This document shows positions 1 to 64,000 of a DNA stretch of 64,000 bases, in pieces. Position 1 is the first letter of the stretch, and each line of letters begins with the position of its first letter. This DNA is from Evansella clarkii (lineage in GTDB: Bacteria; Bacillota; Bacilli; Bacillales; Salisediminibacteriaceae), in the NCBI RefSeq assembly GCF_002019695.1, contig NZ_KV917376.1, positions 1 to 64,000 of the forward strand, given 5' to 3'. The notes beneath the pieces are model-generated. The model searched no databases. It was given only the letters and a program-made list of their open reading frames with translations, and had not been told where the DNA came from. A program made the position numbers and the translations under genes.

Positions 1-203
1 CCGTTTGTTTCTGTAATGCTTTAAACAATTCCTTATAGAAATTAAAGGACTACATACTAAGAAGTCCAGGTGTATTAAATGTATTGTATCAGAAAATATT
101 TACAATTTTTTATACAGTTAGTTATAATGTTAAATACCGATGTACCTTTGACTTAAACGTGGGATCTCTTAATAAGTGAAGCCTTGCCGTTTGTTTGAGG
201 ACA

Positions 204-236
204 TTGGTTCTTTTATTGGTACAAATATTGTAAAAT
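204..236 (+). promoter_or_regulatory. Promoter of the IS110 leader RNA
   Basis: A TAAAAT -10 box lies at 231-236. The best -35 candidate is TTGGTT at 204-209, with a long 21-bp spacer. The predicted transcription start, about 243, coincides with the first base of the closing stem of the structured RNA. The -10 box is convincing and the -35 is weak. Confidence 0.4.
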
Positions 237-242
237 AGAGAT

Positions 243-394
243 GTGCAGTGACCTTTATGGTGATTCCGACCTTAACTGGAATGGGGCTAGAACAACTAGA
301 CCTCTAATATTGGTGTGAGGCACTCCACAATTTATTGGCACTGCACTTATATAAAAAAGGAATCTACTCCTGTCATTTTAGGCAGGATTTTTTT
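243..394 (+). ncRNA. Candidate IS110 bridge RNA
   Basis: A self-contained unit of about 150 nt lies inside the IS, upstream of the transposase. An 8-bp closing stem (GTGCAGTG 243-250 with CACTGCAC 339-346) encloses three smaller hairpins: 263-267/278-282, 287-290/296-299 and 314-317/326-329. A terminator hairpin with a T run follows (368-394), and a -10 box precedes it at 231-236. IS110-group elements are known to encode a structured RNA in this position that pairs with target and donor DNA. The segment CCUUUAUGG (252-260) could pair, with one bulge, with CCTAAAGG at the right edge (2226-2233). That match is short and only suggestive. Position, size and structure support the call; guide assignments are not established. 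Confidence 0.55.
368..394 (+). terminator. Terminator of the IS110 leader RNA
   Basis: TCCTGTC (368-374) pairs with GGCAGGA (381-387) across a 6-nt loop, with one wobble, and seven T residues follow. It separates the leader RNA from the transposase gene. Confidence 0.7.
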
Positions 395-646
395 ATTTTC
401 TAGGAGGATTTTTGAATATTTTGTCTTATATAAAAAATCAAAAAAAAGACTATATAGAGTCAGAACAAAAAAACAATATCAATTAAGCAGTTGAAACTCT
501 ACCGTTGATTGGGGCTATTACTAGACTCCTGTGTTAAATTTGAGATTTAATATCTGGCGATATAATCCTGACATACTACATTGGGCATAAGCTCTCACAG
601 AAACTTGGATAGTCAGATATGTCATACTGCTGTACTAGGAGGAGAA

Positions 647-2071
647 ATGACAAAAGATACCATTACTCCATTTAGTTATGGAAATGACGCACAAAACAGG
701 CAAGAAGAACAACGTAAGTTTTATCAGTTTTATGTTGGTATTGATATTGGAGCGAGTTTTCATGTGGCTTCGTGTATCCAGTTTGATGCTTTTTTAGATC
801 CAAAGGGGATTGCTTGGAAACGGACGAAAACCATGAAATTTAACTCTGATAGTGCTGGAATAGCCGATTTTCTAATGGCATTAGAAAAGATTGAAAAACA
901 ATTTAACCTTACTAAAAAAGACTTTTTAGTTTTACTTGAGCCAACAGGTGGACATTATTCTTATCTCATTCAACAAGTGCTTTTAAACAAAGGATATGAT
1001 TTGTATCAAGTAGAAAATAGAGCTGTTGGAGAGTTTCGTAAGAATAATTTAGGTATCACTGAAAAGACAGATTCCATGGATGCGAAAGTAATTTCCTACA
1101 TGGGGTGGCATAAGCAGTTACATCCACATATGCAGGGTGTATCCCTTATTCGCCCACAATCTGTTCTTCAATCCTTGTTTCGGACGGTAATGCGTGACCG
1201 CTGGTATTTAAATGTCCAATTAACACGTAGGAAAAATCAAGTCCAACAACTATTAAAGGTGACTCACCCAGACTTAAATAAGGCGTTTAAAAGCTTATCC
1301 AGTCCGTCTGTAATGAAGTTAGTTTTGGAATACCCTACTGCCCTTCACTTGAAGGAAGCTTCGGCTGAAGAGATTTACAATACATTATTAACGGCTGGTG
1401 CTAAAAGTGTAGCTAAAAAAGCAGCCAATGTATTGGCTAAGGTTACGCCTTATACGGTCGCCGTGCCAGTTGAACACCTTGTAGGAAGACAAAAATGGCT
1501 GATAGAAGAAGCCTTACGACTTGAGGAAAGCATTAAACTTATAGACGAAGAGATTCATACTCTCCTTTGGGGGAACGTTGAAAAGGGGATTGACCCCCAC
1601 CCATATACCGAAATCCTTATGTCGCTTCCTTTCATAAGTGAAAATATTGCTTGTACACTAATTGGTGTTATTGGAGATATTGAACGATTTAACACATATA
1701 AAGAGTTCAAGAAATACCTGGGCGTTTCTTCAGAAAATAAGCAGTCTGGCACTTCAGTAACTGGAACTAGGCAAACGTACAGTGGTGTACGGGACGCACG
1801 TAGAGTTCTTTATCAAATCTCTTTAATTATATTGGCAAATGGTCAAAAAAAACCAACCGTTTTTAAAGCATATTATGACCGCAAAGTAGAGGAAGGAATG
1901 AATAAGAAGAAAGCTATCGGACACCTTTGTGGTAAAATAGCTGCCCTTATTTATACTCTTCTAAAAAATGGAGTGAAGTATGATCCTATAATACATGCGA
2001 AAGCATGTGGTATTAAGGCTGAGCAGTTATATGGCGATAATTTAGATAAAGAGCCACAGTTATTGAAATAG
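647..2071 (+). CDS. IS110-family transposase (DEDD recombinase)
   Basis: 474-residue DNA recombinase that moves the IS. The N-terminal RuvC-like domain carries the DEDD set: D33 in VGIDIG, E98 in LLEPTGG, and D142 and D145 in EKTDSMDAK. The C-terminal Tnp_20-type domain (about residues 330-430) contains KQSG, where the serine nucleophile of this family is expected. The start is the ATG at 647 because AGGAGG (637-642) sits just upstream; the frame stays open 22 codons further but without a ribosome site. At 474 residues it is longer than many IS110 transposases (often 330-420). The frame is intact, so the element may be active, probably guided by the RNA at 243-394. Confidence 0.95.
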   Translation: MTKDTITPFSYGNDAQNRQEEQRKFYQFYVGIDIGASFHVASCIQFDAFLDPKGIAWKRTKTMKFNSDSAGIADFLMALEKIEKQFNLTKKDFLVLLEPTGGHYSYLIQQVLLNKGYDLYQVENRAVGEFRKNNLGITEKTDSMDAKVISYMGWHKQLHPHMQGVSLIRPQSVLQSLFRTVMRDRWYLNVQLTRRKNQVQQLLKVTHPDLNKAFKSLSSPSVMKLVLEYPTALHLKEASAEEIYNTLLTAGAKSVAKKAANVLAKVTPYTVAVPVEHLVGRQKWLIEEALRLEESIKLIDEEIHTLLWGNVEKGIDPHPYTEILMSLPFISENIACTLIGVIGDIERFNTYKEFKKYLGVSSENKQSGTSVTGTRQTYSGVRDARRVLYQISLIILANGQKKPTVFKAYYDRKVEEGMNKKKAIGHLCGKIAALIYTLLKNGVKYDPIIHAKACGIKAEQLYGDNLDKEPQLLK

Positions 2072-2163
2072 GTGAAAAGAGTTATATCTAACATTATTGT
2101 TTATGGATATTTATGTATATTTATGTATTTATTATACAGTTCTCTAAGTCTTTTAAATTGTAG

Positions 2164-2199
2164 AAACCCCTAAATTTTTGCATGGAATTAGGGGTTTTT
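2164..2199 (+). terminator. Terminator after the transposase
   Basis: AAACCCCTAA (2164-2173) pairs with TTAGGGGTTT (2188-2197) and runs into T residues. It lies inside the right end of the IS. Confidence 0.8.
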
Positions 2200-2272
2200 C
2201 ATTATTAATTTTTTATTTTTAATTTCCTAAAGGACTACACTACATTTAAGTGCCTTCTTTCACATGTTACTC

Positions 2273-2782
2273 CTATGCCTTATTATTAAGTACCACTTGG
2301 GCAATTTGTTTTTCTCCATTCTTCTCAAATATCTTATATGTATGCATACCTATTTTCTCTGCAACCTTCTGTGATGGGATATTTTTAAGTGTGGTGTATG
2401 AAAATATCTTGGAATAATTCAACACTTCAAATGCATAATTCTTACAAGCGTTCGCCGCTTCTGATGCATACCCTTTATTCCAATAGTTTTTTATAATATG
2501 AAAACCAATCTCTGGTACTAATTCATTTTCTATTTCTTGCATTGTAATGCCACAATCTCCAATTAATTTTTCTCCATCTTTTAGAATAACTGCCCATAAC
2601 CCATGGTTATATTTTTTATAATTATCTATATTCCATTGAATCCAATTTTCTACCTTCTTCTGATTAAAGGGTTCAGGGTAATATTGCATTGATTCAGGGT
2701 CAGAAAGAACCTTACATAACTCTCGTGTATCTCCTATTACCAATTCCCTTAAATATAGTCTCTCAGTCTCGATTATTTTCAT
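2273..2782 (-). CDS. GNAT acetyltransferase, RimJ/RimL type
   Basis: 169-residue acetyl-CoA-dependent N-acetyltransferase of the ribosomal-protein/small-molecule (Acetyltransf_3) type. It opens with the typical IIETERLYLRE strand and continues with WAVI, IGDCGI, EIGFHI and the acetyl-CoA loop region KNYWNKGYASEA. The late motif SQKVAEKIGM is also characteristic. The start chosen is ATG 2782, preceded by AAGGGTG at a 6-nt spacing; an in-frame GTG lies three codons upstream. It stands alone between the IS and a long gene-free stretch. The substrate cannot be told from sequence. Confidence 0.85.
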   Translation of the reverse strand: MKIIETERLYLRELVIGDTRELCKVLSDPESMQYYPEPFNQKKVENWIQWNIDNYKKYNHGLWAVILKDGEKLIGDCGITMQEIENELVPEIGFHIIKNYWNKGYASEAANACKNYAFEVLNYSKIFSYTTLKNIPSQKVAEKIGMHTYKIFEKNGEKQIAQVVLNNKA

Positions 2783-2791
2783 AGTTTTCAC

Positions 2792-3510
2792 CCTTGTATT
2801 GTAATAAATGCTTTTTACTGAATATTCTATTCCAATTTTTTGTATCTCCTGCTTCGTTGGATTTAATAAAAAAATAGGATTGTTACTTATTATTTAAACT
2901 CCAAATCCTTTAATTATAGGAATGCTCCCTTTTGGAACAAGAGCAGCGAGAGCTTACTGAGCTCTTGCTACCCGATAGTTGAATAAGAGAAACGACACAT
3001 TCTTATGCTATCGCTCCTCCATTTGTTTTCAACAACGTTAACTAAACTGCCATCCATACTCCTTAACATTATATATTTTCTATATTTGTCATTTATAAAT
3101 TACAGACATTGTGTTTCACCGTTTACCGCAATACTTTAAGTAATTTCCTCACAAATTGATTATTTTAATTAAATATACTTTAACATAAAATGCCAACTAA
3201 TAAGTTAAAAAATTCTGCAACTAGAATGGTTTGGGGAATTATTCAACAAAACAAAAAGACTGGATCACTTACTCTTTTCCAGCCCAAAATAAACTCATTC
3301 GAAATCTCGCCCCTTAAACCCCCATTCCACCGTCGCTTATAAAGTAAAGTTTTGCTGCCGAATCCCCGTTTTGGAGTTTTTCTGATTCAAAAATGCCCGT
3401 TTCCCCCCGCTTTTTTCAAGTTTTTTTGGGCAGTTAAAATAAAGTTTACCGATAATGGAAGGAAGAGAAAATCGAGAAAAGATAGATGGGGCAAGGGCTG
3501 GGCATGAAAA
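2792..3510. other. Gene-free intergenic stretch
   Basis: About 720 bp with no supportable gene. The only structure I see is an imperfect inverted repeat, CAAGAGC (2938-2944) with GCTCTTG (2961-2967). The lack of genes next to an insertion sequence suggests decayed sequence, but no ancestor is recognisable. Confidence 0.5.
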
Positions 3511-3574
3511 AGACCTGGAAATCGGAAATGTTTATTTTACCGAAAACCAGGTCTAAATCGGAAATGTTTATTTT
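3511..3574 (-). terminator. Terminator-like hairpin overlapping a 20-bp direct repeat
   Basis: AGACCTGG (3511-3518) pairs with CCAGGTCT (3547-3554), and on the minus strand the hairpin runs into five T residues, so it can end the rlmD transcript. The 28-nt loop is long. The sequence AAATCGGAAATGTTTATTTT occurs in the loop (3519-3538) and again just outside it (3555-3574). Confidence 0.55.
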
Positions 3575-3604
3575 GGTTAAGTAGTTTACTTTTTAATTAG
3601 ACAT

Positions 3605-5008
3605 TTACAAAGCAAGCTCCGAGACTACTTCCACTTGTGCAGTTTGTGGGAACATGTCCACTGGCTGGAGGGATTTTAGTTTGTATCCGCCCTTTGCCAG
3701 GTCGTTGACGTTTTTTGCTAAGGTAGACGGGTTGCAGGAAACATATACAATACGCTTTGGCTTCACACGGAGCAATGTTTCGATGAACGACCTGTCCAGT
3801 CCTGTCCTCGGCGGGTCTACTACAACCACATCCGGGTGCCAGCCTTCCTTCTCCCATTTTGGCAGCCATGTTTCTGCTTTGCCTGTCACATAGTGAGCAT
3901 GGTGTACACCGTGCGCCTCGGCATTCTTCCTGGCATCCTGGATCGCTTCATCGATGACATCCATGCCTCTCAGTTCAGTCGCTCCATCTGCGAGCCAGAG
4001 TCCAATCGTCCCAACACCACAGTATGCATCAACGACTTTCTCTTTTCCTGAAAGTTTTGCTGCTTCTTTTGCCGCGTTATAGAGCTTCTTCGTCTGAACA
4101 GGATTGAGCTGAAAAAATGCCCTGGGAGACAGGTTAAAACTGAATTCGCTCATTTTTTCTTCAATTTTATCCTTCCCGAATAGGGTCACTGTTTCATCGC
4201 CAAAAACAAGGGATGTTTTTTTCGGATTAATGTTTTGCATAATAGAAGTCACATCCGGAAAGCGCCGTTTTATCTCGTCGATGAGTAATTTACCTTTCGG
4301 GATGTCTTTTTCTTTCGTTACGAGCACCACCTGGTATTCCCCAGTTTCAAAACCAACTCTCGTTACGATCGTTCTGATGACACCGCTTCTTTTTCTTTCA
4401 TTATAAACGGGTATCTTCAGATCCTCGATGATCTGTTTTACTGTATTTGTCACTTTATTTGTCTGGGGGTGCTGAACGGCACAGTCCTCCAGGTCAATGA
4501 GCCGGTGGCTGTTTGTGCTGTACAGACCGGCGATAACTTTACCTTTTTCCGTTCCAACCTGGAGCTGGCTCTTGTTCCGGTAATTCCACGGGTCGTCCAT
4601 GCCGATTGTATCCTTGAAATTGATTTTATCAAGATTAATCTTCGTATATCTTTCAAATGCCTGGCGGACGATATCCTTCTTTGATCTGAGCTGTCCTCCG
4701 TACGCCATATGCTGCAGCTGGCACCCGCCGCACTCTGCATATACAGGACAGGGGGGAGCTACTCTGTCTTTTGATTCTTTCCTGATTTTAACTATCTTTC
4801 CTGTTGCAAACTTGCCTTCCGCTTTCGTCACTTCACAAACGATTTCTTCGCCGGGAAGCGCACCGGGAACGAAGACAACCTGCCGTTTAAAAAAGCCTAC
4901 TCCTTCTCCGTCAATGCCCATTCGTTTGATTGTGAGCGGGAAGCGCTGACCTTTTTTGATTTTCAGCTGGCTATTGTCTTTCCCGGTGTCTTTTCGCTGC
5001 TGCTTCAC
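3605..5008 (-). CDS. rlmD: 23S rRNA (uracil-5-)-methyltransferase, RlmD/RlmCD family
   Basis: 467-residue SAM-dependent methyltransferase that makes 5-methyluridine in 23S rRNA. An N-terminal TRAM RNA-binding domain spans about residues 18-75. C87, C93, C96 and C176 match the iron-sulfur cysteine set of the RumA/RlmD group. The SAM loop is YCGVGTIG (329-336), followed by DPPRTG (398-403) and the nucleophile C425 in YVSCNPSTL. The start is a GTG behind GAGGTGA; a nearby ATG is in another frame and dies after 14 codons. It lies 17 bp after the DNA glycosylase gene, so the two are probably cotranscribed. The neighbourhood resembles B. subtilis yfjO-yfjP, so this is probably the YfjO paralogue; which uridine it modifies is not settled. 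Confidence 0.9.
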
Positions 5009-5025
5009 TCATTTCACCTCATTGA

Positions 5026-5934
5026 TTAATCAGACTCTAAACTTTCCCATAAATATAATGAAGCATACGTCCTGTATGGCTTCCATGCTTCGGATTTATC
5101 TATCATTACCTCTTTAGATGGCTTTTTATCAAGTTTATAATACTTCTTCATCCCGTTCTGTATACCTATATCAGCAACCGGGAATAAATCCAGCCTCCCC
5201 AACCCGAACATCAGGAAATTTTCCGCAGTCCAGCGCCCGATTCCTCTAATGGCTATAAGGCGGCTTATTACTTCCTCATCATCCAGACTCTTTAAGCTTT
5301 CAAGGTCAAGAAGACCGTCAGTAATGAGCCGGGAAGTATCTATCACATATTCCGCTTTTCTGCGGCTGAATTGCAAGGCTATCAAGTCTTCCGGCTCAAG
5401 CCTGCTTACTTTATCTGGAGACGGATAAAACCAGACACCTTCGATTTCTGTACCAAAATTTTGTTTGAATCTGTTAGAAAGAACGAATGCAAAAGACATG
5501 TTCAGCTGCTGATGTATGATTGTTTTCATTAAACAGCCATATAATTGAAAATCACACACGAACGGCGTGCCCCGGAACTGGCTGAACAGCTGGTCTAATT
5601 CTGTATCCTGAAAGTACTGGTAAATTGTTTCAAGGGGAATATCCCAGTGGAATATTTCATTTAACCTTTTGAAAAGTTTGTCCTGGTCAACCTTGCTATC
5701 TGTCACTATTTCAAAAACAGGTTCCTCAAAGCTCCCAGTCTGTGTGACATCCACTACCGCTTGTTTTTCATCTATAAGAAGGGGGATCCTCAATGTTTGC
5801 TCTTCCACATTCGTCAGGGCAAGAGGATCAACTGTTAACCGCTTTAAAGCTTGTTTAAAGTTGTACGGACCTTGTACTTTTATTTGTTCGCGCATGGCTG
5901 CACCCACCTTTCCATTATACATATTACCATACAT
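5026..5934 (-). CDS. DNA-3-methyladenine glycosylase II (AlkA-like)
   Basis: Base-excision repair glycosylase of the HhH-GPD superfamily that removes alkylated purines. The helix-hairpin-helix is visible as IRGIGRWTAENFLMFGLG (about residues 229-246). D255 in FPVADIG is in the position of the catalytic aspartate. An AlkA_N-like beta domain precedes it (about residues 20-110). The frame opens at 5934; ATG 5895, behind AAAGGTGGG, is an equally good start and gives 289 residues. There is no N-terminal Ada domain. It is the upstream partner of rlmD in a two-gene unit, as in the yfjP-yfjO pair of Bacillus. Confidence 0.85.
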   Translation of the reverse strand: MYGNMYNGKVGAAMREQIKVQGPYNFKQALKRLTVDPLALTNVEEQTLRIPLLIDEKQAVVDVTQTGSFEEPVFEIVTDSKVDQDKLFKRLNEIFHWDIPLETIYQYFQDTELDQLFSQFRGTPFVCDFQLYGCLMKTIIHQQLNMSFAFVLSNRFKQNFGTEIEGVWFYPSPDKVSRLEPEDLIALQFSRRKAEYVIDTSRLITDGLLDLESLKSLDDEEVISRLIAIRGIGRWTAENFLMFGLGRLDLFPVADIGIQNGMKKYYKLDKKPSKEVMIDKSEAWKPYRTYASLYLWESLESD

Positions 5935-6021
5935 AGGCCTCTTCCTTAACTTGGCAGCCCAAAACTCCTTGTGTGTTTGTTAAAATAGAGTGCGACAACG
6001 TTATTTAGGGAGAGATGTGTA

Positions 6022-6387
6022 GTGTCAATCGCGACGGATATTGCCTCGCTGCAGATTATGGCAGAGGTGTATAAGAAAAAAAACTTACAGGACATTCTCG
6101 AGAAGACTGTAAACAGTCTTGTGGAACAAGTGCCTTATATTGACTGGTCCGGAATTTATTTTTACGAGAACGGAAAGGAAGTAAGCCTCCTCGCTGCTTC
6201 AGACAGTGAAGATGATCTGGCATGGGAATCAAACGGGGAACTGAAATTTCCAATTAAAAATTCTAAAAATGAAAATATCGGGATAATGATCGTACGGACA
6301 CGGGAAGTGATTGCGTTTGATGTAACTGATGTGAGCACTTTGGAAACAATCGCATCAGCTATCGGTGAGCTTAGTCTCGCTAACTAA
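6022..6387 (+). CDS. GAF-domain protein
   Basis: 121-residue single-domain GAF protein (small-molecule sensor fold). The characteristic features are DWSGIYFYENG near the start of the fold, a central strand FPIKNSKNENIGIMIV, and the terminal helix FDVTDVSTLETIASAIGELS. There is no output domain, so it is a stand-alone sensor or an fRMsr-like protein. The cysteines of free methionine sulfoxide reductases are absent, so that activity is unlikely. The start is GTG 6022, behind AGGGAGAG. It runs divergently from alkA and converges on pdaA, with a terminator directly after it. Ligand unknown. Confidence 0.7.
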   Translation: MSIATDIASLQIMAEVYKKKNLQDILEKTVNSLVEQVPYIDWSGIYFYENGKEVSLLAASDSEDDLAWESNGELKFPIKNSKNENIGIMIVRTREVIAFDVTDVSTLETIASAIGELSLAN

Positions 6388-6421
6388 ACATTTATGTTTC
6401 ACTGCTGCAGTGCATTGATAA

Positions 6422-6458
6422 ACCCCTGAGCCATTGTTCATGGCGCAGGGGTATTTTT
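6422..6458 (+). terminator. Terminator after the GAF gene
   Basis: ACCCCTG (6422-6428) pairs with CAGGGGT (6446-6452), with an inner CCAT/ATGG stem, followed by ATTTTT. Confidence 0.75.
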
Positions 6459-7242
6459 AATCAATAAATCCTTTTTTAATCATCAAATCATCCAGGCTTT
6501 TAAATGTATATCCCTGGCTCTCCAGATCATCAATAATTTTAGGCAGAGCTTCCGCATTATCGCTGGAGACAGAATGAAGAAGCATTACCGCTCCAGGATG
6601 AATCCGGTTCATTACTGAATCATATGCATGCTTCCAGCCCTTCTGCTGATTTGTTTCCCAGTCTTTATAAGCGAACGACCAAAAAACATTTGTATAACCG
6701 AGCTCTTCCGATTTAACGAGTGTTCTTTCACTGAAAATTCCTCTTGGCGGCCGAAGATACCTCATGTCATCGTCACCTGTTACATTTTCATACTCTGTTC
6801 TTAAGCTTTCCAGCTCACGTACGAGCCGCTCATCGGACACTTCCGGTAAGCTCGGGTGGTGGTAAGAATGGTTCCCGACAATATGCCCTTCTTCCACCAT
6901 TCTTTTAACTAAGTCCTCTTCTGTCTTTAAATAATGCCCTGTGATAAAAAAGGCTGCAGGCACTTGTTTATCTTTAAGCACATCCAGTACTTTCTCTGTA
7001 TATCCATTTTCATAGCCGTTGTCAAACGTAAGATAAATTTCCTTTTTTGTCGTATCGCCGATATAAAATCCGCCATACGTTTTCAGTAACTCTTCAAAAT
7101 GGGCTTCTGTCGTTGCCGGCTGATTATTTTTTGACGGATTAAAACTCCAGTTATAAGCTTCATTACTGTAGGCCATTACCTGGGAAATAAGCGACAAACT
7201 GAATAAACATAAAAGCACTGAATATACGATTGCTTTTTTCAT
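6457..7242 (-). CDS. pdaA: Delta-lactam-biosynthetic de-N-acetylase PdaA
   Basis: 261-residue polysaccharide deacetylase that removes the acetyl group from muramic acid so that muramic-delta-lactam can form in the spore cortex. A Sec signal sequence covers residues 1-24. The NodB-fold motifs are visible: TFDNGYENGYT (D74), NHSYHHP (H125, H129), LRPPRG (163-168) and LLHSVS (H223). The Asn after the catalytic Asp, in place of the usual second Asp, is characteristic of PdaA. Length and motif spacing match B. subtilis PdaA. It marks the organism as a spore former. It appears monocistronic. Confidence 0.93.
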   Translation of the reverse strand: MKKAIVYSVLLCLFSLSLISQVMAYSNEAYNWSFNPSKNNQPATTEAHFEELLKTYGGFYIGDTTKKEIYLTFDNGYENGYTEKVLDVLKDKQVPAAFFITGHYLKTEEDLVKRMVEEGHIVGNHSYHHPSLPEVSDERLVRELESLRTEYENVTGDDDMRYLRPPRGIFSERTLVKSEELGYTNVFWSFAYKDWETNQQKGWKHAYDSVMNRIHPGAVMLLHSVSSDNAEALPKIIDDLESQGYTFKSLDDLMIKKGFID

Positions 7243-7318
7243 TTAACACCCTCACCTTATTTCTCTTTAATATGTGATAGTGTTATTTTTCAGTTATTCT
7301 GGTGTTTTCATACATACC

Positions 7319-7489
7319 TTATATGTTACCAGCATATTTTTTTACTGCCTCACTCAGTTCGTCTTCAAGTTCTGTAAGGGTAAGTTCATATAAATGCTGA
7401 TCTCCCTTTTTAAATATTCCTTGCTGGATAAGCTGGCTGATCAGATAATTCTTCCTTGCTCTTATGGCGATTTGAATGTATTTAGACAT
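7319..7489 (-). CDS. Fur-regulated basic protein FbpA-like
   Basis: 56-residue small protein with the FbpA-type pattern ARKNYLISQLIQQGIFKKG, then LYELTLTELEDEL. In B. subtilis, Fbp proteins are Fur-controlled helpers of the iron-sparing response. The start is ATG 7489, behind GGGAGGGAAGG; the frame extends nine codons upstream without a ribosome site. No clear Fur box is visible in the short upstream gap, so iron control is assumed from the family only. A second Fbp-like gene lies at 23564-23704. Confidence 0.6.
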   Translation of the reverse strand: MSKYIQIAIRARKNYLISQLIQQGIFKKGDQHLYELTLTELEDELSEAVKKYAGNI

Positions 7490-7629
7490 TTCGCCTTCCC
7501 TCCCTTTACTCAACAATGGTATTTTACAGGTCGAAGCTTAGGTCATATTTAAAATAACAAATGCTTCGCAGTTGAACAGTAACTTTGTCAGAAAGGCTGA
7601 CGGAGAAATTTTACCGGCCTCCTGCAGAG

Positions 7630-7670
7630 ACAAAAAAGAAGCAGTGCCCGTATAGGAGCTCCTGCTTCTT
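7630..7670 (-). terminator. Terminator after fumA
   Basis: AAGAAGCAG (7636-7644) pairs with CTGCTTCTT (7662-7670). On the minus strand the stem runs into TTTTTTG. Confidence 0.8.
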
Positions 7671-7686
7671 CTGCATATACTCAGAC

Positions 7687-9231
7687 TTAAGAAAATACTT
7701 TTTCGCTGTATTGCTGCAGACGTTCGAACGACGTTTTATCCACGTCTTTATGAAGGCTGTTGCCGTGGGAATCCATCGTTACAATTGCTCTGAATCCTTC
7801 TACTTTCAGATGCCACATTGCTTCCGGAATACCGAATTCCATAAGATCAACGCCGTCAACTTTTTTAATGCACTCCGCGTAATACTGAGCAGCACCGCCG
7901 ATTGCATTAAGATAAACTCCTCCATGTTCCTTAAGTGCTTTCAACGTTTTTGGACCCATACCGCCTTTACCCATGACAGCACGAATACCGAATTTTTTCA
8001 TAATATCGCCCTGATAAGGCTCTTCCCGAATACTCGTTGTCGGACCGGCAGCTTTCACATGCCATTCCCCTTCTTTGTCCTTAAGCATTACCGGACCGCA
8101 GTGGTAGATAATCTGTCCATTAAGGTCGATTGGTGCGTCATTGTCCATAAGATGGTGATGAATAGCATCTCTTCCAGTATGAAGGTCGCCGTTAATTACT
8201 ACCACATCCCCAACCTTAAGCTCACGAATCTGTTCTTCTGTAACAGGAGCCTGGAGGACAACTTCTCTTACCGGCTCTTCAGATGCGGCTGCTGTTTCTG
8301 TATCTTCTTTAAAACTGATTTTTTCTCCTTCTTTGTAAAGCCAGTTTTGGATTGTACCGGATTCAGCATCCAGTGTCACTCCGAGACGGCGGAATGCCCA
8401 GCAGTTGTATGCAACAGAGACGAAGAAGCTTGCTGGCAGACGGTTAGCTGCGCCGATTTTACAGCCGAGAAGTGTTGCTTCCCCGCCAAAGCCCATCGTG
8501 CCGATTCCTAGCGTGTTACCTTTTTCCATAATATAATTTTCCAGCTCAAAGAGTTTTGGATTGTCGTTTATATCGCTTACATCTCTTAGCAGCTGCTTCT
8601 TTGCAAGCTCATAGCTGGAGATTCGGTCTCCTCCAATTCCAACTCCGATAAAGCCTGCGCTGCATCCCTGGCCCTGAGCCTGGTAGACAGAGTGAAGGAT
8701 ACATTTGCGGATGCCGTCAAGGTCCCTGCCTGCACGGCCAAGGCCTTCGATTTCCATCGGCAGACTGTACTGAATATTTTTGTTTTCACAGCCGCCGCCT
8801 TTAATAATTAGTCTTGCGTCTATGTAATCATTTTCCCACTGTTCAAAATGAATGATCGGTGTCCCGGGACCGATATTATCGCCGCTGTTTTCTCCAGTAA
8901 GTGAATCCACAGAGTTCGGGCGAAGTTTTCCGTCCTTAGTCGCCTGGCGGATCGCCTCATAAATCTCCTTTTTCATCTCAATCTGGTTAGCACCAACCGG
9001 CACCTTGATTTCGAAAGTAAGCATTCCAGTGTCCTGGCAGATCGGCAGTACATTGTCATCTGCCATATCGATATTCTGTGTGATAGTCGCTAGAGAAAGC
9101 GCCGCTCTTGTGCCGGCATTTTCCCGCTCTTTAGCCGCACGGATCGCCCGTCTTACATCGTACGGAAGGTTAGTTGATGTTTCTGTTACGAGTTCATACA
9201 TACTCTGGCGAAAGTTTTCCAAGTGAAACAC
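7687..9231 (-). CDS. fumA: Class I (iron-sulfur) fumarate hydratase
   Basis: 514-residue TCA-cycle enzyme interconverting fumarate and malate, with the alpha and beta parts fused in one chain. The alpha part shows CQDTGM (C65), GGGCENKN, GQGCSAGF (C190) and AYNCWAF (C277). The C65/C190/C277 spacing is close to that of the three 4Fe-4S ligands of the family. The beta part starts near residue 300 and contains GDVVVINGDLHTGRDA and GKGGMG. The start follows an AAGGAGTG-type site. It is transcribed alone with its own terminator. Many Bacilli use the oxygen-stable class II enzyme instead, so an oxygen-sensitive fumarase may fit low-oxygen growth; the pfl genes at 55-58 kb agree. Confidence 0.93.
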   Translation of the reverse strand: MFHLENFRQSMYELVTETSTNLPYDVRRAIRAAKERENAGTRAALSLATITQNIDMADDNVLPICQDTGMLTFEIKVPVGANQIEMKKEIYEAIRQATKDGKLRPNSVDSLTGENSGDNIGPGTPIIHFEQWENDYIDARLIIKGGGCENKNIQYSLPMEIEGLGRAGRDLDGIRKCILHSVYQAQGQGCSAGFIGVGIGGDRISSYELAKKQLLRDVSDINDNPKLFELENYIMEKGNTLGIGTMGFGGEATLLGCKIGAANRLPASFFVSVAYNCWAFRRLGVTLDAESGTIQNWLYKEGEKISFKEDTETAAASEEPVREVVLQAPVTEEQIRELKVGDVVVINGDLHTGRDAIHHHLMDNDAPIDLNGQIIYHCGPVMLKDKEGEWHVKAAGPTTSIREEPYQGDIMKKFGIRAVMGKGGMGPKTLKALKEHGGVYLNAIGGAAQYYAECIKKVDGVDLMEFGIPEAMWHLKVEGFRAIVTMDSHGNSLHKDVDKTSFERLQQYSEKVFS

Positions 9232-9350
9232 TCCTTATATTTCTTCTGTCAACGATTACTATTATACTATGAAACCACTTTCAGTTGGCAGATAATTTCG
9301 AAACAGGAGGAAACATGGCAAAAGCACATTAAATCATTTTGCCGCTATCT

Positions 9351-9989
9351 TCAGTAAAGCACCGTTGAAGTCAGTGACTCTTCTTTTTCCTCGAGGTGCG
9401 CTGTCTTGTTTATATAATGAAATTTTGCCTTTCCTGTATCGTCTATTTCAACTTTAGTAATGCTTGTATTGCCAATGATAAAAGGCCGGTCCATTTTTGG
9501 CCACTCGTCTCCCGCCATTAAAAAGGTAAGAAGAATGCTTATAAAACCACCATGGGAAACGAGGACTGTCGTTTCATTCTGGTGTTTTTCCTTCAGCAGC
9601 CTGATAACTTCCCTGCATCTCTGTGTGATATTTTCTGCAGTTTCTGTGCCCTCCACACCGGAGGTAAGGAGTGACTCATGCTTCAGGTTAGGGTATTTTT
9701 CCAAAATATCGATTCTCGTCCGGCCTTCAAATGGCCCCAGACCAACTTCTCTGATTTCCGGCCAGGTTTTTACCTCGAGGCTCCGCTGATCAGCTATCGC
9801 CTCAGCTGTCTCTTTAGCACGAACAAGGTCTGAACTGTAAATATTGTCTGCTTTCAAAGAAGCTGAATATTCTCCTAAAATAGCTGCCTGCTTTTTCCCA
9901 AGACCGGAAAGAGGATAATCTGCATGCCCTTGAATAATTCCGTGAAGATTTGCTTCCGACTGGCCATGCCTTATAAGATAAAGTTCCAT
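9351..9989 (-). CDS. Histidine phosphatase family protein
   Basis: 212-residue member of the phosphoglycerate mutase-like histidine phosphatase superfamily. The phospho-accepting histidine is in LIRHGQSEAN (residues 5-14), a second catalytic motif is SSDLVRAKETAEAI, and the late histidine is in VLVSHGGFI. It is a cytosolic phosphatase of unknown substrate; the size and the absence of the full dPGM insert argue against glycolytic mutase activity. It stands alone, with a terminator for the upstream small-gene cluster just before it (10066-10100). Confidence 0.85.
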   Translation of the reverse strand: MELYLIRHGQSEANLHGIIQGHADYPLSGLGKKQAAILGEYSASLKADNIYSSDLVRAKETAEAIADQRSLEVKTWPEIREVGLGPFEGRTRIDILEKYPNLKHESLLTSGVEGTETAENITQRCREVIRLLKEKHQNETTVLVSHGGFISILLTFLMAGDEWPKMDRPFIIGNTSITKVEIDDTGKAKFHYINKTAHLEEKEESLTSTVLY

Positions 9990-10065
9990 TTCGCCACCCT
10001 CTTCTATTTATTCAAGAATAATTGATTTTTTGAGGCTCTGTCAGCAACATAGCTAATAGACCCCT

Positions 10066-10100
10066 TATGAAAAAAGGACCACCTCTACCGGAGCCCTTTT
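10066..10100 (-). terminator. Terminator downstream of the small-protein cluster
   Basis: AAAAGG (10072-10077) pairs with CCTTTT (10095-10100), with an inner CTC/GAG stem. On the minus strand it runs into TTTTTT. It would end transcripts from 10940-10258. Confidence 0.45.
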
Positions 10101-10257
10101 GCTGGATATATAACTATTTTAACAGCTTACTTCCCATTGATGAAGCAGGGTTTAAGTGGGGGGGATGTTTATTACCAGGGTGGGTAAAAACTGAAAACAG
10201 ATACAGCTGATTTTGGAGAGCGAATCCAAGCTGGAAAAAAAGGATGAAAACAAAAAT

Positions 10258-10437
10258 TTACAGCAATGCGAAGATAATAACCCGTAAATCGATCTCCCCT
10301 TTTAATTTAAGATTATCAAGCTTCTCCTCTAACTCTCTCACTCTTTTTTCAAGCTTTGAAGATCTCGTTTCTGCAAATTATGCTGTTGTTAAGGCACCTG
10401 CTGCAACACAGAAAGCAAACAATCCCACTGGACCCAC
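10258..10437 (-). pseudogene. Small membrane/coiled-coil gene with in-frame stop
   Basis: Read on the minus strand from GTG 10437, the frame gives a hydrophobic segment GPVGLFAFCVAAGALTTA and then TAA at 10378-10380. It continues in the same frame for 39 codons as a strongly charged helix (SSKLEKRVRELEEKLDNLK) to a second stop at 10258. One membrane segment followed by a coiled coil is a coherent design, so the internal stop looks like a nonsense mutation, probably of a Tyr codon, or a sequencing error. It starts 11 bp after the gene at 10449-10712, as expected for the third gene of the cluster. No function is recognised. Confidence 0.55.
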
Positions 10438-10448
10438 CTCATTTACCT

Positions 10449-10712
10449 TCAGAGTACGAAAAATTTCAATGCAGCGACATAAAGACTTACCATTACTGTT
10501 ACAAGGCTGATTAAAAATATAAAGACAATTTTCCCTTGCCCTCTGTTCAGACTGCACAGATTAATTGCCTGGAGACCCATAATCCCTCCACCAACTATCC
10601 CTATAATCCCTAAATACGGGTTGACTGCAGACAAGGCAATCCCGCTTATAAACATCAGAAGGCCAAACCAAAAAAATACGTCAAGGCTGGCCACAGCTTC
10701 TTTCAGAACCAT
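10449..10712 (-). CDS. Small integral membrane protein
   Basis: 87 residues with three hydrophobic segments (about 12-30, 32-50 and 65-84). There is no recognised family. The start is ATG 10712, behind GAGGTGA at good spacing. The second segment is glycine- and isoleucine-rich (YLGIIGIVGGGIMG). It lies between two other very small membrane-protein genes on the same strand with gaps of 21 and 11 bp, so all three are probably one operon. Function unknown. Confidence 0.6.
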   Translation of the reverse strand: MVLKEAVASLDVFFWFGLLMFISGIALSAVNPYLGIIGIVGGGIMGLQAINLCSLNRGQGKIVFIFLISLVTVMVSLYVAALKFFVL

Positions 10713-10733
10713 TTCTCTTGTTCACCTCGTTCC

Positions 10734-10940
10734 CTATCCATAAAAACCAAGACTGCTGAATAAAAACACACCAGCAAGCACAACGGCCGCCCCTGCTAAA
10801 AACACATACATTACTGTTTTCAGGTCTCTCTCCTCAATCCATACAAACACTATCACTATTAAAACAATAATTAACCCGAGAACTATTGCAGCATATGGAT
10901 TCGACGGTGAAATCCAGTCATACCAGTTTACAGCATCCAC
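10734..10940 (-). CDS. Small integral membrane protein
   Basis: 68 residues with two hydrophobic segments (about 17-35 and 44-64) separated by a short charged loop EERDLK. It starts at GTG 10940, eight bases after AGGAGG. It is the first gene of a three-gene micro-operon (10940-10258) of small membrane proteins. I recognise no family. Confidence 0.6.
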   Translation of the reverse strand: MDAVNWYDWISPSNPYAAIVLGLIIVLIVIVFVWIEERDLKTVMYVFLAGAAVVLAGVFLFSSLGFYG

Positions 10941-11252
10941 TTTTCTGTCCTCCTGCAGTAAAGATTTGTGTTACAGCTTTTGTGTTATCTTCATCTTGTT
11001 AATAATCTGCTGGCTACCACATAAAGCCTATTCGCTCTTTTCATAATCATAACTTTATTATAAATTAAACGGTTCTGTACTGACTGAATCTTTATAATTA
11101 GTTAATAACTTTGGAAGCTGGATTCGGTAACCTGCTTAAATAGGGGGGTTTTAGTGAAATAACGTATTGAGGTCCTCTTTGACGGGAGGAACGGTTCCTC
11201 ATTCCGTTATATTGCATATAAACACATCAGCTAAGAAGAAAGACAAGACAAT
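10941..11252. other. Intergenic region with a palindrome
   Basis: About 310 bp without a gene, expected to hold the promoter of the small membrane-protein operon. The only clear motif is the 15-bp palindrome GAGGAAC-G-GTTCCTC at 11186-11200, a possible operator. Confidence 0.4.
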
Positions 11253-11292
11253 AAACAAACAGAACGCCTGGATAATCCATTCCTGGCGTTCT
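11253..11292 (-). terminator. Terminator after the SE1561-like gene
   Basis: AGAACGCC (11261-11268) pairs with GGCGTTCT (11285-11292). On the minus strand a T-rich tract follows. Confidence 0.7.
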
Positions 11293-11334
11293 TGTTTATA
11301 TTAACTGTGTTTATTTCGATTGTTAATCAATCGT

Positions 11335-11523
11335 TTACTCATATTCCCGGCGATACTGCCTGCATTTTTCCTCAAGTTCATCAAGCATTGATATAATACG
11401 ATCAATCTCTTCTACACCAGTTTTTTCCGGGTCGAGGGAATCAAGTGTAGAAACCAGATGGTCAATCCTCTCATTCAGGAGCGCCATTTTATCTTCTTTC
11501 CCTGCATGTCCTGCTTCTCTCAT
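11335..11523 (-). CDS. SE1561-family small protein
   Basis: 62-residue acidic helical protein. The core NERIDHLVSTLDSLDPEKTG followed by EEIDRIISMLDELEEKCRQY resembles the uncharacterised SE1561 family of Bacillales; I recall this family by pattern only. It is predicted cytosolic and two-helical. A terminator follows it. Function unknown. Confidence 0.5.
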   Translation of the reverse strand: MREAGHAGKEDKMALLNERIDHLVSTLDSLDPEKTGVEEIDRIISMLDELEEKCRQYRREYE

Positions 11524-11731
11524 TGCCTTCCCCTTTCAAATATCCAATGAAATTTTCCATTATTTACGGTTTTTAATGCTATCCCATTTTAACAAATCTC
11601 TTCTCTGTGTCAAATAAAGGCAAACAGAGCCTGCTTTTCCGAACACAAGCCCTGCTCACAGCTTTTAGCTGTTTTCAAACCACTGAGAAGATTTTGTTCG
11701 TGGTACCTCTAAAATACCATACTGTGCGGGT

Positions 11732-12535
11732 TCATTCATTTGCAGTATTAAACTTCAGGTTTATATGATCCTGCAGTGGTATCCATGCTCCGATTCCCTG
11801 CTGTGTTACATTTTTTACTTCAAGCCATTTTTCTCCGCCTTTAACGCGAAGGTAAACTTCACCGTATGTTACTTTCCCTTTTTCATTAACAGCTGGCGCA
11901 TATGCCGATAAGTACCCTACAGAGCCGGGAGCTACATTATAAACACGGTCTGTCTTTGTTCCATAACCAATGACAGTAGAAAAACTCAGCGGCATATTCA
12001 GCTTTTCCCTTGCCTTAATCATCATCATTTTCTGAACCATATCTCCGCTTTGCACTTCCGCTGTCAGGCCGCCTTTAATTCTCTTCTGCTGCTCCTGGTT
12101 GTAGTTAATCCGCTTCGCTTCCTGTCCGCCCCGGTTATCCACTCTATTCGTGTTTACCTTTTCAAAATCCCAGTTAATTTTTGTTTCGTCTGACTCGTAT
12201 GCCAGAGGCCACTGTCCCAGATAGATGGATACATTCATGCCTATGGCCATTTTGGAGCTCCGGATGTCTGATTCATTAAACATTTTAATCAGCTCCGGAT
12301 TCTCAATTTTAATCTCTGTGGACTCGAGCAGTTCACTCGCTAATTCACCAGGATGTAACTTAGGAAGGTCCTGGGCAGGGTTTGGATAGGTGTTATCTTT
12401 AGAAATATCCATGGCAGAGTCAGGGACAGAATTCTCCTCAGTCTGCTTTCCATCTTCAGCTGCTTCCACGCTGTACGAAACCAGTCCGCAAAAAAACAAT
12501 AATGGAAGAAGAAGATATACAAGGGCCTTTTTCAT
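11732..12535 (-). CDS. yfkD: YfkD-family secreted protein
   Basis: 267-residue exported protein. A signal peptide covers about residues 1-25 (KKALVYLLLPLLF core, cleavage near VEA-AED). The body matches the YfkD family: SKDNTYPNPAQDLPKL, IENPELIKMFNES, YLGQWPLAYES, VNTNRVDNRGG, YAPAVNEKGKVTYGEVYL and NVTQQGIGAWIPLQDH. The start is ATG 12535, behind GGAGG; the frame is open 25 codons upstream without support. The family has no assigned activity. Its position after pdaA agrees with the B. subtilis yfj-yfk region. Confidence 0.85.
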   Translation of the reverse strand: MKKALVYLLLPLLFFCGLVSYSVEAAEDGKQTEENSVPDSAMDISKDNTYPNPAQDLPKLHPGELASELLESTEIKIENPELIKMFNESDIRSSKMAIGMNVSIYLGQWPLAYESDETKINWDFEKVNTNRVDNRGGQEAKRINYNQEQQKRIKGGLTAEVQSGDMVQKMMMIKAREKLNMPLSFSTVIGYGTKTDRVYNVAPGSVGYLSAYAPAVNEKGKVTYGEVYLRVKGGEKWLEVKNVTQQGIGAWIPLQDHINLKFNTANE

Positions 12536-12976
12536 TTTATCACAGCCTCCTAAATGCGCTATTTGAGTGTTAAGTTTCGCTTTTAATTGTAGTTTTACTT
12601 GAAAAACCAAAAATTATCCTGTGGAGAGGAAAAATTACCTTTGGAAGCTTCTCATTCAAATTTTGCTGGTCACAAATATTATTTTTGAATTAGACAAGCC
12701 CCCTCTGCAACGCTATAACAAGTGTTCGTTCAAAGAAAGGAATACTTATTTTGTCTCGTATTCTGTTCCCTTTAAATACATAACACACTTCTTTCTTAAT
12801 ATTTTTCTTCATTATTAATAGGCCGCCCATCCTGAAGCAGACAGACTGAACCATCTCCACAACACTGATCCCCCGTATAATAAACTATACTTTCTATACA
12901 AAAATGTATAATATCTTCAATTATATATTTTTTAGTAAATTCAGAAAAATTACTTTTTAAGTCTATTATCTTTTGA
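12536..12976. other. Divergent intergenic region
   Basis: About 440 bp of AT-rich DNA between yfkD and the TRAP operon. Two open frames of 65-66 codons exist here, but their composition is not protein-like and they lack ribosome sites. Promoter elements for the TRAP operon are at its right end. Confidence 0.5.
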
Positions 12977-13010
12977 TATAATGAACTCGTTAACACGTTT
13001 TTGAAACGTG
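12977..13010 (+). promoter_or_regulatory. TRAP operon promoter with 17-bp operator palindrome
   Basis: A consensus -10 box TATAAT lies at 12977-12982; the -35 region is poor. Starting about 5 bp after the predicted start site is the perfect palindrome CACGTTT-TTG-AAACGTG (12994-13010). An operator here would block initiation or early elongation. The binding protein is unknown and no regulator gene is adjacent. Confidence 0.5.
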
Positions 13011-13046
13011 AACATAAATTCGCATCATATAAAAGGGGGATTTTGG

Positions 13047-14210
13047 ATGTTCTGGAGAATGATTGGAAGTAAGAAGTTTATGTTAGCAGCATTTGTAAGC
13101 GCATTCTTCATTATGCTGGCTGCATGTGCAGAGGATACTGGCGGAAATGAAAATGGCGCTGAGGCATCGGAAAATAACAACACGGCAGAAGAAGCTGGCA
13201 ATGACAACGATAATAACAATGAGGCAGCTGCTAATAACAATGATGGTGTTGTTACCTCTGATGATGGAGGCGATCACAACCTGACTGTTTCACACTTCCT
13301 GCCGGCTAATCACCCGATTCATCAGAATGTACTTACAACACTTGCAGAGGATATGGAAGAGCGGACAAATGGAAGGATTACTTCAGACATATATGACAAT
13401 AACCAGTTAGGTGCACCTGGTGCCCATTACGATATGGCTGTTACTGGGGAAGCAGACCTTAGTTTAAGTGTTCATGCTTATTCTTCCGGAAGATTCCCTA
13501 TCGCTACGGTAATTGATCTTCCGTTCCTTGTAGAATCAGCAGAAAAAGGCGGCGAGATCTTCTGGACACTTTATGAAGAGTTTGAAGAACTGCAGGAGGA
13601 ACATAATGATACAACTCCTCTCTTCTTATTCTCTGCAGAACCTGCCCAAATTTTAAGCCCGGACAAGAAAATCGAATCTCCTGAAGACTTACAGGGACTC
13701 CGGGTGAGAACACCATCACCTGCAGGAGCAGAAATGCTTGAAGCACTTGGAGCAACTCCGGTAACAATGCCAATGGGAGAAGTTTATGAAGCGCTGGAAA
13801 GAGGAGCTATCGACGCTGCTATGGCACCGTTTTCCACTCTCGCTGACTATAGTTTCTATGAAGTAGTGGATTATGTAACTGTAGGCAACTTCTCTGCTAC
13901 CCCATTCTTTGGTGTCATGAACACTGATGTATATAACAGTCTGTCCGATTCTGACAAAGCAGTGCTTGATGACCTCACTCAGTTAGATATGTCCATGCAT
14001 GCAGGAGCGGTATTCGATCAGGCGGGAGAGAATGGTTATAACGCCGGAGCAGAAAACGGTGTGGAATTTATCGAGCTTTCCGGCGATAACCTCGCAGCAT
14101 GGGAAGAAGCGTTCCAGCCAATTGTTGATAAATGGATTGAAGATATGGCTGCCCAGGGAGTGCCTGCGCAGGAAATGTATGACAGAGCTGTAGAAATCAG
14201 AAACAACTAA
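13047..14210 (+). CDS. dctP: TRAP transporter substrate-binding lipoprotein (DctP family)
   Basis: 387-residue extracytoplasmic solute receptor of a tripartite ATP-independent transporter. The lipoprotein signal ends at the lipobox MLAAC (Cys about residue 26). A linker of about 50 residues very rich in Asn, Glu and Asp follows, before the binding domain starts at LTVSHFLPANHPIH. The conserved ligand region is DLQGLRVRTPSPAGAEML, with the binding Arg, and then GEVYEALERGAIDAA. The start is ATG 13047, behind AAGGGGG; the frame is open 13 codons upstream inside the operator. The substrate is probably an organic acid but cannot be assigned. First gene of dctP-dctQ-dctM. Confidence 0.92.
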   Translation: MFWRMIGSKKFMLAAFVSAFFIMLAACAEDTGGNENGAEASENNNTAEEAGNDNDNNNEAAANNNDGVVTSDDGGDHNLTVSHFLPANHPIHQNVLTTLAEDMEERTNGRITSDIYDNNQLGAPGAHYDMAVTGEADLSLSVHAYSSGRFPIATVIDLPFLVESAEKGGEIFWTLYEEFEELQEEHNDTTPLFLFSAEPAQILSPDKKIESPEDLQGLRVRTPSPAGAEMLEALGATPVTMPMGEVYEALERGAIDAAMAPFSTLADYSFYEVVDYVTVGNFSATPFFGVMNTDVYNSLSDSDKAVLDDLTQLDMSMHAGAVFDQAGENGYNAGAENGVEFIELSGDNLAAWEEAFQPIVDKWIEDMAAQGVPAQEMYDRAVEIRNN

Positions 14211-14232
14211 ACTGATAAAAGAAGTGATAAGT

Positions 14233-14721
14233 ATGAAGAAACTAGTTCATATTTTAAGCAGCGGGCTACATTTAGTAGCCCAGCTTATTTTAATAGCCAT
14301 GATGCTGATGATCACCTTTGATGTAGTAGGGCGCTGGCTGTTTAACATCCCGGTGACAGGGACTTATGACTTTACTCAGTCAGGACTTTCAATGGTTATA
14401 TTTCTCGGCCTTGCATACACACACCAGGTAAAGGAGCATATAACAATTGATTTCCTCGTGGAGAAGTTTTCTGACAAAACGCAAACTATTTTTAACAGTG
14501 CTGTTAATTTCTTCATTGCTGGTTTAATGCTGCTGTTAACCTGGCAGCTATGGCAAAACGCCCTGCGTCTTTACCAGTCCAATACTGTGACAGGCGATCT
14601 TAATCTGCCAATATTTTTGTTTGCAATCCTGGCAGCTGTGGGAACTTTTGTTTTCTCCCTAACCGCAGTAATGAACGGAATTATAGACGCACAAAAGGTG
14701 GGTAAGAACAATGAGTCCTGA
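14233..14721 (+). CDS. dctQ: TRAP transporter small permease (DctQ family)
   Basis: 162-residue membrane protein with four predicted helices (about 10-32, 45-65, 85-105 and 125-150). The family signature appears as TFDVVGRWLFNIPVTGTYD near the end of the first helix, then VKEHITIDF. It pairs with the large DctM subunit. ATG 14233 is preferred; GTG 14224 is in frame. It begins 22 bp after dctP and overlaps dctM by 11 bp, indicating translational coupling. Confidence 0.9.
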   Translation: MKKLVHILSSGLHLVAQLILIAMMLMITFDVVGRWLFNIPVTGTYDFTQSGLSMVIFLGLAYTHQVKEHITIDFLVEKFSDKTQTIFNSAVNFFIAGLMLLLTWQLWQNALRLYQSNTVTGDLNLPIFLFAILAAVGTFVFSLTAVMNGIIDAQKVGKNNES

Positions 14722-16018
14722 ATTAATCGGAGTCCTGGGCCTGATCCTTTTGCTCATTTTATTTCTGCTGAAAATCCCTGTTGGCATCGCTCTGCTTCTC
14801 GTCGGTTTAGTCGGGACAGGGTTAATAAGAGGCTGGGATATCGCCCTTTTGCAGCTTGGGAGAACACCCTTTGATACAGCGTTCTCTTATTCTTTGAGTG
14901 TTATTCCATTATTTATTTTAATGGGTATGGTTCTGTCATATTGCGGACTTGGCAGAGACCTGTACAAGGCGGTGGATAACTGGATTGGCCATGTCCGCGG
15001 CGGCCTTGCTATGGCCACTATTGGTACAGCCGCTATTTTTTCAGCGATTTCCGGTTCCGTTAACGCCACAACTGCGACAGTTGCGAAAATAACATTGCCG
15101 GAAATGGAGAAATTCAATTACAAGCCTACCTTATCCACAGCTTGTGTGGCGGCAGGCGGTACATTGGGAATCCTGATCCCCCCAAGTGTAATTTTAATAC
15201 TTTACGGAATTTTAACAGGTGAGAATATCGGTGCCCTGCTCATCGCAGGGATAATTCCTGGTATTCTGCAGATTATTTTATTCGTTATTACTATCGCTAT
15301 TCTTATCCGCCGAAATCCGGACTTAGCTCCTGCACGGGCTGAAAAAGCGACAATGTCTAAAAGGTTTACAAGCTTAAAGCCTGTCTGGCCGATTCTGGCT
15401 TTGTTTATTATCAGTGTTGGCGGAATTTACGCTGGTATCTTTACTCCTACCGAGGCGGCCGGTGTAGGCGCATTCGGTGCCTTTCTTTTCGCTTTCGTCA
15501 CAAGGCGGCTTACGTTTAAAAATCTGAGGGACTCTCTCGACGATACTGTCCGCCTGACAGCAATGATCTTTCTCATTTTAATTGGCGCTAACCTTTTCAG
15601 CCAGTTTCTGACAATCAGCCGAATCCCTGTAGAAGTTACAAATTATGTGAGCGGCCTGGATGTCAGCCCTTATATCATTTTGTTTCTGATTCTTGTTGTC
15701 CTGTTTATTTTAGGGCTCTTTATCGAGGGTCTGTCCATATTTGTTTTAACTTTATCCATCCTCCATCCTATCGTTACATCTCTGGGGTTTGATGGGGTGT
15801 GGTTCGGTGTTATCATGGTTATGGTAGTGAACATCGGCTTGTTAACGCCTCCACTTGGTGTCAGTATCTTTGTTATTAAAGGGGTGGCGAAGGACGTACC
15901 AATACAGACGATATTCAGAGGCGTAACCCCAATGGTTATCGCGATGATTGTCTGTACTGCAATCTTGATAGCGTTCCCTCAGATTGTCACATTCCTTCCT
16001 GAGCTTATGCGGAATTAG
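14711..16018 (+). CDS. dctM: TRAP transporter large permease (DctM family)
   Basis: 435-residue membrane subunit forming the sodium-driven transport path, with about 12 hydrophobic segments. Family motifs include IPLFILMG, SAISGSVNATTATVAKITLPEM, AAGGTLGILIPPSV, YAGIFTPTEAAGVGAF and MVVNIGLLTPPLG. Its ATG lies inside the end of dctQ, and a strong terminator follows within 30 bp, closing the three-gene operon. Confidence 0.93.
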   Translation: MSPELIGVLGLILLLILFLLKIPVGIALLLVGLVGTGLIRGWDIALLQLGRTPFDTAFSYSLSVIPLFILMGMVLSYCGLGRDLYKAVDNWIGHVRGGLAMATIGTAAIFSAISGSVNATTATVAKITLPEMEKFNYKPTLSTACVAAGGTLGILIPPSVILILYGILTGENIGALLIAGIIPGILQIILFVITIAILIRRNPDLAPARAEKATMSKRFTSLKPVWPILALFIISVGGIYAGIFTPTEAAGVGAFGAFLFAFVTRRLTFKNLRDSLDDTVRLTAMIFLILIGANLFSQFLTISRIPVEVTNYVSGLDVSPYIILFLILVVLFILGLFIEGLSIFVLTLSILHPIVTSLGFDGVWFGVIMVMVVNIGLLTPPLGVSIFVIKGVAKDVPIQTIFRGVTPMVIAMIVCTAILIAFPQIVTFLPELMRN

Positions 16019-16045
16019 GTGTGTGAGGAGTCTGAAGTTGGGATT

Positions 16046-16086
16046 AAAAAAGTGTCCCGGGTATCTTACACCTGGGACACTTTTTT
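16046..16086 (+). terminator. Terminator of the TRAP operon
   Basis: AAAAAGTGTCCC pairs with GGGACACTTTTT across 16046-16086, with an inner GG/CC extension and a T run. Strong. Confidence 0.9.
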
Positions 16087-16113
16087 ATTTTATTTATTTA
16101 ATTTGGGGGAATG

Positions 16114-16640
16114 TTCTTGCACTCCCTGAGTGTGGGGTTCTCCTTCTCAAGTAACGAAAGGCATTCTTGCACCACTTGAGAGTGATAGTACCGCCTTCTC
16201 ATGTACCGCAAGACCTCCTTGCACCCCCTGAGTGGCATGATTTCTCTTTCAAGTAACGCAAGGCCTTCTTGCACTCCCTGAGTGTGGGGTTCTCACCTTC
16301 TCAAGTAACGCAAGACCTCCTTGCACCCCCTGAGTGGCATGATTTCTCTCTCTCAAGTAACGCAAGACCTTCTTGCACTCCCTGAGTGTGGAGTTCTCAC
16401 CTTCTCAAGTAACGCAAGACCTTCTTGCACCACTTGAGAGTGACAGTACCTCCTTCTCAGGTAACGAAAGGCATTCTTGCACCACTTGAGAGTAACAGTA
16501 CCTCCTTCTCATGTACCGCAAGACCTTCTTGCACCACTTGAGGGTAACAGTACCTCCTTCTCTTGTGCCGCAAGATCTCCTTGCACTCCCTGAGTGGCAT
16601 GGTCTCTCCTTCTCATATACCGCAAGACCTTCTGGCCTCC
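16114..16640. repeat. Tandem array: ten 50-52 bp hairpin units plus a fragment
   Basis: Units start at 16114, 16164, 16216, 16266, 16318, 16370, 16422, 16474, 16526 and 16578, with a truncated eleventh at 16630. The period is 52 bp (twice 50). Each unit runs from CTTGCAC to GCAAG or GAAAG. Inside it CTTGC and GCAAG can pair, as can ACTTGAG/CCTGAG with CTCAAGT/CTCAGGT, so each unit is a potential hairpin. Unit subtypes differ in the middle: TGTGGGGTTCTCAC, GGCATGATTTCTC and AGTGACAGTACCTC types alternate. 52 is not a multiple of 3, so it is not coding. The array fills the whole gap between the dctM terminator and the last codons of the MATE gene, and may serve as that gene's transcript end. 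Confidence 0.95.
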
Positions 16641-16641
16641 C

Positions 16642-18036
16642 TTATTTCCTCGTTTTTTCCTCGAGCTCCTCAAGCAGTTTCTCTTTTTCATCGTCCTTCC
16701 CGTCAAGGAGTTTGATTTCCCGCCATTTGCCATATTTGAAATAGCCGATCGCAAAGAGACTGCTAATAACAAAGCTGGCAGCCATCCCAACCGCAATACC
16801 CTCTTCCCCCATCCAGCTGGAGAACAGATATGTAAGAGGGTAGCGGAGGATCCAGAAGGAAATTGTATTCAGTACAAAAATCTGCATCATAGCCCCTGCG
16901 GCACGTACTACTCCATTTAAGACAAAATTGATTCCGAGGAACGGGTAAAAGAATGCAATAGTCTGTACATAAGTTTTTCCAAAGGCAATCGTCTCCTCGT
17001 CCTGAACGAATAAAGAGATTAAGAATTCCGCACTGAAAAAAATAATTGCACCAATAGAAAAGGAAACAAGTAAAATCAGGACCACTCCGTTTTTCGCCAC
17101 TTCATTTACTCTGCCCCATAAATTTGCCCCGATATTCTGGCCTGCAATACTGTTTACTGCCGAGCCAAGGGTCATCGCTGGTATCATAATCAGACTATCC
17201 AGCCGCTGGGCAGCTCCAAACCCTGCAGTTACCTCTTCACCAAAGGAAGTAACCACTGTCATAATGGCGAGCACTCCACCGGAAATCACCATCATACTCA
17301 AACCAGACGGAAGTCCAAGGCGAAAGATCACTTTCATAAAAATGGCGTCAGGCCATTTTGGCATGGAGAAAGGGACATTCGCTTTATAAATGGAATAGAG
17401 AAGGCCATATACAAACGCTGTTCCCTGAGAGACGATTGTCGCGTACGCAGCACCAGCAATCCCCATATCGAACACCACAATAAAGACCGGGTCAAATATC
17501 GCGTTCAAAATAACCGCCAGGAGCACAAAACGAACAGGAGTTTTACTGTCGCCCAGTGCTCTCAAAACAGTAGCAATGAAATTATAGCCAAATAAAAAAA
17601 TGATTCCGATAAAATTTATTTGCAGATAAGTGGTTGCAAGGGGAAGAATCTCATCAGGTGTTCCCATCCACTGCAAAATAGATTCTGACATAAGAAAACC
17701 AAAAAGACCGAGAGCCACAGTCATTATTCCTAGAATAACCACAAAAGCATTCAGTGATTTCTTCAGTCCCTCTTCGTCTTTAGCCCCCTTATGCTGGGAA
17801 AGTATTGTGAGGGCAGCGGTATTAATCCCGATAATAAATGAGAGAATGGTAAAAACCACTGTTCCTGAAACAGCGATTGCTCCAAGGGCATTGGCTCCCA
17901 GAAGGTTCCCGACCCATAACGAATCAATCAGCTGATAAGATGTCTGCAGCAGATTCGTAAGGAAGATTGGCGCCGAAAAGAAAATCATCTTTTTAGTTAT
18001 ACTTCCCTCTGTAAAATCATGCTGATTATTACTCAT
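16642..18036 (-). CDS. MATE family efflux transporter
   Basis: 464-residue 12-helix drug/sodium or proton antiporter of the MATE (MatE twin-domain) family. The first MatE domain starts at FTEGSITKKMIFFSAPIFLTNL, with SYQLIDSLWVGNLLGANALGA. The second begins near residue 240 with GLPSGLSMMVISGG. It ends in a charged tail, ELEEKTRK. The start is ATG 18036, behind GAGGGG. It appears monocistronic, and its 3' end abuts the 52-bp tandem array; no ordinary terminator is visible. The substrate is unknown. Confidence 0.92.
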   Translation of the reverse strand: MSNNQHDFTEGSITKKMIFFSAPIFLTNLLQTSYQLIDSLWVGNLLGANALGAIAVSGTVVFTILSFIIGINTAALTILSQHKGAKDEEGLKKSLNAFVVILGIMTVALGLFGFLMSESILQWMGTPDEILPLATTYLQINFIGIIFLFGYNFIATVLRALGDSKTPVRFVLLAVILNAIFDPVFIVVFDMGIAGAAYATIVSQGTAFVYGLLYSIYKANVPFSMPKWPDAIFMKVIFRLGLPSGLSMMVISGGVLAIMTVVTSFGEEVTAGFGAAQRLDSLIMIPAMTLGSAVNSIAGQNIGANLWGRVNEVAKNGVVLILLVSFSIGAIIFFSAEFLISLFVQDEETIAFGKTYVQTIAFFYPFLGINFVLNGVVRAAGAMMQIFVLNTISFWILRYPLTYLFSSWMGEEGIAVGMAASFVISSLFAIGYFKYGKWREIKLLDGKDDEKEKLLEELEEKTRK

Positions 18037-18103
18037 ATAGACCCCTCATTTAAACTCCATATTATTTAAAAGGCAGCCTGCTGCTGGTCAGAAAATGCCT
18101 GAA

Positions 18104-18130
18104 TAAGAAAAAGGAAGCTGTGCACTTCCT
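18104..18130 (-). terminator. Terminator after the OsmC gene
   Basis: AGGAAG (18112-18117) pairs with CTTCCT (18125-18130). On the minus strand TTTTTCTT follows. Confidence 0.65.
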
Positions 18131-18162
18131 CATTCTCTCCTGCTGTTTATTCAGCTTACTTC

Positions 18163-18543
18163 TTAAACAATTTCAAAGCTTTCTGTCAGTTCCACAGATG
18201 CGATTATTGTCTGAGCCATTGGGCAGTTTTTCTGAGCCAGCTCCATCGCTTTATCTATTTTCTTCTCGTTCAGGTTCTCTCCGGAAATTGTATAATGAAG
18301 ATGTATTTTCGTCAGTCGGTTAGCTTCCTCAGGATTTCTTTCTACATCAGCTTCCACTGTCAGCTCACTGATTGTCATTCTTTGTTTTTCAAGTACTTTT
18401 CTTAACACACCACCGCTGCAAACTGCCACAGAGCTGACCATCAGCTGATATGGGCGGAAGCCATACTGCTCGTCTCCTGAAACATGAAGCTTTCCATATT
18501 CAAATTCTGTTTCAAATTTGTTTTCATTAAATGTAAATTTCAT
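18163..18543 (-). CDS. OsmC/Ohr family protein
   Basis: 126-residue OsmC-fold protein, a family that reduces organic hydroperoxides with two cysteines. The cysteines are in SSVAVCSGGVL and KNCPMAQ, the expected positions. The N-terminal strands (FTFNENKFETEF, GFRPYQLM) are typical of the YhfA-like branch rather than Ohr. The start is ATG 18543, behind GGAAGTG; a TTG two codons upstream is less likely. It is cytosolic, with a terminator after the gene. The substrate is not known. Confidence 0.85.
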   Translation of the reverse strand: MKFTFNENKFETEFEYGKLHVSGDEQYGFRPYQLMVSSVAVCSGGVLRKVLEKQRMTISELTVEADVERNPEEANRLTKIHLHYTISGENLNEKKIDKAMELAQKNCPMAQTIIASVELTESFEIV

Positions 18544-18729
18544 AATCAAGTCACTTCCTTTTTATGCTTATGATATTTATTCTACCCCTTTGGTTTTGCC
18601 CAGTCATCCATTTTACTCAGAATGGCGTTTCTATCTCCCCCGGAAATGTTTTCTTCCCATAAATAAGTAAACGATTTACAATATACAGTGAATACTAATT
18701 AGTCTGATGCCCCGTAGGAGGAACTTTGT

Positions 18730-19944
18730 ATGTCTGCTGCTTTAATTAACAGAGAAAAAAACAATCCGGTTTTCAGGTACTGGGTGCTGGTCGGGATGGT
18801 CCTTATAGCCGGTTTTTCGCAGGGAATGCTGCTGCCGGTTCTTGCAGTTATGCTGGAAACCTCCGGTGTATCGGCCTCAGCAAACGGTTTAAATGCTGCT
18901 GCTCTTTATATCGGGATTCTTCTTATATCTCCCTTTATTGAGAAACCAGTAAGAAAATATGGTTATAAACCAGTTATTATTATCGGTCTTATACTTGTTA
19001 CTGTTTCATTAATTCTTTTTCCATTTTGGCAGGCTTTCTGGTTCTGGTTCATTTTGAGAATTATTGTCGGAGTGGGAGATAACTTAATTCATTTTTCAAC
19101 CCAGGTCTGGATCAGCTCGACTAGTACTAAAGAAAAAAGAGGCCGGCAGTTATCTATATACGGTCTCGCGTTCGGCCTTGGATTCGGAATTGGCCCGATG
19201 ATGACGAGGCTCCTTGAAATAAACGAGTTTCTTCCTTTTATCATCGCTTCCTGTTCCGGTGTAATCGCATGGGTGTTTATTTTGTTTCTCCGTAATGAAT
19301 GGCCGGAAAGCGATTTTGAAACTGCAGGTTCGTTAAATACTTTCGAGCGTTATAAACAGGTAATTAAGTTAGCATGGTTTGCCCTGCTTCCTGGTTTTTG
19401 CTACGGCTACCTTGAAGCTTCATTGCATGGGAATTACCCTGTATATGCTATAAGAATGGGGCTTGATATCGAGTTTGTTACCATGCTCCTTCTCCCAACA
19501 TTTGTGTTCGGAAGTCTGATTACTCAGCTGCCATTAGGCATATTGAGCGATAAGGTCGGCAGGAGTAAAGTGCTGCGGGCTCTTTTATTCGCCGGACTGC
19601 TGCTGTTCTTTTCCATGACGTTTGTGGAGCATATTAACTGGGCTCTCTGGTCATTATTCGCTATTTCCGGCATGCTACTCGGATCTTTATTTTCCCTTGG
19701 CATTGCCTACCTGGCGGACCTCGTTCCTGCAAACCTGCTTCCCACAGGCAATGTGATGACAGCCGTCCTCTTCGCTTTGGGAAGCATGATCGGCCCTCCC
19801 ATCAGCGGCTGGCTTATCGGAGTAATTGGCCAGGGGGCGGTATATTATTCTATTAGCGGCATGCTGCTGCTGATTTTTATCGCCGGAACTGTCTTTGAGA
19901 AGGTTAACAAAGGGCAGCTTCAGAAAAAGCAGGGCATTGCGTAA
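18730..19944 (+). CDS. MFS transporter (YfkF-like)
   Basis: 404-residue 12-helix major facilitator. The loop between helices 2 and 3 reads EKPVRKYGYKP and the loop between helices 8 and 9 reads GILSDKVGRSKVL, both variants of the MFS signature. It starts at ATG 18730 behind TAGGAGG and ends at a shared bidirectional terminator. Similarity to B. subtilis YfkF is suggested by sequence flavour and by the yfkD neighbourhood; the substrate is unknown. Confidence 0.85.
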   Translation: MSAALINREKNNPVFRYWVLVGMVLIAGFSQGMLLPVLAVMLETSGVSASANGLNAAALYIGILLISPFIEKPVRKYGYKPVIIIGLILVTVSLILFPFWQAFWFWFILRIIVGVGDNLIHFSTQVWISSTSTKEKRGRQLSIYGLAFGLGFGIGPMMTRLLEINEFLPFIIASCSGVIAWVFILFLRNEWPESDFETAGSLNTFERYKQVIKLAWFALLPGFCYGYLEASLHGNYPVYAIRMGLDIEFVTMLLLPTFVFGSLITQLPLGILSDKVGRSKVLRALLFAGLLLFFSMTFVEHINWALWSLFAISGMLLGSLFSLGIAYLADLVPANLLPTGNVMTAVLFALGSMIGPPISGWLIGVIGQGAVYYSISGMLLLIFIAGTVFEKVNKGQLQKKQGIA

Positions 19945-19961
19945 AAAAACAATCAAACAGC

Positions 19962-20004
19962 AAAAAGGCGCCCTTTCAGCCTGGCCTGGCCGAGGGCGCC
20001 TTTT
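19962..20004. terminator. Bidirectional terminator
   Basis: AAAAGGCGCCCT pairs with AGGGCGCCTTTT around a short loop. It ends the MFS gene on the plus strand and the VLRF1 gene on the minus strand. Confidence 0.9.
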
Positions 20005-20012
20005 ACTAAATA

Positions 20013-20807
20013 TTAATTGAACACCTGTTCAAGTACTTTCGAAGTATCAACATTATTCAGATTCTTTTTCACTGATTTGTCTACAGGGACCCGCAACTGC
20101 GATTCCAGCGTATTTACTGGATCAGCCTCTCCAACAAGGTAGAGAGCTTCCCAGTTCCTGTCCTGCTTCAATCTTTCAATATTGCCAGCCATGTCCTTGT
20201 AAAATCTGTTCAGATTTTCCTGGAAACGCTGATCATATTTATCTGTGTGAGTGGCTCCGGACATAATTTTGTCCTCTGCGCCCATACCTTGTTTATAGTT
20301 CCAGTTCCCGGTATCTGGATCAAAAGAATAAATCCGTGTATCCTGTATTTCTCCAAGGTCCGTCTCAAGGATTTTAACTTCATCCATATTAGGAAGCACG
20401 ATACCACTTTTCGGGAAGTCCTGCTGAAGCTTTGTCAATTGGTCCAGAACAGGAGCTTCTTCCCAGTGAAAGCTTGTTTCAACAGGGAGCTGCATGTAAT
20501 GTACAGACCAGAGGTCATCCACATCGGAGGCAAAAATAACAACGCTTTTCTGAAGCTGGGACTGGTTTCCATTAACCTCGTTCTCAACTTTCTTCCTCAA
20601 TTTACGGAAAGATTTCAGCTGATCTTTATTTTCTGAGGCCTCTAAGTATTCCTCATGCCGTTTGAGGCCGTTTTTGAGTCTGATTTTCCATTCGCCTTTT
20701 TGCTGTTCTGAATCTGCCCTGTCCGTGTTCAAATAAACAGACAATACACACTTGCCTTCTTCACAACGGAACTCCCTTAAAGCCTTCAATTCATCTGCCA
20801 AAGCCAT
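20013..20807 (-). CDS. VLRF1-family eRF1-like protein
   Basis: 264-residue protein of the bacterial eRF1-like (baeRF/VLRF1) group, proposed in comparative work to act on stalled ribosomes or in translation quality control. Recognisable stretches are LREFRCEEGKCVLSVYLNTD, KGEWKIRLKNGLKRHEEYL, SVVIFASDVDDLWSVHYMQL, TRIYSFDPDTGNW and NWEALYLVGEADPVNTLES. I see no GGQ tripeptide, so classical peptidyl-tRNA hydrolysis is not shown. AAAGGAGG at 20818-20825 favours ATG 20807; the ATGs at 20816 and 20834 are badly placed. Monocistronic. The family call rests on remembered patterns. Confidence 0.7.
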   Translation of the reverse strand: MALADELKALREFRCEEGKCVLSVYLNTDRADSEQQKGEWKIRLKNGLKRHEEYLEASENKDQLKSFRKLRKKVENEVNGNQSQLQKSVVIFASDVDDLWSVHYMQLPVETSFHWEEAPVLDQLTKLQQDFPKSGIVLPNMDEVKILETDLGEIQDTRIYSFDPDTGNWNYKQGMGAEDKIMSGATHTDKYDQRFQENLNRFYKDMAGNIERLKQDRNWEALYLVGEADPVNTLESQLRVPVDKSVKKNLNNVDTSKVLEQVFN

Positions 20808-20964
20808 CTGCGACATTCCTCCTTTGATTAGCATGTACAGGATATGTAACCTTTAAGAGGCTGTTTCAAACCTTCTTTTACAGCTTCCCGATGCTGACCT
20901 TGTCTTTGGCGGAGTTGTAAAAAAACAGCACAGATCCCTCCGTCCTGCTTATTGGCCGGCTAAT

Positions 20965-20997
20965 AAAAAAATGGCCTGCATTTTTGCGGCCATTTTT
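20965..20997 (-). terminator. Terminator after the YtxH-like gene
   Basis: AAAAAATGGCC (20965-20975) pairs with GGCCATTTTT (20988-20997); U runs lie on both sides. Confidence 0.85.
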
Positions 20998-21034
20998 CTG
21001 CGTGCCAACTGGAACCTGCAGCTGACAAATATAA

Positions 21035-21517
21035 TTAAGTAAGCTTCTGGCGTTCTGCGGTAGGCAGTTCTTTCTGTAATGGAATGGTGCCTTCTGCTGG
21101 ATCCGACAGAGGTGGTGCGCTCTCGGGCGCTTCAATTTGCGCAGTTGTTTCAGTCTCCTTTTCAAGACCTTCGGCAAGTTCCTCAAACTCTTCCTTCGTT
21201 TCCTGCAGTGCTGCGATAATAGCCTGGGAATGCTCTTTCATATGCTTAGAGACAGTAATTAATTTCTCTATATCATCAGAAGCATTTTCAACAATAGACT
21301 GGATTTTCTGCCCTGAAGTTTTTAGCTGCTCTATAAAGGGCTCGCGGTTTTCCTGCATAACCTCGATGAGCTGTTTTACTTTTGTCGCTCCTCCATCAAA
21401 TGTCTCCGTAATCTTTGTGCGGCTTTTCCTGTTGGCAAAGGCATAAACCGTTCCGGCAACGGTGCCGATGACCAGTCCTCTTTTAAGCCACTTCTTGCTG
21501 CTGGATTCTCTTTCCAT
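21035..21517 (-). CDS. YtxH-like membrane-anchored stress protein
   Basis: 160 residues. A single N-terminal hydrophobic segment (KRGLVIGTVAGTVYAFANR, about residues 12-30) is followed by a long amphipathic, coiled-coil-prone region (30-125) and a Pro/Glu-rich tail. This is the layout of YtxH/gas-vesicle-like proteins in Bacilli. The start is ATG 21517, with GGAGGA upstream; an upstream ATG overlaps that site. Function unknown; relatives are often general-stress genes, but no SigB promoter was identified here. Confidence 0.6.
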   Translation of the reverse strand: MERESSSKKWLKRGLVIGTVAGTVYAFANRKSRTKITETFDGGATKVKQLIEVMQENREPFIEQLKTSGQKIQSIVENASDDIEKLITVSKHMKEHSQAIIAALQETKEEFEELAEGLEKETETTAQIEAPESAPPLSDPAEGTIPLQKELPTAERQKLT

Positions 21518-21654
21518 AATTGATTCCTCCATCCTGATTCACGATATGGTTGTCTCTTCCCTTATTTTACCCGTATTATTCCATACAACAAACTAAAAAG
21601 TCTGACTCCCCAGTTCATACGTATCTGGTCCGGACATTTTAAAGTAAATCAGAA

Positions 21655-22629
21655 TCAGGAGATTGCGGTGTAATAAACTAATCCGTCTTGATAAAAATGC
21701 TTTATTTCCCCCCTGGATTCCAAAAGGTCAAGGTGCCCTAATGTCTCGGACAGGGTTAAAGCAGGCTGTTTTTCATAAATGTGGCTATATCTTTTTTTAC
21801 AAAGCTCGAAACAAGTAACAGGCTCGTCCCCCATCAAATTTTTAAACTGCTTTGCTTTATGGTCCTGTTCCAGGAGCCTGTTTTCGATAAGTTCTCCAGG
21901 GTTCATCACTGGTCCTCCATGCCCGGAATAAGCAAAATTTACATGGCGGCATTTTTTCAGAGACTCCCTGTATTGCAGAAGCGTTTTTGGACGCTCCGTT
22001 TCTCCTTCGTACGGTGCTTCAATAATAGCGTTAGAAGATATATGCTCGATAATGTGATCTCCAGCAATGAGCACCCCGTCGCTTTCCCTGTATAATGAAA
22101 TATGGCTCTGAGCATGACCTGGTGTTTCTATCACATTCCACCCATAGAGTCCCGGGACTTCTCTTCCTTCAGACAATTCCACATCGATATCTCCCTGTGC
22201 AGAAAGTGAGAGATAACCAGTATTTGTTTTATCAATATCTTCTATAAGTCTTTCCGGTACTCCGTGTTCTTTGTAGAGCTTCTCAAAAAAAGCATTTTTT
22301 TCAGCAATGAAGCTGCTGTCCATTTTAAGCCATGGCCGTACCTTTTTATGGGCGTATACTTCAGCATGAGGAAGAAACTCCCCGAGTAACCCGATGTGAT
22401 CCGGATGATGATGTGTAAGGACCACTACCTCAATATCACGTATCGTTACGTTCTGCTCCTTTAACTGCTGCTGCAAAACGTTAAGCCCCTGCTCGTATTT
22501 TGCCCCTGTATCTACAAGAGTTAATGCGTCCCCTTTAATAAGATAAGTATTTACAGGGCCAACCTGAAAGGGAGTAGGTAATGTAATTGGTATAATATCT
22601 TTTGTCAGCTGCTTCATACTGGCGCTCAT
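21655..22629 (-). CDS. MBL-fold metallo-hydrolase
   Basis: 324-residue metallo-beta-lactamase-fold hydrolase. The zinc-binding motif is VLTHHHPDHIGLL (about residues 70-82), followed by TPGHAQSHISLY, AGDHIIEH and YSGHGGPV. A C-terminal domain of about 80 residues (KKRYSHIYEKQPALTLSETLGHLDLLESRG) looks like a winged helix, as in the LACTB2-like group. The start is ATG 22629, behind GGAAGGAGAG. A 14-bp palindrome TGAATGATCATTCA lies 24 bp upstream of the start codon (22653-22666), so a TetR-type repressor may control it. The substrate is unknown. Confidence 0.85.
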   Translation of the reverse strand: MSASMKQLTKDIIPITLPTPFQVGPVNTYLIKGDALTLVDTGAKYEQGLNVLQQQLKEQNVTIRDIEVVVLTHHHPDHIGLLGEFLPHAEVYAHKKVRPWLKMDSSFIAEKNAFFEKLYKEHGVPERLIEDIDKTNTGYLSLSAQGDIDVELSEGREVPGLYGWNVIETPGHAQSHISLYRESDGVLIAGDHIIEHISSNAIIEAPYEGETERPKTLLQYRESLKKCRHVNFAYSGHGGPVMNPGELIENRLLEQDHKAKQFKNLMGDEPVTCFELCKKRYSHIYEKQPALTLSETLGHLDLLESRGEIKHFYQDGLVYYTAIS

Positions 22630-22652
22630 TTTGCTCTCCTTCCAACAGAAAA

Positions 22653-22666
22653 TGAATGATCATTCA
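22653..22666. promoter_or_regulatory. TGAATGA palindrome upstream of the MBL gene
   Basis: TGAATGATCATTCA is a perfect 14-bp palindrome. Its half-sites equal those of the FadR (YsiA) box of B. subtilis, but without the four central bases. It is therefore FadR-like rather than a true FadR box. Confidence 0.4.
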
Positions 22667-22731
22667 CTCGGTTTTTCTATTATTTTAACTTATTTTTCCC
22701 AGGTTGTCATGAAACGATAGCCTGATTATAC

Positions 22732-22913
22732 ATATCCACAACATTGTGGACAATGTTAATAACTTAATTCCACCCTTTATTTGGCAAGCATTTTTTTCAT
22801 CTTCCTGTTAGTAAGTTCTGATCTAAATATTTGTGGATAATGTGGAAAAACGAAACAAAAGCAAATAACACAGAGCATAACTCTGTGTATAATTCTGTGG
22901 ATATTGTGGAAAA
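22732..22913. promoter_or_regulatory. Cluster of DnaA-box-like sites
   Basis: Six 9-mers fit the DnaA box TTATCCACA in either orientation. One is perfect (22832-22840) and five have one mismatch (22732-22740, 22745-22753, 22841-22849, 22896-22904, 22905-22913). Two pairs form an 18-bp near-identical repeat, at 22832-22849 and 22896-22913 (17 of 18 bases). The palindrome ACACAGAG/CTCTGTGT (22868-22888) lies between them. Confidence 0.45.
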
Positions 22914-22922
22914 GCAGAAAGA

Positions 22923-23375
22923 TTATTCACTGGAGGCCTTTATCAGCAAAAAATTGATCAAATTCATGTGCACATGTTCATCATTGATAAATGAAAATAG
23001 AAATAGAGTGTAGTTTCCAGGGAGATAATTAATCAGCTGTGTATAAAGCTTTATTTTCTTTGCCTTTCTCATCATAATACCTGAAAGACCCTCTTTTAAT
23101 GTTTCAGGACGTATAAAGGTCAGGGCCTGCACCTGTAAAGGTACTCCTGTCAGATGCTTATACAGATTCTTTAGCATACTGAACTGTGCCCGTTCATCCG
23201 ATAACACAGAATGAAGAATCCGTTCCGTTTCCGGATCACCCGAAATTACCTTCAGATAATCGTACAGAAGCTCTTCAGTACTCTCTCTTCTCGCGAGCTG
23301 CCTTATTACAGACAAAGCATATTCCCCGGAAGCCCCGTAATTAATATACTCAATCCTTTTACCAGACTGGAACAC
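22923..23375 (-). CDS. Ferritin-like domain protein
   Basis: 150-residue, all-helical protein with two Glu/His-type motifs typical of four-helix ferritin-like folds: SDERAQFSMLKNLY in the middle and FINDEHVHMNLINFLL near the end. It starts at GTG 23375, seven bases after AGGAGG. No family name is certain; a di-iron or manganese site is plausible. It lies beside the DnaA-box-like cluster and is divergent from the FbpB-like gene. Confidence 0.55.
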   Translation of the reverse strand: MFQSGKRIEYINYGASGEYALSVIRQLARRESTEELLYDYLKVISGDPETERILHSVLSDERAQFSMLKNLYKHLTGVPLQVQALTFIRPETLKEGLSGIMMRKAKKIKLYTQLINYLPGNYTLFLFSFINDEHVHMNLINFLLIKASSE

Positions 23376-23563
23376 AGTTAAACCTCCTGATCCTTAAATT
23401 TTTTCGCTGAATTTCTTTCACATTTAAGTATATGCGTCCTGATTCGGTACATGTCCGACAAAGTTCGCAAAATTGTAACAAAGTAAGGCAGTTATCCATA
23501 GTAAAAAGTTATATAATTGAATTGAAAGAAAATTATGATTAATTATCGAAAAGGATGATATAA

Positions 23564-23704
23564 ATGAGGAAAAAATTTAAGAAAAGTTTTGAAGAGCTTG
23601 TAAATGAGAATAAAGAGCAGCTACTTAGGGACAACAAGGAGCTGGAAAAAATAGAGGAAAAAGTAGATGAGAGATATCTGGAAAAACACCTCCAGAAATC
23701 ATAA
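23564..23704 (+). CDS. FbpB-family small basic protein
   Basis: 46-residue protein. The N-terminus RKKFKKSFEELVNENKEQLL and the core KELEKIEEKVDERYLEKH match the FbpB family of Fur-regulated small basic proteins, which help the small RNA FsrA repress iron-using proteins in B. subtilis. The start is ATG 23564, after AAAAGGATG. A TATAAT at 23512-23517 is followed by an AT-rich tract with one Fur-type half-site (ATTATC). A full Fur box is not convincing. A strong terminator follows 10 bp after the stop. Confidence 0.75.
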   Translation: MRKKFKKSFEELVNENKEQLLRDNKELEKIEEKVDERYLEKHLQKS

Positions 23705-23714
23705 GCTTCCTTTT

Positions 23715-23746
23715 AAAAAACGTGACCAGGCTGCTGGTCACGTTTT
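23715..23746. terminator. Bidirectional terminator
   Basis: CGTGACCAG (23721-23729) pairs with CTGGTCACG (23734-23742), flanked by A and T runs. It serves the FbpB-like gene and the SCP2 gene. Confidence 0.9.
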
Positions 23747-23750
23747 CTTA

Positions 23751-24080
23751 TTACTGATACTTTTTTAATAAAGAATGCAGCTTTAAGGCGAGAGAAAGGT
23801 CTCCCTTTACTTTAAGCTTCCCGCTCATATAAGCCATCGTCGGGTTGAGATCGTTCTCAGCCAGTTTCAGAAAATTTTTATCGCTCATATCCAGCGTAAT
23901 CGTTGGCTCATACTTATCTTCCAGAGTATATTCCGCTTTCTTGTCTGCAATTCTCAGCTGATACGTACCTTCTTCGTCTCCGGTTAAATTAAACTTGTAC
24001 ACTGTGTTTAAGCCTTCCAGGTGACTCGGGTCTTCATTCATTCTTGTTGTCAGTACCTCGAATTTTTCTTTAACAGCCAT
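23751..24080 (-). CDS. SCP2 sterol-binding domain protein
   Basis: 109-residue stand-alone SCP2 (sterol carrier protein 2-like) domain, a lipid- or acyl-CoA-binding fold. Visible features are TVYKFNLTGDEEGTYQLRI, the acidic strand TITLDMSDKNFLKLA, and the end motif GKLKVKGDLSLALKL. The start is ATG 24080, behind AAGGTGG. The promoter region contains an 18-bp FadR-type operator match (24099-24116), which agrees with a role in fatty-acid metabolism. Single-gene unit. Confidence 0.85.
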   Translation of the reverse strand: MAVKEKFEVLTTRMNEDPSHLEGLNTVYKFNLTGDEEGTYQLRIADKKAEYTLEDKYEPTITLDMSDKNFLKLAENDLNPTMAYMSGKLKVKGDLSLALKLHSLLKKYQ

Positions 24081-24098
24081 CGTTCTCCACCTTCCAAA

Positions 24099-24116
24099 AA
24101 AATGATTAGTCATTCA
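24099..24116 (-). promoter_or_regulatory. FadR-like operator upstream of the SCP2 gene
   Basis: The minus strand reads TGAATGACTAATCATTTT, 16 of 18 matches to the Bacillus FadR consensus TGAATGAMTAMTCATTCA as I recall it. It lies 19 bp upstream of the start codon. Confidence 0.55.
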
Positions 24117-24253
24117 TTTTTAATAAATTAGCTGTTAATTTTAAAATTCCTGCTTTTTTTTGTAAAATTACTTAAAAATTTCCCGAACCAGGAGAAGTTC
24201 TGATCTGCAAGATTCAGTCAATATTCTGCATTTATCTACATATTCTGCTACCC

Positions 24254-25000
24254 TTAAATTTTGCCAGCCTTTTTCTGAGTGCCGGCCAGTGCCTCTTCAA
24301 TCTGCCCTTTTACGATGTCAGCAAGCTGTTCCAATTCCATCCCGGGATACTGCTGATGTATTCTCACTGGCGGCAGAATCGTCAGATGGACTTCAGCAGG
24401 ACGGATAATATTTTTATTCGATTCCATGGCCTTGTATGACCCGTTAATTGCTATTGGAAGAATAGCCGCTCCGGACTTGGATGCGAGCTTAAAGCTTCCT
24501 TTTTTAAACATCCCCACAGGGCCCCCTTTACTTCTCGTCCCTTCTGGAAAAATAACAATATTATGTCCCTCTTCAAGGTTTCTGGCACCATCGAGAATTG
24601 CTTTAATAGACTGGCGTCTGTTTTTCCGGTCCATAAAAATACAATGCATATGTTCCATCCATCCTGGAATAATAGGAATTTTTTTTACTTCAACTTTTGA
24701 AATAAAGCCTATTTTTCTTTCCAGGTTCGCCAGTAAGACAGGAATATCAAAATTCCCCTGATGATTGCTTACAATTAGGCAGTTTTCCTGATCAGGAAGG
24801 TTTTCTTTCCCATGTACATGTACTTTTACGCCTGCAACCTTTAACAAAGCAGCTGCCCAGTCTGAAGTGATTTTCTCCACATGTCTTTCGTGTTCTTCTG
24901 TTTTTCCCTGCTTTTTCAGCCTGTCTGCTTTCCAGAGAGATGGCATTGCCCAGACAAGATAGCTGAAAAAGTAAATAAACCAGAAAATAGTTCTCAGCAT
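24254..25000 (-). CDS. plsC: 1-acyl-sn-glycerol-3-phosphate acyltransferase
   Basis: 248-residue membrane-bound acyltransferase that converts lysophosphatidate to phosphatidate. An N-terminal membrane segment covers residues 3-20. The catalytic motif NHQGNFD corresponds to NHxxxxD, and FPEGTRSKGG is the glycerol-phosphate-binding motif. Length is normal for PlsC. The ribosome site before ATG 25000 is weak. Single-gene unit upstream of the SCP2 gene, with about 140 bp between them. Confidence 0.9.
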   Translation of the reverse strand: MLRTIFWFIYFFSYLVWAMPSLWKADRLKKQGKTEEHERHVEKITSDWAAALLKVAGVKVHVHGKENLPDQENCLIVSNHQGNFDIPVLLANLERKIGFISKVEVKKIPIIPGWMEHMHCIFMDRKNRRQSIKAILDGARNLEEGHNIVIFPEGTRSKGGPVGMFKKGSFKLASKSGAAILPIAINGSYKAMESNKNIIRPAEVHLTILPPVRIHQQYPGMELEQLADIVKGQIEEALAGTQKKAGKI

Positions 25001-25222
25001 ATTACCATTCCATTCTGTTTCTTTGTTTTATGATTGTAAAAAATAGTCGGATAATAATAAATTTCTCAACCAATATAATTTACCACATATTGTTTATTTC
25101 AGGGAGTCTCTTTTTTTCAATAATTTAGTCCGATTTAACTAGTTATTTTTGGCATTAAAAAGGGAAAAACGCGGAAGAGAGAAACAAAAGGCATTAGGAC
25201 TGACTGGCAAGGAGGGTAGAGA

Positions 25223-25495
25223 TTGCAAAGAATTCTTGGAGTAGTTAAAGGACGTGTTCAGGGAGTTGGTTTCCGATACTTCACACATAATCTGGCAGCT
25301 GACCATAACCTCAGCGGCTGGGTCAGAAACCGGAGTGATGGACTGGTGGAGTTTGAAATACAGGGTAAGGACACACAAGTAGACAGATTTATAGAGCGGG
25401 TAAAACAGGCAAAATACCCTGCAAAAGTGACAGATCTTCACCTTACTGAACTTGAAGTAGACGAATCCAGCGATTCCTTTCAGATAATAAAGTGA
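25223..25495 (+). CDS. acyP: Acylphosphatase
   Basis: 90-residue enzyme hydrolysing acyl phosphates. The phosphate loop and catalytic Arg are in GRVQGVGFRYF; the catalytic Asn is in GWVRNRSDGLVEFEIQG. The start is TTG 25223, seven bases after AAGGAGG, since no ATG is available. The stop codon touches the start of a dispersed repeat (25491-25628), so the repeat forms the 3' untranslated region. Confidence 0.92.
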   Translation: MQRILGVVKGRVQGVGFRYFTHNLAADHNLSGWVRNRSDGLVEFEIQGKDTQVDRFIERVKQAKYPAKVTDLHLTELEVDESSDSFQIIK

Positions 25496-25628
25496 GCCTT
25501 CAATCCGCAGAGGGGGATTCACCGCCACTGAATATAAGCTGAACCAATCGGGATGTTAGCGTCCGTTACCTCCTGCCAAAGCATCTTTGCTTCAACTCAT
25601 GTTTTGGCGCGGCAGTTATACGGACACG
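25491..25628 (+). repeat. Dispersed hairpin repeat, copy A
   Basis: The segment beginning with the end of acyP (AAGTGAGCCTTCAATC) through ATGTTAGCGTCCG (to 25565) matches copy C at 59297-59370. The right part, 25560-25628, matches the reverse complement of copy B at 52163-52239, sharing CGTCCGTTA, CATCTT-GCTTC and GTTTTG in order. The outer arms CGTCCG and CGGAC are inverted. Confidence 0.75.
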
Positions 25629-25654
25629 TTTTCTAGCTGCAATAGAGCAGAATA

Positions 25655-25688
25655 AAGCCTGTAAGCATGAGCTTACAGGCTTCTTTTA
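25655..25688. terminator. Bidirectional terminator
   Basis: AAGCCTGTAAGC (25655-25666) pairs with GCTTACAGGCTT (25671-25682) around a 4-nt loop, then CTTTT. Confidence 0.85.
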
Positions 25689-25694
25689 ATATTC

Positions 25695-27005
25695 TTAATC
25701 TCTGAAGGTAAATGACTGAAACACCGTGTTATCCTGTTCCTGATAAACTTGTTTCCCGGCAATACTATTGATAATCGTTACATTTCTTCCTACAGAAAGT
25801 GCCAGGTTAGTTGCCCCAGCCCCATGGGAGTGTTCCAGATTAGTGAGAGAATATATTTTATGTGGCCTCTCTCGTTTAAAGGAAAGCTGATTATCTCTGG
25901 TCACTTTAAATCGTTTTTCATCCTCCCACTCTATCTCATCCCTCAGTTTATTAAGCCATTCCGGTATATTCGGTTTATATCCAGTTGCTAAAATGACTTT
26001 ATCCGCTTTGAAAAGGTATTTCTGTTCTTCTTTCTTATGTTCAAACGTTAGTCTGTATGCTTTCTGCTCTCTTTCTATTTCTTTTAGTTCCATATTGGCC
26101 CCGATCGTAATTCCAGGGTCAATGTTTTGCACCGAGTAATGATACAGAAGATCATATATTTTATGAAACGTCTTCTGTTCTACCCCTTTCCTCAAATGAT
26201 TCAGGTGTGGAAGCTCCTCCTGTCTTTTTTCAAACGGCAACGGGTGGAAATAATCTATATAATCATGGGAGAAAATTTCCTGTCCCAACTTTCCTGATTC
26301 AAGCTGAAAAAATCCAGGTGATCTGGTCAGCCATGTAAGTTTCTGATCACGTTTCTTTTTTTCCAGAAGATCCAGAAATACTTCCGCCGCACTCTGGCCA
26401 GAACCGGTAACAAGAATAGATTCCGCTTCTGAAATTTCCTCTTCTAAGTACTGATAGCTAGCCGTATGGAATACATCCTCTTCAGGAAAGTCACTGAAAT
26501 TCCCTGGCACCATCGGCGTGCTACCTGTCCCCAGCGCAATATTTCTCGATGCAAATTTCTTCTTTTCCTTTGTCTCCCGGTTTTCAGTAACCACTTCATA
26601 ATGAGGAGTTTCACTATCCTTATTATCAATGATATCAATTACCCGCTCCCCGAACATGCAATTGCTCAGCTGTTCAGCCACCCACTGGGCATAATCGTTA
26701 TATTCACGCCGCGGGATATCGAACCTGTTAAAAAAATAAAATTTATAGAGTCTGTTATGTTTATGAAGATAATTCAGAAAGCTGAACCTGCTTGAAGGGT
26801 CTGCAAATGTTACAAGGTCTGCCAGAAAAGGGACCTGTAAATCAGTTTCTTCAATAAGCATCCCCGGATGCCATTGAAAGGAAGGAGACTCATCAAAAAA
26901 TACAGCTTCCAGTTCATGATTATCCTCCAGCAAAGCCGCCATGCTAAGGTTAAACGGCCCAATCCCTATTCCTGCCAAGTCATATATTTTCTCTTCTTCA
27001 GCCAT
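25695..27005 (-). CDS. Lysine/ornithine N-monooxygenase (IucD/SidA/PvdA family)
   Basis: 436-residue flavin enzyme that N-hydroxylates the side-chain amine of lysine or ornithine for hydroxamate siderophores. FAD motif GIGIGPFNLSMAAL near the N-terminus, substrate region PSFQWHPGMLI, NADPH motif VTGSGQSAAEVFLDLL, and the family motif ILATGYKPNIPEWL. The start is ATG 27005 (AAAGGTGAT at 7 nt); ATG 27008 is just upstream. No other siderophore genes are adjacent, so it may supply hydroxylysine to a pathway elsewhere. The two Fbp-like genes also point to iron stress, but no Fur box is clear here. Confidence 0.85.
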   Translation of the reverse strand: MAEEEKIYDLAGIGIGPFNLSMAALLEDNHELEAVFFDESPSFQWHPGMLIEETDLQVPFLADLVTFADPSSRFSFLNYLHKHNRLYKFYFFNRFDIPRREYNDYAQWVAEQLSNCMFGERVIDIIDNKDSETPHYEVVTENRETKEKKKFASRNIALGTGSTPMVPGNFSDFPEEDVFHTASYQYLEEEISEAESILVTGSGQSAAEVFLDLLEKKKRDQKLTWLTRSPGFFQLESGKLGQEIFSHDYIDYFHPLPFEKRQEELPHLNHLRKGVEQKTFHKIYDLLYHYSVQNIDPGITIGANMELKEIEREQKAYRLTFEHKKEEQKYLFKADKVILATGYKPNIPEWLNKLRDEIEWEDEKRFKVTRDNQLSFKRERPHKIYSLTNLEHSHGAGATNLALSVGRNVTIINSIAGKQVYQEQDNTVFQSFTFRD

Positions 27006-27166
27006 CATATCACCTTTGTTAGTAATTTTTTATTAAGCTATTACAATCAATAATACTTCTTTTTCTCGTTTTCTTTGTTTCCGAAACATACCTCATCTGT
27101 TTTTTTCTGATAAAATCAAATATTATAGTGACAGACTAATATTTTTTAAAAACAGGGGTGGGGTTT

Positions 27167-28357
27167 ATGTACATAAGAAGACTGCGGGAAGAGGAAATGG
27201 AATACAGTATCCGTATGTCGGAGTTTGCATTTCAGTATGAACTTACTGAGAAGGAAAGGGAAGAACGTAAAGCGTGGGTTGCCCCGGAAAACACCTGGGT
27301 AGCTGAAGAAAATGGGGAAATTCTCGCAAAAAGCACTACCTTGCCCCTTTCTGTTTATATTTTCGGAGAAAAGGTGCCCATGGGAGGAGTATCAGGCGTA
27401 GTTACCTGGCCTGAGCACCGCCGTGGCGGCCTTGTTAAACATCTTCTCCTTCACAGCCTTGAAGAAATGAGGAAAGAAGGCCAGATCTTATCCTTCCTCT
27501 ACCCTTTTTCCATTCCGTTTTACAGAAAGATGGGCTGGGAGCTCTTCGCCGAACAGCAGATCATAACATTAACAAAGGAGCAGCTCCCTGCTGGTAAGAA
27601 AGGCAGCGGTAAGGTGCGCCGGGTGGAGAATGACCTTTCACTAGTAGATGATGTGTACCAGACTTGGGCAAAACGCTACCTGGGAACACTCGCCCGGGAT
27701 GAGCGCTGGTGGAATATCAATATATTTAAGCGTAAAAAAGGGACACTTGCTGTTTATTACAATGAAGGTAATGAAGCAAAGGGCTATATGATTTACCAGG
27801 TGAAAGAAAATAAGATGACAATAAAAGAGTTAATATGGCTGGATACAGAAGCACGTGACGGCTTGTTTGCTTTCATTTCAGACCACGATTCCATGCTGGA
27901 TAAAGTGGAATGGAACACCATGCCCCACAGCGGCCTGCCGTTTATATTAAGAGACCCTAAAGTGGAGCGAAAACTAGTTTCATACTTTATGGCCCGAATC
28001 GTGGATGTGAAAGAGTTTCTTAAAATATATCCGTTTAATTTAGAGAAGGGGAGCGAACCGCTTGTGCTTCATGTTTCCGATGAATTTTGCTCCTGGAATA
28101 ACGGCACGTACTTTCTTTCAGGCGGGAAAGATGATAAAGAGCTTAAATTTTTCCCGGCAAAAGAGTCAGGTGCCTGCCAGCACCCGCCTAAGAAAGGCCT
28201 AAGTCTGAGTGTGCAGACGCTCACGGCTGTTTTGATGAACGCGCAATCAGCCAGCACCCTATATGAGGAAGGGCTGCTCCTGGGGACTGAGGAGGAGGTA
28301 CAGCACCTGGAAAGGGCCGTACCGGCGAAACAGCCGTTCTTTTACGATTTCTTTTAG
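27167..28357 (+). CDS. Eis-like GNAT acetyltransferase
   Basis: 396-residue protein of the Eis family: two fused GNAT folds and a C-terminal SCP2-like domain. The acetyl-CoA site reads VSGVVTWPEHRRGGLVKHLL and the second part of the first GNAT fold is SIPFYRKMGWELF. The C-terminal region ends FFYDFF, as is common in Eis proteins. The start is ATG 27167, after GGGGTGGGG; the GTG at 27158 is within that site. Some relatives acetylate aminoglycosides, but most Bacillus members are uncharacterised. Ends at a bidirectional terminator. Confidence 0.85.
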   Translation: MYIRRLREEEMEYSIRMSEFAFQYELTEKEREERKAWVAPENTWVAEENGEILAKSTTLPLSVYIFGEKVPMGGVSGVVTWPEHRRGGLVKHLLLHSLEEMRKEGQILSFLYPFSIPFYRKMGWELFAEQQIITLTKEQLPAGKKGSGKVRRVENDLSLVDDVYQTWAKRYLGTLARDERWWNINIFKRKKGTLAVYYNEGNEAKGYMIYQVKENKMTIKELIWLDTEARDGLFAFISDHDSMLDKVEWNTMPHSGLPFILRDPKVERKLVSYFMARIVDVKEFLKIYPFNLEKGSEPLVLHVSDEFCSWNNGTYFLSGGKDDKELKFFPAKESGACQHPPKKGLSLSVQTLTAVLMNAQSASTLYEEGLLLGTEEEVQHLERAVPAKQPFFYDFF

Positions 28358-28421
28358 AACTCTTTTTTGCCATTTAACGGCATGATAATCCGCTTGCATT
28401 GTTGCTGTTTTAAAAACACAA

Positions 28422-28460
28422 AAAAACACATGCGACTGCTGTATAATCGCATGTGTTTTT
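28422..28460. terminator. Bidirectional terminator
   Basis: AAAAACACATGCGA (28422-28435) pairs with TCGCATGTGTTTTT (28447-28460). It serves the Eis-like gene and the aldehyde dehydrogenase gene. Confidence 0.9.
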
Positions 28461-28532
28461 TAACTATTAATGGCTTATATCTGGCCTCTGGCATAAATTA
28501 TCGCCAAATTCAGCCAGCCCGCTTTTTCTGTA

Positions 28533-29906
28533 TTATTCCCACATTTTTTTCAATGCTTTTAACGATGTTTTTGATTTACTGTACCGCAATGGAATATCAA
28601 AAGTGGTGGTGGATTTCAGCACACTCTTTTGATGGGTAAAAGTATCAAAACTGAACTTTCCATGGTAAGCACCCATCCCACTTTCCCCAACGCCGCCAAA
28701 CGGCAAATACGGCGTGGCAAGATGCATAATCGTGTCATTTACACACCCGCCCCCAAAGGAGAGGCTTTCAAGGATATACTGTTCCGTTCCCTTGTTCTCC
28801 GTAAACAAATAAAGAGCCAGTGGATTAGGTCTGTTCCTCACCTGTTCAATAACTTCATATTCATCTGAATAAGTAAGGATAGGCATGATAGGGCCGAAAA
28901 TCTCCTCCTGCATAACCTGATCGTCCTGTGTGACATCGATCATTACCGTAGGCTCCATAAAGCGGTTTTCCGCGTTATATTCACCACCATAATACACTTT
29001 ATCATTATCAAGGAGCTTTGCCAGACGCTCCACATGCTTTTCATGGACTATTTTTGGATAGTCTGCATTTCTGCCTGGATCCTCTCCATAAAACTTCTGA
29101 ATATAATGAACGACATACTTAAGGAATTTCCTGCGCTTTTTTTCATGGATTAGAATATAGTCTGGCGCCACACATGTCTGTCCAGCATTAATGAATTTTC
29201 CCCAGACAATCCTTTTAGCTGCAAGCTTTATATTTGCATCCTTTGCCACAATCGCAGGACTCTTGCCTCCCAGCTCAAGGGTCACCGGCGTTAAATGTTT
29301 TGAGGCGGCTTCCATTACTTTCTTTCCTACCTGAACACTTCCGGTAAAGAAGATGTAATCAAAATTTTCGTCCAAAAGGTCCTTTGCCGTCTCAGCATCT
29401 CCTTCAACGACAGCAACATACTTTTCATCAAAGGTATCAGCAATCAGTTCCGTGATAACTGAACTTGTGTTCGGCGTCATCTCCGAAGGCTTTATGATCG
29501 CTGTGTTTCCTGCTCCAAGAGCACCAATCAAAGGTGCGATCGCAAGCTGGAACGGGTAGTTCCACGGAGCGATAAGAAGGGTAACACCGTACGGATCTTT
29601 ATGAATAATACTTTTCGTCCCTGTATGAGTTAATGGGGTTTTCTCCTTTCTTGGAGCCGCCCATAAATCAACATTTTTGAGCATATCTTTTATTTCTGCG
29701 TAGAGGAAGCCGATTTCAGTGAGGAAGGCTTCATGCTCGGATTTATTTAAATCTTTTTTTAATGCGTCCAGTATATCCTGTTCACGCCTCTGTATTGCTT
29801 CTTTAAGGCGGTGGAGCTGCTTCTGGCGAAAGGATATATTTTTTGTTTCCCCGCTGTAAAAATAGTCCCTCTGTTTTTGTACCAGTGAATGAATTGCTTC
29901 GTTCAT
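28533..29906 (-). CDS. Aldehyde dehydrogenase (class 3 type)
   Basis: 457-residue NAD(P)-dependent aldehyde dehydrogenase. The general base is in TLELGGKSP, the catalytic cysteine is in NAGQTCVAPDY, and the cofactor region is LIAPWNYPFQLAIAPLIGALGAGN. The length and hydrophobic C-terminus fit the ALDH3/YwdH group, which oxidises fatty or aromatic aldehydes. The start is ATG 29906, behind AGGGGGAG. Monocistronic. Confidence 0.92.
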   Translation of the reverse strand: MNEAIHSLVQKQRDYFYSGETKNISFRQKQLHRLKEAIQRREQDILDALKKDLNKSEHEAFLTEIGFLYAEIKDMLKNVDLWAAPRKEKTPLTHTGTKSIIHKDPYGVTLLIAPWNYPFQLAIAPLIGALGAGNTAIIKPSEMTPNTSSVITELIADTFDEKYVAVVEGDAETAKDLLDENFDYIFFTGSVQVGKKVMEAASKHLTPVTLELGGKSPAIVAKDANIKLAAKRIVWGKFINAGQTCVAPDYILIHEKKRRKFLKYVVHYIQKFYGEDPGRNADYPKIVHEKHVERLAKLLDNDKVYYGGEYNAENRFMEPTVMIDVTQDDQVMQEEIFGPIMPILTYSDEYEVIEQVRNRPNPLALYLFTENKGTEQYILESLSFGGGCVNDTIMHLATPYLPFGGVGESGMGAYHGKFSFDTFTHQKSVLKSTTTFDIPLRYSKSKTSLKALKKMWE

Positions 29907-30063
29907 CTGTCCACTCCCCCTTTAGTAAAGGCAGCATTCAAAACTAACACAGCGTTAATGTGCTGCTTCTTTATATATAATTCAATTATAGGCGTTTACC
30001 GTGATTTATACAAAATAAGTTTTCCAATCGGCGTGGGATTTTGCTGGAAAAATGCCTTGGTTA

Positions 30064-30543
30064 TCAGTCTAAGGGATCTTTGTTAATTCCATGTTTTAAC
30101 ACATCATATATAGCTTTTCCATCGGTTGGATTTCCTTTCCCTACTTCAACTGGAATCAGAGCGTAGACCATATAATACAGGGAAAAATAAACAAACTGAT
30201 AGAAAAAAATATGCTCCTGGAATATCCCAAGATGGAGCAGGCTGTTCACAATCAAGATAGACAGTAAATTGAATAAAACCCCACCTGCATAAACAAGAGC
30301 ATGGGAAAACTTATTACTTACATTCAACTCTTCAACCTGGCACCAGGAATCGAGAAAGAATACCCGGCGCACCTCAAAATCACCTGACTGGAAAATGACT
30401 TTCCCTTGCCCTATAGTAAACTTCAGTTTCCCTCCGAATATTCTGGCGGTCAGGTAATGTCCGGCCTCATGAATAAGTGATACCACAGGGAGGGAAATGA
30501 AAATCGCCCATATAAAAGTTGGTATATCCGATAAACCGAACAT
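30064..30543 (-). CDS. M50-type membrane metalloprotease-like protein
   Basis: 159-residue membrane protein with the zinc protease motif LIHEAGHYLTAR (HExxH) in the first membrane segment. A distal NPTDGKAIYDVL (NxxDG-type third ligand) is as in site-2 proteases. About four hydrophobic segments and no PDZ domain. The start is ATG 30543, behind GAGGTGG; the frame runs 24 codons further upstream without support. It may be a compact regulated-proteolysis enzyme; the target is unknown. Confidence 0.75.
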   Translation of the reverse strand: MFGLSDIPTFIWAIFISLPVVSLIHEAGHYLTARIFGGKLKFTIGQGKVIFQSGDFEVRRVFFLDSWCQVEELNVSNKFSHALVYAGGVLFNLLSILIVNSLLHLGIFQEHIFFYQFVYFSLYYMVYALIPVEVGKGNPTDGKAIYDVLKHGINKDPLD

Positions 30544-30712
30544 AAAGCCACCTCGTTTCCCATGGAGAGTCACTGCCTCTAGATGCTTTTCCTCCAGGGC
30601 CCCAACATAAAACATTTTTATTAGCTGGTTACCACGGATCGCGGTTGTCGATACGAGAAGTCTTCGACAAGGGCCAGACCCCCGAACTTTTTGTGAATAT
30701 TTTCAGAAACTC

Positions 30713-30744
30713 TTGACTTTACCTGCAAGGCTGTTCTTTATAAG
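30713..30744 (+). promoter_or_regulatory. Possible promoter of the small export protein gene
   Basis: TTGACT at 30713-30718 and a TTTATA/TATAAG -10 at 30737-30744, spacing 18-20 bp. An inverted repeat TTGTCGA (30645-30651)/TCGACAA (30664-30670) lies upstream. Confidence 0.35.
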
Positions 30745-30823
30745 TTTAATTGTTTTACCGGGGGGATATAAAAGATTAGAATGATATCAGTAGATGTAAC
30801 AGGCTGTAACAGGAGGATATTTT

Positions 30824-31486
30824 ATGTTGTGGGAAACATTGTGGCAGTACATTTTGATCTTTGTTATGGCTGCAACGCCGTGGCTTGAGATATTAATAGT
30901 AATACCTATCGGAATAGCCATGGGCTTAAACCCATACATGGTTGGAATTGTATCATTTATAGGAAACTTTCTTCCGATTATCTTAATCGTATACTTGTTA
31001 AAATGGTTCCAGCAGACAAAATGGTATAAGGGCTGGCAGGAAAAGCGCCGTTCCAAAAAACTGCAGAAGCAAAGAAAAAAAGAAGCGGCCGGTACGAACG
31101 GGGATATGCAAAGTGACACCTATGAAACAATCCATATTGAGAGCCCTGTTAGCGGCCAGGATCTCAATCGGGAGAAGAATGAACAGGAAACAGATATGGA
31201 TGACCAAGGCCCGGGTCAGAATCCAGCTGCAAGTAATTTACCGGCAAAGAGAAAGGCTTCTAAAAAAGAAAAAGCCGCAGCTATTTTCCACAAATATGGC
31301 CTGCCAGGTCTTGCATTTGTAGGGCCGATCATCACCGGCATTCATTTGGCAGCGGTTATCGCCCTGTCCCTTAAATCGGATAAGCTGAAAACTGCCGTAT
31401 GGATGGGGGTCAGCCTCCTGATCTGGACTATAGTGATCACAGCAGCTTCTTATTATGGAATTGACTGGATTACAAGATGGTTTTAA
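30824..31486 (+). CDS. Small multidrug-export family membrane protein
   Basis: 220 residues. Membrane segments at about 8-30 and 38-60 are followed by a charged cytoplasmic insert of about 90 residues (KRRSKKLQKQRKKE and an acidic tract), then segments at about 165-185 and 193-213. The motifs PWLEILIVIPIGIAMGLNP and YGLPGLAFVGPIITGIHLA are those of the Sm_multidrug_ex family. Transport activity is by family annotation only. The start is ATG 30824, behind AGGAGG. A strong terminator follows. Confidence 0.8.
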   Translation: MLWETLWQYILIFVMAATPWLEILIVIPIGIAMGLNPYMVGIVSFIGNFLPIILIVYLLKWFQQTKWYKGWQEKRRSKKLQKQRKKEAAGTNGDMQSDTYETIHIESPVSGQDLNREKNEQETDMDDQGPGQNPAASNLPAKRKASKKEKAAAIFHKYGLPGLAFVGPIITGIHLAAVIALSLKSDKLKTAVWMGVSLLIWTIVITAASYYGIDWITRWF

Positions 31487-31492
31487 AAAACA

Positions 31493-31530
31493 GGCGCAGC
31501 TTCTTAGTACCGAAGCTGCGCCTTTGTTTT
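31493..31530 (+). terminator. Terminator after the export protein gene
   Basis: GGCGCAGCTTC (31493-31503) pairs with GAAGCTGCGCC (31512-31522), then TTTGTTTTT. Confidence 0.9.
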
Positions 31531-31539
31531 TGTGGTAGT

Positions 31540-31641
31540 TTATCGGCGAGTCGCCGATAAAGTCTGGATTTCGCCGATAAAATCAATTTTTCGCCGATAA
31601 ATTAGAGAGTATCGCCGATAAAATTAAAATTTAGCCGATAA
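31540..31641. repeat. Phased TCGCCGATAA repeats
   Basis: TCGCCGATAA starts at 31551, 31571, 31591 and 31612, with a one-base variant at 31632; the spacing is 20, 20, 21 and 20 bp. An inverted copy TTTATCGGCGA precedes them at 31540-31550. The patch lies between two convergent genes, after the terminator of one and 31 bp before the stop of the other. Confidence 0.9.
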
Positions 31642-31672
31642 CCGCCCAACCTCCCCTAAAAAAATAATAAAC

Positions 31673-32809
31673 CTACTGTGATTTACCCCTCGCATCTACT
31701 GCAAGAACCTCAATCCGGCCGTCCTGCAGCAATAAATTGTAATGATTAAATAAATTTACAGATACACACGCATGATTTGGGACAATTTCCACCTTGTCAT
31801 TAAGCGCCAAAGACCCTGAAATGCCTTCAAAGCTCTCTGAATTATCCTCGTAATCTATTATGCCGTGTTCCTCTGAAACTCTGCTTACATAAAGTTCCCC
31901 GTTTTCTGTAATAACTCTTCCAAAACCTTTAACCGCCTCATTCCCGTGGGCGCCTTTTTCTGTGGTGAGAGCCTTGCTGCCTGCATCAAGTATGAGCCGG
32001 TCACCTTTTTTTGAAACTACTGAAGCCACAATAGTAAGAGCTGTTTCCTCCCATGATGCCACCCCTAAACCAGCCTGCATCGCATCGAAAAACACCGCAT
32101 TTCCAGGCCTTACTTCGGTAATTCCTTTATACTTTGCCGCTTTTTCAAACGTAGGTGTGGAGCCGACACTTAGATGCTTCAGTTTAATGCCTGCTTCGCT
32201 GCAAAGCTCTGCGGATTTCAGCACACTTTCCGCTTCTTCTTCTGCAATTGCGTCAAGCTCCTCAGGACCAGAAGCTTTATATGAATGCCCCGCATGGGTG
32301 AACATTCCTGTCAGCTGCAAATGGGCACACTTTTTCACTAGAAATTCCGCCAGTTCCGCCGCTTCCTGACCAGGTTCTGTCCCACAGCGGTTCAATCCGG
32401 AATTTATTTTTATCCAGACTTCCGCACTAACCGATCTTTTTGCCGCTTCCTCTTCCACGATGCTCCCCTGCTCTATGCTGTCGATAGTTAATATAATTCT
32501 TGCCTTTTTTGTCCAGTCGAGCATTCTGCCGATCCTTTTAGGGTCTGTCACTGGAAAAGCAAGCAGTATATCGTCTACCCCGTTTTCAAGGAGCACCTCC
32601 GCTTCAGACACTGTTGCAACAGTTATTCCGCAGGCTCCTGCTTCCAGCTGCCGTTTGGCAATCATTACAGATTTATGTGTTTTAAAATGAGGCCTGACCT
32701 GAACACCGTATGTATCTCTGACTTTCATCATTCTTTCGATATTCCTGTTTAATTTCATCTTGTCCAGGAGTAGTGCAGGTGTTTCGATTTCATTAATATT
32801 TCGAACCAT
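31673..32809 (-). CDS. D-threonine aldolase / D-serine dehydratase-like PLP enzyme
   Basis: 378-residue fold-type III PLP enzyme. The N-terminal alanine-racemase-like barrel carries the PLP lysine in RPHFKTHK (about K43). The C-terminal beta domain has the metal-binding PNHACVSVNLF (His-x-Cys). Both features are typical of the DSD1/D-threonine aldolase family, which acts on beta-hydroxy D-amino acids. The start is ATG 32809, behind AAAGGAGG. It lies just downstream of hutH on the same strand, with a 180-bp gap. Exact substrate not known. Confidence 0.85.
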   Translation of the reverse strand: MVRNINEIETPALLLDKMKLNRNIERMMKVRDTYGVQVRPHFKTHKSVMIAKRQLEAGACGITVATVSEAEVLLENGVDDILLAFPVTDPKRIGRMLDWTKKARIILTIDSIEQGSIVEEEAAKRSVSAEVWIKINSGLNRCGTEPGQEAAELAEFLVKKCAHLQLTGMFTHAGHSYKASGPEELDAIAEEEAESVLKSAELCSEAGIKLKHLSVGSTPTFEKAAKYKGITEVRPGNAVFFDAMQAGLGVASWEETALTIVASVVSKKGDRLILDAGSKALTTEKGAHGNEAVKGFGRVITENGELYVSRVSEEHGIIDYEDNSESFEGISGSLALNDKVEIVPNHACVSVNLFNHYNLLLQDGRIEVLAVDARGKSQ

Positions 32810-32993
32810 TTAAAAAGCCTCCTTTCCCGTTCCATTATAAAGCTTTTCATACAGGAGTTGTGGAAAAATAATAGGCATTCTAATTACCGGTAAGCGAGAA
32901 GTTTACCTACGGAATTCGAATTCACCCGCATAAACCATCTATCTCCCCCGTTTCAAATACATAAAGCTACTTCCCTCAAGCCACTTGTTTACC

Positions 32994-34490
32994 CTACTCC
33001 ATCATCTTCCATTGTTCCTTTTCCAGCCAGATTGTGAGACGTTCAATATCCTCCGAAAATACCCTGTCTTTTGTTATGGAAGGGACAATTTTTCTTCCTT
33101 CTTCCCAAAGCATCCTTGTCGTCCCGCCCATTTTTACTTTCCCACGGATCTCTGCAGCCTGCATGGCACAAATCATCTCAATAGCAAGCACCCGCCTTGT
33201 ATTTTTCACAATCTGCGCCCCATGCCGTGCTGCTATGGTTCCCATACTTACATGGTCTTCCTGGTTTCCGGAGGAGGGAATAGAATCCACACTTGCCGGG
33301 TGTGCCAGTGTTTTGTTTTCGGAAACGAGGGAGGCGGCAACATACTGCATGATCATCGCCCCTGATTCCAGGCCAGGCTGCGGGCTCAGAAAAGGAGGCA
33401 GGTCATTTAGCTGAGGATTTACGAGACGTTCAATCCGCCGTTCAGAAATATTGCCGATTTCTGCAACAGCGATTCCGAGATAGTCCATTGCAAGTGCAAC
33501 GGGCTGTCCATGGAAATTTCCTCCTGATAAAATCTTTCCTCCTTTTTCAAAAATAAGCGGGTTGTCTGTCGCTGCGTTCATCTCTGTTTCCAGTACCTGT
33601 TTTACATATGCGAGGGTCTGCCGGGATGCTCCATGCACCTGAGGAATACACCGAAGAGAATAGGCATCCTGAACCCGCAGATCTCCCTGCCTCGTCACGA
33701 GCTTGCTGCCACGTAAATAGTTCCTCATCCTCCTTGCAACTTCAATCTGTTCCTCATGGCCTCTCGCAAGATGGATGTCTTCATCAAAAGCATCAATAAT
33801 TCCCTGCAGCCCCTCCATTGTCATAGCGCTGATATAGTCTGCCTGTTCGGCTGCTTCTTCAGCATCCAGGTAGGCAAGGGCTCCGGCAGCGGTCATTGCC
33901 TGCGTTCCGTTAATAAGCGCAAGTCCTTCCTTCGCCTTCAGTATAACCGGATCTGTATTTGTTGCTGTCAGTACCTTGCATGTTGGTTCCCTTCGCCCGC
34001 TGTAAAACACTTCCCCTTCGCCCATTAACGCCAGTGCCAGATGCGCAAGAGGTGCCAGGTCTCCGCTTGCTCCCAGTGAACCTTGAGAAGGAATTACAGG
34101 ATGAATTCCTTTATTTATAAACTCAATCAGTTTATCAACAAGCTCTTTCCGCACACCGGAATAACCTTTCAGGAGAGCATTTGCACGGAGGAGAAGCATA
34201 GCTCTTGAGACTTCCTCGCTAAAAGGATCCCCGACACCGCATGCATGGGAGAGAATCAGATTTTTTTGCAGAATTTCCACATCTTCACTGGCAATCTTTA
34301 CATCACTTAGCTTTCCAAAGCCTGTATTAATGCCATAAATGATCTTTCCATTGCTGACAATCGCTTCAACCGCTTCTCTCGTTTCCTCCACTCTTTTTAT
34401 TGCTTCACTGCCTGGTGCTACTTCCTCTCTGTCCCGGACTACCTGCTTAAGATCATTTAACGTCAGTGTGTCCCCTGTTAAAATAATCAT
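32994..34490 (-). CDS. hutH: Histidine ammonia-lyase
   Basis: 498-residue enzyme of the first histidine degradation step (L-histidine to urocanate and ammonia). The MIO prosthetic group forms from A141-S142-G143 in [12 protein letters not shown]; the catalytic Tyr is in [12 protein letters not shown]. Length and motifs are standard. The start is ATG 34490, behind AAAGGTGG. The frame stays open to 34631, but that stretch contains the leader hairpin and lacks a ribosome site. It is transcribed away from the regulator and hutUIG, from a promoter near 34740-34769, through a leader of about 240 nt with a terminator-like hairpin. Confidence 0.95.
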
Positions 34491-34524
34491 TTTTTCTGCC
34501 ACCTTTCCCCGTTCATTGTGATAA

Positions 34525-34571
34525 AGCAATAAAAAAGCAGTGGAGTGAAATCTGTTTACAGATCTCTCTCC
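34525..34571 (-). terminator. Attenuator-like hairpin in the hutH leader
   Basis: GCAGTGGAG (34537-34545) pairs with CTCCACTGC (34567-34575 region). Inside it is a second stem around CTGTAAACAG. On the minus strand the base of the stem runs into TTTTTTATTG. It lies 40-85 nt upstream of the hutH start codon, inside the leader, so it can end transcription before the gene. Confidence 0.6.
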
Positions 34572-34739
34572 ACTGCCTTCGATTTTCGTTTTAACATAAA
34601 TCCCATGCATAATACATTCATAACTCATCACTCATTTATATTTTTTCTGTTACCATTCTCTTCTTCCATTACCGCTTCTCAACTAAACACTCTGCTAAAC
34701 AGCACCAGCTGCCAGGTCACTCCCACTCACCTTCTCTTC

Positions 34740-34769
34740 ATCGTACTTACAGGAAGATCCCAATGTCAA
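34740..34769 (-). promoter_or_regulatory. Promoter of hutH
   Basis: On the minus strand a consensus TTGACA -35 (34764-34769) is followed after 18 bp by TACGAT (34740-34745) as the -10. The predicted start is near 34733, giving a leader of about 240 nt. Confidence 0.55.
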
Positions 34770-34851
34770 GAACTTTCAGACTCCTCTGTTAAATACGCAT
34801 CTATTCAAGTAAAATGAACTTAACAATCAAGCTGACAGGGATGTGGTAGAA

Positions 34852-36390
34852 ATGGGAGCAACGGTTTTAATAGCTGACAGAGATAAAATGGAATGCCAGG
34901 GGACAAAATGGTTTCTTTCCCGCTCCTCTGCAGCAATAGATGCTGTTTATACTTCTTCCTGTGAACAGGAAAGTATTGAACTAATGGACAATTTGCAGCC
35001 TGACATTATAGTAATGGAAATTGAAATGTTTTCTGATGAGTCTATTAAAAGAATTTATGCTCTCGGGGAAAGGCCGGACATACAGTTTATTTGCACAACT
35101 GCCGAAGCCACCTTCGAACTGGCAATGAAAGCCGTCAAAATTGGAGCTGCAGATCTCCTTTTAAAACCTCACACTCCTGCACGACTCTACGCTTCAATTA
35201 AAAAGTCTTTAAATAAACTAAGCAGCCCGCCGCGGCAAAACAGCCATTCCCATAATAAAAATTCCCTCGGTAATGATCTGTTTTCATACGCTAAGCTATT
35301 TGGCAGAAATATGGAACCACTGCCCACCGGCTGCCTTATCTCTTATATTCCCGGCGATAAAAAAGCTGTTTTTTCCACAGCAGAACAACTGCAGTCCTTT
35401 TACTCCCCTGAAAAAATAAATATGCTGCCTCTTTCAGGAAAAGTACTTGTTTATTTACCGAAGAAAACCAAGCAGGAATGGGAAAAAGAGGCCAACCAGT
35501 TTCTCCATTTCTGGGAAGAAAAAAATGACACTCCTTTATCCTGTATTATTTGTGAAAATACCGCTCCTCCGTTAAAAACGTTGAAGGCACTCTATAAAGA
35601 ATCGGAAGATATGGCTGAGATGGTCTTTTATCAGGGACAGAGGAAAGTTCTCTCTTTTCACGAACCGGTGAAATGGAAAACATACGACCCTTTTCTGTCT
35701 CCTGCTGAGCAGAGAAAATGGATTGATATGCTCAATCAGCAGGACCTTACAGCCATTAAAGAAGTTTTATACAGCGGTTTCCTGAAGATCAGAGAACCGT
35801 ATCCTTCGCCTAATATTATAAGAACGAAGCTCACAAGCATACTTGCTCAGATTCGCCGTTTTATGCACCTTTTTAATTTGACAAAAGGAACCATTGAAAC
35901 GCAGTATGAAGCCACCTATGAAACAATACTCAACCGGCCTGTCCTGTACAGTATTGTGCAGGAATTATACATATTCATTCAAAACGTTTTTGAGGAAGCA
36001 CATTTGAAAGAAAAACAGTTAATTTTTGATGCAGTAGAACATGCTGTCTTTTATCTGGAACGAAACTACTGGAACAGCGAACTTAAATTAGAGGACGCTG
36101 CAAACTCGGTAAAGCGCAATCCTTCCTACTTAAGCCATTTGTTTAAAGAAAAAACAGGCTTGTCATTCCGGAAGAAATTATTAAATATCAGGCTGCAGGA
36201 AGCAAGACGTCTTCTTGCAGAAACTCCTTTAACTATTAAGGAAATCACTGTCCTTTGCGGCTTCAGGGAAGCCAGTTATTTCAGCCGTTGTTTTCACCAG
36301 CAGTTCGGTGTATCACCAAGCGCTTATCGTTTAAGTAAGGGGGCCATCTCCCAATCACCTTCCCAGAACAAAAATCATATCAATACCTGA
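34852..36390 (+). CDS. AraC-type regulator with degenerate receiver domain
   Basis: 512-residue transcription factor. An N-terminal receiver-like domain (1-120) keeps D9/D11 in LIADRD, T82/T83 and K105 in LLLKPH. The phospho-acceptor position is Glu (E56 in IIVMEIEMF). A middle region of about 290 residues has no recognised fold. The C-terminal AraC double HTH (about 405-505) is clear: SYLSHLFKEKTGLSFRKKLL, then REASYFSRCFHQQFGVSPS. No histidine kinase is adjacent. It sits between hutH and hutU, so it probably regulates hut, replacing or adding to the HutP mechanism of B. subtilis. ATG 34852 is favoured over GTG 34843. Confidence 0.85.
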   Translation: MGATVLIADRDKMECQGTKWFLSRSSAAIDAVYTSSCEQESIELMDNLQPDIIVMEIEMFSDESIKRIYALGERPDIQFICTTAEATFELAMKAVKIGAADLLLKPHTPARLYASIKKSLNKLSSPPRQNSHSHNKNSLGNDLFSYAKLFGRNMEPLPTGCLISYIPGDKKAVFSTAEQLQSFYSPEKINMLPLSGKVLVYLPKKTKQEWEKEANQFLHFWEEKNDTPLSCIICENTAPPLKTLKALYKESEDMAEMVFYQGQRKVLSFHEPVKWKTYDPFLSPAEQRKWIDMLNQQDLTAIKEVLYSGFLKIREPYPSPNIIRTKLTSILAQIRRFMHLFNLTKGTIETQYEATYETILNRPVLYSIVQELYIFIQNVFEEAHLKEKQLIFDAVEHAVFYLERNYWNSELKLEDAANSVKRNPSYLSHLFKEKTGLSFRKKLLNIRLQEARRLLAETPLTIKEITVLCGFREASYFSRCFHQQFGVSPSAYRLSKGAISQSPSQNKNHINT

Positions 36391-36489
36391 AATTTTTACA
36401 CTAACCTAAAATTTTTATCACTTTTACCAAGTCCTCTAATGATTCGTTTCTCGTCCCCTAAAATAATTCTGCTATTTCTCTGGTTATTC

Positions 36490-36501
36490 ATCTGTAAACA
36501 G
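36490..36501 (+). promoter_or_regulatory. 12-bp motif shared by the hutU and hutH leaders
   Basis: ATCTGTAAACAG lies 51 bp upstream of the hutU start. The same 12-mer lies on the minus strand at 34552-34563, 62 bp upstream of the hutH start, in the same orientation relative to transcription. ACTCCA follows a few bases later at both sites. A binding site for the hut regulator, or an RNA element, is possible. Confidence 0.4.
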
Positions 36502-36551
36502 CTATGAAACTCCATTACGATGAAGGCAAATCAATAAAGGGGTGGCCAAAG

Positions 36552-38219
36552 ATGAGTAAAAGAGTTATCCGGGCAAGTCATGGAACGGATCTGGAAACGA
36601 AAGGCTGGGTACAGGAAGCAGCACTCAGAATGCTCCGCAATAACCTCGACCCTGATGTTGCGGAAAACCCTGATGATCTTGTTGTTTACGGAGGCATCGG
36701 GAAGGCAGCGAGAAACTGGGAAAGTTATGAAGCTATCATTGAAACTCTGATAAACCTTGAAAATGACGAAACCCTTCTCATTCAGTCAGGCAAGCCTGTC
36801 GCTGTGTTTAAAAGCCATGAAAACGCGCCAAGAGTACTCCTCGCTAATTCAAATTTAGTACCGGCATGGGCAAACTGGGACCACTTTCATGAACTGGAGA
36901 AAAAAGGGCTCATTATGTACGGGCAGATGACTGCAGGAAGCTGGATTTATATTGGCAGCCAGGGGATTGTCCAGGGAACGTATGAAACATTCGCAGAGCT
37001 TGCCCGACAGCATTTCAGCGGCACTCTCAAAGGAACAATTACACTCACTGCAGGTCTAGGCGGAATGGGCGGTGCACAGCCTCTTGCAGTGACGATGGCT
37101 GAGGGAGTCTGTCTGGCTGTGGAAGCTGACCCTGTACGAGTTCAGAGGCGGATAGATACAAAGTATCTCGATGTGATGGCTGAGAGCCTTGATGAGGCTC
37201 TTCGCCTCGCGAAATCCGCCAAAGAGGAAGGACGCCCCCTCTCCATCGGGCTCGTGGGAAATGCCGCTGAAATTCTGCCTGAAATGCTTAAAAGAAAGTT
37301 TATCCCGGACGTTCTGACAGACCAGACCTCTGCTCACGATCCGCTGAACGGCTATATTCCGGAAGGGTACTCCTTATCAGAAGCAGAAAAGCTGAGAAGC
37401 CAGTTCCCCGGTGAATATGTAAAAAAAGCAAAAGCAAGTATGGCAAAGCATGTAGAGTGCATGCTTGATATGCAGCAAAAGGGTGCCATCACCTTCGATT
37501 ATGGAAACAATATCCGGCAGGTTGCCTTTGATGAGGGTGTAGAAAATGCCTTTGATTTCCCTGGGTTCGTCCCCGCCTATATCCGGCCTCAGTTTTGTGA
37601 AGGAAAAGGGCCGTTCCGCTGGGTTGCTCTTTCCGGTGACCCTGAGGATATTTATAAAACAGACGAAGTTATTTTAAAAGAATTCGCCGAGAACGAAGCA
37701 TTATGTAAGTGGATCCGTATGGCCAGGGAAAAAATCCAGTTTCAGGGACTGCCTTCCAGAATATGCTGGCTCGGATACGGGGAACGGGCTCGTTTTGGAA
37801 AAATCATTAATGACCTTGTTGCAGCAGGTGAGATTAAGGCTCCCATCGTCATCGGCCGTGACCATCTTGATTCTGGCTCAGTAGCTTCGCCAAACCGGGA
37901 AACGGAAGCGATGAAGGATGGAAGTGACGCGGTAGCTGACTGGCCAATATTAAATGCGCTCATCAACAGTGTTGGCGGAGCAAGCTGGGTTTCCGTCCAT
38001 CATGGCGGTGGTGTCGGAATGGGTTATTCACTCCACGCTGGCATGGTAATCGTTGCTGATGGGACAAAAGAGGCAGAGGAAAGGCTTGAGAGGGTCCTTA
38101 CCACAGACCCTGGAATGGGGATAGCACGGCATGCTGACGCTGGTTATGAAAAAGCGATTGAAACTGCTGAAAAAAAAGGGATTCATCTCCCGCTGATCAC
38201 CAGGAAAGGAGCAAAATAA
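36552..38219 (+). CDS. hutU: Urocanate hydratase
   Basis: 555-residue NAD-dependent urocanase (urocanate to imidazolonepropionate). Recognisable segments are [31 protein letters not shown] (NAD binding), [20 protein letters not shown] with the active-site cysteine, and [18 protein letters not shown]. The start is ATG 36552, behind AAAGGGGTGG; an in-frame ATG at 36504 lacks a site. First gene of the hutU-hutI-hutG unit; its stop is one base before the hutI start. Confidence 0.96.
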
Positions 38220-38220
38220 A

Positions 38221-39492
38221 ATGGGTTATGTATTTATAAAAAACGCAAATGAACTTTTGACAGTAAAAGGACATTCGGAAAAGCCTGCACGGAAAGAAGC
38301 AATGAACGACCTTGGAATCATTGAAAACGGTGCCCTCCTTATTAAAGACGAGAAAATAGAAGCTGCCGGGGAAACCGAATTTTTAAAAGAAAAGTATTCC
38401 GATGAAATAAGACAGGCGGAAATCATTGATGCAAAAGGAAAAGTAGTAGCTCCGGGATTTGTTGACCCTCATACCCACCTTGTTTTCGCAGGTACACGAG
38501 AAAACGAATATAACATGAGGCTGCAGGGAGCTTCCTATATGGAAATCATGGAGCAGGGCGGAGGCATTCATGCCACAACAAGAATGACCCGCGAGGCATC
38601 CTTTGAAGATTTGTACGACCAGAGTTTTCGCAGACTCGATAAATTCCTTGAGCACGGGGTGACCACCCTGGAAGCAAAAAGCGGTTATGGGATGGAATGG
38701 GAAGTTGAAAAGCGGCAGTTAGAGGTGGCCCATGAACTGGATAAAAAGCACGCTGTTGATATTGTCCATACCTTTATGGGAGCCCATGTCATTCCCCGGG
38801 AATATAAAGACAGCCCTGATGAATTCGTACGGATTGTCACAGATGAAATGCTGCCAAAAGTAGCGGAATCAAATCTAGCTGAGTTTAACGATGTTTTCTG
38901 CGAGCGGGGAGTGTATACTCCTGAGCAGTCAAGGAGGATTTTAGAAGCGGGAAAAAAATACGGACTCCTTCCTAAAATTCATGCAGATGAAATTGAGCCG
39001 TACGAAGGGGCGGAACTTGCAGCAGAAGTAGGAGCAGTGTCTGCAGACCATTTATTAAAAGTTTCCGACCGTGGTCTGGAGATGATGGCAGAGCAAGGGG
39101 TAGTCGCCGTGCTTCTTCCTGGTACAGCCTTTTTCCTTATGGCGGAATCCGCAAATGGAAGAAAAGCCATTGATGCAGGTGTGCCTGTTGCTCTATCCAC
39201 AGACTGTAATCCCGGTTCATCACCAAGCGTTTCCATGCCATTTATGTTGAATCTGGCGAGCTTAAAAATGGGGATGGCACCTGCAGAAGCCATCACGGCA
39301 GCAACGATAAATGCAGCACATGCAATTAAACGAGGGTCAACTATCGGAAGTCTTGAACCTGGAAAAAAAGCAGACGTAGTGATCTGGGATATTCCCCACC
39401 ACCTGCAGTTTACTTATCATTATGGCGTCAACCATACAGAAACTGTTATTAAAAATGGAAGAATAGTTTATTCGAAAGGTGATAAACTATGA
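38221..39492 (+). CDS. hutI: Imidazolonepropionase
   Basis: 423-residue amidohydrolase that opens imidazolonepropionate to N-formimino-L-glutamate. Metal site DPHTHLVFAGTRENE, plus IHADEIEP, SADH and STDCNPGSSPSVSM. Length is normal. Its ribosome site (AAAGGAG) is inside the end of hutU, and its stop overlaps the hutG start by four bases (ATGA), so the three genes are translationally coupled. Confidence 0.96.
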   Translation: MGYVFIKNANELLTVKGHSEKPARKEAMNDLGIIENGALLIKDEKIEAAGETEFLKEKYSDEIRQAEIIDAKGKVVAPGFVDPHTHLVFAGTRENEYNMRLQGASYMEIMEQGGGIHATTRMTREASFEDLYDQSFRRLDKFLEHGVTTLEAKSGYGMEWEVEKRQLEVAHELDKKHAVDIVHTFMGAHVIPREYKDSPDEFVRIVTDEMLPKVAESNLAEFNDVFCERGVYTPEQSRRILEAGKKYGLLPKIHADEIEPYEGAELAAEVGAVSADHLLKVSDRGLEMMAEQGVVAVLLPGTAFFLMAESANGRKAIDAGVPVALSTDCNPGSSPSVSMPFMLNLASLKMGMAPAEAITAATINAAHAIKRGSTIGSLEPGKKADVVIWDIPHHLQFTYHYGVNHTETVIKNGRIVYSKGDKL

Positions 39493-40484
39493 AAATAAGT
39501 CACGAGGGATTAACCCCTCCCTCCTTCACCTGGACAAGTGACAGGGAAAATACCGCAAAAGTCCACGAGTGGATTAAACCTGTAACGGAAATAAAATCAG
39601 AATCTGATTTAAACGAGGCGGATGCCCTTCTTTTCGGCATCCCTCTCTCCCGCTCTTCAATCAGCGCATCTGCAGCTTCAGAGTTCCCTGATTTTTTCCG
39701 GAGATCCTGGAAAGGCTTTGCAACGTATAATATAGATGCCGACCTGGATTTATCACAGCTTTCAGTGATTGACCTTGGAGATACGGTTCAGCATGTAACG
39801 AATATAGAAATATGCCACAGCAACATTATAAAAGCGATGAGAGATATAAAATCCAGGCACAGTCGTCCATTGCCCATAGCTATTGGGGGAGATCATTCCG
39901 TTACCGCTAAGCTGATTCAAGGATTAAAAGAAGCTGAGCCTGAGACCAAGATCGGTTTGCTGCAGTTTGACACCCATTTTGACCTCAGAGATCCTGCAGA
40001 ACTTGGGCCGGCAAACGGGACTCCTGTAAGGCTGATGATTGAAAAAGGTCTTATTCAGGGAAAGCATGTTCACAATATTGGCCTCCATGGTTTTTTTAAC
40101 ACTATGGATCTAAAAGAATTTGCTGATACTCACAATGTGAACTATACAACGATGAGAACTGTCCGGAAAAAGGGGATTGAAAAGGTCGTCACCCAGGCTT
40201 TGGATGACCTCTCGAAAAAAGTGGATGTTATCTATTTAACTTGCGATATGGATGTGCTGGATATGACGTACGCCCCGGGAGTCCCAGCAGCAACACCAGG
40301 AGGAATGCGAACCGATGAGCTTTTCGAAGCTGTTTTTACAGCGGGACAGCACCAAAAAGTATCGGCCATGGATATTGTATGCCTGGATCCCCATAAGGAT
40401 TTTGGACAGATGACGGTGAAAGCCGGTACCCATGTTTTCCTGAGCTTTTTAACAGGGTATGCGTTAAGAAATAAGCAAGTCTGA
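39489..40484 (+). CDS. hutG: Formimidoylglutamase
   Basis: 331-residue ureohydrolase (arginase fold) that converts formiminoglutamate to glutamate and formamide, the last step of the pathway. The binuclear manganese motifs are GGDHSVT, QFDTHFDLR and CDMDVLDMTYAPG. Last gene of the hut operon. It converges with the XRE/TPR regulator, and the two genes share a terminator hairpin. Confidence 0.95.
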   Translation: MKISHEGLTPPSFTWTSDRENTAKVHEWIKPVTEIKSESDLNEADALLFGIPLSRSSISASAASEFPDFFRRSWKGFATYNIDADLDLSQLSVIDLGDTVQHVTNIEICHSNIIKAMRDIKSRHSRPLPIAIGGDHSVTAKLIQGLKEAEPETKIGLLQFDTHFDLRDPAELGPANGTPVRLMIEKGLIQGKHVHNIGLHGFFNTMDLKEFADTHNVNYTTMRTVRKKGIEKVVTQALDDLSKKVDVIYLTCDMDVLDMTYAPGVPAATPGGMRTDELFEAVFTAGQHQKVSAMDIVCLDPHKDFGQMTVKAGTHVFLSFLTGYALRNKQV

Positions 40485-40496
40485 AGAAAAGGAAAG

Positions 40497-40534
40497 CCCC
40501 GTGAAAAAACGATAGTTCCAGTTTTCTCACGGGG
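40497..40534. terminator. Terminator between hutG and the XRE/TPR regulator
   Basis: CCCCGTGA (40497-40504) pairs with TCACGGGG (40527-40534), extended by AAAAAC/GTTTTC. The hairpin includes the stop codon of the minus-strand regulator and runs into CTTTCCTTTTC on that strand. Confidence 0.75.
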
Positions 40535-41807
40535 TACTGTATTGTAATGCCTCCATGGCTTTTTTATAGTATAGCGAGGAAGATTGGTAGTCACCGCTTT
40601 TTTCATAATACCTGGCAAGTTCCCCGGCTGCTTTGGGCAAAAAGCCGTCCAGATCCATGTTTTCAAAGAAAGGTATAACTTCATGGGAAATAACCTTCCC
40701 AGCGTCTTTTTCGCCACTTGGATCAGAAAGCACCTGATAATAAATCAATTTATGCAGCGAAACTTTTTCTTTTACAGACAGCTCCCGCTCAGACCTGATG
40801 TTCCGGATAATCTCCATTCCATGTTCCACCCAGCTGACCATTTCCGGTTTGTGCCCTAAATAATTTAATTCTTCCAGGATAGCACAGATCGTAACTAACC
40901 GCTCTTCTTTTTCTCTTAGTCTGTAACTTAACTGGTACTGGTGGACAGCACCTTTGTGCCGTCCCATCGCAGAATACATTTCTCCCACTAACTGCTTGAT
41001 TTCAGCTTCGAGCTTCTGGTCTTTCAACTGGCTGGCAATCCTCGAGGCGAGGCTGTAGTTTTCTTCGGCTTCTTTAAATTTCTTCAGCGCTTTATACGCT
41101 TTTCCAAGATGAAGCCTGCAGTCACCGCTTTTTATGTAATCATAGGAAGAATCAAAGGCATCAACAACCTGAGAAAGATAATAGATTGCAAGAGTGGAAT
41201 TATTCAGTTTAGATGCACACAGCCCTGCCATATAGTACAAGTCTGTTGTTTCAAACCTTGGGTGAATAAAAATATCTATTTTTCCTTCAGCAAGTTCAAG
41301 CAGCTCTCCGGCAATAGCATAATTATTAATATAGTATTCCCTGGCCGCTTTAACTTTCAAGAAATAAAAGAAAAGCTCTGAATCATTTATGTCTCTTATT
41401 ACATTTTCATTTTGAAAGATGATTTCTTTAGCACGAGCACCCTCGTTTATTAGAAGGCACATTCGCGCAAAAAACAGCTCGAATAATACAGAAAGCTTCC
41501 GGCGTTTTAAGGAGGCGACTTTTTGCTGCAAATCCACAAATTTTTCCTCAGCGTTATGTACTTCCCCATTAATGATCAGCCTGTGCCATTCGTGTAATTC
41601 TTCCTTTAGTTTTTTCTCATCATACAGATGAATTTGCTGCTGGTTAATGTTGAGTCTTTCCATGAGCATGTCAAGAACTTCGGGACTGGGATTCGCCGTG
41701 TCATTCTCTATCTTGCTGTAATAGGAAACAGAACAAATACCTTCACAGACTTCTTCCTGTCTTTTTTGCTGTCTCAGCCGGTTATATTTTAATACTTTGC
41801 CAAGCAC
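40527..41807 (-). CDS. XRE-family regulator with TPR repeats (RRNPP-like)
   Basis: 426-residue protein. An N-terminal helix-turn-helix (residues 1-60) reads RLRQQKRQEEVCEGICSVSYYSKIE, then NDTANPSPEVLDMLMERL. About 350 residues of TPR-type helices follow, with clear units at GKAYKALKKFKEAEENYSLA, YSAMGRHKGAVHQYQLSYRL and YEKSGDYQSSSLYYKKAMEAL. HTH plus TPR is the layout of peptide-responsive RRNPP regulators (PlcR, AimR, Rgg types). I found no convincing signal-peptide gene next to it, so peptide sensing is unproven. GTTAGT palindromes upstream may be its own operators. Confidence 0.8.
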   Translation of the reverse strand: MLGKVLKYNRLRQQKRQEEVCEGICSVSYYSKIENDTANPSPEVLDMLMERLNINQQQIHLYDEKKLKEELHEWHRLIINGEVHNAEEKFVDLQQKVASLKRRKLSVLFELFFARMCLLINEGARAKEIIFQNENVIRDINDSELFFYFLKVKAAREYYINNYAIAGELLELAEGKIDIFIHPRFETTDLYYMAGLCASKLNNSTLAIYYLSQVVDAFDSSYDYIKSGDCRLHLGKAYKALKKFKEAEENYSLASRIASQLKDQKLEAEIKQLVGEMYSAMGRHKGAVHQYQLSYRLREKEERLVTICAILEELNYLGHKPEMVSWVEHGMEIIRNIRSERELSVKEKVSLHKLIYYQVLSDPSGEKDAGKVISHEVIPFFENMDLDGFLPKAAGELARYYEKSGDYQSSSLYYKKAMEALQYSTP

Positions 41808-42062
41808 TCAATACACCTCCGCAGCAATTAGTTAGTACAGGCCTTTTTCAGAAGAATAAACGACATGAAAAGTGCCTGTCCCTTCCTCGATAATCATCCT
41901 AGGACAAAAGTACCTTTATATAATAATATACAATATTAAACAATTAATAAATAATGTTAACTAAAGAAATTTTTCACATATTTCGTATTTATTTTCCTGA
42001 AGGGTTATTTTCTATTTTCTTAACCGCTCTTTTATTGTTATGACAAGGACTTTGCACCAGTA

Positions 42063-42076
42063 ACTAACAAGTTAGT
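42063..42076. promoter_or_regulatory. GTTAGT palindrome, possible operator
   Basis: ACTAAC-AA-GTTAGT is a perfect 6-2-6 palindrome about 260 bp upstream of the XRE/TPR regulator start. The half-site recurs at 41831-41836 (GTTAGT, 24 bp from the start codon) and 42113-42118. Confidence 0.35.
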
Positions 42077-42171
42077 AAATTATTTTTGGTGAAAGTTGTC
42101 GAAATTTTTTTGTTAGTTTAACTGCTGGCGATTAGCAAATTGACCTGCATTCGTAAGTAAATAGGATCGGA

Positions 42172-42235
42172 CTTCAAGAATTGGACGCTCGATTTCGAGA
42201 ATAGACCATTGACTCCCCGGTTTCGAGAATTGAAA
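42172..42235. repeat. Short spaced TTTCGAGAAT repeats
   Basis: CTTCAAGAATTGGA (about 42172), TTTCGAGAATAGAC (about 42193) and TTTCGAGAATTGAA (about 42221) are imperfect copies of one 14-bp word. They resemble the spaced patch at 31540-31641 in organisation but not in sequence. Confidence 0.5.
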
Positions 42236-42290
42236 CTGACTTTTTAACTCCAAGACCCTGCTTACAAGCATATTTGACCCTGAAAACCTG

Positions 42291-42327
42291 AAAAAAGAAA
42301 AAACTGCTGAGAACAATATCTCAACAG
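42291..42327 (-). terminator. Terminator after the MazG-like gene
   Basis: On the minus strand CTGTTGAGA pairs with TCTCAGCAG (42327-42319 with 42312-42304, one wobble), then TTTTTTCTTTTTT. Confidence 0.8.
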
Positions 42328-42363
42328 CCTTCTTTATCCACTTGCTGTTTTTCCAGCACCAGG

Positions 42364-42690
42364 CTAATCATCCCTGACTTTAACGAGAAACCATTTTTCA
42401 TAAAACGAGCCTCTTCGTTCAGCTTTGTCTTCCCTTAAGCTTTCCAGTTCTTCCCTTGAATAGCCGTGATGTTCGCTGAGGCAGTATATGAGCTCAAGCA
42501 AATCCGCCAGCTCTTCCAGTGCCTGTTCTGCATTCCCCGCTTCTAAATATTCTTCCAGCTCTTCCTGCAGCTTCTTTTTAGCCTCCGTTTCAAACTCCCC
42601 TGTTTCCAGACGCCTGACGTCACACTCCGCTCCATTTTTTTCTATAATCTCCGGTATCCTGTCTCTCACAAGCTTGTTATATACTGGCAT
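42364..42690 (-). CDS. MazG-like nucleotide pyrophosphohydrolase
   Basis: 108-residue all-alpha NTP pyrophosphohydrolase, annotated in relatives as phosphoribosyl-ATP pyrophosphohydrolase-like. The N-terminal YNKLVRDRIPEII is typical, and the metal-binding acids are in KLQEELEEYLEA and EALEELADLLELIY (ExxE...ExxD pattern). It is likely a housecleaning enzyme that removes non-canonical nucleotides rather than HisE, because no his genes are near. The start is ATG 42690, behind AGGAGGGG. Confidence 0.8.
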   Translation of the reverse strand: MPVYNKLVRDRIPEIIEKNGAECDVRRLETGEFETEAKKKLQEELEEYLEAGNAEQALEELADLLELIYCLSEHHGYSREELESLREDKAERRGSFYEKWFLVKVRDD

Positions 42691-42717
42691 CTTTTCCCCT
42701 CCTTTTTTTCGCTCCGG

Positions 42718-44160
42718 TCAAACGGCAATCTGCCTCTCATGTTTATCAGTCAGTAAAACAGCGATTATATAAGACGCAAAAGAGATCAATATCGGCAGGA
42801 CCACGGAATGCATTCCGAGTGGATTTGGAAAAAACTGATGGATAATGATATAGCTCGTTACCCCTGTAATCATGGAGGCTAGTGCTCCCCATTTGTTTCC
42901 TCTTTGCCAGTACAGTCCGAAAATCAGCGGCCATATAAAAGCAGCCTCAAGACCGCCAAAAGCGAAAAGGTTCAGCCATATGAGCAAATCAGGCGGGCTG
43001 AGAGCTAATGCGAACACTAGTACACCTAAAACAGCTGTCACAGAAAAACTTGCTCTTTTTACCTGCTTCTCTGTTGCCTCGGGCTTTATATAGTTTATAT
43101 AAACATCTTTTACGACAGCGGAACTGACCAGAAGCAGCAGAGAATCAACGGTACTCATAATTGCTGCGAGAGGTGCCGCAAGCACTATCCCCGCAAGCCA
43201 TGGCGGGAGAACCTCCATTGTAATCAGCGGCATCACCTGATCTGCAACCTCAAGTCCGGGAAGAATCGGGCGTGCAAACACGCCGATTAAATGCATTCCG
43301 AGCATAATCACTCCGACTACGATGGTCCCTACAATCAGCGCCCGGTGCATCGCCTTAGCATTTTTGTAGGACATGGCCCTGACAGCAACCTGAGGAAGAG
43401 CGACTACACCTACGCCGACGAGGATCCAGAAAGAAGATACATAGGCTGGAGTAAGGCCCCCGTCATGCCCGAAAGGAGTAACAAGATTAGGGTTTTCCGC
43501 TACCAGGTCATTCATTATATTGGTAATGCCCCCTCCGGCAATGATTGTTCCGATCAGGATAATTATCGTCCCGAAAAACATGACCACACCCTGGACCGTA
43601 TCTGTAACAACTACGGCTCTGAAACCGCCGATAATCACATAAATAAGAACAGCTACTGCAAAAATAAAAAGTGCGCTCGTATACGTAAGGCCTGTTAATG
43701 ACTCAATGAGGTAAGCTCCGCCTACCCACTGGGCTGCCATGGCTGAAAATAAAAATATAATAATACTGGCTGCTGAGATAAGCACTACTGCTTTGGATTC
43801 GTATCTTTTCTTCAGGAAATCAATAAGTGTGACAGCGTCATATTTTCTCGCCATAATCGCAAATTTTTTCCCAAGGATAAGAAGTACAAAATACCCCGTT
43901 GCCACCTGGGACATAGCGAGAAGCACCCAACCCAGCCCCTGTGTATACGCGGCACCTGGGCCTCCCAGAAAGCTGCTCGCGCTTCCGTATGTAGCAACCA
44001 TTGTCATGGCCAGTATAAAGCCCCCAAGTTCTCTGCTTCCCAGGAAATATTCGTGGAGAAAAGAACCCTGTCTCCGGCTCATCTGTCTCGAAGACCAGAA
44101 ACCGATAATAAATATTAATACAATAAAAATGAGTAATGACATAAGTACAGGTGTATTCAT
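42718..44160 (-). CDS. panF: Sodium/pantothenate symporter
   Basis: 480-residue sodium:solute symporter (SSS family) with about 13 membrane segments. Characteristic stretches are YFLGSRELGGFILAMTMVAT, YGSASSFLGGPGAAYTQGLG, GGFRAVVVTDTVQGVVMFFG and APLAAIMSTVDSLLLLVSS. The YhdT partner gene overlaps its start by four bases, which is the panF arrangement. It imports pantothenate for coenzyme A synthesis using the sodium gradient. Confidence 0.9.
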   Translation of the reverse strand: MNTPVLMSLLIFIVLIFIIGFWSSRQMSRRQGSFLHEYFLGSRELGGFILAMTMVATYGSASSFLGGPGAAYTQGLGWVLLAMSQVATGYFVLLILGKKFAIMARKYDAVTLIDFLKKRYESKAVVLISAASIIIFLFSAMAAQWVGGAYLIESLTGLTYTSALFIFAVAVLIYVIIGGFRAVVVTDTVQGVVMFFGTIIILIGTIIAGGGITNIMNDLVAENPNLVTPFGHDGGLTPAYVSSFWILVGVGVVALPQVAVRAMSYKNAKAMHRALIVGTIVVGVIMLGMHLIGVFARPILPGLEVADQVMPLITMEVLPPWLAGIVLAAPLAAIMSTVDSLLLLVSSAVVKDVYINYIKPEATEKQVKRASFSVTAVLGVLVFALALSPPDLLIWLNLFAFGGLEAAFIWPLIFGLYWQRGNKWGALASMITGVTSYIIIHQFFPNPLGMHSVVLPILISFASYIIAVLLTDKHERQIAV

Positions 44161-44447
44161 TTTTTCTGTCCCCAGTCGTCTTCAAAAGAGACTTCTTTCA
44201 GGAAACCTTTAACAATGATGATTACAAGAATAATCATTACAGCAAGCCCGAGAACACAACTGTAAAAAAACCAGGCAGGCAGTCCTAATATGTAGCTGTA
44301 TTCTTCCACAGGGCCGGAGCCTAATCCATAGGCAAATCCATACCACCAGAGAAAATTAAAGACAACGAGTGCTACCCCGATAATAGCTTCGCGATTCGCA
44401 ATCTTAAACCGGGGGTCCTCCATTTTTGGTTCTTTTTTATCATCCAT
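44157..44447 (-). CDS. yhdT: YhdT family protein
   Basis: 96-residue membrane protein of the YhdT (DUF997) family, with two hydrophobic segments (about 22-42 and 55-82). The family stretch NFLWWYGFAYGLGSGPVEEY is visible. It overlaps panF by 4 bp and is probably needed with it. The start is ATG 44447, behind AGGAGG. Mechanism unknown. Confidence 0.88.
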   Translation of the reverse strand: MDDKKEPKMEDPRFKIANREAIIGVALVVFNFLWWYGFAYGLGSGPVEEYSYILGLPAWFFYSCVLGLAVMIILVIIIVKGFLKEVSFEDDWGQKK

Positions 44448-44723
44448 TTGCTAAGCAACCTCCTCATCATATTTGGGCAGGAACTTCGGAACGCTGCTTT
44501 GTTAAAGAATTCCTTACTTTTACGGAAAATCCTTCAAAAAGAGTTGAAATGTTTTATAAAACCTGAGGTTTATTCCCTGTATCTTTCAGTTTTCCGCTGC
44601 AGACCGGTGATGCGGGACGACCCCGCCTCACCTTTCTCCAGTTAAATTTCTTATTCGTCAGGGGTGCGGGACACATCCATAATGGAAAAGAACAAAAGCC
44701 ATCTTGTTTCGATTTATAAGAAA
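44448..44723. other. Intergenic region, nothing identified
   Basis: Upstream of yhdT and downstream of the hypothetical gene at 44831-45187. It should contain the panF promoter, but I cannot point to convincing boxes. Confidence 0.4.
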
Positions 44724-44761
44724 AATAAACAGACCAAATCCAAAGATTCGGTCTGTTTATT
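44724..44761 (-). terminator. Terminator after the 44831-45187 gene
   Basis: AATAAACAGACC (44724-44735) pairs with GGTCTGTTTATT (44750-44761). On the minus strand TTTTTC follows. It shares AACAGACCAAATC with the terminator at 60635-60664. Confidence 0.75.
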
Positions 44762-44830
44762 AGTTTTCATCTAATTCTCCACGGAAACGGATCTATTTCC
44801 TCCGCACGCCGTGCCTTGTTCTGTATCTTG

Positions 44831-45187
44831 CTAGACTTTAAAAGTATATGCTGCTTTTTCGGTCTCCACTTTTATACTATCGCCTTCTTTTGTAACTGAA
44901 ACCGCTCCTGCCAGGGGGATTTCATACATATCGTTAGGGATCTGCGCCTCACCATTATCGCTTTTTATGCTGCCCGTTCCCTGCAGGATAAGTTCCTGGT
45001 TCTCCAGATAGTCGTCAATGTGCTCGTCCATGGATTCCCTCAAAGTTACTCCTTCCAGGCTAAGCTTTACTTCATCTGTATCCATCACTTCATTTAAGCC
45101 CGTGGAAAGCTCTTCCTTCTTTATAAAAACAGTGCTGCCTTTTATCTCCTGTAGCCAGTCCGTTAGTTCAGTAATAGAGTGTCCCAT
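44831..45187 (-). CDS. Hypothetical protein
   Basis: 118 residues, acidic, with no membrane segment. It starts GHSITELTDWLQEIKGSTVF and ends with beta-prone stretches GAVSVTKEGDSIKVETEKAA. The start is ATG 45187, seven bases after AGGAGG; the open frame extends 53 codons upstream without support. I recognise no family. It is divergent from sbtA, with a 277-bp gap. Confidence 0.6.
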   Translation of the reverse strand: MGHSITELTDWLQEIKGSTVFIKKEELSTGLNEVMDTDEVKLSLEGVTLRESMDEHIDDYLENQELILQGTGSIKSDNGEAQIPNDMYEIPLAGAVSVTKEGDSIKVETEKAAYTFKV

Positions 45188-45464
45188 AATATTCCTCCTG
45201 TGTTTCATTTCTAGAGGTACTATTCCCATATTTTCGAAAATCATGCTGGTTTTTAAGTTTTTACCCACTGCCAACAGAATGGGCTGCTGTCCTGAATACT
45301 CCGATGGCATTTTCGCCTTCTGAGAAATCATTCCATTGCAGGGCATGCTATATATGAGAGAAAATCTGCGAAAAAAAATGATCGCTATCTTTGGTACTTT
45401 CCTGATATAATTTAAAAAATTACTTTTAATTTAAATTTAAAAATTTAACATGAGAGGTAACTAA

Positions 45465-46451
45465 ATGGAACAAATAATAGAAATTGCGTACGCTAATTTA
45501 TTTTCCCCAATGATTCTGTTTTTTCTATTAGGTATAATCGCAGTGCTTGTAAACTCTGATCTCAAAGTGCCAACGGCTTTTTATACAGGATATACAATGA
45601 TTATCCTTTTTACTATCGGTATTAAAGGCGGAATGGAACTACGGTCTGTTTCCTTTACCGACATGCTGCCTTCTATAGGGGCAGCCATAATGCTGAGTGT
45701 CCTGATGCTGTTTATCTCGCTTGTAATCTTAAGAAAACTATATAAGTATGATATGGAAAATGCTCTGGCAATTTCAGCTCATTACGGTTCGGTCAGCGCT
45801 GTTACTTTTGTTGCCGGTCTTGCTTTTCTGGATAAAATAGGTGTTTCCTATGAATCATATATGTCAGCCATTCTTGTAATAATGGAAGGACCGGCAATTA
45901 TCATTGCCATCATCCTGTATAAGATTTCTGCGAGAAAGCACCAGGATAAAATTAATAATCCACACACCAGCCTTGGATTTGTAGTGAAAGAAGCATTCTT
46001 TGGAAAAAGTATTTTCCTCCTCCTTGGCGGTATCTTTATCGGCATGACTGCTCATACAGACGGCCTGGCAAGTATTCAGCCTCTGTTTGGAGATCTTTTT
46101 TACGGTATTTTATGTATTTTCCTTCTCCATATGGGAATGATTGCAACTCAGAGCATGAAAAGGCTGGAGAACTTTAATCCACTTTCCTTTACATTCGCTG
46201 TTATACTCCCGTTAATCGGAGGCACGATTGGAGTATTAACTGCCAGCTTTATCGGCTTGTCAACGGGAGGAGCAATGATGTTTGGGGTACTGACAGGAAG
46301 CGCCTCATATATTGCCGCACCGGCAGCAATTGAGCATGCTATACCTAAAGCTAATTCAGGCCTGTATTTAGGATCCGCGCTGGGGATCACTCTTCCGTTC
46401 AATTTGATTTTAGGCATCCCGCTATATTACTGGATTGCAGTAATCCTCTGA
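45465..46451 (+). CDS. sbtA: Sodium-dependent bicarbonate transporter SbtA family
   Basis: 328-residue permease with ten predicted membrane segments in two inverted halves. The half-signatures are SAHYGSVSAVTFVAGLAFL and VLTGSASYIAAPAAIEHAIP, both typical of SbtA (DUF897). It would import bicarbonate with sodium, useful for a heterotroph at high pH or for carboxylases. No PII-like SbtB gene is adjacent. The start is ATG 45465, after GAGAGGTAAC; a TATAAT lies about 55 bp upstream. A strong terminator follows. Confidence 0.88.
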   Translation: MEQIIEIAYANLFSPMILFFLLGIIAVLVNSDLKVPTAFYTGYTMIILFTIGIKGGMELRSVSFTDMLPSIGAAIMLSVLMLFISLVILRKLYKYDMENALAISAHYGSVSAVTFVAGLAFLDKIGVSYESYMSAILVIMEGPAIIIAIILYKISARKHQDKINNPHTSLGFVVKEAFFGKSIFLLLGGIFIGMTAHTDGLASIQPLFGDLFYGILCIFLLHMGMIATQSMKRLENFNPLSFTFAVILPLIGGTIGVLTASFIGLSTGGAMMFGVLTGSASYIAAPAAIEHAIPKANSGLYLGSALGITLPFNLILGIPLYYWIAVIL

Positions 46452-46473
46452 CAGGATGTTTTAACAATACAAA

Positions 46474-46506
46474 AACAGAGTGAAGATTATTCACTCTGTT
46501 TTTTAT
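46474..46506. terminator. Terminator after sbtA
   Basis: AACAGAGTGAA (46474-46484) pairs with TTCACTCTGTT (46490-46500), then TTTTTTA. A runs on the left make it bidirectional. Confidence 0.9.
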
Positions 46507-46511
46507 TATAT

Positions 46512-47156
46512 TCACGCTAACTGTTTCTGGATACTTTCCCGCCATTTAGCTGCCAGTTCAGGTATGCTGCTGATCTCTTTCAGCGCTTCCTCGTTATGGC
46601 GGTCCTCATAATAAATATGGTTAACATAAGCTATAGATATTTCAGAATACCTCTTTACAAACTGAAGCGGGTTATCTGCCGAAACATAGCCTTCCTTTAA
46701 TACCCTCATATAAAAACCAGTGTAACCTGTTTCTGCTATTAACTTGGGTAGTTCCTTTACACCAAAACGCATGCCTACTTTATAGCACGGCACCCTTGGC
46801 TGGCTTACCTGAACCTGCGCCTCTCCCCATTGGAAAACATCGCCTATATGCACCGCTTCTTCCACCAGGCCTTTAACTGTCAGATTTTCGCCGAATGCCC
46901 CAAGCGGCAGGCTTTGCCCAAGCTCTTCTTCCCAGAAAGGATAGTGGTCATAAGCGTATACGCAAACTGCTTTATCCTCTCCGCCATGGTTAGTTAAATC
47001 AGCCTGTCCATCACCTGCCAGATTCAGCCTCGACAAAAATATCGTTCCCTCTGCCGGAGTCTTTTCCAAAGCGGAAGTAACTGACTTCTCACCCCTCGAC
47101 AGTGTTTGCGGCTTTCCAACATTGACTGAAATTATATTAGCCTTTAACCGTTTCAT
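46512..47156 (-). CDS. MOSC domain protein (YiiM-like)
   Basis: 214-residue MOSC-domain protein with a C-terminal three-helix extension. Key parts are LAGDGQADLTNHGGEDKAVCVY, GAFGENLTV and the conserved cysteine in QPRVPCYKVGMRF, the molybdenum-ligand position in MOSC enzymes. Relatives (YiiM/YuaD) handle molybdenum cofactor sulfur or reduce N-hydroxylated compounds. No molybdenum cofactor gene is nearby. Monocistronic. Confidence 0.88.
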   Translation of the reverse strand: MKRLKANIISVNVGKPQTLSRGEKSVTSALEKTPAEGTIFLSRLNLAGDGQADLTNHGGEDKAVCVYAYDHYPFWEEELGQSLPLGAFGENLTVKGLVEEAVHIGDVFQWGEAQVQVSQPRVPCYKVGMRFGVKELPKLIAETGYTGFYMRVLKEGYVSADNPLQFVKRYSEISIAYVNHIYYEDRHNEEALKEISSIPELAAKWRESIQKQLA

Positions 47157-47560
47157 ACGTGCACTCCCCTTTCAATCAAAAACACCCGGTTTCACAGCAT
47201 GTACATTACTTATATATTTATATTTTTCTATGTATGCTGACATCGGCCAGCTAGTGTATCTGTTAAATAAAATAACCTGGCACTGGATTTCTGTGCTCTA
47301 TTTAAGACTGCTATATCTTTCGCTCTGTATGAAGCCTTTATGGGGCATAATCCTTCATTTTACAAAATATTACTATTGGTTTTATAATACTGCTATGTTT
47401 TCATAGTGGCAATGTCTTTTCGTCAAATTTTTTGATTTATCTAAATATTATAGGAAGGTAACTTACTGTAACATGACTTTCCTACTACATGTTTTTCCTC
47501 TTTTTAATATCGGTGACTGAAAGTAAACCATTAGTCCTGTTAATTCGATTTAGTATCTTA
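47157..47560. other. Intergenic region, nothing identified
   Basis: About 400 bp of AT-rich DNA between the MOSC gene start and the terminator of the acyl-CoA dehydrogenase gene. A 94-codon open frame here has no ribosome site and atypical composition. I see no repeat or structured element. Confidence 0.5.
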
Positions 47561-47591
47561 CAAAAAAACGCAAAGTGAAGTACACTTTGCG
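47561..47591 (-). terminator. Terminator after the acyl-CoA dehydrogenase gene
   Basis: CGCAAAGTG (47569-47577) pairs with CACTTTGCG (47583-47591). On the minus strand TTTTTTTG follows. Confidence 0.85.
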
Positions 47592-47600
47592 GCAGTTAAA

Positions 47601-48767
47601 CTATTCGTATGCTTTTTTTCCGAGAATCTGCATTGTTACGTCATCTGGAGGCGGATTATGTAACCCGGCTCTCACATCACGATAATATCTTTCAAACGCA
47701 TTCTTTTTGTGTAAACTTTGTCCTCCCGCTATTCTGAGAGCCAGGTCAACTGCCTTTACAGCTGAATTGGTGCACACTGTTTTAACCGCTGCCAGTTCTG
47801 CTCCCATTGCCGTTCTTTTTTCAGGGAACTCGTCCCACAGAGATGCAGTATAATACATAAAGTAACGAGCTTGAATAAGTTCCAGGTCGATTTCGGCGGT
47901 TTTCCTCCTCACTTCGGAGGTTTCCGAAACAGGATGCGGCAGGCTGGAAGGCTGATAGTTTTTTGCAAATTCAACCGCTTCGTTCCGGGCGGCTATAGCT
48001 ATACCTAAATAGCAGGCTGGAATATGAAGCAGCCAGCCTTGTGGTGTCTGTCCGTGGCCCTGATCCCTGGTCGCAACCAGCGAATCTTCATGTATTTGCA
48101 CGTTTTCAAGGATTAAGTCGTCACTCCTTGTAGCCCTCATGCCGAGCGTATTCCAGGTTTCATCGAAGCGGATCCCTTCTGTGTCTGTATCCAGAAGAAA
48201 TTCCCCGATATATTCTATACTGCCTTCCTGTACCGTGGCGGTGATAATTACACGGTCGAGCACAGGTGCCAGGGATGTAAAGGTTTTCTTTCCGTTTATT
48301 AACCATCCGTTCTTATTTTTCACTGCTGTTGTAGCCGGCTTTCCACCCCTTGCCGGACTGCCTGTGCCCGGTTCTGTTGCAGCAGCGTTTACGAGAAGTT
48401 TTTTCTCGATAGTTTCTCTTGCAAGGTTTTCAAATTTATCCTGCGGCCATTTGCCAGTGTCTCTTAACTGCATAATAATCCCGTTATGCCAGCCAAGTGA
48501 CAAAGCTGTAGCACCATCTCCCTGAGCGAGAGTCTCCTGTACGAGGAGAAATTCATATAAAGAGATACCTTCTCCTCCCAAATGCCTGGGGACTGTTAGA
48601 GCAGTCATTCCCTCCTCTTTTAACTCCTCAAAGTTTTCACGGGGAAACTGAGCAGTCTCATCATATTCAGCAGCACGCCGGCTGAAGCTGTCCAAAAATG
48701 ATGCAGCACGGGAGTATAGTTGTTTATGCTTATCTGTTTTTATGAGTAGATCGTTGGTTGAAAACAT
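47601..48767 (-). CDS. Acyl-CoA dehydrogenase family protein (YdbM-like)
   Basis: 388-residue flavoprotein of the acyl-CoA dehydrogenase superfamily. The FAD/substrate region reads VNAAATEPGTGSPARGGKP, and the C-terminal helical domain contains LRIAGGQSLHKKNAFERYYRD. The start is ATG 48767, behind AGGAGAG. It resembles B. subtilis YdbM. It is not linked to other beta-oxidation genes here, so the substrate is unknown. Confidence 0.85.
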   Translation of the reverse strand: MFSTNDLLIKTDKHKQLYSRAASFLDSFSRRAAEYDETAQFPRENFEELKEEGMTALTVPRHLGGEGISLYEFLLVQETLAQGDGATALSLGWHNGIIMQLRDTGKWPQDKFENLARETIEKKLLVNAAATEPGTGSPARGGKPATTAVKNKNGWLINGKKTFTSLAPVLDRVIITATVQEGSIEYIGEFLLDTDTEGIRFDETWNTLGMRATRSDDLILENVQIHEDSLVATRDQGHGQTPQGWLLHIPACYLGIAIAARNEAVEFAKNYQPSSLPHPVSETSEVRRKTAEIDLELIQARYFMYYTASLWDEFPEKRTAMGAELAAVKTVCTNSAVKAVDLALRIAGGQSLHKKNAFERYYRDVRAGLHNPPPDDVTMQILGKKAYE

Positions 48768-49045
48768 TATTTCTCTCCTTTTTAACACGGGATTCGGGCA
48801 TTAATCTGTCTGTTTTGTGCTATCTTATATCCCGGTATTTTCCATTTTAACAGACCTTTGGAGTGTTTTCATTTAATTGAAATCACCGTGTTTTAACGGC
48901 GGGAATAGTGGGAATGGGCAATAAGGGAGTTTTTTATATTCTATACTTAATTAACCTTGTTTTTACAACCATGAACATAATTTCGACGAAAGACGTAACA
49001 AAGTTTCACGAAAGCTACAATTGAATAAATTACCAGAAATTATCT
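48768..49045. other. Divergent intergenic region upstream of mreBH
   Basis: About 280 bp between the dehydrogenase and mreBH. It is AT-rich, with no repeat or gene seen. It must contain promoters for both. Confidence 0.4.
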
Positions 49046-49076
49046 TTGGTTTTCCCCCTATAAACTGGCTTATAAT
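49046..49076 (+). promoter_or_regulatory. Possible promoter of mreBH
   Basis: TATAAT at 49071-49076, with TTGGTT (49046-49051) 19 bp upstream. A CCCCC tract at 49054-49058 recalls the SigI -35 element reported for B. subtilis mreBH, but no SigI-type -10 follows at the right distance. Confidence 0.35.
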
Positions 49077-49128
49077 ATAGAAGTTTATTATATAGTCAGG
49101 AAAACGAATGAAAGTTGGAGGAATTTAA

Positions 49129-50136
49129 ATGTTTTCAAACACTCAAATTGGGATTGATTTAGGTACTGCTAATATCCTTGTATATACGAAAAATAAAGGG
49201 ATTGTTTTAAATGAGCCCTCTGTTGTTGCTATCGATGTAAATACAAAACAGGTGCTCGCCATTGGAAATGATGCGAAAAATATGGTGGGAAAGACCCCGG
49301 AGCATATTGTTGCCATCCGTCCCCTAAAAGATGGAGTAATTGCTGATTACCAGGTGACGATTGATATGCTGAAGCACATTATGAGAAAAGTGAGTAAAAC
49401 GGTTAATTTAACTTTAAGAAAACCTAATGTGGTCGTCTGTGCTCCATCAGGTGCAACATCGGTAGAACGCCGGGCTATTCATGATGCCGTAAAAAACTTT
49501 GGGGCGCGGCAGGTTGACCTTATTGAAGAGCCAATTGCCGCAGCTATAGGTGCTGACCTTCCAGTAGAGGAACCAATCGCAAACGTAGTAGTGGATATAG
49601 GCGGCGGCACAACTGAAGTGGCGATCATTTCGTTCGGAGGTGTCGTTACTTCCCATTCTCTGAGGCTTGGAGGAGACCAGTTAGACGATGATATCATCCA
49701 GTATGTAAGGAAGAAATACAACTTGTTAATAGGTTACCGTACAGCAGAGAATATTAAGATGGAAATAGGCTATGCGCTCATAGACCATGAAGAGCAGACA
49801 ATGGAAATCCGGGGAAGAGATTTAGTAACCGGCCTCCCTAAAACAATTACTTTAAGCTCTATAGAAATCCAGGGAGCGATCAGGGAGCCATTGCTGTCCA
49901 TACTGGAAACTATCAGAACAACTCTGGAAGACTGCCCTCCAGAGTTAAGCGGAGATATTGTGGACCGTGGTGTTATTCTTACAGGCGGCGGTGCCCTGCT
50001 TAACGGCATTCAGGAGTGGATTGCCGAAGAAATTGATGTGCCTGTCCATATAGCCCCAAGCCCTCTTGAATCAGTTGCTATAGGTACAGGCCGATCTTTA
50101 AACATCATTCACAAACTGCAAAAAGCTACTAAATAA
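49129..50136 (+). CDS. mreBH: MreBH, MreB-like cell-shape actin
   Basis: 335-residue bacterial actin, the same length as B. subtilis MreBH. Actin-fold nucleotide motifs: [17 protein letters not shown] (phosphate 1), [19 protein letters not shown] (phosphate 2) and [13 protein letters not shown] (adenosine). The N-terminus [11 protein letters not shown] is closest to MreBH rather than MreB or Mbl. It guides lateral wall synthesis and hydrolase placement. It stands alone, outside any mreBCD cluster, as in B. subtilis. The start is ATG 49129, behind TTGGAGG. A MITE-like element begins 31 bp after its stop. Confidence 0.93.
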
Positions 50137-50166
50137 AAATACAGTCATTAATACTCTTTAAACGAA

Positions 50167-50515
50167 GGCTCTGTTAAACTTTGTTATTGATTTTCGCTTC
50201 AAGAAGCTCTTGTCCTGCTGGCATTGCCTCAGCTTCCTCGGGAAAAAAGATGTGTCTCTTCCTCTGCGAGCCTCTCTTCGAAGTGTATACGTCGAGACAA
50301 CTCGCAGCAGTTTCATGAGGTAATCGCTCGTCCCTGCGGGATCTTCGGCTAATGCTATTCCCGCAGGCAAGAGCATATGCTTCGCCGAAAAATCATCGAT
50401 TTGTCTCGACGGATAATCTGCGAAGCTAAGCTGGCAGAGGAAGAGACAGTCTCGCTCGCATCTTTCGCGTAAATCTACAGTATTTCAAAGAACAACATCC
50501 GCCTTTAACAGAGCC
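50167..50515. mobile_element. MITE-like nested-palindrome element, 349 bp
   Basis: The ends are a perfect 12-bp inverted repeat, GGCTCTGTTAAA (50167-50178) and TTTAACAGAGCC (50504-50515). Inside are three nested perfect inverted pairs: GTCTCTTCCTCTGC (50254-50267) with 50434-50447, GTCGAGACAA (50291-50300) with 50401-50410, and CCTGCGGGA (50333-50341) with 50359-50367. There is no coding capacity. The GGCTCT ends recall ISL3-type inverted repeats, but no target duplication is clear. It sits 31 bp past mreBH and may supply its transcript end. Confidence 0.75.
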
Positions 50516-50524
50516 AAACTAAAA

Positions 50525-50558
50525 ACAAGCTGAAGTTTCCACATGAACTTCAGCTTGT
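50525..50558 (-). terminator. Terminator after the 50615-50773 gene
   Basis: ACAAGCTGAAGTT (50525-50537) pairs with AACTTCAGCTTGT (50546-50558). On the minus strand TTTTTAG follows. Confidence 0.85.
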
Positions 50559-50614
50559 TTAATCTCCTTTTATAAGTTCTGGCTGCTTTCGCAGGGCAGC
50601 TTAACTCCCTAAGG

Positions 50615-50773
50615 CTAACTTTCACTGGCTTCCTTTCCTTTTCTTGCAAACTTTATAATCAGTCCGATAACTGCAAGAGCCAGTAAAACCCATGCCACCC
50701 ATCCAAATAGATCAAAGATGATAAAAACCATCGCAAGAATAAACATAGCAAATACTAAAGGACCAAAAATCAA
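50615..50773 (-). CDS. Small membrane protein
   Basis: 52 residues from TTG 50773. Two hydrophobic segments (FGPLVFAMFILAMVFIIFDL and WVAWVLLALAVIGLIIKF) are joined by a short turn, with a basic then acidic tail RKGKEASES. AGGAGGGG (50779-50786) sits five bases upstream of the start, and a perfect terminator hairpin lies 57 bp after the stop. Both are good evidence for a real gene despite its size. No family recognised. Confidence 0.6.
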   Translation of the reverse strand: MIFGPLVFAMFILAMVFIIFDLFGWVAWVLLALAVIGLIIKFARKGKEASES

Positions 50774-50952
50774 AGCAACCCCTCCTATTTCAAGAATTCC
50801 CAGGAACTTTTATGACTCAGTGCCATTTTCTTTTCAGTGGATATACTCATATAGCTGTTTCGTTTTTGTCCTTGTAAATTCATTACCCTTGCTCTAAAAA
50901 AAACAAACCTTAGCGCAAAGATTCAGGTTCCAGGGATTGCATTTACATACGC

Positions 50953-51264
50953 TCAACCCAGCTTTAAAAGCACCTGCTCCATCTCTGAAAAACTGATAAA
51001 TCTCGCCCCTCTCCAAATTTCCTTTCCGTGGAAAAAAAGAATTACAGCAGGAGCTGTCAGTACCATGTATTCGCCGGAAACTTTCTGGTCATCTTTAATA
51101 TTGATCTTAACGGCTTTTAAGCCTTCTCTTTCATGAAGAAATTCATCTAGCTGCTGTTCAACAGCAGTACAAACAGAACAATTGCTTGTCTTAATAAGCA
51201 GCAGAACTTTTTCTTCCTCTTTTATGATGCTTCTTATTTCCTCAACGGATTCAGTTTTTTCCAC
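50953..51264 (-). CDS. Thioredoxin-family protein (YdbP-like)
   Basis: 103-residue thioredoxin fold with the redox motif NCSVC (about residues 28-32), the conserved cis-proline in LTAPAVILFF, and a typical C-terminal helix. The CSVC motif differs from the classical CGPC, so it is a thioredoxin-like protein rather than TrxA. The start is GTG 51264, behind AAGGAG. It lies 57 bp downstream of the SDR gene, so cotranscription is possible. Confidence 0.85.
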   Translation of the reverse strand: MEKTESVEEIRSIIKEEEKVLLLIKTSNCSVCTAVEQQLDEFLHEREGLKAVKINIKDDQKVSGEYMVLTAPAVILFFHGKEIWRGARFISFSEMEQVLLKLG

Positions 51265-51321
51265 GCCTGCACTCCTTTTCTTCGGGCGTATATGGATAGC
51301 TGCAAACTCTGAGAAGACGAC

Positions 51322-52107
51322 CTAGTAAGCTTTCGACATTCCTCCATCTACGAGAAACATTTGCCCGGTGATATAAGTGTTTAACGATGAACCAAGAAAT
51401 AACACAGTACTGGCAAATTCATCAGGCTTACCGTACCTGCCCAGCGGTATACCGGCTTCTGTTTCCTTTCTGACTTCCTCCGGGCTCGTGTTTAGCCTCT
51501 CAGCGCGTTTCCCATCCAGTTCCACAAGTCTCTCCGTCGCTATTCTCCCTGGACCAATCGAATTTACTAAAATACCGTACTGAGCCAGCTCCCTTGATAA
51601 AGTTTTTGCCAGTCCTGCTGTTCCCATCCTGAAAACATTGGAAAGAAGCAGTCCGTCCACCGGTTCCTTCATAGAAATCGAAGTAATATTAATTATTTTT
51701 CCCCTGGATTCCTTGAGATAAGGAAGCGCAAGACGCACTGTACGAACAACGCTCATCAAATTCTGCTGGAAAGCAAATTCCCATTCTTCGTCGCCCAGTT
51801 CCTCAAACATTCCAGGAGGAGGGCCGCCTGCATTGTTAACCAGTACGTCAATCCCGCCAAACTCCTGAACTGTGCTTTCAATAAGACTTTCCAGCTCTGC
51901 CGGATTTGAAACATCACAGCATTTCCAGGTGACTTTCCCTTCAGCATGCTTTTTTATGTCCTCAGCAGCCTTTTTCAGGTTTTCTTCTGTCCTGCTTGTA
52001 ATCATCACGTTTGCTCCAGCTTTTGCATACAATTCAGCGGAAGCTTTACCAAGCCCTTTACTTGAAGCAAGCACGAGCACATTCTTGCCTTTGAGTCCCA
52101 TATCCAT
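51322..52107 (-). CDS. SDR family oxidoreductase lacking the usual Tyr-Lys pair
   Basis: 261-residue Rossmann-fold protein. NAD(P) motif ASSKGLGKASAELYAKAG, then NNAGGPPPGMFEEL and the catalytic-serine strand INITSIS. Where YxxxK is expected the sequence reads GLLLSNVFRMGTAGLAKTL, so the catalytic Tyr and Lys are missing. The C-terminal VNSIGPGRIATERL and FLVDGGMSKAY are typical. I recall a subgroup of FabG-like SDRs with this LLLSN variant. The start is ATG 52107, behind AAAGGA at eight bases. Activity is uncertain. Confidence 0.85.
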   Translation of the reverse strand: MDMGLKGKNVLVLASSKGLGKASAELYAKAGANVMITSRTEENLKKAAEDIKKHAEGKVTWKCCDVSNPAELESLIESTVQEFGGIDVLVNNAGGPPPGMFEELGDEEWEFAFQQNLMSVVRTVRLALPYLKESRGKIINITSISMKEPVDGLLLSNVFRMGTAGLAKTLSRELAQYGILVNSIGPGRIATERLVELDGKRAERLNTSPEEVRKETEAGIPLGRYGKPDEFASTVLFLGSSLNTYITGQMFLVDGGMSKAY

Positions 52108-52162
52108 TTCTATCATCCTTTCTTTTATACAGCTGAATGATTTCATAATTCACTATTTATCC

Positions 52163-52239
52163 CGATGTAACCGTCCGTAAAACTCCCGCCTCAAAACAGT
52201 AGTGGAAGCGAAGATGTTTCAGGCGGGAGATAACGGACG
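52163..52239 (-). repeat. Dispersed hairpin repeat, copy B
   Basis: CGTCCGT (52172-52178) and CTCCCGCCT (52183-52191) pair with AGGCGGGAG (52221-52229) and ACGGACG (52233-52239), a long two-part stem. The reverse complement aligns with copy A (25560-25628). Its outer 20 bases, CGATGTAACCGTCCGTAAAA (52163-52182), are the exact reverse complement of 59408-59427 in copy C. Confidence 0.8.
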
Positions 52240-52393
52240 CGTTCTGCGGGCACGGCTTCAACTAATTTTTGACGGCAGTCGCCATCTTACGCTGCTATAG
52301 GAAAGATATGAAATTCATTCAGATATATTGAATTATGGAATAAGAGGTTTTAAACAACTGCATGCAGCAATTAGTCTTCTTTTTAACCTCAAT

Positions 52394-53017
52394 TTACAAT
52401 TTCACAAGAAAAGCGCCTTTTTCTTCACTGCCCCAGACAAGTTTCAATTCATCCTTATTTCCGATCGGCCCAACTCCCTCAGGCGTTCCTGTGTAAATAA
52501 TATCTCCTTTTCCAAGGCAGAAGTAGTCGTTACAGTAGTTTATAATATCTTTAAAGCCAAACATCATATCATTAATGCTGCCTTTTTGAACAAGATCTCC
52601 ATTTTTAATTAAGGAAAATTCAGTCTCTTTCATTTGTTGTTCACCAGGAAAGACCCAAAAATCCGTAATAAGGGCGGAATTCCTGAATCCCTTTGCTTTC
52701 AGCCATGGCTGGCCTTTTTTCTTCAGTTCAGACTGTTCATCCCTCAGTGTAAAATCTATTCCGAGTGCCATTTTCTTAACAACGTCAGACACTTCAAAGT
52801 CATGAGGTATTTCTTTTTCTATGTAAAGAACGATTTCCAGTTCATGATGTATTTCCCCTCTGCCTGCGGGAAAGACAATAGTTGAGCCATCTGCGTTGGC
52901 CAGGGAATGAGTCGGCTTTGAAAATAAGATCGGTTCATCGGGAACCTCGTTGCCAAGCTCTTTTGCATGTTTTGCATAATTTCTACCTACACAAAAAATA
53001 TTTTTAATTTCCACCAT
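52394..53017 (-). CDS. Fumarylacetoacetate hydrolase family protein
   Basis: 207-residue FAH-fold metal-dependent hydrolase or decarboxylase. It starts IFCVGRNYAKHAKELGN. Metal ligands are in GEIHHELEIVLYI and GIDFTLRDEQ; YTGTPEGVG is the late family motif. This compact form resembles the acylpyruvate hydrolase/oxaloacetate decarboxylase group. It begins 12 bp after the ElaA-like gene on the same strand, probably one transcript. Substrate unknown. Confidence 0.88.
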   Translation of the reverse strand: MVEIKNIFCVGRNYAKHAKELGNEVPDEPILFSKPTHSLANADGSTIVFPAGRGEIHHELEIVLYIEKEIPHDFEVSDVVKKMALGIDFTLRDEQSELKKKGQPWLKAKGFRNSALITDFWVFPGEQQMKETEFSLIKNGDLVQKGSINDMMFGFKDIINYCNDYFCLGKGDIIYTGTPEGVGPIGNKDELKLVWGSEEKGAFLVKL

Positions 53018-53029
53018 CTTGCCACCCCT

Positions 53030-53476
53030 TTATTGTTTTTTGTAAATCATATCAACATGAGGAATACCATCTTCAAGATAGACTTCGGAAACAGGCTTGA
53101 ACCCAAAGGATGCATATAAGTCCCGTAAATATTCCTGAGCCTGGAGTTTAATTTTATTTTCTCCCAGCTCTTCCTGGAGAAAATCCATCGATCTCTCCAA
53201 TAGTTCCCTGCCTAACCCCTGTTTCCTGAATTCTTTGTTTACAAGAACCCTTCCTATGGATGCCTCCTCATATACTGTCCCTTGTGGCAGCAGTCGTGAA
53301 TAGGCGGCTATTTCGTCATTTACTGTTTTAAAAAGGTGATACGCATTTCTGTCATGATCATCCAGCTCGGGGTATGGGCAATCCTGCTCCACCACAAATA
53401 CATCCACTCGCTGTTTTAAAATACGATATAGCTCATCTGCTGTAAAATCTTCAAATTTTTTTAGCTTCCAGTCCAT
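53030..53476 (-). CDS. GNAT acetyltransferase, ElaA family
   Basis: 148-residue acetyltransferase with ElaA features: LRVDVFVVEQDCPYPELDDHD-type segment (reads RVDVFVVEQDCPYPELDDHD), acetyl-CoA loop IGRVLVNKEFRKQGLGRELL and the terminal FGFKPVSEVYLEDGIPHVDM. The substrate of ElaA is unknown. First gene of a probable two-gene unit with the FAH-family gene. Confidence 0.87.
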   Translation of the reverse strand: MDWKLKKFEDFTADELYRILKQRVDVFVVEQDCPYPELDDHDRNAYHLFKTVNDEIAAYSRLLPQGTVYEEASIGRVLVNKEFRKQGLGRELLERSMDFLQEELGENKIKLQAQEYLRDLYASFGFKPVSEVYLEDGIPHVDMIYKKQ

Positions 53477-53640
53477 AAAACATCTCCCCTGACCTTGTAT
53501 TGTTACCCCCTTAATTTTACCGGCTTTATTTAGAGAATGAAAATATTATTGCTTTTTTCTGAATTGAAGCTAAACAGTGCCTTATATGGTGCAGAACATT
53601 TCGTGAGGAATATCTTTTTGGCTGAACAGAACGGTCAAAT

Positions 53641-53670
53641 AAAAAAGAGCTTGATCATTTGACCAGGCTC
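53641..53670 (-). terminator. Terminator after the OFA transporter gene
   Basis: On the minus strand GAGCCTGGTCA pairs with TGATCAAGCTC (one mismatch, one wobble) around a 2-nt loop, then TTTTTTATTT. Confidence 0.75.
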
Positions 53671-53696
53671 CTTTTAGCTACAACTCACCCACAGAT

Positions 53697-54956
53697 TCAG
53701 GCTGCTGAATTTTGCTTATTGTTTTCCCGTATTTTCTTAACATCCCGTGCTGTTATCAAGGAAACGATGAAAGCGATTATAAGAAGGGCAGTAAATAAAT
53801 AAAAAGTTGGGGTGTAGCTCCCTGATATTTCTTTTAAACTTGAAACAGCTATCGGCCCCATTACTCCCGCCATGGACCACGCTGTTAAAATGTAGCCGTG
53901 GATCGCCCCCAGTTGCTTTGTCCCGAACATATCGCCGATAAATGCCGGCAAAGAGGCAAAACCGCCGCCGTAACAAGTCATTACCACGATAATTACTAAA
54001 GGAAATAATACTGGGTGTGTGATAAAAGGCAGAATGAGAAAAGCGATAATCTGAATAATAAAGAAGACGGAGAAAACAGCAGGCCTCCCGATATAATCTG
54101 ATATTCCTGCCCAGCCGATTCGCCCTGCACCGTTAAAGATACCCATAATACCGACCATTGAGGCGGCTGCAGCGACACTGAGGCCAGCCATATCCTGGGC
54201 CATTGGGGAAGCAACAGATATAATCATGATTCCGGCACTTATATTTATAAACATCATGACCCAAAGCAGCCAGAAACGCTTTGTTTTCACAGCCTCATTC
54301 GCTGTAAGCTGAGCAAGGTCTTCCTTGACCCGGTCTTTCACAGGACTGGAAGCCTTCTTCATTCCAGCAGGCATCCATCCTTGAGGAGGTCTGGCAATGT
54401 AGGAAGCTCCTAGTATCATCAGCAGAAAATAAAACGTTCCAAGAATAAAGAAAGTATTTGAAACTCCTGTAATGCTTATTAATTCAGCCGCCACAGGACT
54501 TGTTATCAGCGCCCCTGCCCCAAAACCGAAAACCGCCATTCCAGTTGCCAGGCCCCGCCTGTCAGGAAACCATTTAACTAACGTTGATACAGGTGCAATA
54601 TACCCGATTCCTAATCCCATGCCCCCAACAGCGCCGTACATAATCCAGAATAATGGGAGTGATTCGATTAATACAGCGACCCCTGCGCCTATCTGGCCGG
54701 AGCTGAACAGCACCGCTGCAAGAATTGCTGATTTCCCTGGGCCATTATTTTCAACGAACCTGCCAAAAACGGCAGCGGAAAGCCCCAGAAATACAATGGC
54801 TATTGTGAAAGCCATTGTGATCTGGGTAGCACTCCAGCCGGCTAATTCGTTAATTGGATTCGTATACACACTATAGGCATAAGCGGAACCAATTGATAAA
54901 TGGATTGCTACAGCGGACAGTGCGATAAGCCACCTGTTTTTTTCTTTTTTCATCAT
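53697..54956 (-). CDS. OFA-family MFS transporter (oxalate/formate antiporter type)
   Basis: About 419-residue 12-helix transporter of the oxalate:formate antiporter family. It opens with WLIALSAVAIHLSIGSAYAYSVY, and the family stretches GGMGLGIGYIAPVSTLVKWFPDRRGLATGMAVFGFGAGAL and GRIGWAGISDYIGRPA are present in order. It is on the same strand as pflB and pflA and follows them by 65 bp, so it may export or exchange formate or another monocarboxylate made in fermentation. The start is ATG 54956, six bases after GAGGAG. Confidence 0.87.
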   Translation of the reverse strand: MMKKEKNRWLIALSAVAIHLSIGSAYAYSVYTNPINELAGWSATQITMAFTIAIVFLGLSAAVFGRFVENNGPGKSAILAAVLFSSGQIGAGVAVLIESLPLFWIMYGAVGGMGLGIGYIAPVSTLVKWFPDRRGLATGMAVFGFGAGALITSPVAAELISITGVSNTFFILGTFYFLLMILGASYIARPPQGWMPAGMKKASSPVKDRVKEDLAQLTANEAVKTKRFWLLWVMMFINISAGIMIISVASPMAQDMAGLSVAAAASMVGIMGIFNGAGRIGWAGISDYIGRPAVFSVFFIIQIIAFLILPFITHPVLFPLVIIVVMTCYGGGFASLPAFIGDMFGTKQLGAIHGYILTAWSMAGVMGPIAVSSLKEISGSYTPTFYLFTALLIIAFIVSLITARDVKKIRENNKQNSAA

Positions 54957-55021
54957 GGTCATCTCCTCACGGAACTTCTGCGTCCGCGAAGAAGCTCCCT
55001 GATTTAAATTATCGTTGTTTC

Positions 55022-55753
55022 TTACCGCTCAGCAGTTAGCAGCTGTTTTGCTTCGATAACTTCTTCTTCAGATGGGGAATTAACGTTTTCCAGCTCGTAC
55101 TGAAGCCCCATTTCTCTCCATTTGTAAACTCCCATTTTGTGATATGGCAGCACCTCAATTTTTTCCACATTATCAAGAGTCCCGATGAACTCACCAAGCT
55201 TCCTTAAATCCTGCTCCTCATCTGTATAGCCTGGTACAAGCACGTGCCGGATCCATACAGGAACATCTTCTTTGCTAAGAAGGCTGGCAAACTCTTTAAT
55301 ATGCTTGTTTGTGACTCCAGTCAGCGTCTTGTGCTTTTCTTCGTCTGCATGCTTCAGATCCAGGAGGAAGAGGTCGGTTACTTCAAGAACCTGCTTCAAT
55401 TTTTTCTGGAAAGTGGGATTCACAGAATAACATCCGCCGGAACTGTCGATAGTTGTGTGGATACCGAGCTTCTTGCACTCCTTAAAAAGCGCATACAGGA
55501 AGTCCAGCTGCAGCAGAGGTTCACCGCCGCTTACTGTCACTCCTCCCCCTGAATGTTTCATATAAGGGAGATACTTTTTAATATCCTCTATAAGAGATTC
55601 CACTGTTACGGCATTTCCCTTTTTTCGGTCCCATGTATCAGGGTTATGGCAGTACTGGCAACGAAGCAGGCACCCCTGGGTAAAGATCACATAACGGATT
55701 CCCGGTCCATCAACCATCCCTGAAGTCTCAACTGAATGTATTCTGCCTTCCAT
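55022..55753 (-). CDS. pflA: Pyruvate formate-lyase activating enzyme
   Basis: 243-residue radical SAM enzyme that installs the glycyl radical on PflB. The cluster motif is CLLRCQYC (CxxxCxxC), followed by the SAM motif SGGEPLLQ. The N-terminus GRIHSVETSGMVDGPGIRYV is typical. The start is ATG 55753, eight bases after GGAGG. It follows pflB by 62 bp; a hairpin in the gap (55776-55800) may lower its expression relative to pflB. Confidence 0.95.
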   Translation of the reverse strand: MEGRIHSVETSGMVDGPGIRYVIFTQGCLLRCQYCHNPDTWDRKKGNAVTVESLIEDIKKYLPYMKHSGGGVTVSGGEPLLQLDFLYALFKECKKLGIHTTIDSSGGCYSVNPTFQKKLKQVLEVTDLFLLDLKHADEEKHKTLTGVTNKHIKEFASLLSKEDVPVWIRHVLVPGYTDEEQDLRKLGEFIGTLDNVEKIEVLPYHKMGVYKWREMGLQYELENVNSPSEEEVIEAKQLLTAER

Positions 55754-55775
55754 AGTTATTACCTCCAAAACAGAA

Positions 55776-55800
55776 GGGGAACCAGTTATCCAGGCTCCCC
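55776..55800 (-). promoter_or_regulatory. Hairpin between pflB and pflA
   Basis: GGGGAACC pairs with GGCTCCCC (one mismatch) in the 62-bp intercistronic gap. On the minus strand only TTCTGTTTT follows, so it is at most a leaky terminator or a 3' stabiliser for the pflB message. Confidence 0.45.
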
Positions 55801-55815
55801 CCTGACTTTAATTAG

Positions 55816-58050
55816 TTACATACTTTCGTGGAAAGTACGGTTAATAACATCGATTTGCTGCTCCCGGGTAAGCTTAATGAAGTTAACTGCGTATCCGGAA
55901 ACTCTGATAGTAAGCTGTGGGTACTCTTCCGGACGCTCCATCGCGTCAAGAAGTGTCTCCCGGTCAAATACGTTGATATTTAAGTGATGGCCTTCTTTTT
56001 CCATATAACCATCAAGGATAGCAGCTAAATTAGCTTTTCGAACTTCTTCTTCCCGTCCCAGAGCCTTAGGAACAATGGAGAAAGTATTGGATATTCCGTC
56101 CAGGGAATGTTCGTAAGGCATTTTAGCTACAGAGTTCAGGGATGCAAGAGCACCCTTTTTATCTCTTCCGTGAAGCGGGTTTGCTCCCGGGGAGAATGGT
56201 TCTCCGTCTTTTCTTCCGTCTGGTGTATTACCAGTTTTCTTTCCGTACACTACATTCGAAGTGATTGTTAAAATAGACATGGTAGTTTCAGAGTTACGAT
56301 AAGTCGGGTGCTGTTTCAGCATTTTAGAGAACTTGACCACAAGCTCTTTCGCAATTTCGTCTACACGGTCGTCGTCATTCCCGTATTGGGGGTATTCCCC
56401 TTCAATTGCATAATCTACTGCAAGGCCGTCCTCATCGCGGATTACTCTCACCCTGGAATGCTTTATTGCGCTCAGGGAGTCAGCAGTTACTGAAAGACCT
56501 GCGATTCCTGTAGCCATGGTACGGCGGATATCTTTGTCGTGAAGCGCCATTTCAATTCTTTCGTAGCTGTATTTATCATGCATATAGTGAATAACGTTAA
56601 GTGTATTAATATAAAGTTCTGCAAGCCATTCCAGGACAACGTCGAACTTTTCTGCTACTTCTTCGTAATCAAGATATTCGCTGGTAATTGGCTCGATACC
56701 TGGTACTACATTCATTTTCTGCTTCTCATCCACTCCGCCGTTAATTGCATAGAGCAATGCTTTTGCCATGTTCGCCCTGGCTCCGAAAAACTGCATTTGT
56801 TTCCCGATTGTCATCGCTGATACACAGCATGCAATTCCATAGTCATCTCCGAATTCCGGTCTCATAATATCGTCATTCTCATACTGAATGGAACTTGTTT
56901 CAATGGACATTTGCGCGCAGTATTTTTTAAACGTTTCCGGCAGGTTAACAGACCAGAGTACTGTCAGGTTTGGTTCCGGTGCAGGGCCGAGGTTTTTCAG
57001 TGTATGCAGAAAACGGTAAGAGTTCTTTGTTACCATGTGTCTGCCATCAAGCCCTATACCTCCGATTGCCTCTGTAACCCACGTTGGGTCTCCACTGAAT
57101 AATTCATTATAATCAGGTGTACGGGCAAACTTCACAAGACGCAGTTTCATAACAAAATGATCTACGAGCTCCTGTGCTTCCACTTCTGTCATTACACCGT
57201 TTTCCAGATCTTTTTCAATATAAATGTCAAGGAAAGTAGAAACTCTTCCTAAACTCATTGCAGCGCCGTTTTGCTCTTTAATAGCAGCCAGATAGCCAAG
57301 GTACAGCCACTGGAATGCTTCCACTGCGTTTTCTGCAGGGCGGGAAATGTCAAAACCATAGATCTTACCCAGCTCCCTCAGTTCCTGAAGTGCTTTAATT
57401 TGCTCAGAAATCTCTTCTCTCAGCCTGATGACATCTTCTGTCATCGTGCCGTTTAAGCTGAGCTTCTCTGCCTTTTTAGCTTCGATCAGGCGGTCCACAC
57501 CATACAGTGCTACTCTTCGGTAGTCACCGATAATACGTCCTCTTCCATATGCATCAGGAAGCCCGGTAATAATGCCTGCTTTTCTTGCAAGAAGCATTTC
57601 CGGGGTATAAGCATCAAATACTCCCTGGTTATGAGTTTTGCGGAATTCCGTAAAAATCTTCTCGACTTCTTTATCAATTTCATAACCGTATGTTTCAAGT
57701 GCTGTTGCCGCCATTCTGATACCGCCAAATGGCTGCATGGAACGCTTAAATGGTTCATCCGTCTGAAAACCGACGATTTTTTCCTTAGATGAATCAAGGT
57801 AAGCAGGACCGTGAGAAGTTATCGTAGAGACGATTTCTGTATCAAGATTGTAAACTCCCCCTCGTTCTCTTTCTTTCTTGCTCAGGTGAAGAACCTTCTG
57901 CCAAAGATCTTTCGTAGCCTCGCTTGCTTCTGTAAGAAAGCTTTCATCCCCATCATACGGACGATAATTCAACTGGATAAAATCTCTAACATCGATTTCC
58001 GTTGTCCATTTACCTTCTTTAAATGCTTTCATAGTTTCCATAGTTTTCAT
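55816..58050 (-). CDS. pflB: Formate C-acetyltransferase (pyruvate formate-lyase)
   Basis: 744-residue glycyl-radical enzyme converting pyruvate and CoA to acetyl-CoA and formate under anoxia. The adjacent catalytic cysteines are in [10 protein letters not shown]; the glycyl radical site is in [11 protein letters not shown] near the C-terminus. Length is standard. The start is ATG 58050, behind GGAGGGG. It heads a probable pflB-pflA-OFA transporter unit. I looked for Fnr (TGTGA-N6-TCACA) and Rex boxes upstream and found only a half-site TGTGA near 58189. Its presence implies fermentative growth. Confidence 0.96.
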
Positions 58051-58200
58051 ATTTAATCCCCTCCGTCTTTAGTAAAAAAGGACTTATATTTAATTTTGCA
58101 TGTTTGTTATTGATTTGTTTGTATGTACATTATCTCACAGGATCTAAAAAATAAATGTAGAGGAATTATGAATAAAGTTTGGCTAAAATGTGACGGACAT

Positions 58201-58283
58201 AGAAAAAAATCGTTCCTGTATTAGTCATTCATGCATTACTGTTCTACACGACAATATCTGCAACTAACAAAGAACGATTTTTC
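58201..58283. repeat. 83-bp inverted-repeat element or long-loop terminator
   Basis: AAATCGTTC (58207-58215) pairs with GAACGATTT (58272-58280). With flanking AGAAAA and TTTTCT the ends are mirror-like across 58201-58283. It lies between pflB and yueD. On the minus strand it ends in a T run, so it can terminate yueD, but the 56-nt loop is unusual. Confidence 0.5.
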
Positions 58284-58313
58284 TGTATGAATATATTTCT
58301 TTTTACTGTCCCT

Positions 58314-59072
58314 CTAACTTAAGAATTCATTTACGGAAGTGACCTGCCCATCCGGGAAGCTCTCCTTTTCAATTAAATACACTAAAACCTCTGCCACTTT
58401 TTCAGGAGGAAGAAGCTGTTTTTCTTCCTTATATTCTTTAAAACGTTCCACATCTGCAAAATCTTCCTTATCCGCTGAACGAATTTGTTTTTGCATATTC
58501 GTATCAATAATTCCAGGGGCAAAGGACACTGATTTTACGGGAAACTTCTTTTCTCTCTGTTCGACGCTTATTATCTGGCTGAACAGGTCGAGCCCTGCTT
58601 TTGAAGAACCGTAGCCTCCCCATCCGTATACAGGATGTCTGCCTGCTCCGGAAGAAATGTTAATGATTCTCTTCTCAGCCTGAAGGTCAGCAGCATGCTT
58701 CATAAATTCAGACACCATGACCATTGGTGCAATCAGGTTAATATTTATGTTTAATTTTATTTCTCTTGCGCTGCTTCTTTCGATTGGTTTAATTGGGTCA
58801 AGTATCCCTGCGTTATTAATAAGGTGAATTCCTTCCGCCTGATCTGTTTTTATATTTTTGAACACATCGTTCATCAGACCTGCTACTCCATCCGTGTCAG
58901 ATAAATCATATTGAATATGAGATAAGGAAGCACCTTTTTCAGAGGCCTTTGCTGCCAGCTCTTCATTTTCAGAGCGGGCGACAGAAATCACATGATATCC
59001 ATGGTCCAAAAGAAGCTCCGCTGTCGCTTTTCCCAGTCCTCTTGAGGCACCTGTTATAATTACATATTTCAT
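58314..59072 (-). CDS. yueD: (S)-benzoin-forming benzil reductase (YueD-type SDR)
   Basis: 252-residue short-chain dehydrogenase. NADP motif IITGASRGLGKATAELL, NNAGILDPIKPIERS, and the catalytic set with Ser in INISSGAG and Tyr-Lys in GGYGSSKAGLDLF. Residue pattern and length match Bacillus YueD, which reduces benzil to (S)-benzoin in vitro; its natural substrate is not known. The start is ATG 59072, behind AGAGGTG; the frame is open six codons further. Confidence 0.85.
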   Translation of the reverse strand: MKYVIITGASRGLGKATAELLLDHGYHVISVARSENEELAAKASEKGASLSHIQYDLSDTDGVAGLMNDVFKNIKTDQAEGIHLINNAGILDPIKPIERSSAREIKLNININLIAPMVMVSEFMKHAADLQAEKRIINISSGAGRHPVYGWGGYGSSKAGLDLFSQIISVEQREKKFPVKSVSFAPGIIDTNMQKQIRSADKEDFADVERFKEYKEEKQLLPPEKVAEVLVYLIEKESFPDGQVTSVNEFLS

Positions 59073-59296
59073 ATAAAACACCTCTTTCATTCATTCTGAT
59101 CTTGTATTTATTTTAAACATGGAGCCAGGCAGGTTACAAAGGAATGAGCTGGTCTTACACATGCGGAAAGCTGCCGGTTTTAAAAAGTTTTCTCTGCCAG
59201 AGGATAATTAATCTTACCTATCCTTTTTCTCCCAGCCCTTTTTCTGCTATGATTAAATATACTATCAACCGGGTACAGCAAAAATAGTTTTTTATT

Positions 59297-59427
59297 AAGT
59301 GAACCTTCAATCAGTGGGGGGTGTTCATCCACCACCGATTGTTAGTTGGACTAATCGGATGTTAGCGTCTGCACATCATCGCTTCATTCATATTTTTGAG
59401 GCCGGGGTTTTACGGACGGTTACATCG
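59297..59427 (+). repeat. Dispersed hairpin repeat, copy C
   Basis: The left part (AAGTGAACCTTCAATC through AATCGGATGTTAGCGTC) aligns with copy A at 25491-25563. The right end, 59408-59427, equals the reverse complement of copy B 52163-52182. The middle is partly degenerate (CATCATCGCTTC). It ends 26 bp upstream of the ytvI start, so it lies in that gene's promoter or leader. Confidence 0.75.
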
Positions 59428-59452
59428 TGATAAATTCAAACAGGAGGGCAGC

Positions 59453-60592
59453 ATGACAAAGAGGCAAGGTTTAATCATAGCAAGATTTATACTTATTACT
59501 TTGCTGGGTGCGGGGCTTTTCTGGCTTCTCGGCTGGTTCTTCACTATCTCTTATCCATTCTGGATTTCTACTGCTTTAGTTTGGATGTTTATTCCTTTCA
59601 TCCGCCTGCTCAGGGAAAAGCTCCATCTTCCAAACGGGCTGGCTGTTTTTGTGGCCCTGCTTTCAGGCCTTGGAACAATTATAGCTATTTTTACTGGTAT
59701 TGTTTTTCTTATCATTATCGGCGTAAGAAGGATTTCAAGCCAGGTTCCTGGATGGATAGAAACAGGTGCTTTCCAGATACAGCAGTTTTTCAATGAAAGT
59801 ATTTTTCCTATCTGGCAGCGGATAACAGGGGTAATGGATTCACTAACCCCTGAACAGCAAACAACTCTGCAGGAGGGTATCGCAGAGCTCGGCACCCAGG
59901 CTGCTGTCTTATTCGGAGAACTTGGACAACGTGTGGCAGACTGGCTAACGCAATTAATTATTGCAGTACCCGCCTTTTTAATTGCTTTTTTGTTTATCTT
60001 CCTTGCCTTTTATTTCATAGGAAAAGACTGGGATACCATCAACAGAAAAGTTAGGGACAGTGTTCCCCCGGAGATCCTGAAAATGTTTCAGCAATTTAAA
60101 CATATGTTCAAATACCGGGTTTTCGGCTTTTTACGGGCCCAGATTATCTTAATGGCCATTGCATCCATTGTAGTCTTTACAGGGCTGTCCATCCTGCGTA
60201 TTGATCAGGCTTTTACTCTTGCCCTCATAGTTGGGGTTGCTGAGATACTGCCTTACCTTGGCTCCGGAACTATTTTAATTCCCTGGTTTATTTATTTATT
60301 TCTTACCGGAAATATTAGCCTGGGGATTGGAATCGCAGTAGTATACGGGGTGACTGTAGCCATCAGGCAGTCGATTGAACCTAAGATTCTCTCTTCAAGC
60401 ATGAATTTGAACGCATTATCAGTATTAATTTCTTTATTTATCGGTTATCAGCTCTTTGGAGTTGTCGGTGTATTTCTCGGTCCTTTCATCCTCGTCCTGC
60501 TGGTTATTTTAAAAGACGTTGGCGTCTTCCATTCTTTAGGCCAATTTGTCCGGAACGGCTGGAAAGAGGAGGATTCAAACAGCAGAAGGTAA
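59453..60592 (+). CDS. ytvI: AI-2E transporter family protein (YtvI-like)
   Basis: 379-residue membrane protein of the AI-2E/PerM family, with about eight helices and the central soluble stretch (about 90-190) typical of the family. The motifs AEILPYLGSGTILIPW and LFGVVGVFLGPFILVLL are family signatures. It is closest in flavour to sporulation protein YtvI, but transport of autoinducer-2 is not implied. The start is ATG 59453, behind AGGAGGG. The region before it carries repeat copy C, so its native promoter is not clear. Confidence 0.8.
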   Translation: MTKRQGLIIARFILITLLGAGLFWLLGWFFTISYPFWISTALVWMFIPFIRLLREKLHLPNGLAVFVALLSGLGTIIAIFTGIVFLIIIGVRRISSQVPGWIETGAFQIQQFFNESIFPIWQRITGVMDSLTPEQQTTLQEGIAELGTQAAVLFGELGQRVADWLTQLIIAVPAFLIAFLFIFLAFYFIGKDWDTINRKVRDSVPPEILKMFQQFKHMFKYRVFGFLRAQIILMAIASIVVFTGLSILRIDQAFTLALIVGVAEILPYLGSGTILIPWFIYLFLTGNISLGIGIAVVYGVTVAIRQSIEPKILSSSMNLNALSVLISLFIGYQLFGVVGVFLGPFILVLLVILKDVGVFHSLGQFVRNGWKEEDSNSRR

Positions 60593-60634
60593 AAAAGGAA
60601 GCGGGAAAAATATTGATGAAACAGCATACTGATT

Positions 60635-60670
60635 AACAGACCAAATCTGAGGATTTGGTCTGTTATTATT
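60635..60670 (+). terminator. Terminator after ytvI
   Basis: AACAGACCAAATC (60635-60647) pairs with GATTTGGTCTGTT (60652-60664), then ATTATT. Confidence 0.8.
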
Positions 60671-60860
60671 CCTTATACATAGGGTGCTTGGCAGAGGGGG
60701 TGCGGTTCCTGGTTCCATTAATCGCATAAATGGCGATGATTCCCGGGGTGAACCAGGCTAATAGGAATTAGGATTCTAAAACATGCTTAAACCAGGAATT
60801 TAACGAATTAGCGGAATGAGGATCCACAAAGTTGAACAAGACCCTATTACTATTCTGTTT

Positions 60861-61904
60861 TTAATACGGATTATCGGTGTTCTTTACCGGGAGCAGAAAT
60901 ACATCTTCTATACGCTCACCCTTAAGCTCGACCGGCCACTCCACCGGCAGCCTGTTCCATGATTTCCCTTTGGTCACAGAACGATAAATTCCTGTGTTAT
61001 TTACTGCATAAAACGCTCCTGGTTCTTCTGGATTGGAAAGAAGATGGAACACGGTTGAGCCATGAGGAGCCGGAAGACCATCAGTGACCCTCTCCCAAGC
61101 ATTAAACTTACTATCTCTTCGGAACACCACTGTTTCTGCGTTCTCAGGAGCGTATGCCTTCGAAGGCCCTTCGGCTCCTGACACTACAATTGTTTCCGGG
61201 TCATCAGGATCAACAGCTCCATGGACGAGGTAGGAAAAGTTTCCAAGACCTTTATTCTGAGTTTCCCATGTTTTTCCGTGGTCCCTGCTTTCTGCAAAAC
61301 CGCCTCCACCCGTTTCATAAATTCTTTCATGAGCTTCCGGGTGAAGGATAATTTTATGGCAGTCAAATTGAGAGCCTGGCTTTCTGTCTTCAAATGCCGT
61401 ACCTCCATTAATGCTGCGCATTACCCCGCCAAGCTCGATTCCTGCAAGAATAAAATGGTCGTCTTCATAACCCACAGCTATATCCTTCACATGATGAGTC
61501 TCCGGCCTTGGCGGAAAACTCCAGTCTTCTTTTGAAGGCAGTTCAAGCAGCGCAGGGAAATCCTTCCATACTTTACCCCCATCTGAAGAACAATACAGAC
61601 CGCTTGGTTCTGTACCTGCGTACACCAGATGAAATCCAGTGTCTCTGTCTTTGTGGGGGCTTATATGCAAAGACATTACTCTGTTTGGAAGGATTTCCTT
61701 TCCTGCCTGCTCCCAGCTGCCGCCTTTGTCGGTACTTTTCAGTAACCCATGATCAAAGGTTCCTGCATAAATCACATTTTTCTCCGGGTCTGCAGCTACT
61801 GCCTGAATTTCCTTATCAGGCAAAACTGCTTTATTTAAATTCCAGCCTTCTATAGTCTGCTCGATTATGAAAATATTTTCTGATGCAGCTACAAAGAATT
61901 TCAT
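60861..61904 (-). CDS. BNR/Asp-box beta-propeller protein
   Basis: 347-residue soluble protein with five Asp-box-like turns: STDKGGSW, SSDGGKVW, SINGGTAF, SRDHGKTW and SVTKGKSW. Each follows a YAGT/YAVN-type strand, as in sialidase/sortilin-like propellers. There is no signal peptide, so it is cytosolic. The sialidase catalytic Arg triad is not evident, so it is probably a binding or unknown-hydrolase propeller. Monocistronic. Confidence 0.75.
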   Translation of the reverse strand: MKFFVAASENIFIIEQTIEGWNLNKAVLPDKEIQAVAADPEKNVIYAGTFDHGLLKSTDKGGSWEQAGKEILPNRVMSLHISPHKDRDTGFHLVYAGTEPSGLYCSSDGGKVWKDFPALLELPSKEDWSFPPRPETHHVKDIAVGYEDDHFILAGIELGGVMRSINGGTAFEDRKPGSQFDCHKIILHPEAHERIYETGGGGFAESRDHGKTWETQNKGLGNFSYLVHGAVDPDDPETIVVSGAEGPSKAYAPENAETVVFRRDSKFNAWERVTDGLPAPHGSTVFHLLSNPEEPGAFYAVNNTGIYRSVTKGKSWNRLPVEWPVELKGERIEDVFLLPVKNTDNPY

Positions 61905-62121
61905 CCTCTCTCACCCTTTACAGTTCGTGTTTTTCCTAATAAAAGCGGTTTTAACGTTTGCTGTTGGCGTCTCCCCTAAACGTTCATTTTACTTCAGTCA
62001 ATACGGCATCTAAATTAAAAGTGTCCCCTGCATCCTAAAAAACAAAAGTCCTTCAGCTTGTCCAGAGCGGAATAAAAAAAGCATGCTTACGAGACGAAGC
62101 ATGGCATCAGATCTATATAAA

Positions 62122-62224
62122 GGGATAGTAATAACCCGCTTTCCCATAAGACGTAATTTTCTGTCTCTGCCTTAAGGGACCAGGAATAATTCTTCGGAAA
62201 AAATTCCAAAGAAATTACTATCCC
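62122..62224. repeat. 103-bp element with 11-bp inverted ends
   Basis: GGGATAGTAAT (62122-62132) and ATTACTATCCC (62214-62224) are perfect inverted repeats around 81 bp. They end six bases before the stop of the small gene at 62230-62388. An inner pair GGAAT/ATTCC is also present. It could be a large terminator or a tiny MITE. Confidence 0.55.
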
Positions 62225-62229
62225 GCTTT

Positions 62230-62388
62230 TTAATGAGCATCCTGGTCGTATGATCCACGCATAGCTTCTTTTGAAAACCTGTATGCTTCAGCTATTCTAA
62301 GCTCTTCAATAAAGGTAAAAACTATTCTTCTTTCGTCTTCGGTTAAAGAATTCGCCAGCTGGAGAAATTCCTCCTTCGAGATATTCAT
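62230..62388 (-). CDS. Small helical hypothetical protein
   Basis: 52 residues: NISKEEFLQLANSLTEDERR, then IVFTFIEELRIAEAYRFSKE and a short polar tail ending DQDAH. It is predicted mostly alpha-helical and acidic. The start is ATG 62388, eight bases after GGGAGG. Codon choice and the amphipathic pattern look genuine. I do not recognise the family. The inverted-repeat element 62122-62224 lies right after it. Confidence 0.6.
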   Translation of the reverse strand: MNISKEEFLQLANSLTEDERRIVFTFIEELRIAEAYRFSKEAMRGSYDQDAH

Positions 62389-62504
62389 AGATGCCGCCTC
62401 CCTCTAGATAATATCGCCCCTTTGTATATTCTTATTATGGCTTTACCCCCCATTAAATTATGTTAATCCTGTTTACAGGCCCAGAACCCGGACAAATTTG
62501 TGAA

Positions 62505-62541
62505 CATAAAAAACAGTGTCATAACGAATTTTATGACACTG
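62505..62541 (-). terminator. Terminator after the VWA lipoprotein gene
   Basis: CAGTGTCATAA (62514-62524) pairs with TTATGACACTG (62531-62541). On the minus strand TTTTTTATG follows. Confidence 0.85.
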
Positions 62542-62575
62542 CCTGAATTACTATATTTTTTGCGGGGCTGCCTGG

Positions 62576-64000
62576 TCAATCATTGGCATCTCGCCGGCGC
62601 AACTTTTCTCTTTCTTCATCCCCTTTTTCTCTTACTTCCTCCCTGAGCCTGTTTCCAATTTCCTGTGCCTCTTCGCGCATTTTTCCATGCTCATTTTGGA
62701 AATATTCACGGATACCGTTAGATCTGGCATCAATGAGCTTACGGATTTCACCAGTGTCTGCATCTTCCATAATACTATTCATGTAATACGTAAGGTTTTT
62801 CTGGCGGCTTTGTTCACCATAGGATTTATTTACTGCTGTTGACTGCTCACTGTATGAGTTATTTACATATTCTGATTGCTGTGAGTAAGCATTATTAACA
62901 TTTTGCGACTGCCAGCTATACCACTCGTTAATCAAAGCACCTCTTTCCTGTTCGAAGGTGTTGCGCAGCTCCTGTGCTGTATTCGCGCTTAAATATTCCC
63001 CTGCTCCAGCCTCAGCAATAGCTTCCAGTGCTGCACGCTCAGAGGCTTCAATATCAAAACCGATAATATTTACTACTGCTTCAATATCGGAGTCCTGAAG
63101 CTTTTCCGCTTCTGCGACCGGATCTCCTCCACAAGTTTCCTCACCATCGCTTACGACATAGATTACACTTTGTACTCCTTGTTCATGGGCCATCATTAAA
63201 TCTTCGCCTGCGGCTTTAATTGCAGCAGCCAGCGGAGTAAACCCAACAGGTTCAAACTTGTCCAGTGCTTCACTAAAGCCTTCTTCTTCATACGGACCTA
63301 AAATATATACTTCCTCTGTCGATCCACACGATTCCTCTTTCCCGTCTGCACGGTTATTTCCTTTGTGGCCATATACTCTCAACGACACATTAGCTTCCTC
63401 AGGAAGTTCTGCCGCAAAGTCAGCTACAGCTTCTTTAGCAAGCTCCATTTTTGTACGCCCTTCCAGCTGTCCTGCCATACTGCCGCTGGCATCAAGCAAT
63501 ATTTGTACATGAAGTTTTCCTTCCTCGTCCGCCTGGCCTGCTTCCATATCGCCTGGTCTTGCAGAAATCTCATTAAACAACACTTCTGTTTCTTCAAGGA
63601 ATTCCTGGTGCTCCGTGTAATCCTCTGCCGTTAACGCCAATAAATAGTGAAAATACTGTTCAGGCTCTAATCCGTCTGGCCACTGATCAATCTCTTTCCG
63701 TGCAGTAGTTTCATCATAGTCTTCTCCACTATATTTTCCAGGCCCGAGTTTGAGCCATGGGAGGACCTCATTGGGATCGTTAGCAAATCTCTCATAATCC
63801 AGGTCAATCTCATACACTTCTTCTTCATTTTGTTCATCATTTTCTTCAGATACGGCGTCTTCAGTTAAAGATTCTTCCACAGCTTCATTATTCTCTACTG
63901 CATCAGCATTCGTTTCACTATTTTCTACTGCATTACTCTCACTGTCAGTACACCCAGCAGCAAGAACAAGAGATAAAGACAGTAAAATTAATAAAGAATT
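62576..64000 (-). CDS. VWA-domain lipoprotein, 5' end outside the window
   Basis: The frame is open to the right edge, and a lipoprotein signal is visible at its end: a hydrophobic run LLILLSLSLVLAAGC with the lipid-receiving Cys codon at 63950-63952. The gene therefore starts beyond 64000, and the internal GTG at 63880 is not the start. After the Cys comes an acidic, Asn/Glu-rich linker of about 60 residues. The VWA domain has a MIDAS of DASGSM, T in GFTPL and D in VVSDGEE. The C-terminus holds about four 11-residue repeats (AYSQQSEYVNN, SYSEQSTAVNK, SYGEQS...) and a charged helical tail. It probably acts at the outer face of the membrane; partner unknown. Confidence 0.85.
   Translation of the reverse strand, partial: NSLLILLSLSLVLAAGCTDSESNAVENSETNADAVENNEAVEESLTEDAVSEENDEQNEEEVYEIDLDYERFANDPNEVLPWLKLGPGKYSGEDYDETTARKEIDQWPDGLEPEQYFHYLLALTAEDYTEHQEFLEETEVLFNEISARPGDMEAGQADEEGKLHVQILLDASGSMAGQLEGRTKMELAKEAVADFAAELPEEANVSLRVYGHKGNNRADGKEESCGSTEEVYILGPYEEEGFSEALDKFEPVGFTPLAAAIKAAGEDLMMAHEQGVQSVIYVVSDGEETCGGDPVAEAEKLQDSDIEAVVNIIGFDIEASERAALEAIAEAGAGEYLSANTAQELRNTFEQERGALINEWYSWQSQNVNNAYSQQSEYVNNSYSEQSTAVNKSYGEQSRQKNLTYYMNSIMEDADTGEIRKLIDARSNGIREYFQNEHGKMREEAQEIGNRLREEVREKGDEEREKLRRRDAND

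What the first reader, a model, noticed from the sequence alone, without database searches (positions are those of the whole stretch)
243..394. Compact promoter-stem-terminator RNA inside an IS110 element: candidate bridge RNA
The unit has its own -10 box, starts at the first base of a closed 8-bp stem, contains three internal hairpins and ends in a clean terminator, all upstream of an intact DEDD transposase. IS110 bridge RNAs are known to sit here and to program target and donor choice. The RNA segment CCUUUAUGG (252-260) can pair with CCTAAAGG at the right edge with one bulge. If real, this is a compact programmable recombinase with a RNA about as short as known examples.
Basis: partly seen in the sequence, partly recalled or inferred. 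Interest (0 to 1): 0.7.

Follow-up and report, generated by a model that had tools for sequence, protein, structure and literature searches.

The report
Insertion element with split guide RNAs
This mobile DNA element seems to choose its insertion site with a small hairpin RNA separate from the RNA that recognises its own ends; the RNA first flagged is real and conserved but carries no guide sequence that I could find.

Summary
In detail: window 243-346 is a conserved structured RNA (block B) with a -10-like box upstream and a terminator-like hairpin at 368-394. The reading does not: B shows no target or donor match beyond background, and its proposed pairing with the right edge is not conserved. 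The guides lie on either side. Block A (136-208) is a hairpin whose 3' side repeats the left target (CCGTTTG-TTT) and whose 5' side is complementary to the right target (TTTAAGT). Block C (487-630), just upstream of the transposase, folds like an IS621 bridge RNA: loop 2 matches the element's own ends, loop 1 tracks the target more loosely. Across relatives (47-87% protein identity) A guides and flanks change together (0 of 20,000 shuffles reach the match, either side). A has the strand order published for IS1111 seekRNAs, C the IS110 order. Two relatives carry two A hairpins; B is inverted in two. Most likely A delivers the recombinase to the target and C supplies the donor; B is an accessory RNA. 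A new variant of the bridge-RNA/seekRNA kind. Expression and function are untested; eight searches of an open library showed no report of it.

The parts
1..7 (+). Left target half CCGTTTG (flank, not element)
   Evidence: Two copies in the genome are identical from window base 1 on and differ to the left; equals A guide 187-193
8..2244 (+). IS110-family element (one copy of the inferred TT core counted in, at 8-9)
   Evidence: Copy comparisons in G084 and G157 and shared ends across relatives; the core itself is inferred, no empty site was found
99..128 (+). Promoter-like site TTTACA-18-TATAAT in front of block A
   Evidence: 11 of 12 matches; but 5 such sites found in 1-2400 against 9.2 expected in shuffles, so weak alone; -10 hexamers in front of A in relatives: 21 of 22 pass the rule, 12 of 22 score 5 or 6, 5 score only 3; 0 of 300 background draws as high
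136..208 (+). Block A: hairpin RNA carrying the target guides
   Evidence: Model R1 match at window 128-219, 83.6 bits; structure covariation
151..157 (+). A, 5' guide ACTTAAA, complementary to core plus right target (2245-2251)
   Evidence: Covaries with the right flank, 0 of 20000 shuffles
187..196 (+). A, 3' guide CCGTTTG plus TTT, identical to window 1-10
   Evidence: Covaries with the left flank, 0 of 20000 shuffles
231..236 (+). -10-like TAAAAT in front of block B
243..346 (+). Block B: the flagged RNA; conserved, no guide found
368..394 (+). Terminator-like hairpin and T run behind B
487..630 (+). Block C: bridge-type RNA, IS621-like fold
502..506 (+). C loop 1, 5' side CCGTT, same as outer left target
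   Evidence: (longest common stretch, 0 of 20000 shuffles)
534..538 (+). C loop 1, 3' side TTAAA, complementary to TTTAA of core plus right target
   Evidence: 42 of 20000 shuffles reach the match
575..582 (+). C loop 2, 5' side ACTACATT, same as right end plus core (2239-2246)
   Evidence: 242 of 20000 shuffles, 8 distinct pairs
597..603 (+). C loop 2, 3' side ACAGAAA, reverse complement of left end 8-14 (TTTCTGT)
   Evidence: 12 of 20000 shuffles, 7 distinct pairs
647..2071 (+). Recombinase (474 aa)
   Evidence: profile of 6 relatives matches IS621 (8wt6, E 7.9e-14) and ISCro4 (9t56, E 5.5e-12)
2245..2251 (+). Inferred core TT plus right target half TAAGT (flank)

Best explanation
The left end of this IS110-family element encodes three structured RNAs. 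C is a bridge RNA in IS621 order: loop 2 pairs with the circle junction (right end-TT-left end, the donor) and loop 1 pairs loosely with the target. A is a separate hairpin of about 75 nt that reads the whole target (7 nt left, TT core, 5 nt right) in the strand order published for IS1111 seekRNAs. Shown by sequence: A and C are conserved structures whose loops change together with the flanks and ends. Inferred: recombinase loaded with A finds and holds the target, recombinase loaded with C holds the donor, the two form the recombination complex, and new sites are reached by altering or adding A hairpins. B, the flagged RNA, has no guide that I could find and most likely binds the same recombinase as an accessory or regulatory RNA (guess).
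For: A against flanks: left side 6.47 of 8 nt own, 3.20 other, 19 distinct pairs; right side 7.07 of 8 own, 4.39 other, 14 distinct pairs; 0 of 20000 shuffles each. Counted, the 7 nt next to the core match fully in 10 of 19 left pairs and with one miss in 6 more; the first 7 nt on the right match fully in 13 of 14. A structure: 89.1% of cells paired, 74.9% shuffled, double changes in 14 of 16 pairs. C donor loop changes with the ends; C structure 99.7% paired, 8 of 18 pairs with double changes. R1 hits the same genomes as the recombinase: 8 and 7 of 398, the 7 among the 8. In IS621, target and donor loops in one complex come from two RNA molecules and separated loops work in vitro (PMC11208158, passages). 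seekRNA order in IS1111 and IS110: PMC11187229 (passages). Two A hairpins with different guides in L031 and L032.
Against: No expression data; transcripts are predicted. By the IS621 rule A addresses the target rotated by 180 degrees, which would predict insertion in the other orientation, yet in the 24 elements with an A guide and a left flank the 3' side of A fits the flank at the left end (3 to 5 of 5 positions). C also carries target sequence, so A may be redundant or serve another step; in L043 C fits the left flank better than A (5 against 3 of 5). Measured over the whole block, C shows no excess target match (6.00/5.21 own, 5.81/5.28 other); only its loops do. Three left pairs match A at only 5 of 7 (L021, L043, G084c), and L021 fits poorly on the right as well. 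The control with the left flank shifted by 4 nt is not quite clean (136 of 20000 shuffles reach it; right side 15174 of 20000). L040 has C but no A hit. Relatives are related by descent, so shuffles overstate significance.
Confidence: 0.6

Rival explanations
1. C alone is the working bridge RNA for insertion, and A serves another step at the same site: bringing the two target halves at the ends of the integrated element together for excision, guiding second-strand cleavage, or blocking reinsertion.
For: C has target and donor loops in the order that fits the observed insertion orientation. ISEc21 needs target flanks at its ends for circle formation (PMC11187229 section 12). A is rotated relative to C.
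Against: C fits the left flank less well than A in L028, L031, L032 and L038 although C was scored at its best offset; A carries the longer, fuller target match.
Confidence: 0.25
2. A and B are one transcript that forms an IS1111-type bridge RNA with B as its donor multi-loop, next to the IS110-type bridge RNA C: two complete guide systems in one element.
For: A and B are adjacent in the window; in IS1111 orthologues donor-binding bases can lie in a multi-loop (PMC11208160 section 12). B's GGCACTCC and GGCACTGC resemble the right-end repeat AGCACTAC, and in L034 and L041 both become GGCGCT while the right end becomes GCGCTAC (read; one lineage).
Against: Longest donor match of B is at most 6 nt. 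B does not follow the right-end changes in the window, L033 or L035. B is inverted in L031 and L057, so there it cannot share a sense transcript with A.
Confidence: 0.1
3. One reading: 243-394 is the bridge RNA itself.
For: Position in the left end, compact fold, -10-like box and terminator-like hairpin.
Against: No target or donor information found in B; proposed pairing with the right edge not conserved; guides found in A and C.
Confidence: 0.04

Closest known systems
IS621-type bridge RNA (IS110 group; PMC11208160, PMC11208158)
   Same: C: left-end location, two hairpins with internal loops, first loop target and second loop donor, 5' side pairing with the bottom strand and 3' side with the top strand
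   Different: Loop 1 of C leaves the two bases next to the core unmatched in the window and tracks the target loosely; a second, separate target hairpin (A) and a third RNA (B) are present; IS621 RNA is 177 nt and single
IS1111 seekRNA (PMC11187229)
   Same: A: hairpin of similar size (published 70-100 nt), top-strand complement 5' of bottom-strand match; the element has a 12-bp near-perfect subterminal inverted repeat (TGTAATGCTTTA / TAAAGCACTACA)
   Different: A lies upstream of the transposase and not downstream, carries no donor loop that I found, and coexists with an IS110-order RNA; the protein is 474 aa against 330-350 aa given for IS1111
TIGR array / tigRNA (PMC12045711)
   Same: A unit: edge stem - guide - inner hairpin - guide - edge stem, guides for both strands, more than one unit in L031 and L032; the protein has a sub-threshold match to the TIGR-Tas family (38.4 bits, cut-off 100)
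   Different: No long array; the protein is a full DEDD recombinase; linked donor RNA; box C/D motifs not tested
ISPpu9 with two small RNAs (PMC8450116)
   Same: An IS110-type element with two small RNAs (search listing and abstract start only)
   Different: Described there as regulating transposase expression; not compared here in sequence

Membership tests
IS110 family element | DEDD RuvC-like domain plus Transposase_20 domain | tested here: met
   PF01548 62.2 bits (cut-off 29), PF02371 56.2 bits (cut-off 21.3); NF051857 336.1 bits (cut-off 180)
IS110 family element | Circular intermediate and scarless insertion at a core | not testable with these tools
   Needs experiment; an empty site was looked for and not found
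Bridge RNA (IS621 type), block B = the flagged RNA | Loops complementary to target and donor | tested here: not met
Bridge RNA (IS621 type), block C | Donor loop complementary to right end-core-left end, changing with it | tested here: met
   left-end side 7.14 of 8 own, 5.14 other, 12 of 20000 shuffles, 7 distinct pairs; right-end side 7.25 own, 6.43 other, 242 of 20000, 8 distinct pairs
Bridge RNA (IS621 type), block C | Target loop complementary to the target, changing with it | tested here: inconclusive
   Loop measure significant (4.78 against 3.36, 0 of 20000; right side 4.15 against 3.26, 42 of 20000); whole-block measure shows no excess
Bridge RNA (IS621 type), block C | Two hairpins with internal loops, conserved pairing | tested here: met
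Bridge RNA / seekRNA | Transcribed and bound by the recombinase | not testable with these tools
   No RNA data available
IS1111 seekRNA, block A | Top-strand complement 5' of bottom-strand match | tested here: met
IS1111 seekRNA, block A | Encoded downstream of the transposase | tested here: not met
   A lies upstream
IS1111 group | Subterminal inverted repeats of about 11-13 bp | tested here: met
   TGTAATGCTTTA (13-24) and TAAAGGACTACA (2228-2239) in the window, TAAAGCACTACA in relatives, read
TIGR array | Long array of tandem dual-spacer units | tested here: not met
   One A unit as a rule, two in L031 and L032

The most novel reading that the evidence does not exclude
A recombinase of the IS110 family whose target specificity is carried by a separate, duplicable single-hairpin guide RNA read in IS1111 order, alongside an IS110-order bridge RNA that supplies the donor: a naturally split, potentially multi-target guide system lying between bridge RNAs, seekRNAs and TIGR arrays.
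Probability: 0.45. Interest if true: 0.85.

Novelty: new variant of a known kind. Interest (0 to 1): 0.7.

Why it matters
In the papers seen here bridge RNAs carry target and donor loops on one molecule, and guide order was reported as a difference between the IS110 and IS1111 families. An element holding both orders on separate RNAs, with A hairpins that can be added, would make it directly testable whether target choice can be supplied by a small stand-alone guide, and gives a concrete comparison point for the proposed link between IS110 elements and TIGR-Tas.

Tried and rejected
Rejected: B as bridge RNA; pairing of 252-260 with the right edge; a known Rfam family (none at gathering score). 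Tried without result: relatives in viral contigs (none confirmed); an empty site in the genus (the right-flank gene is found in 2 of 8 other genomes, but no convincing left flank beside it); exact unoccupied target sites in the own genome (7 sites, each with one mismatch, control pattern 2). Plasmid relatives: two Priestia megaterium records with a partial match; one was fetched. Considered and not pursued: A as antisense to C (their left-target guides have the same sense). No structure prediction was run.

Rows dropped before counts: alignment A3 left out the truncated first A of L021 (24 rows). Guide tests used only elements with a readable flank and collapsed identical pairs (19, 14, 23 and 13 distinct pairs; 7 and 8). 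A guides, and the values for L031, L032 and L050, were assigned by reading alignments and sequence; those were then located by script. In one search the C loop strings came from patterns that failed for some elements (L036, L042; 3' side also L027, L030, L037). In one search a pattern failed and gave no donor pairs; one search repeated it. Alignment A7 is fitted to the A structure, so leans towards it. L023 and L024 are one genome, and several loci are the same elements as loci.

Full report
What was checked. The flagged stretch was read, folded, scanned for promoter- and terminator-like sites and for Rfam families (none at gathering score in the window). It is a real structured unit: z-score -3.85, a closed 8-bp stem, internal hairpins, a -10-like box ending 6 nt upstream and a terminator-like hairpin. 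The gene downstream is an IS110-family recombinase; a profile of it and five relatives matches solved IS621 (E 7.9e-14) and ISCro4 (E 5.5e-12), with E98, D142, D145 and the SG serine in register with IS621 (D33 was not aligned there).

Element ends. The window begins at a contig end. The last 99 bases of the same contig equal window 1-99, and a second copy lies at 665,809-667,501, cut by an assembly gap. The two copies share sequence from window base 1 and differ to the left. Copies in G084 and ends across relatives give the same borders: left ..flank|TTTC(C/T)GTAATGCTTTA, right ..AAAGCACTACACTAC(A/G)TT|flank. So window 1-7 (CCGTTTG) is the left target half, 8-9 an inferred TT core, 2244 the last base of the right end and 2245-2251 core plus right target half. 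No empty site was found, so the core is inferred.

Relatives. Ten further loci came from the window's order (6 of 397 genomes, the window's own included) and 24 loci from the genome collection (hosts include Bacillus timonensis, B. solitudinis, Ureibacillus, Brevibacillus and Paenibacillus), 47-87% identical in the best segment. Several are the same element fetched twice. Aligning 24 left ends shows three conserved blocks: A (window 136-208), B (243-346, the flagged RNA) with a terminator behind it, and C (487-630). Model R1 of A hits 32 of 36 sources at E 1.5e-7 or better (sources include duplicates); without a hit are L036 and L044 (left end cut by the contig or locus), L042 and L040. L040 keeps C.

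Block A. Its 3' loop repeats the left flank and its 5' loop is complementary to the right flank, element by element: CCGTTTG in the window, CCGATTG in L028, AAAGTCG in L026, AATAAAG in L027 and L033, ATAAAGTA in L038, TGTGAATA in L031; on the right TTTAAGT (window), TTGAACA (L028), TTGTAGA (L033), TTAGACT (L038). No shuffle of 20,000 reaches the observed match on either side. With the flank shifted by 4 nt the right side falls to background (15,174 of 20,000) and the left side nearly so (136 of 20,000). Copies of one element in G084 and in G157 sit beside different flanks that mostly resemble the guide, so the match is not carried along with the element; G084c and L021 (CCTATAG) are poor fits. 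L050, found later, fits fully on the left (AATATAG). A is a covarying hairpin: 89.1% of cells paired against 74.9% shuffled, 14 of 16 pairs with double changes; sliding the partner by one column lowers pairing to about 50% (on an alignment fitted to the structure). A -10-like hexamer stands 5-10 nt upstream in 21 of 22 copies scored, 12 of them with 5 or 6 of 6 matches and 5 with only 3.

Block C. Its consensus is two hairpins with internal loops, as published for IS621. Loop 2 carries the right end (ACTACATT) and the reverse complement of the left end (ACAGAAA), and these change with the ends: TTTCCGT in G084 and G157, TTTTCTT in L033, L035, L039 and L050, TTTCTAT in L031, TTACTGT in L032, GTTACATT in L038. 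Loop 1 carries part of the target on both sides, more loosely than A; over the whole block C shows no excess target match. In L028, L031, L032 and L038 C fits the left target less well than A; in L043 it fits better. The scan found no terminator-like site between C and the start codon, so C may be the leader of the recombinase message. A -10-like hexamer before C is less regular (3.00, background 2.05, 1 of 300).

Block B. It is conserved (21 rows), but its longest match to its own target equals that to other elements' targets (13 elements) and its longest donor match is 6 nt or less (14 elements; A reaches 5-7, C 6-8). It shares a hairpin GGGGCTA..TAGACC with C. It is inverted in L031, where a TATAAT stands just upstream, and in the Priestia megaterium plasmid copy L057 (read by eye); its 5' arm is missing in L050 (read by eye). 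So A and B are not one obligate transcript, and B is not a bridge RNA by anatomy. Its role is unknown; my guess is an accessory or regulatory RNA bound by the same recombinase.

Order and number of guides. The seekRNA paper (PMC11187229; passages, sections 6 and 12) states that IS1111 seekRNAs have the top-strand complement 5' of the bottom-strand match, that seekRNAs were 70-100 nt, and that IS110 member ISEc21 has the reverse order. A has the first order and C the second. The ends carry a near-perfect 12-bp subterminal inverted repeat, also an IS1111 trait. L031 and L032 have two A hairpins with different guides; in both, one fits the left flank (L031 5 of 5, L032 4 of 5 positions) and the other differs from it (by eye). 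L049 has a second, partial A (by eye).

Mechanism. In the IS621 complex the target and donor loops are thought to come from two RNA molecules, and separated loops support recombination in vitro (PMC11208158, passages). A natural split is therefore mechanically plausible: A on the dimer that holds the target, C on the dimer that holds the donor. The difficulty is orientation: by the IS621 rule A addresses the target rotated by 180 degrees, yet the 3' side of A fits the flank at the left end in the 24 elements compared. Either the rule differs for this recombinase, as the IS1111 order suggests, or A serves another step.

Distribution. R1 hits 8 of 398 genomes of the class and the recombinase family 7 of 398 (E up to 1e-40), the 7 among the 8. 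The eighth (G484, L065) keeps degraded A, B and C (by eye) without a recombinase match in the 3,091 bases held.

Literature. Seen: PMC11208160 (outline, sections 4, 5, 6, 12 and 43, passages); PMC11208158 (passages); PMC12045711 (passages); PMC11187229 (as above); PMC8450116 (listing and abstract start). Eight searches listed no paper that I recognised from title and abstract start as describing an IS110 element with a separate target hairpin. The library holds open-licence papers only and is stated to hold no bioRxiv preprints, so this is weak evidence of novelty.

Noticed in passing
L021:2173-2574: Left end plus part of A is present twice; the second left end begins right after CTACCGTTAG of the first A, as if a copy had recombined at the guide sequence of an older copy's own A block.
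   Followed up: partly
L024:1650-1739: Isolated A-like hairpin followed by the start of B about 830 bases upstream of the main A in Litchfieldia salsa.
   Followed up: partly
L025, L027, L028, L029, L031, L033, L035, L037 (between transposase and right end): 8 of 9 relatives examined hold about 650-2,900 bases with open frames between the transposase and the right end, so they look like cargo-carrying elements; judged by eye one is another IS110-like transposase, others resemble a NUDIX protein, a serine hydrolase and an antiporter; no family search was run.
   Followed up: partly
L034 and L041, block B and right end: Both B segments that resemble the subterminal repeat (GGCACTCC, GGCACTGC) read GGCGCT.. 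and the right end reads GCGCTAC: a possible single coordinated change.
   Followed up: no
L032, L049, L065 (second A hairpin): The A hairpin nearest B has the same left guide (TAACTA) in these three loci, while the outer one varies (by eye).
   Followed up: no
L016 and L012, right end: Two copies in one genome (G084) differ in the base before the core (CTACA against CTACG), perhaps a repaired mismatch from strand exchange.
   Followed up: no
window 207-238; L009: A 32-base match (91%, E 9.8e-4) to this stretch between A and B in another genome of the genus without the element being found there; may be chance.
   Followed up: no
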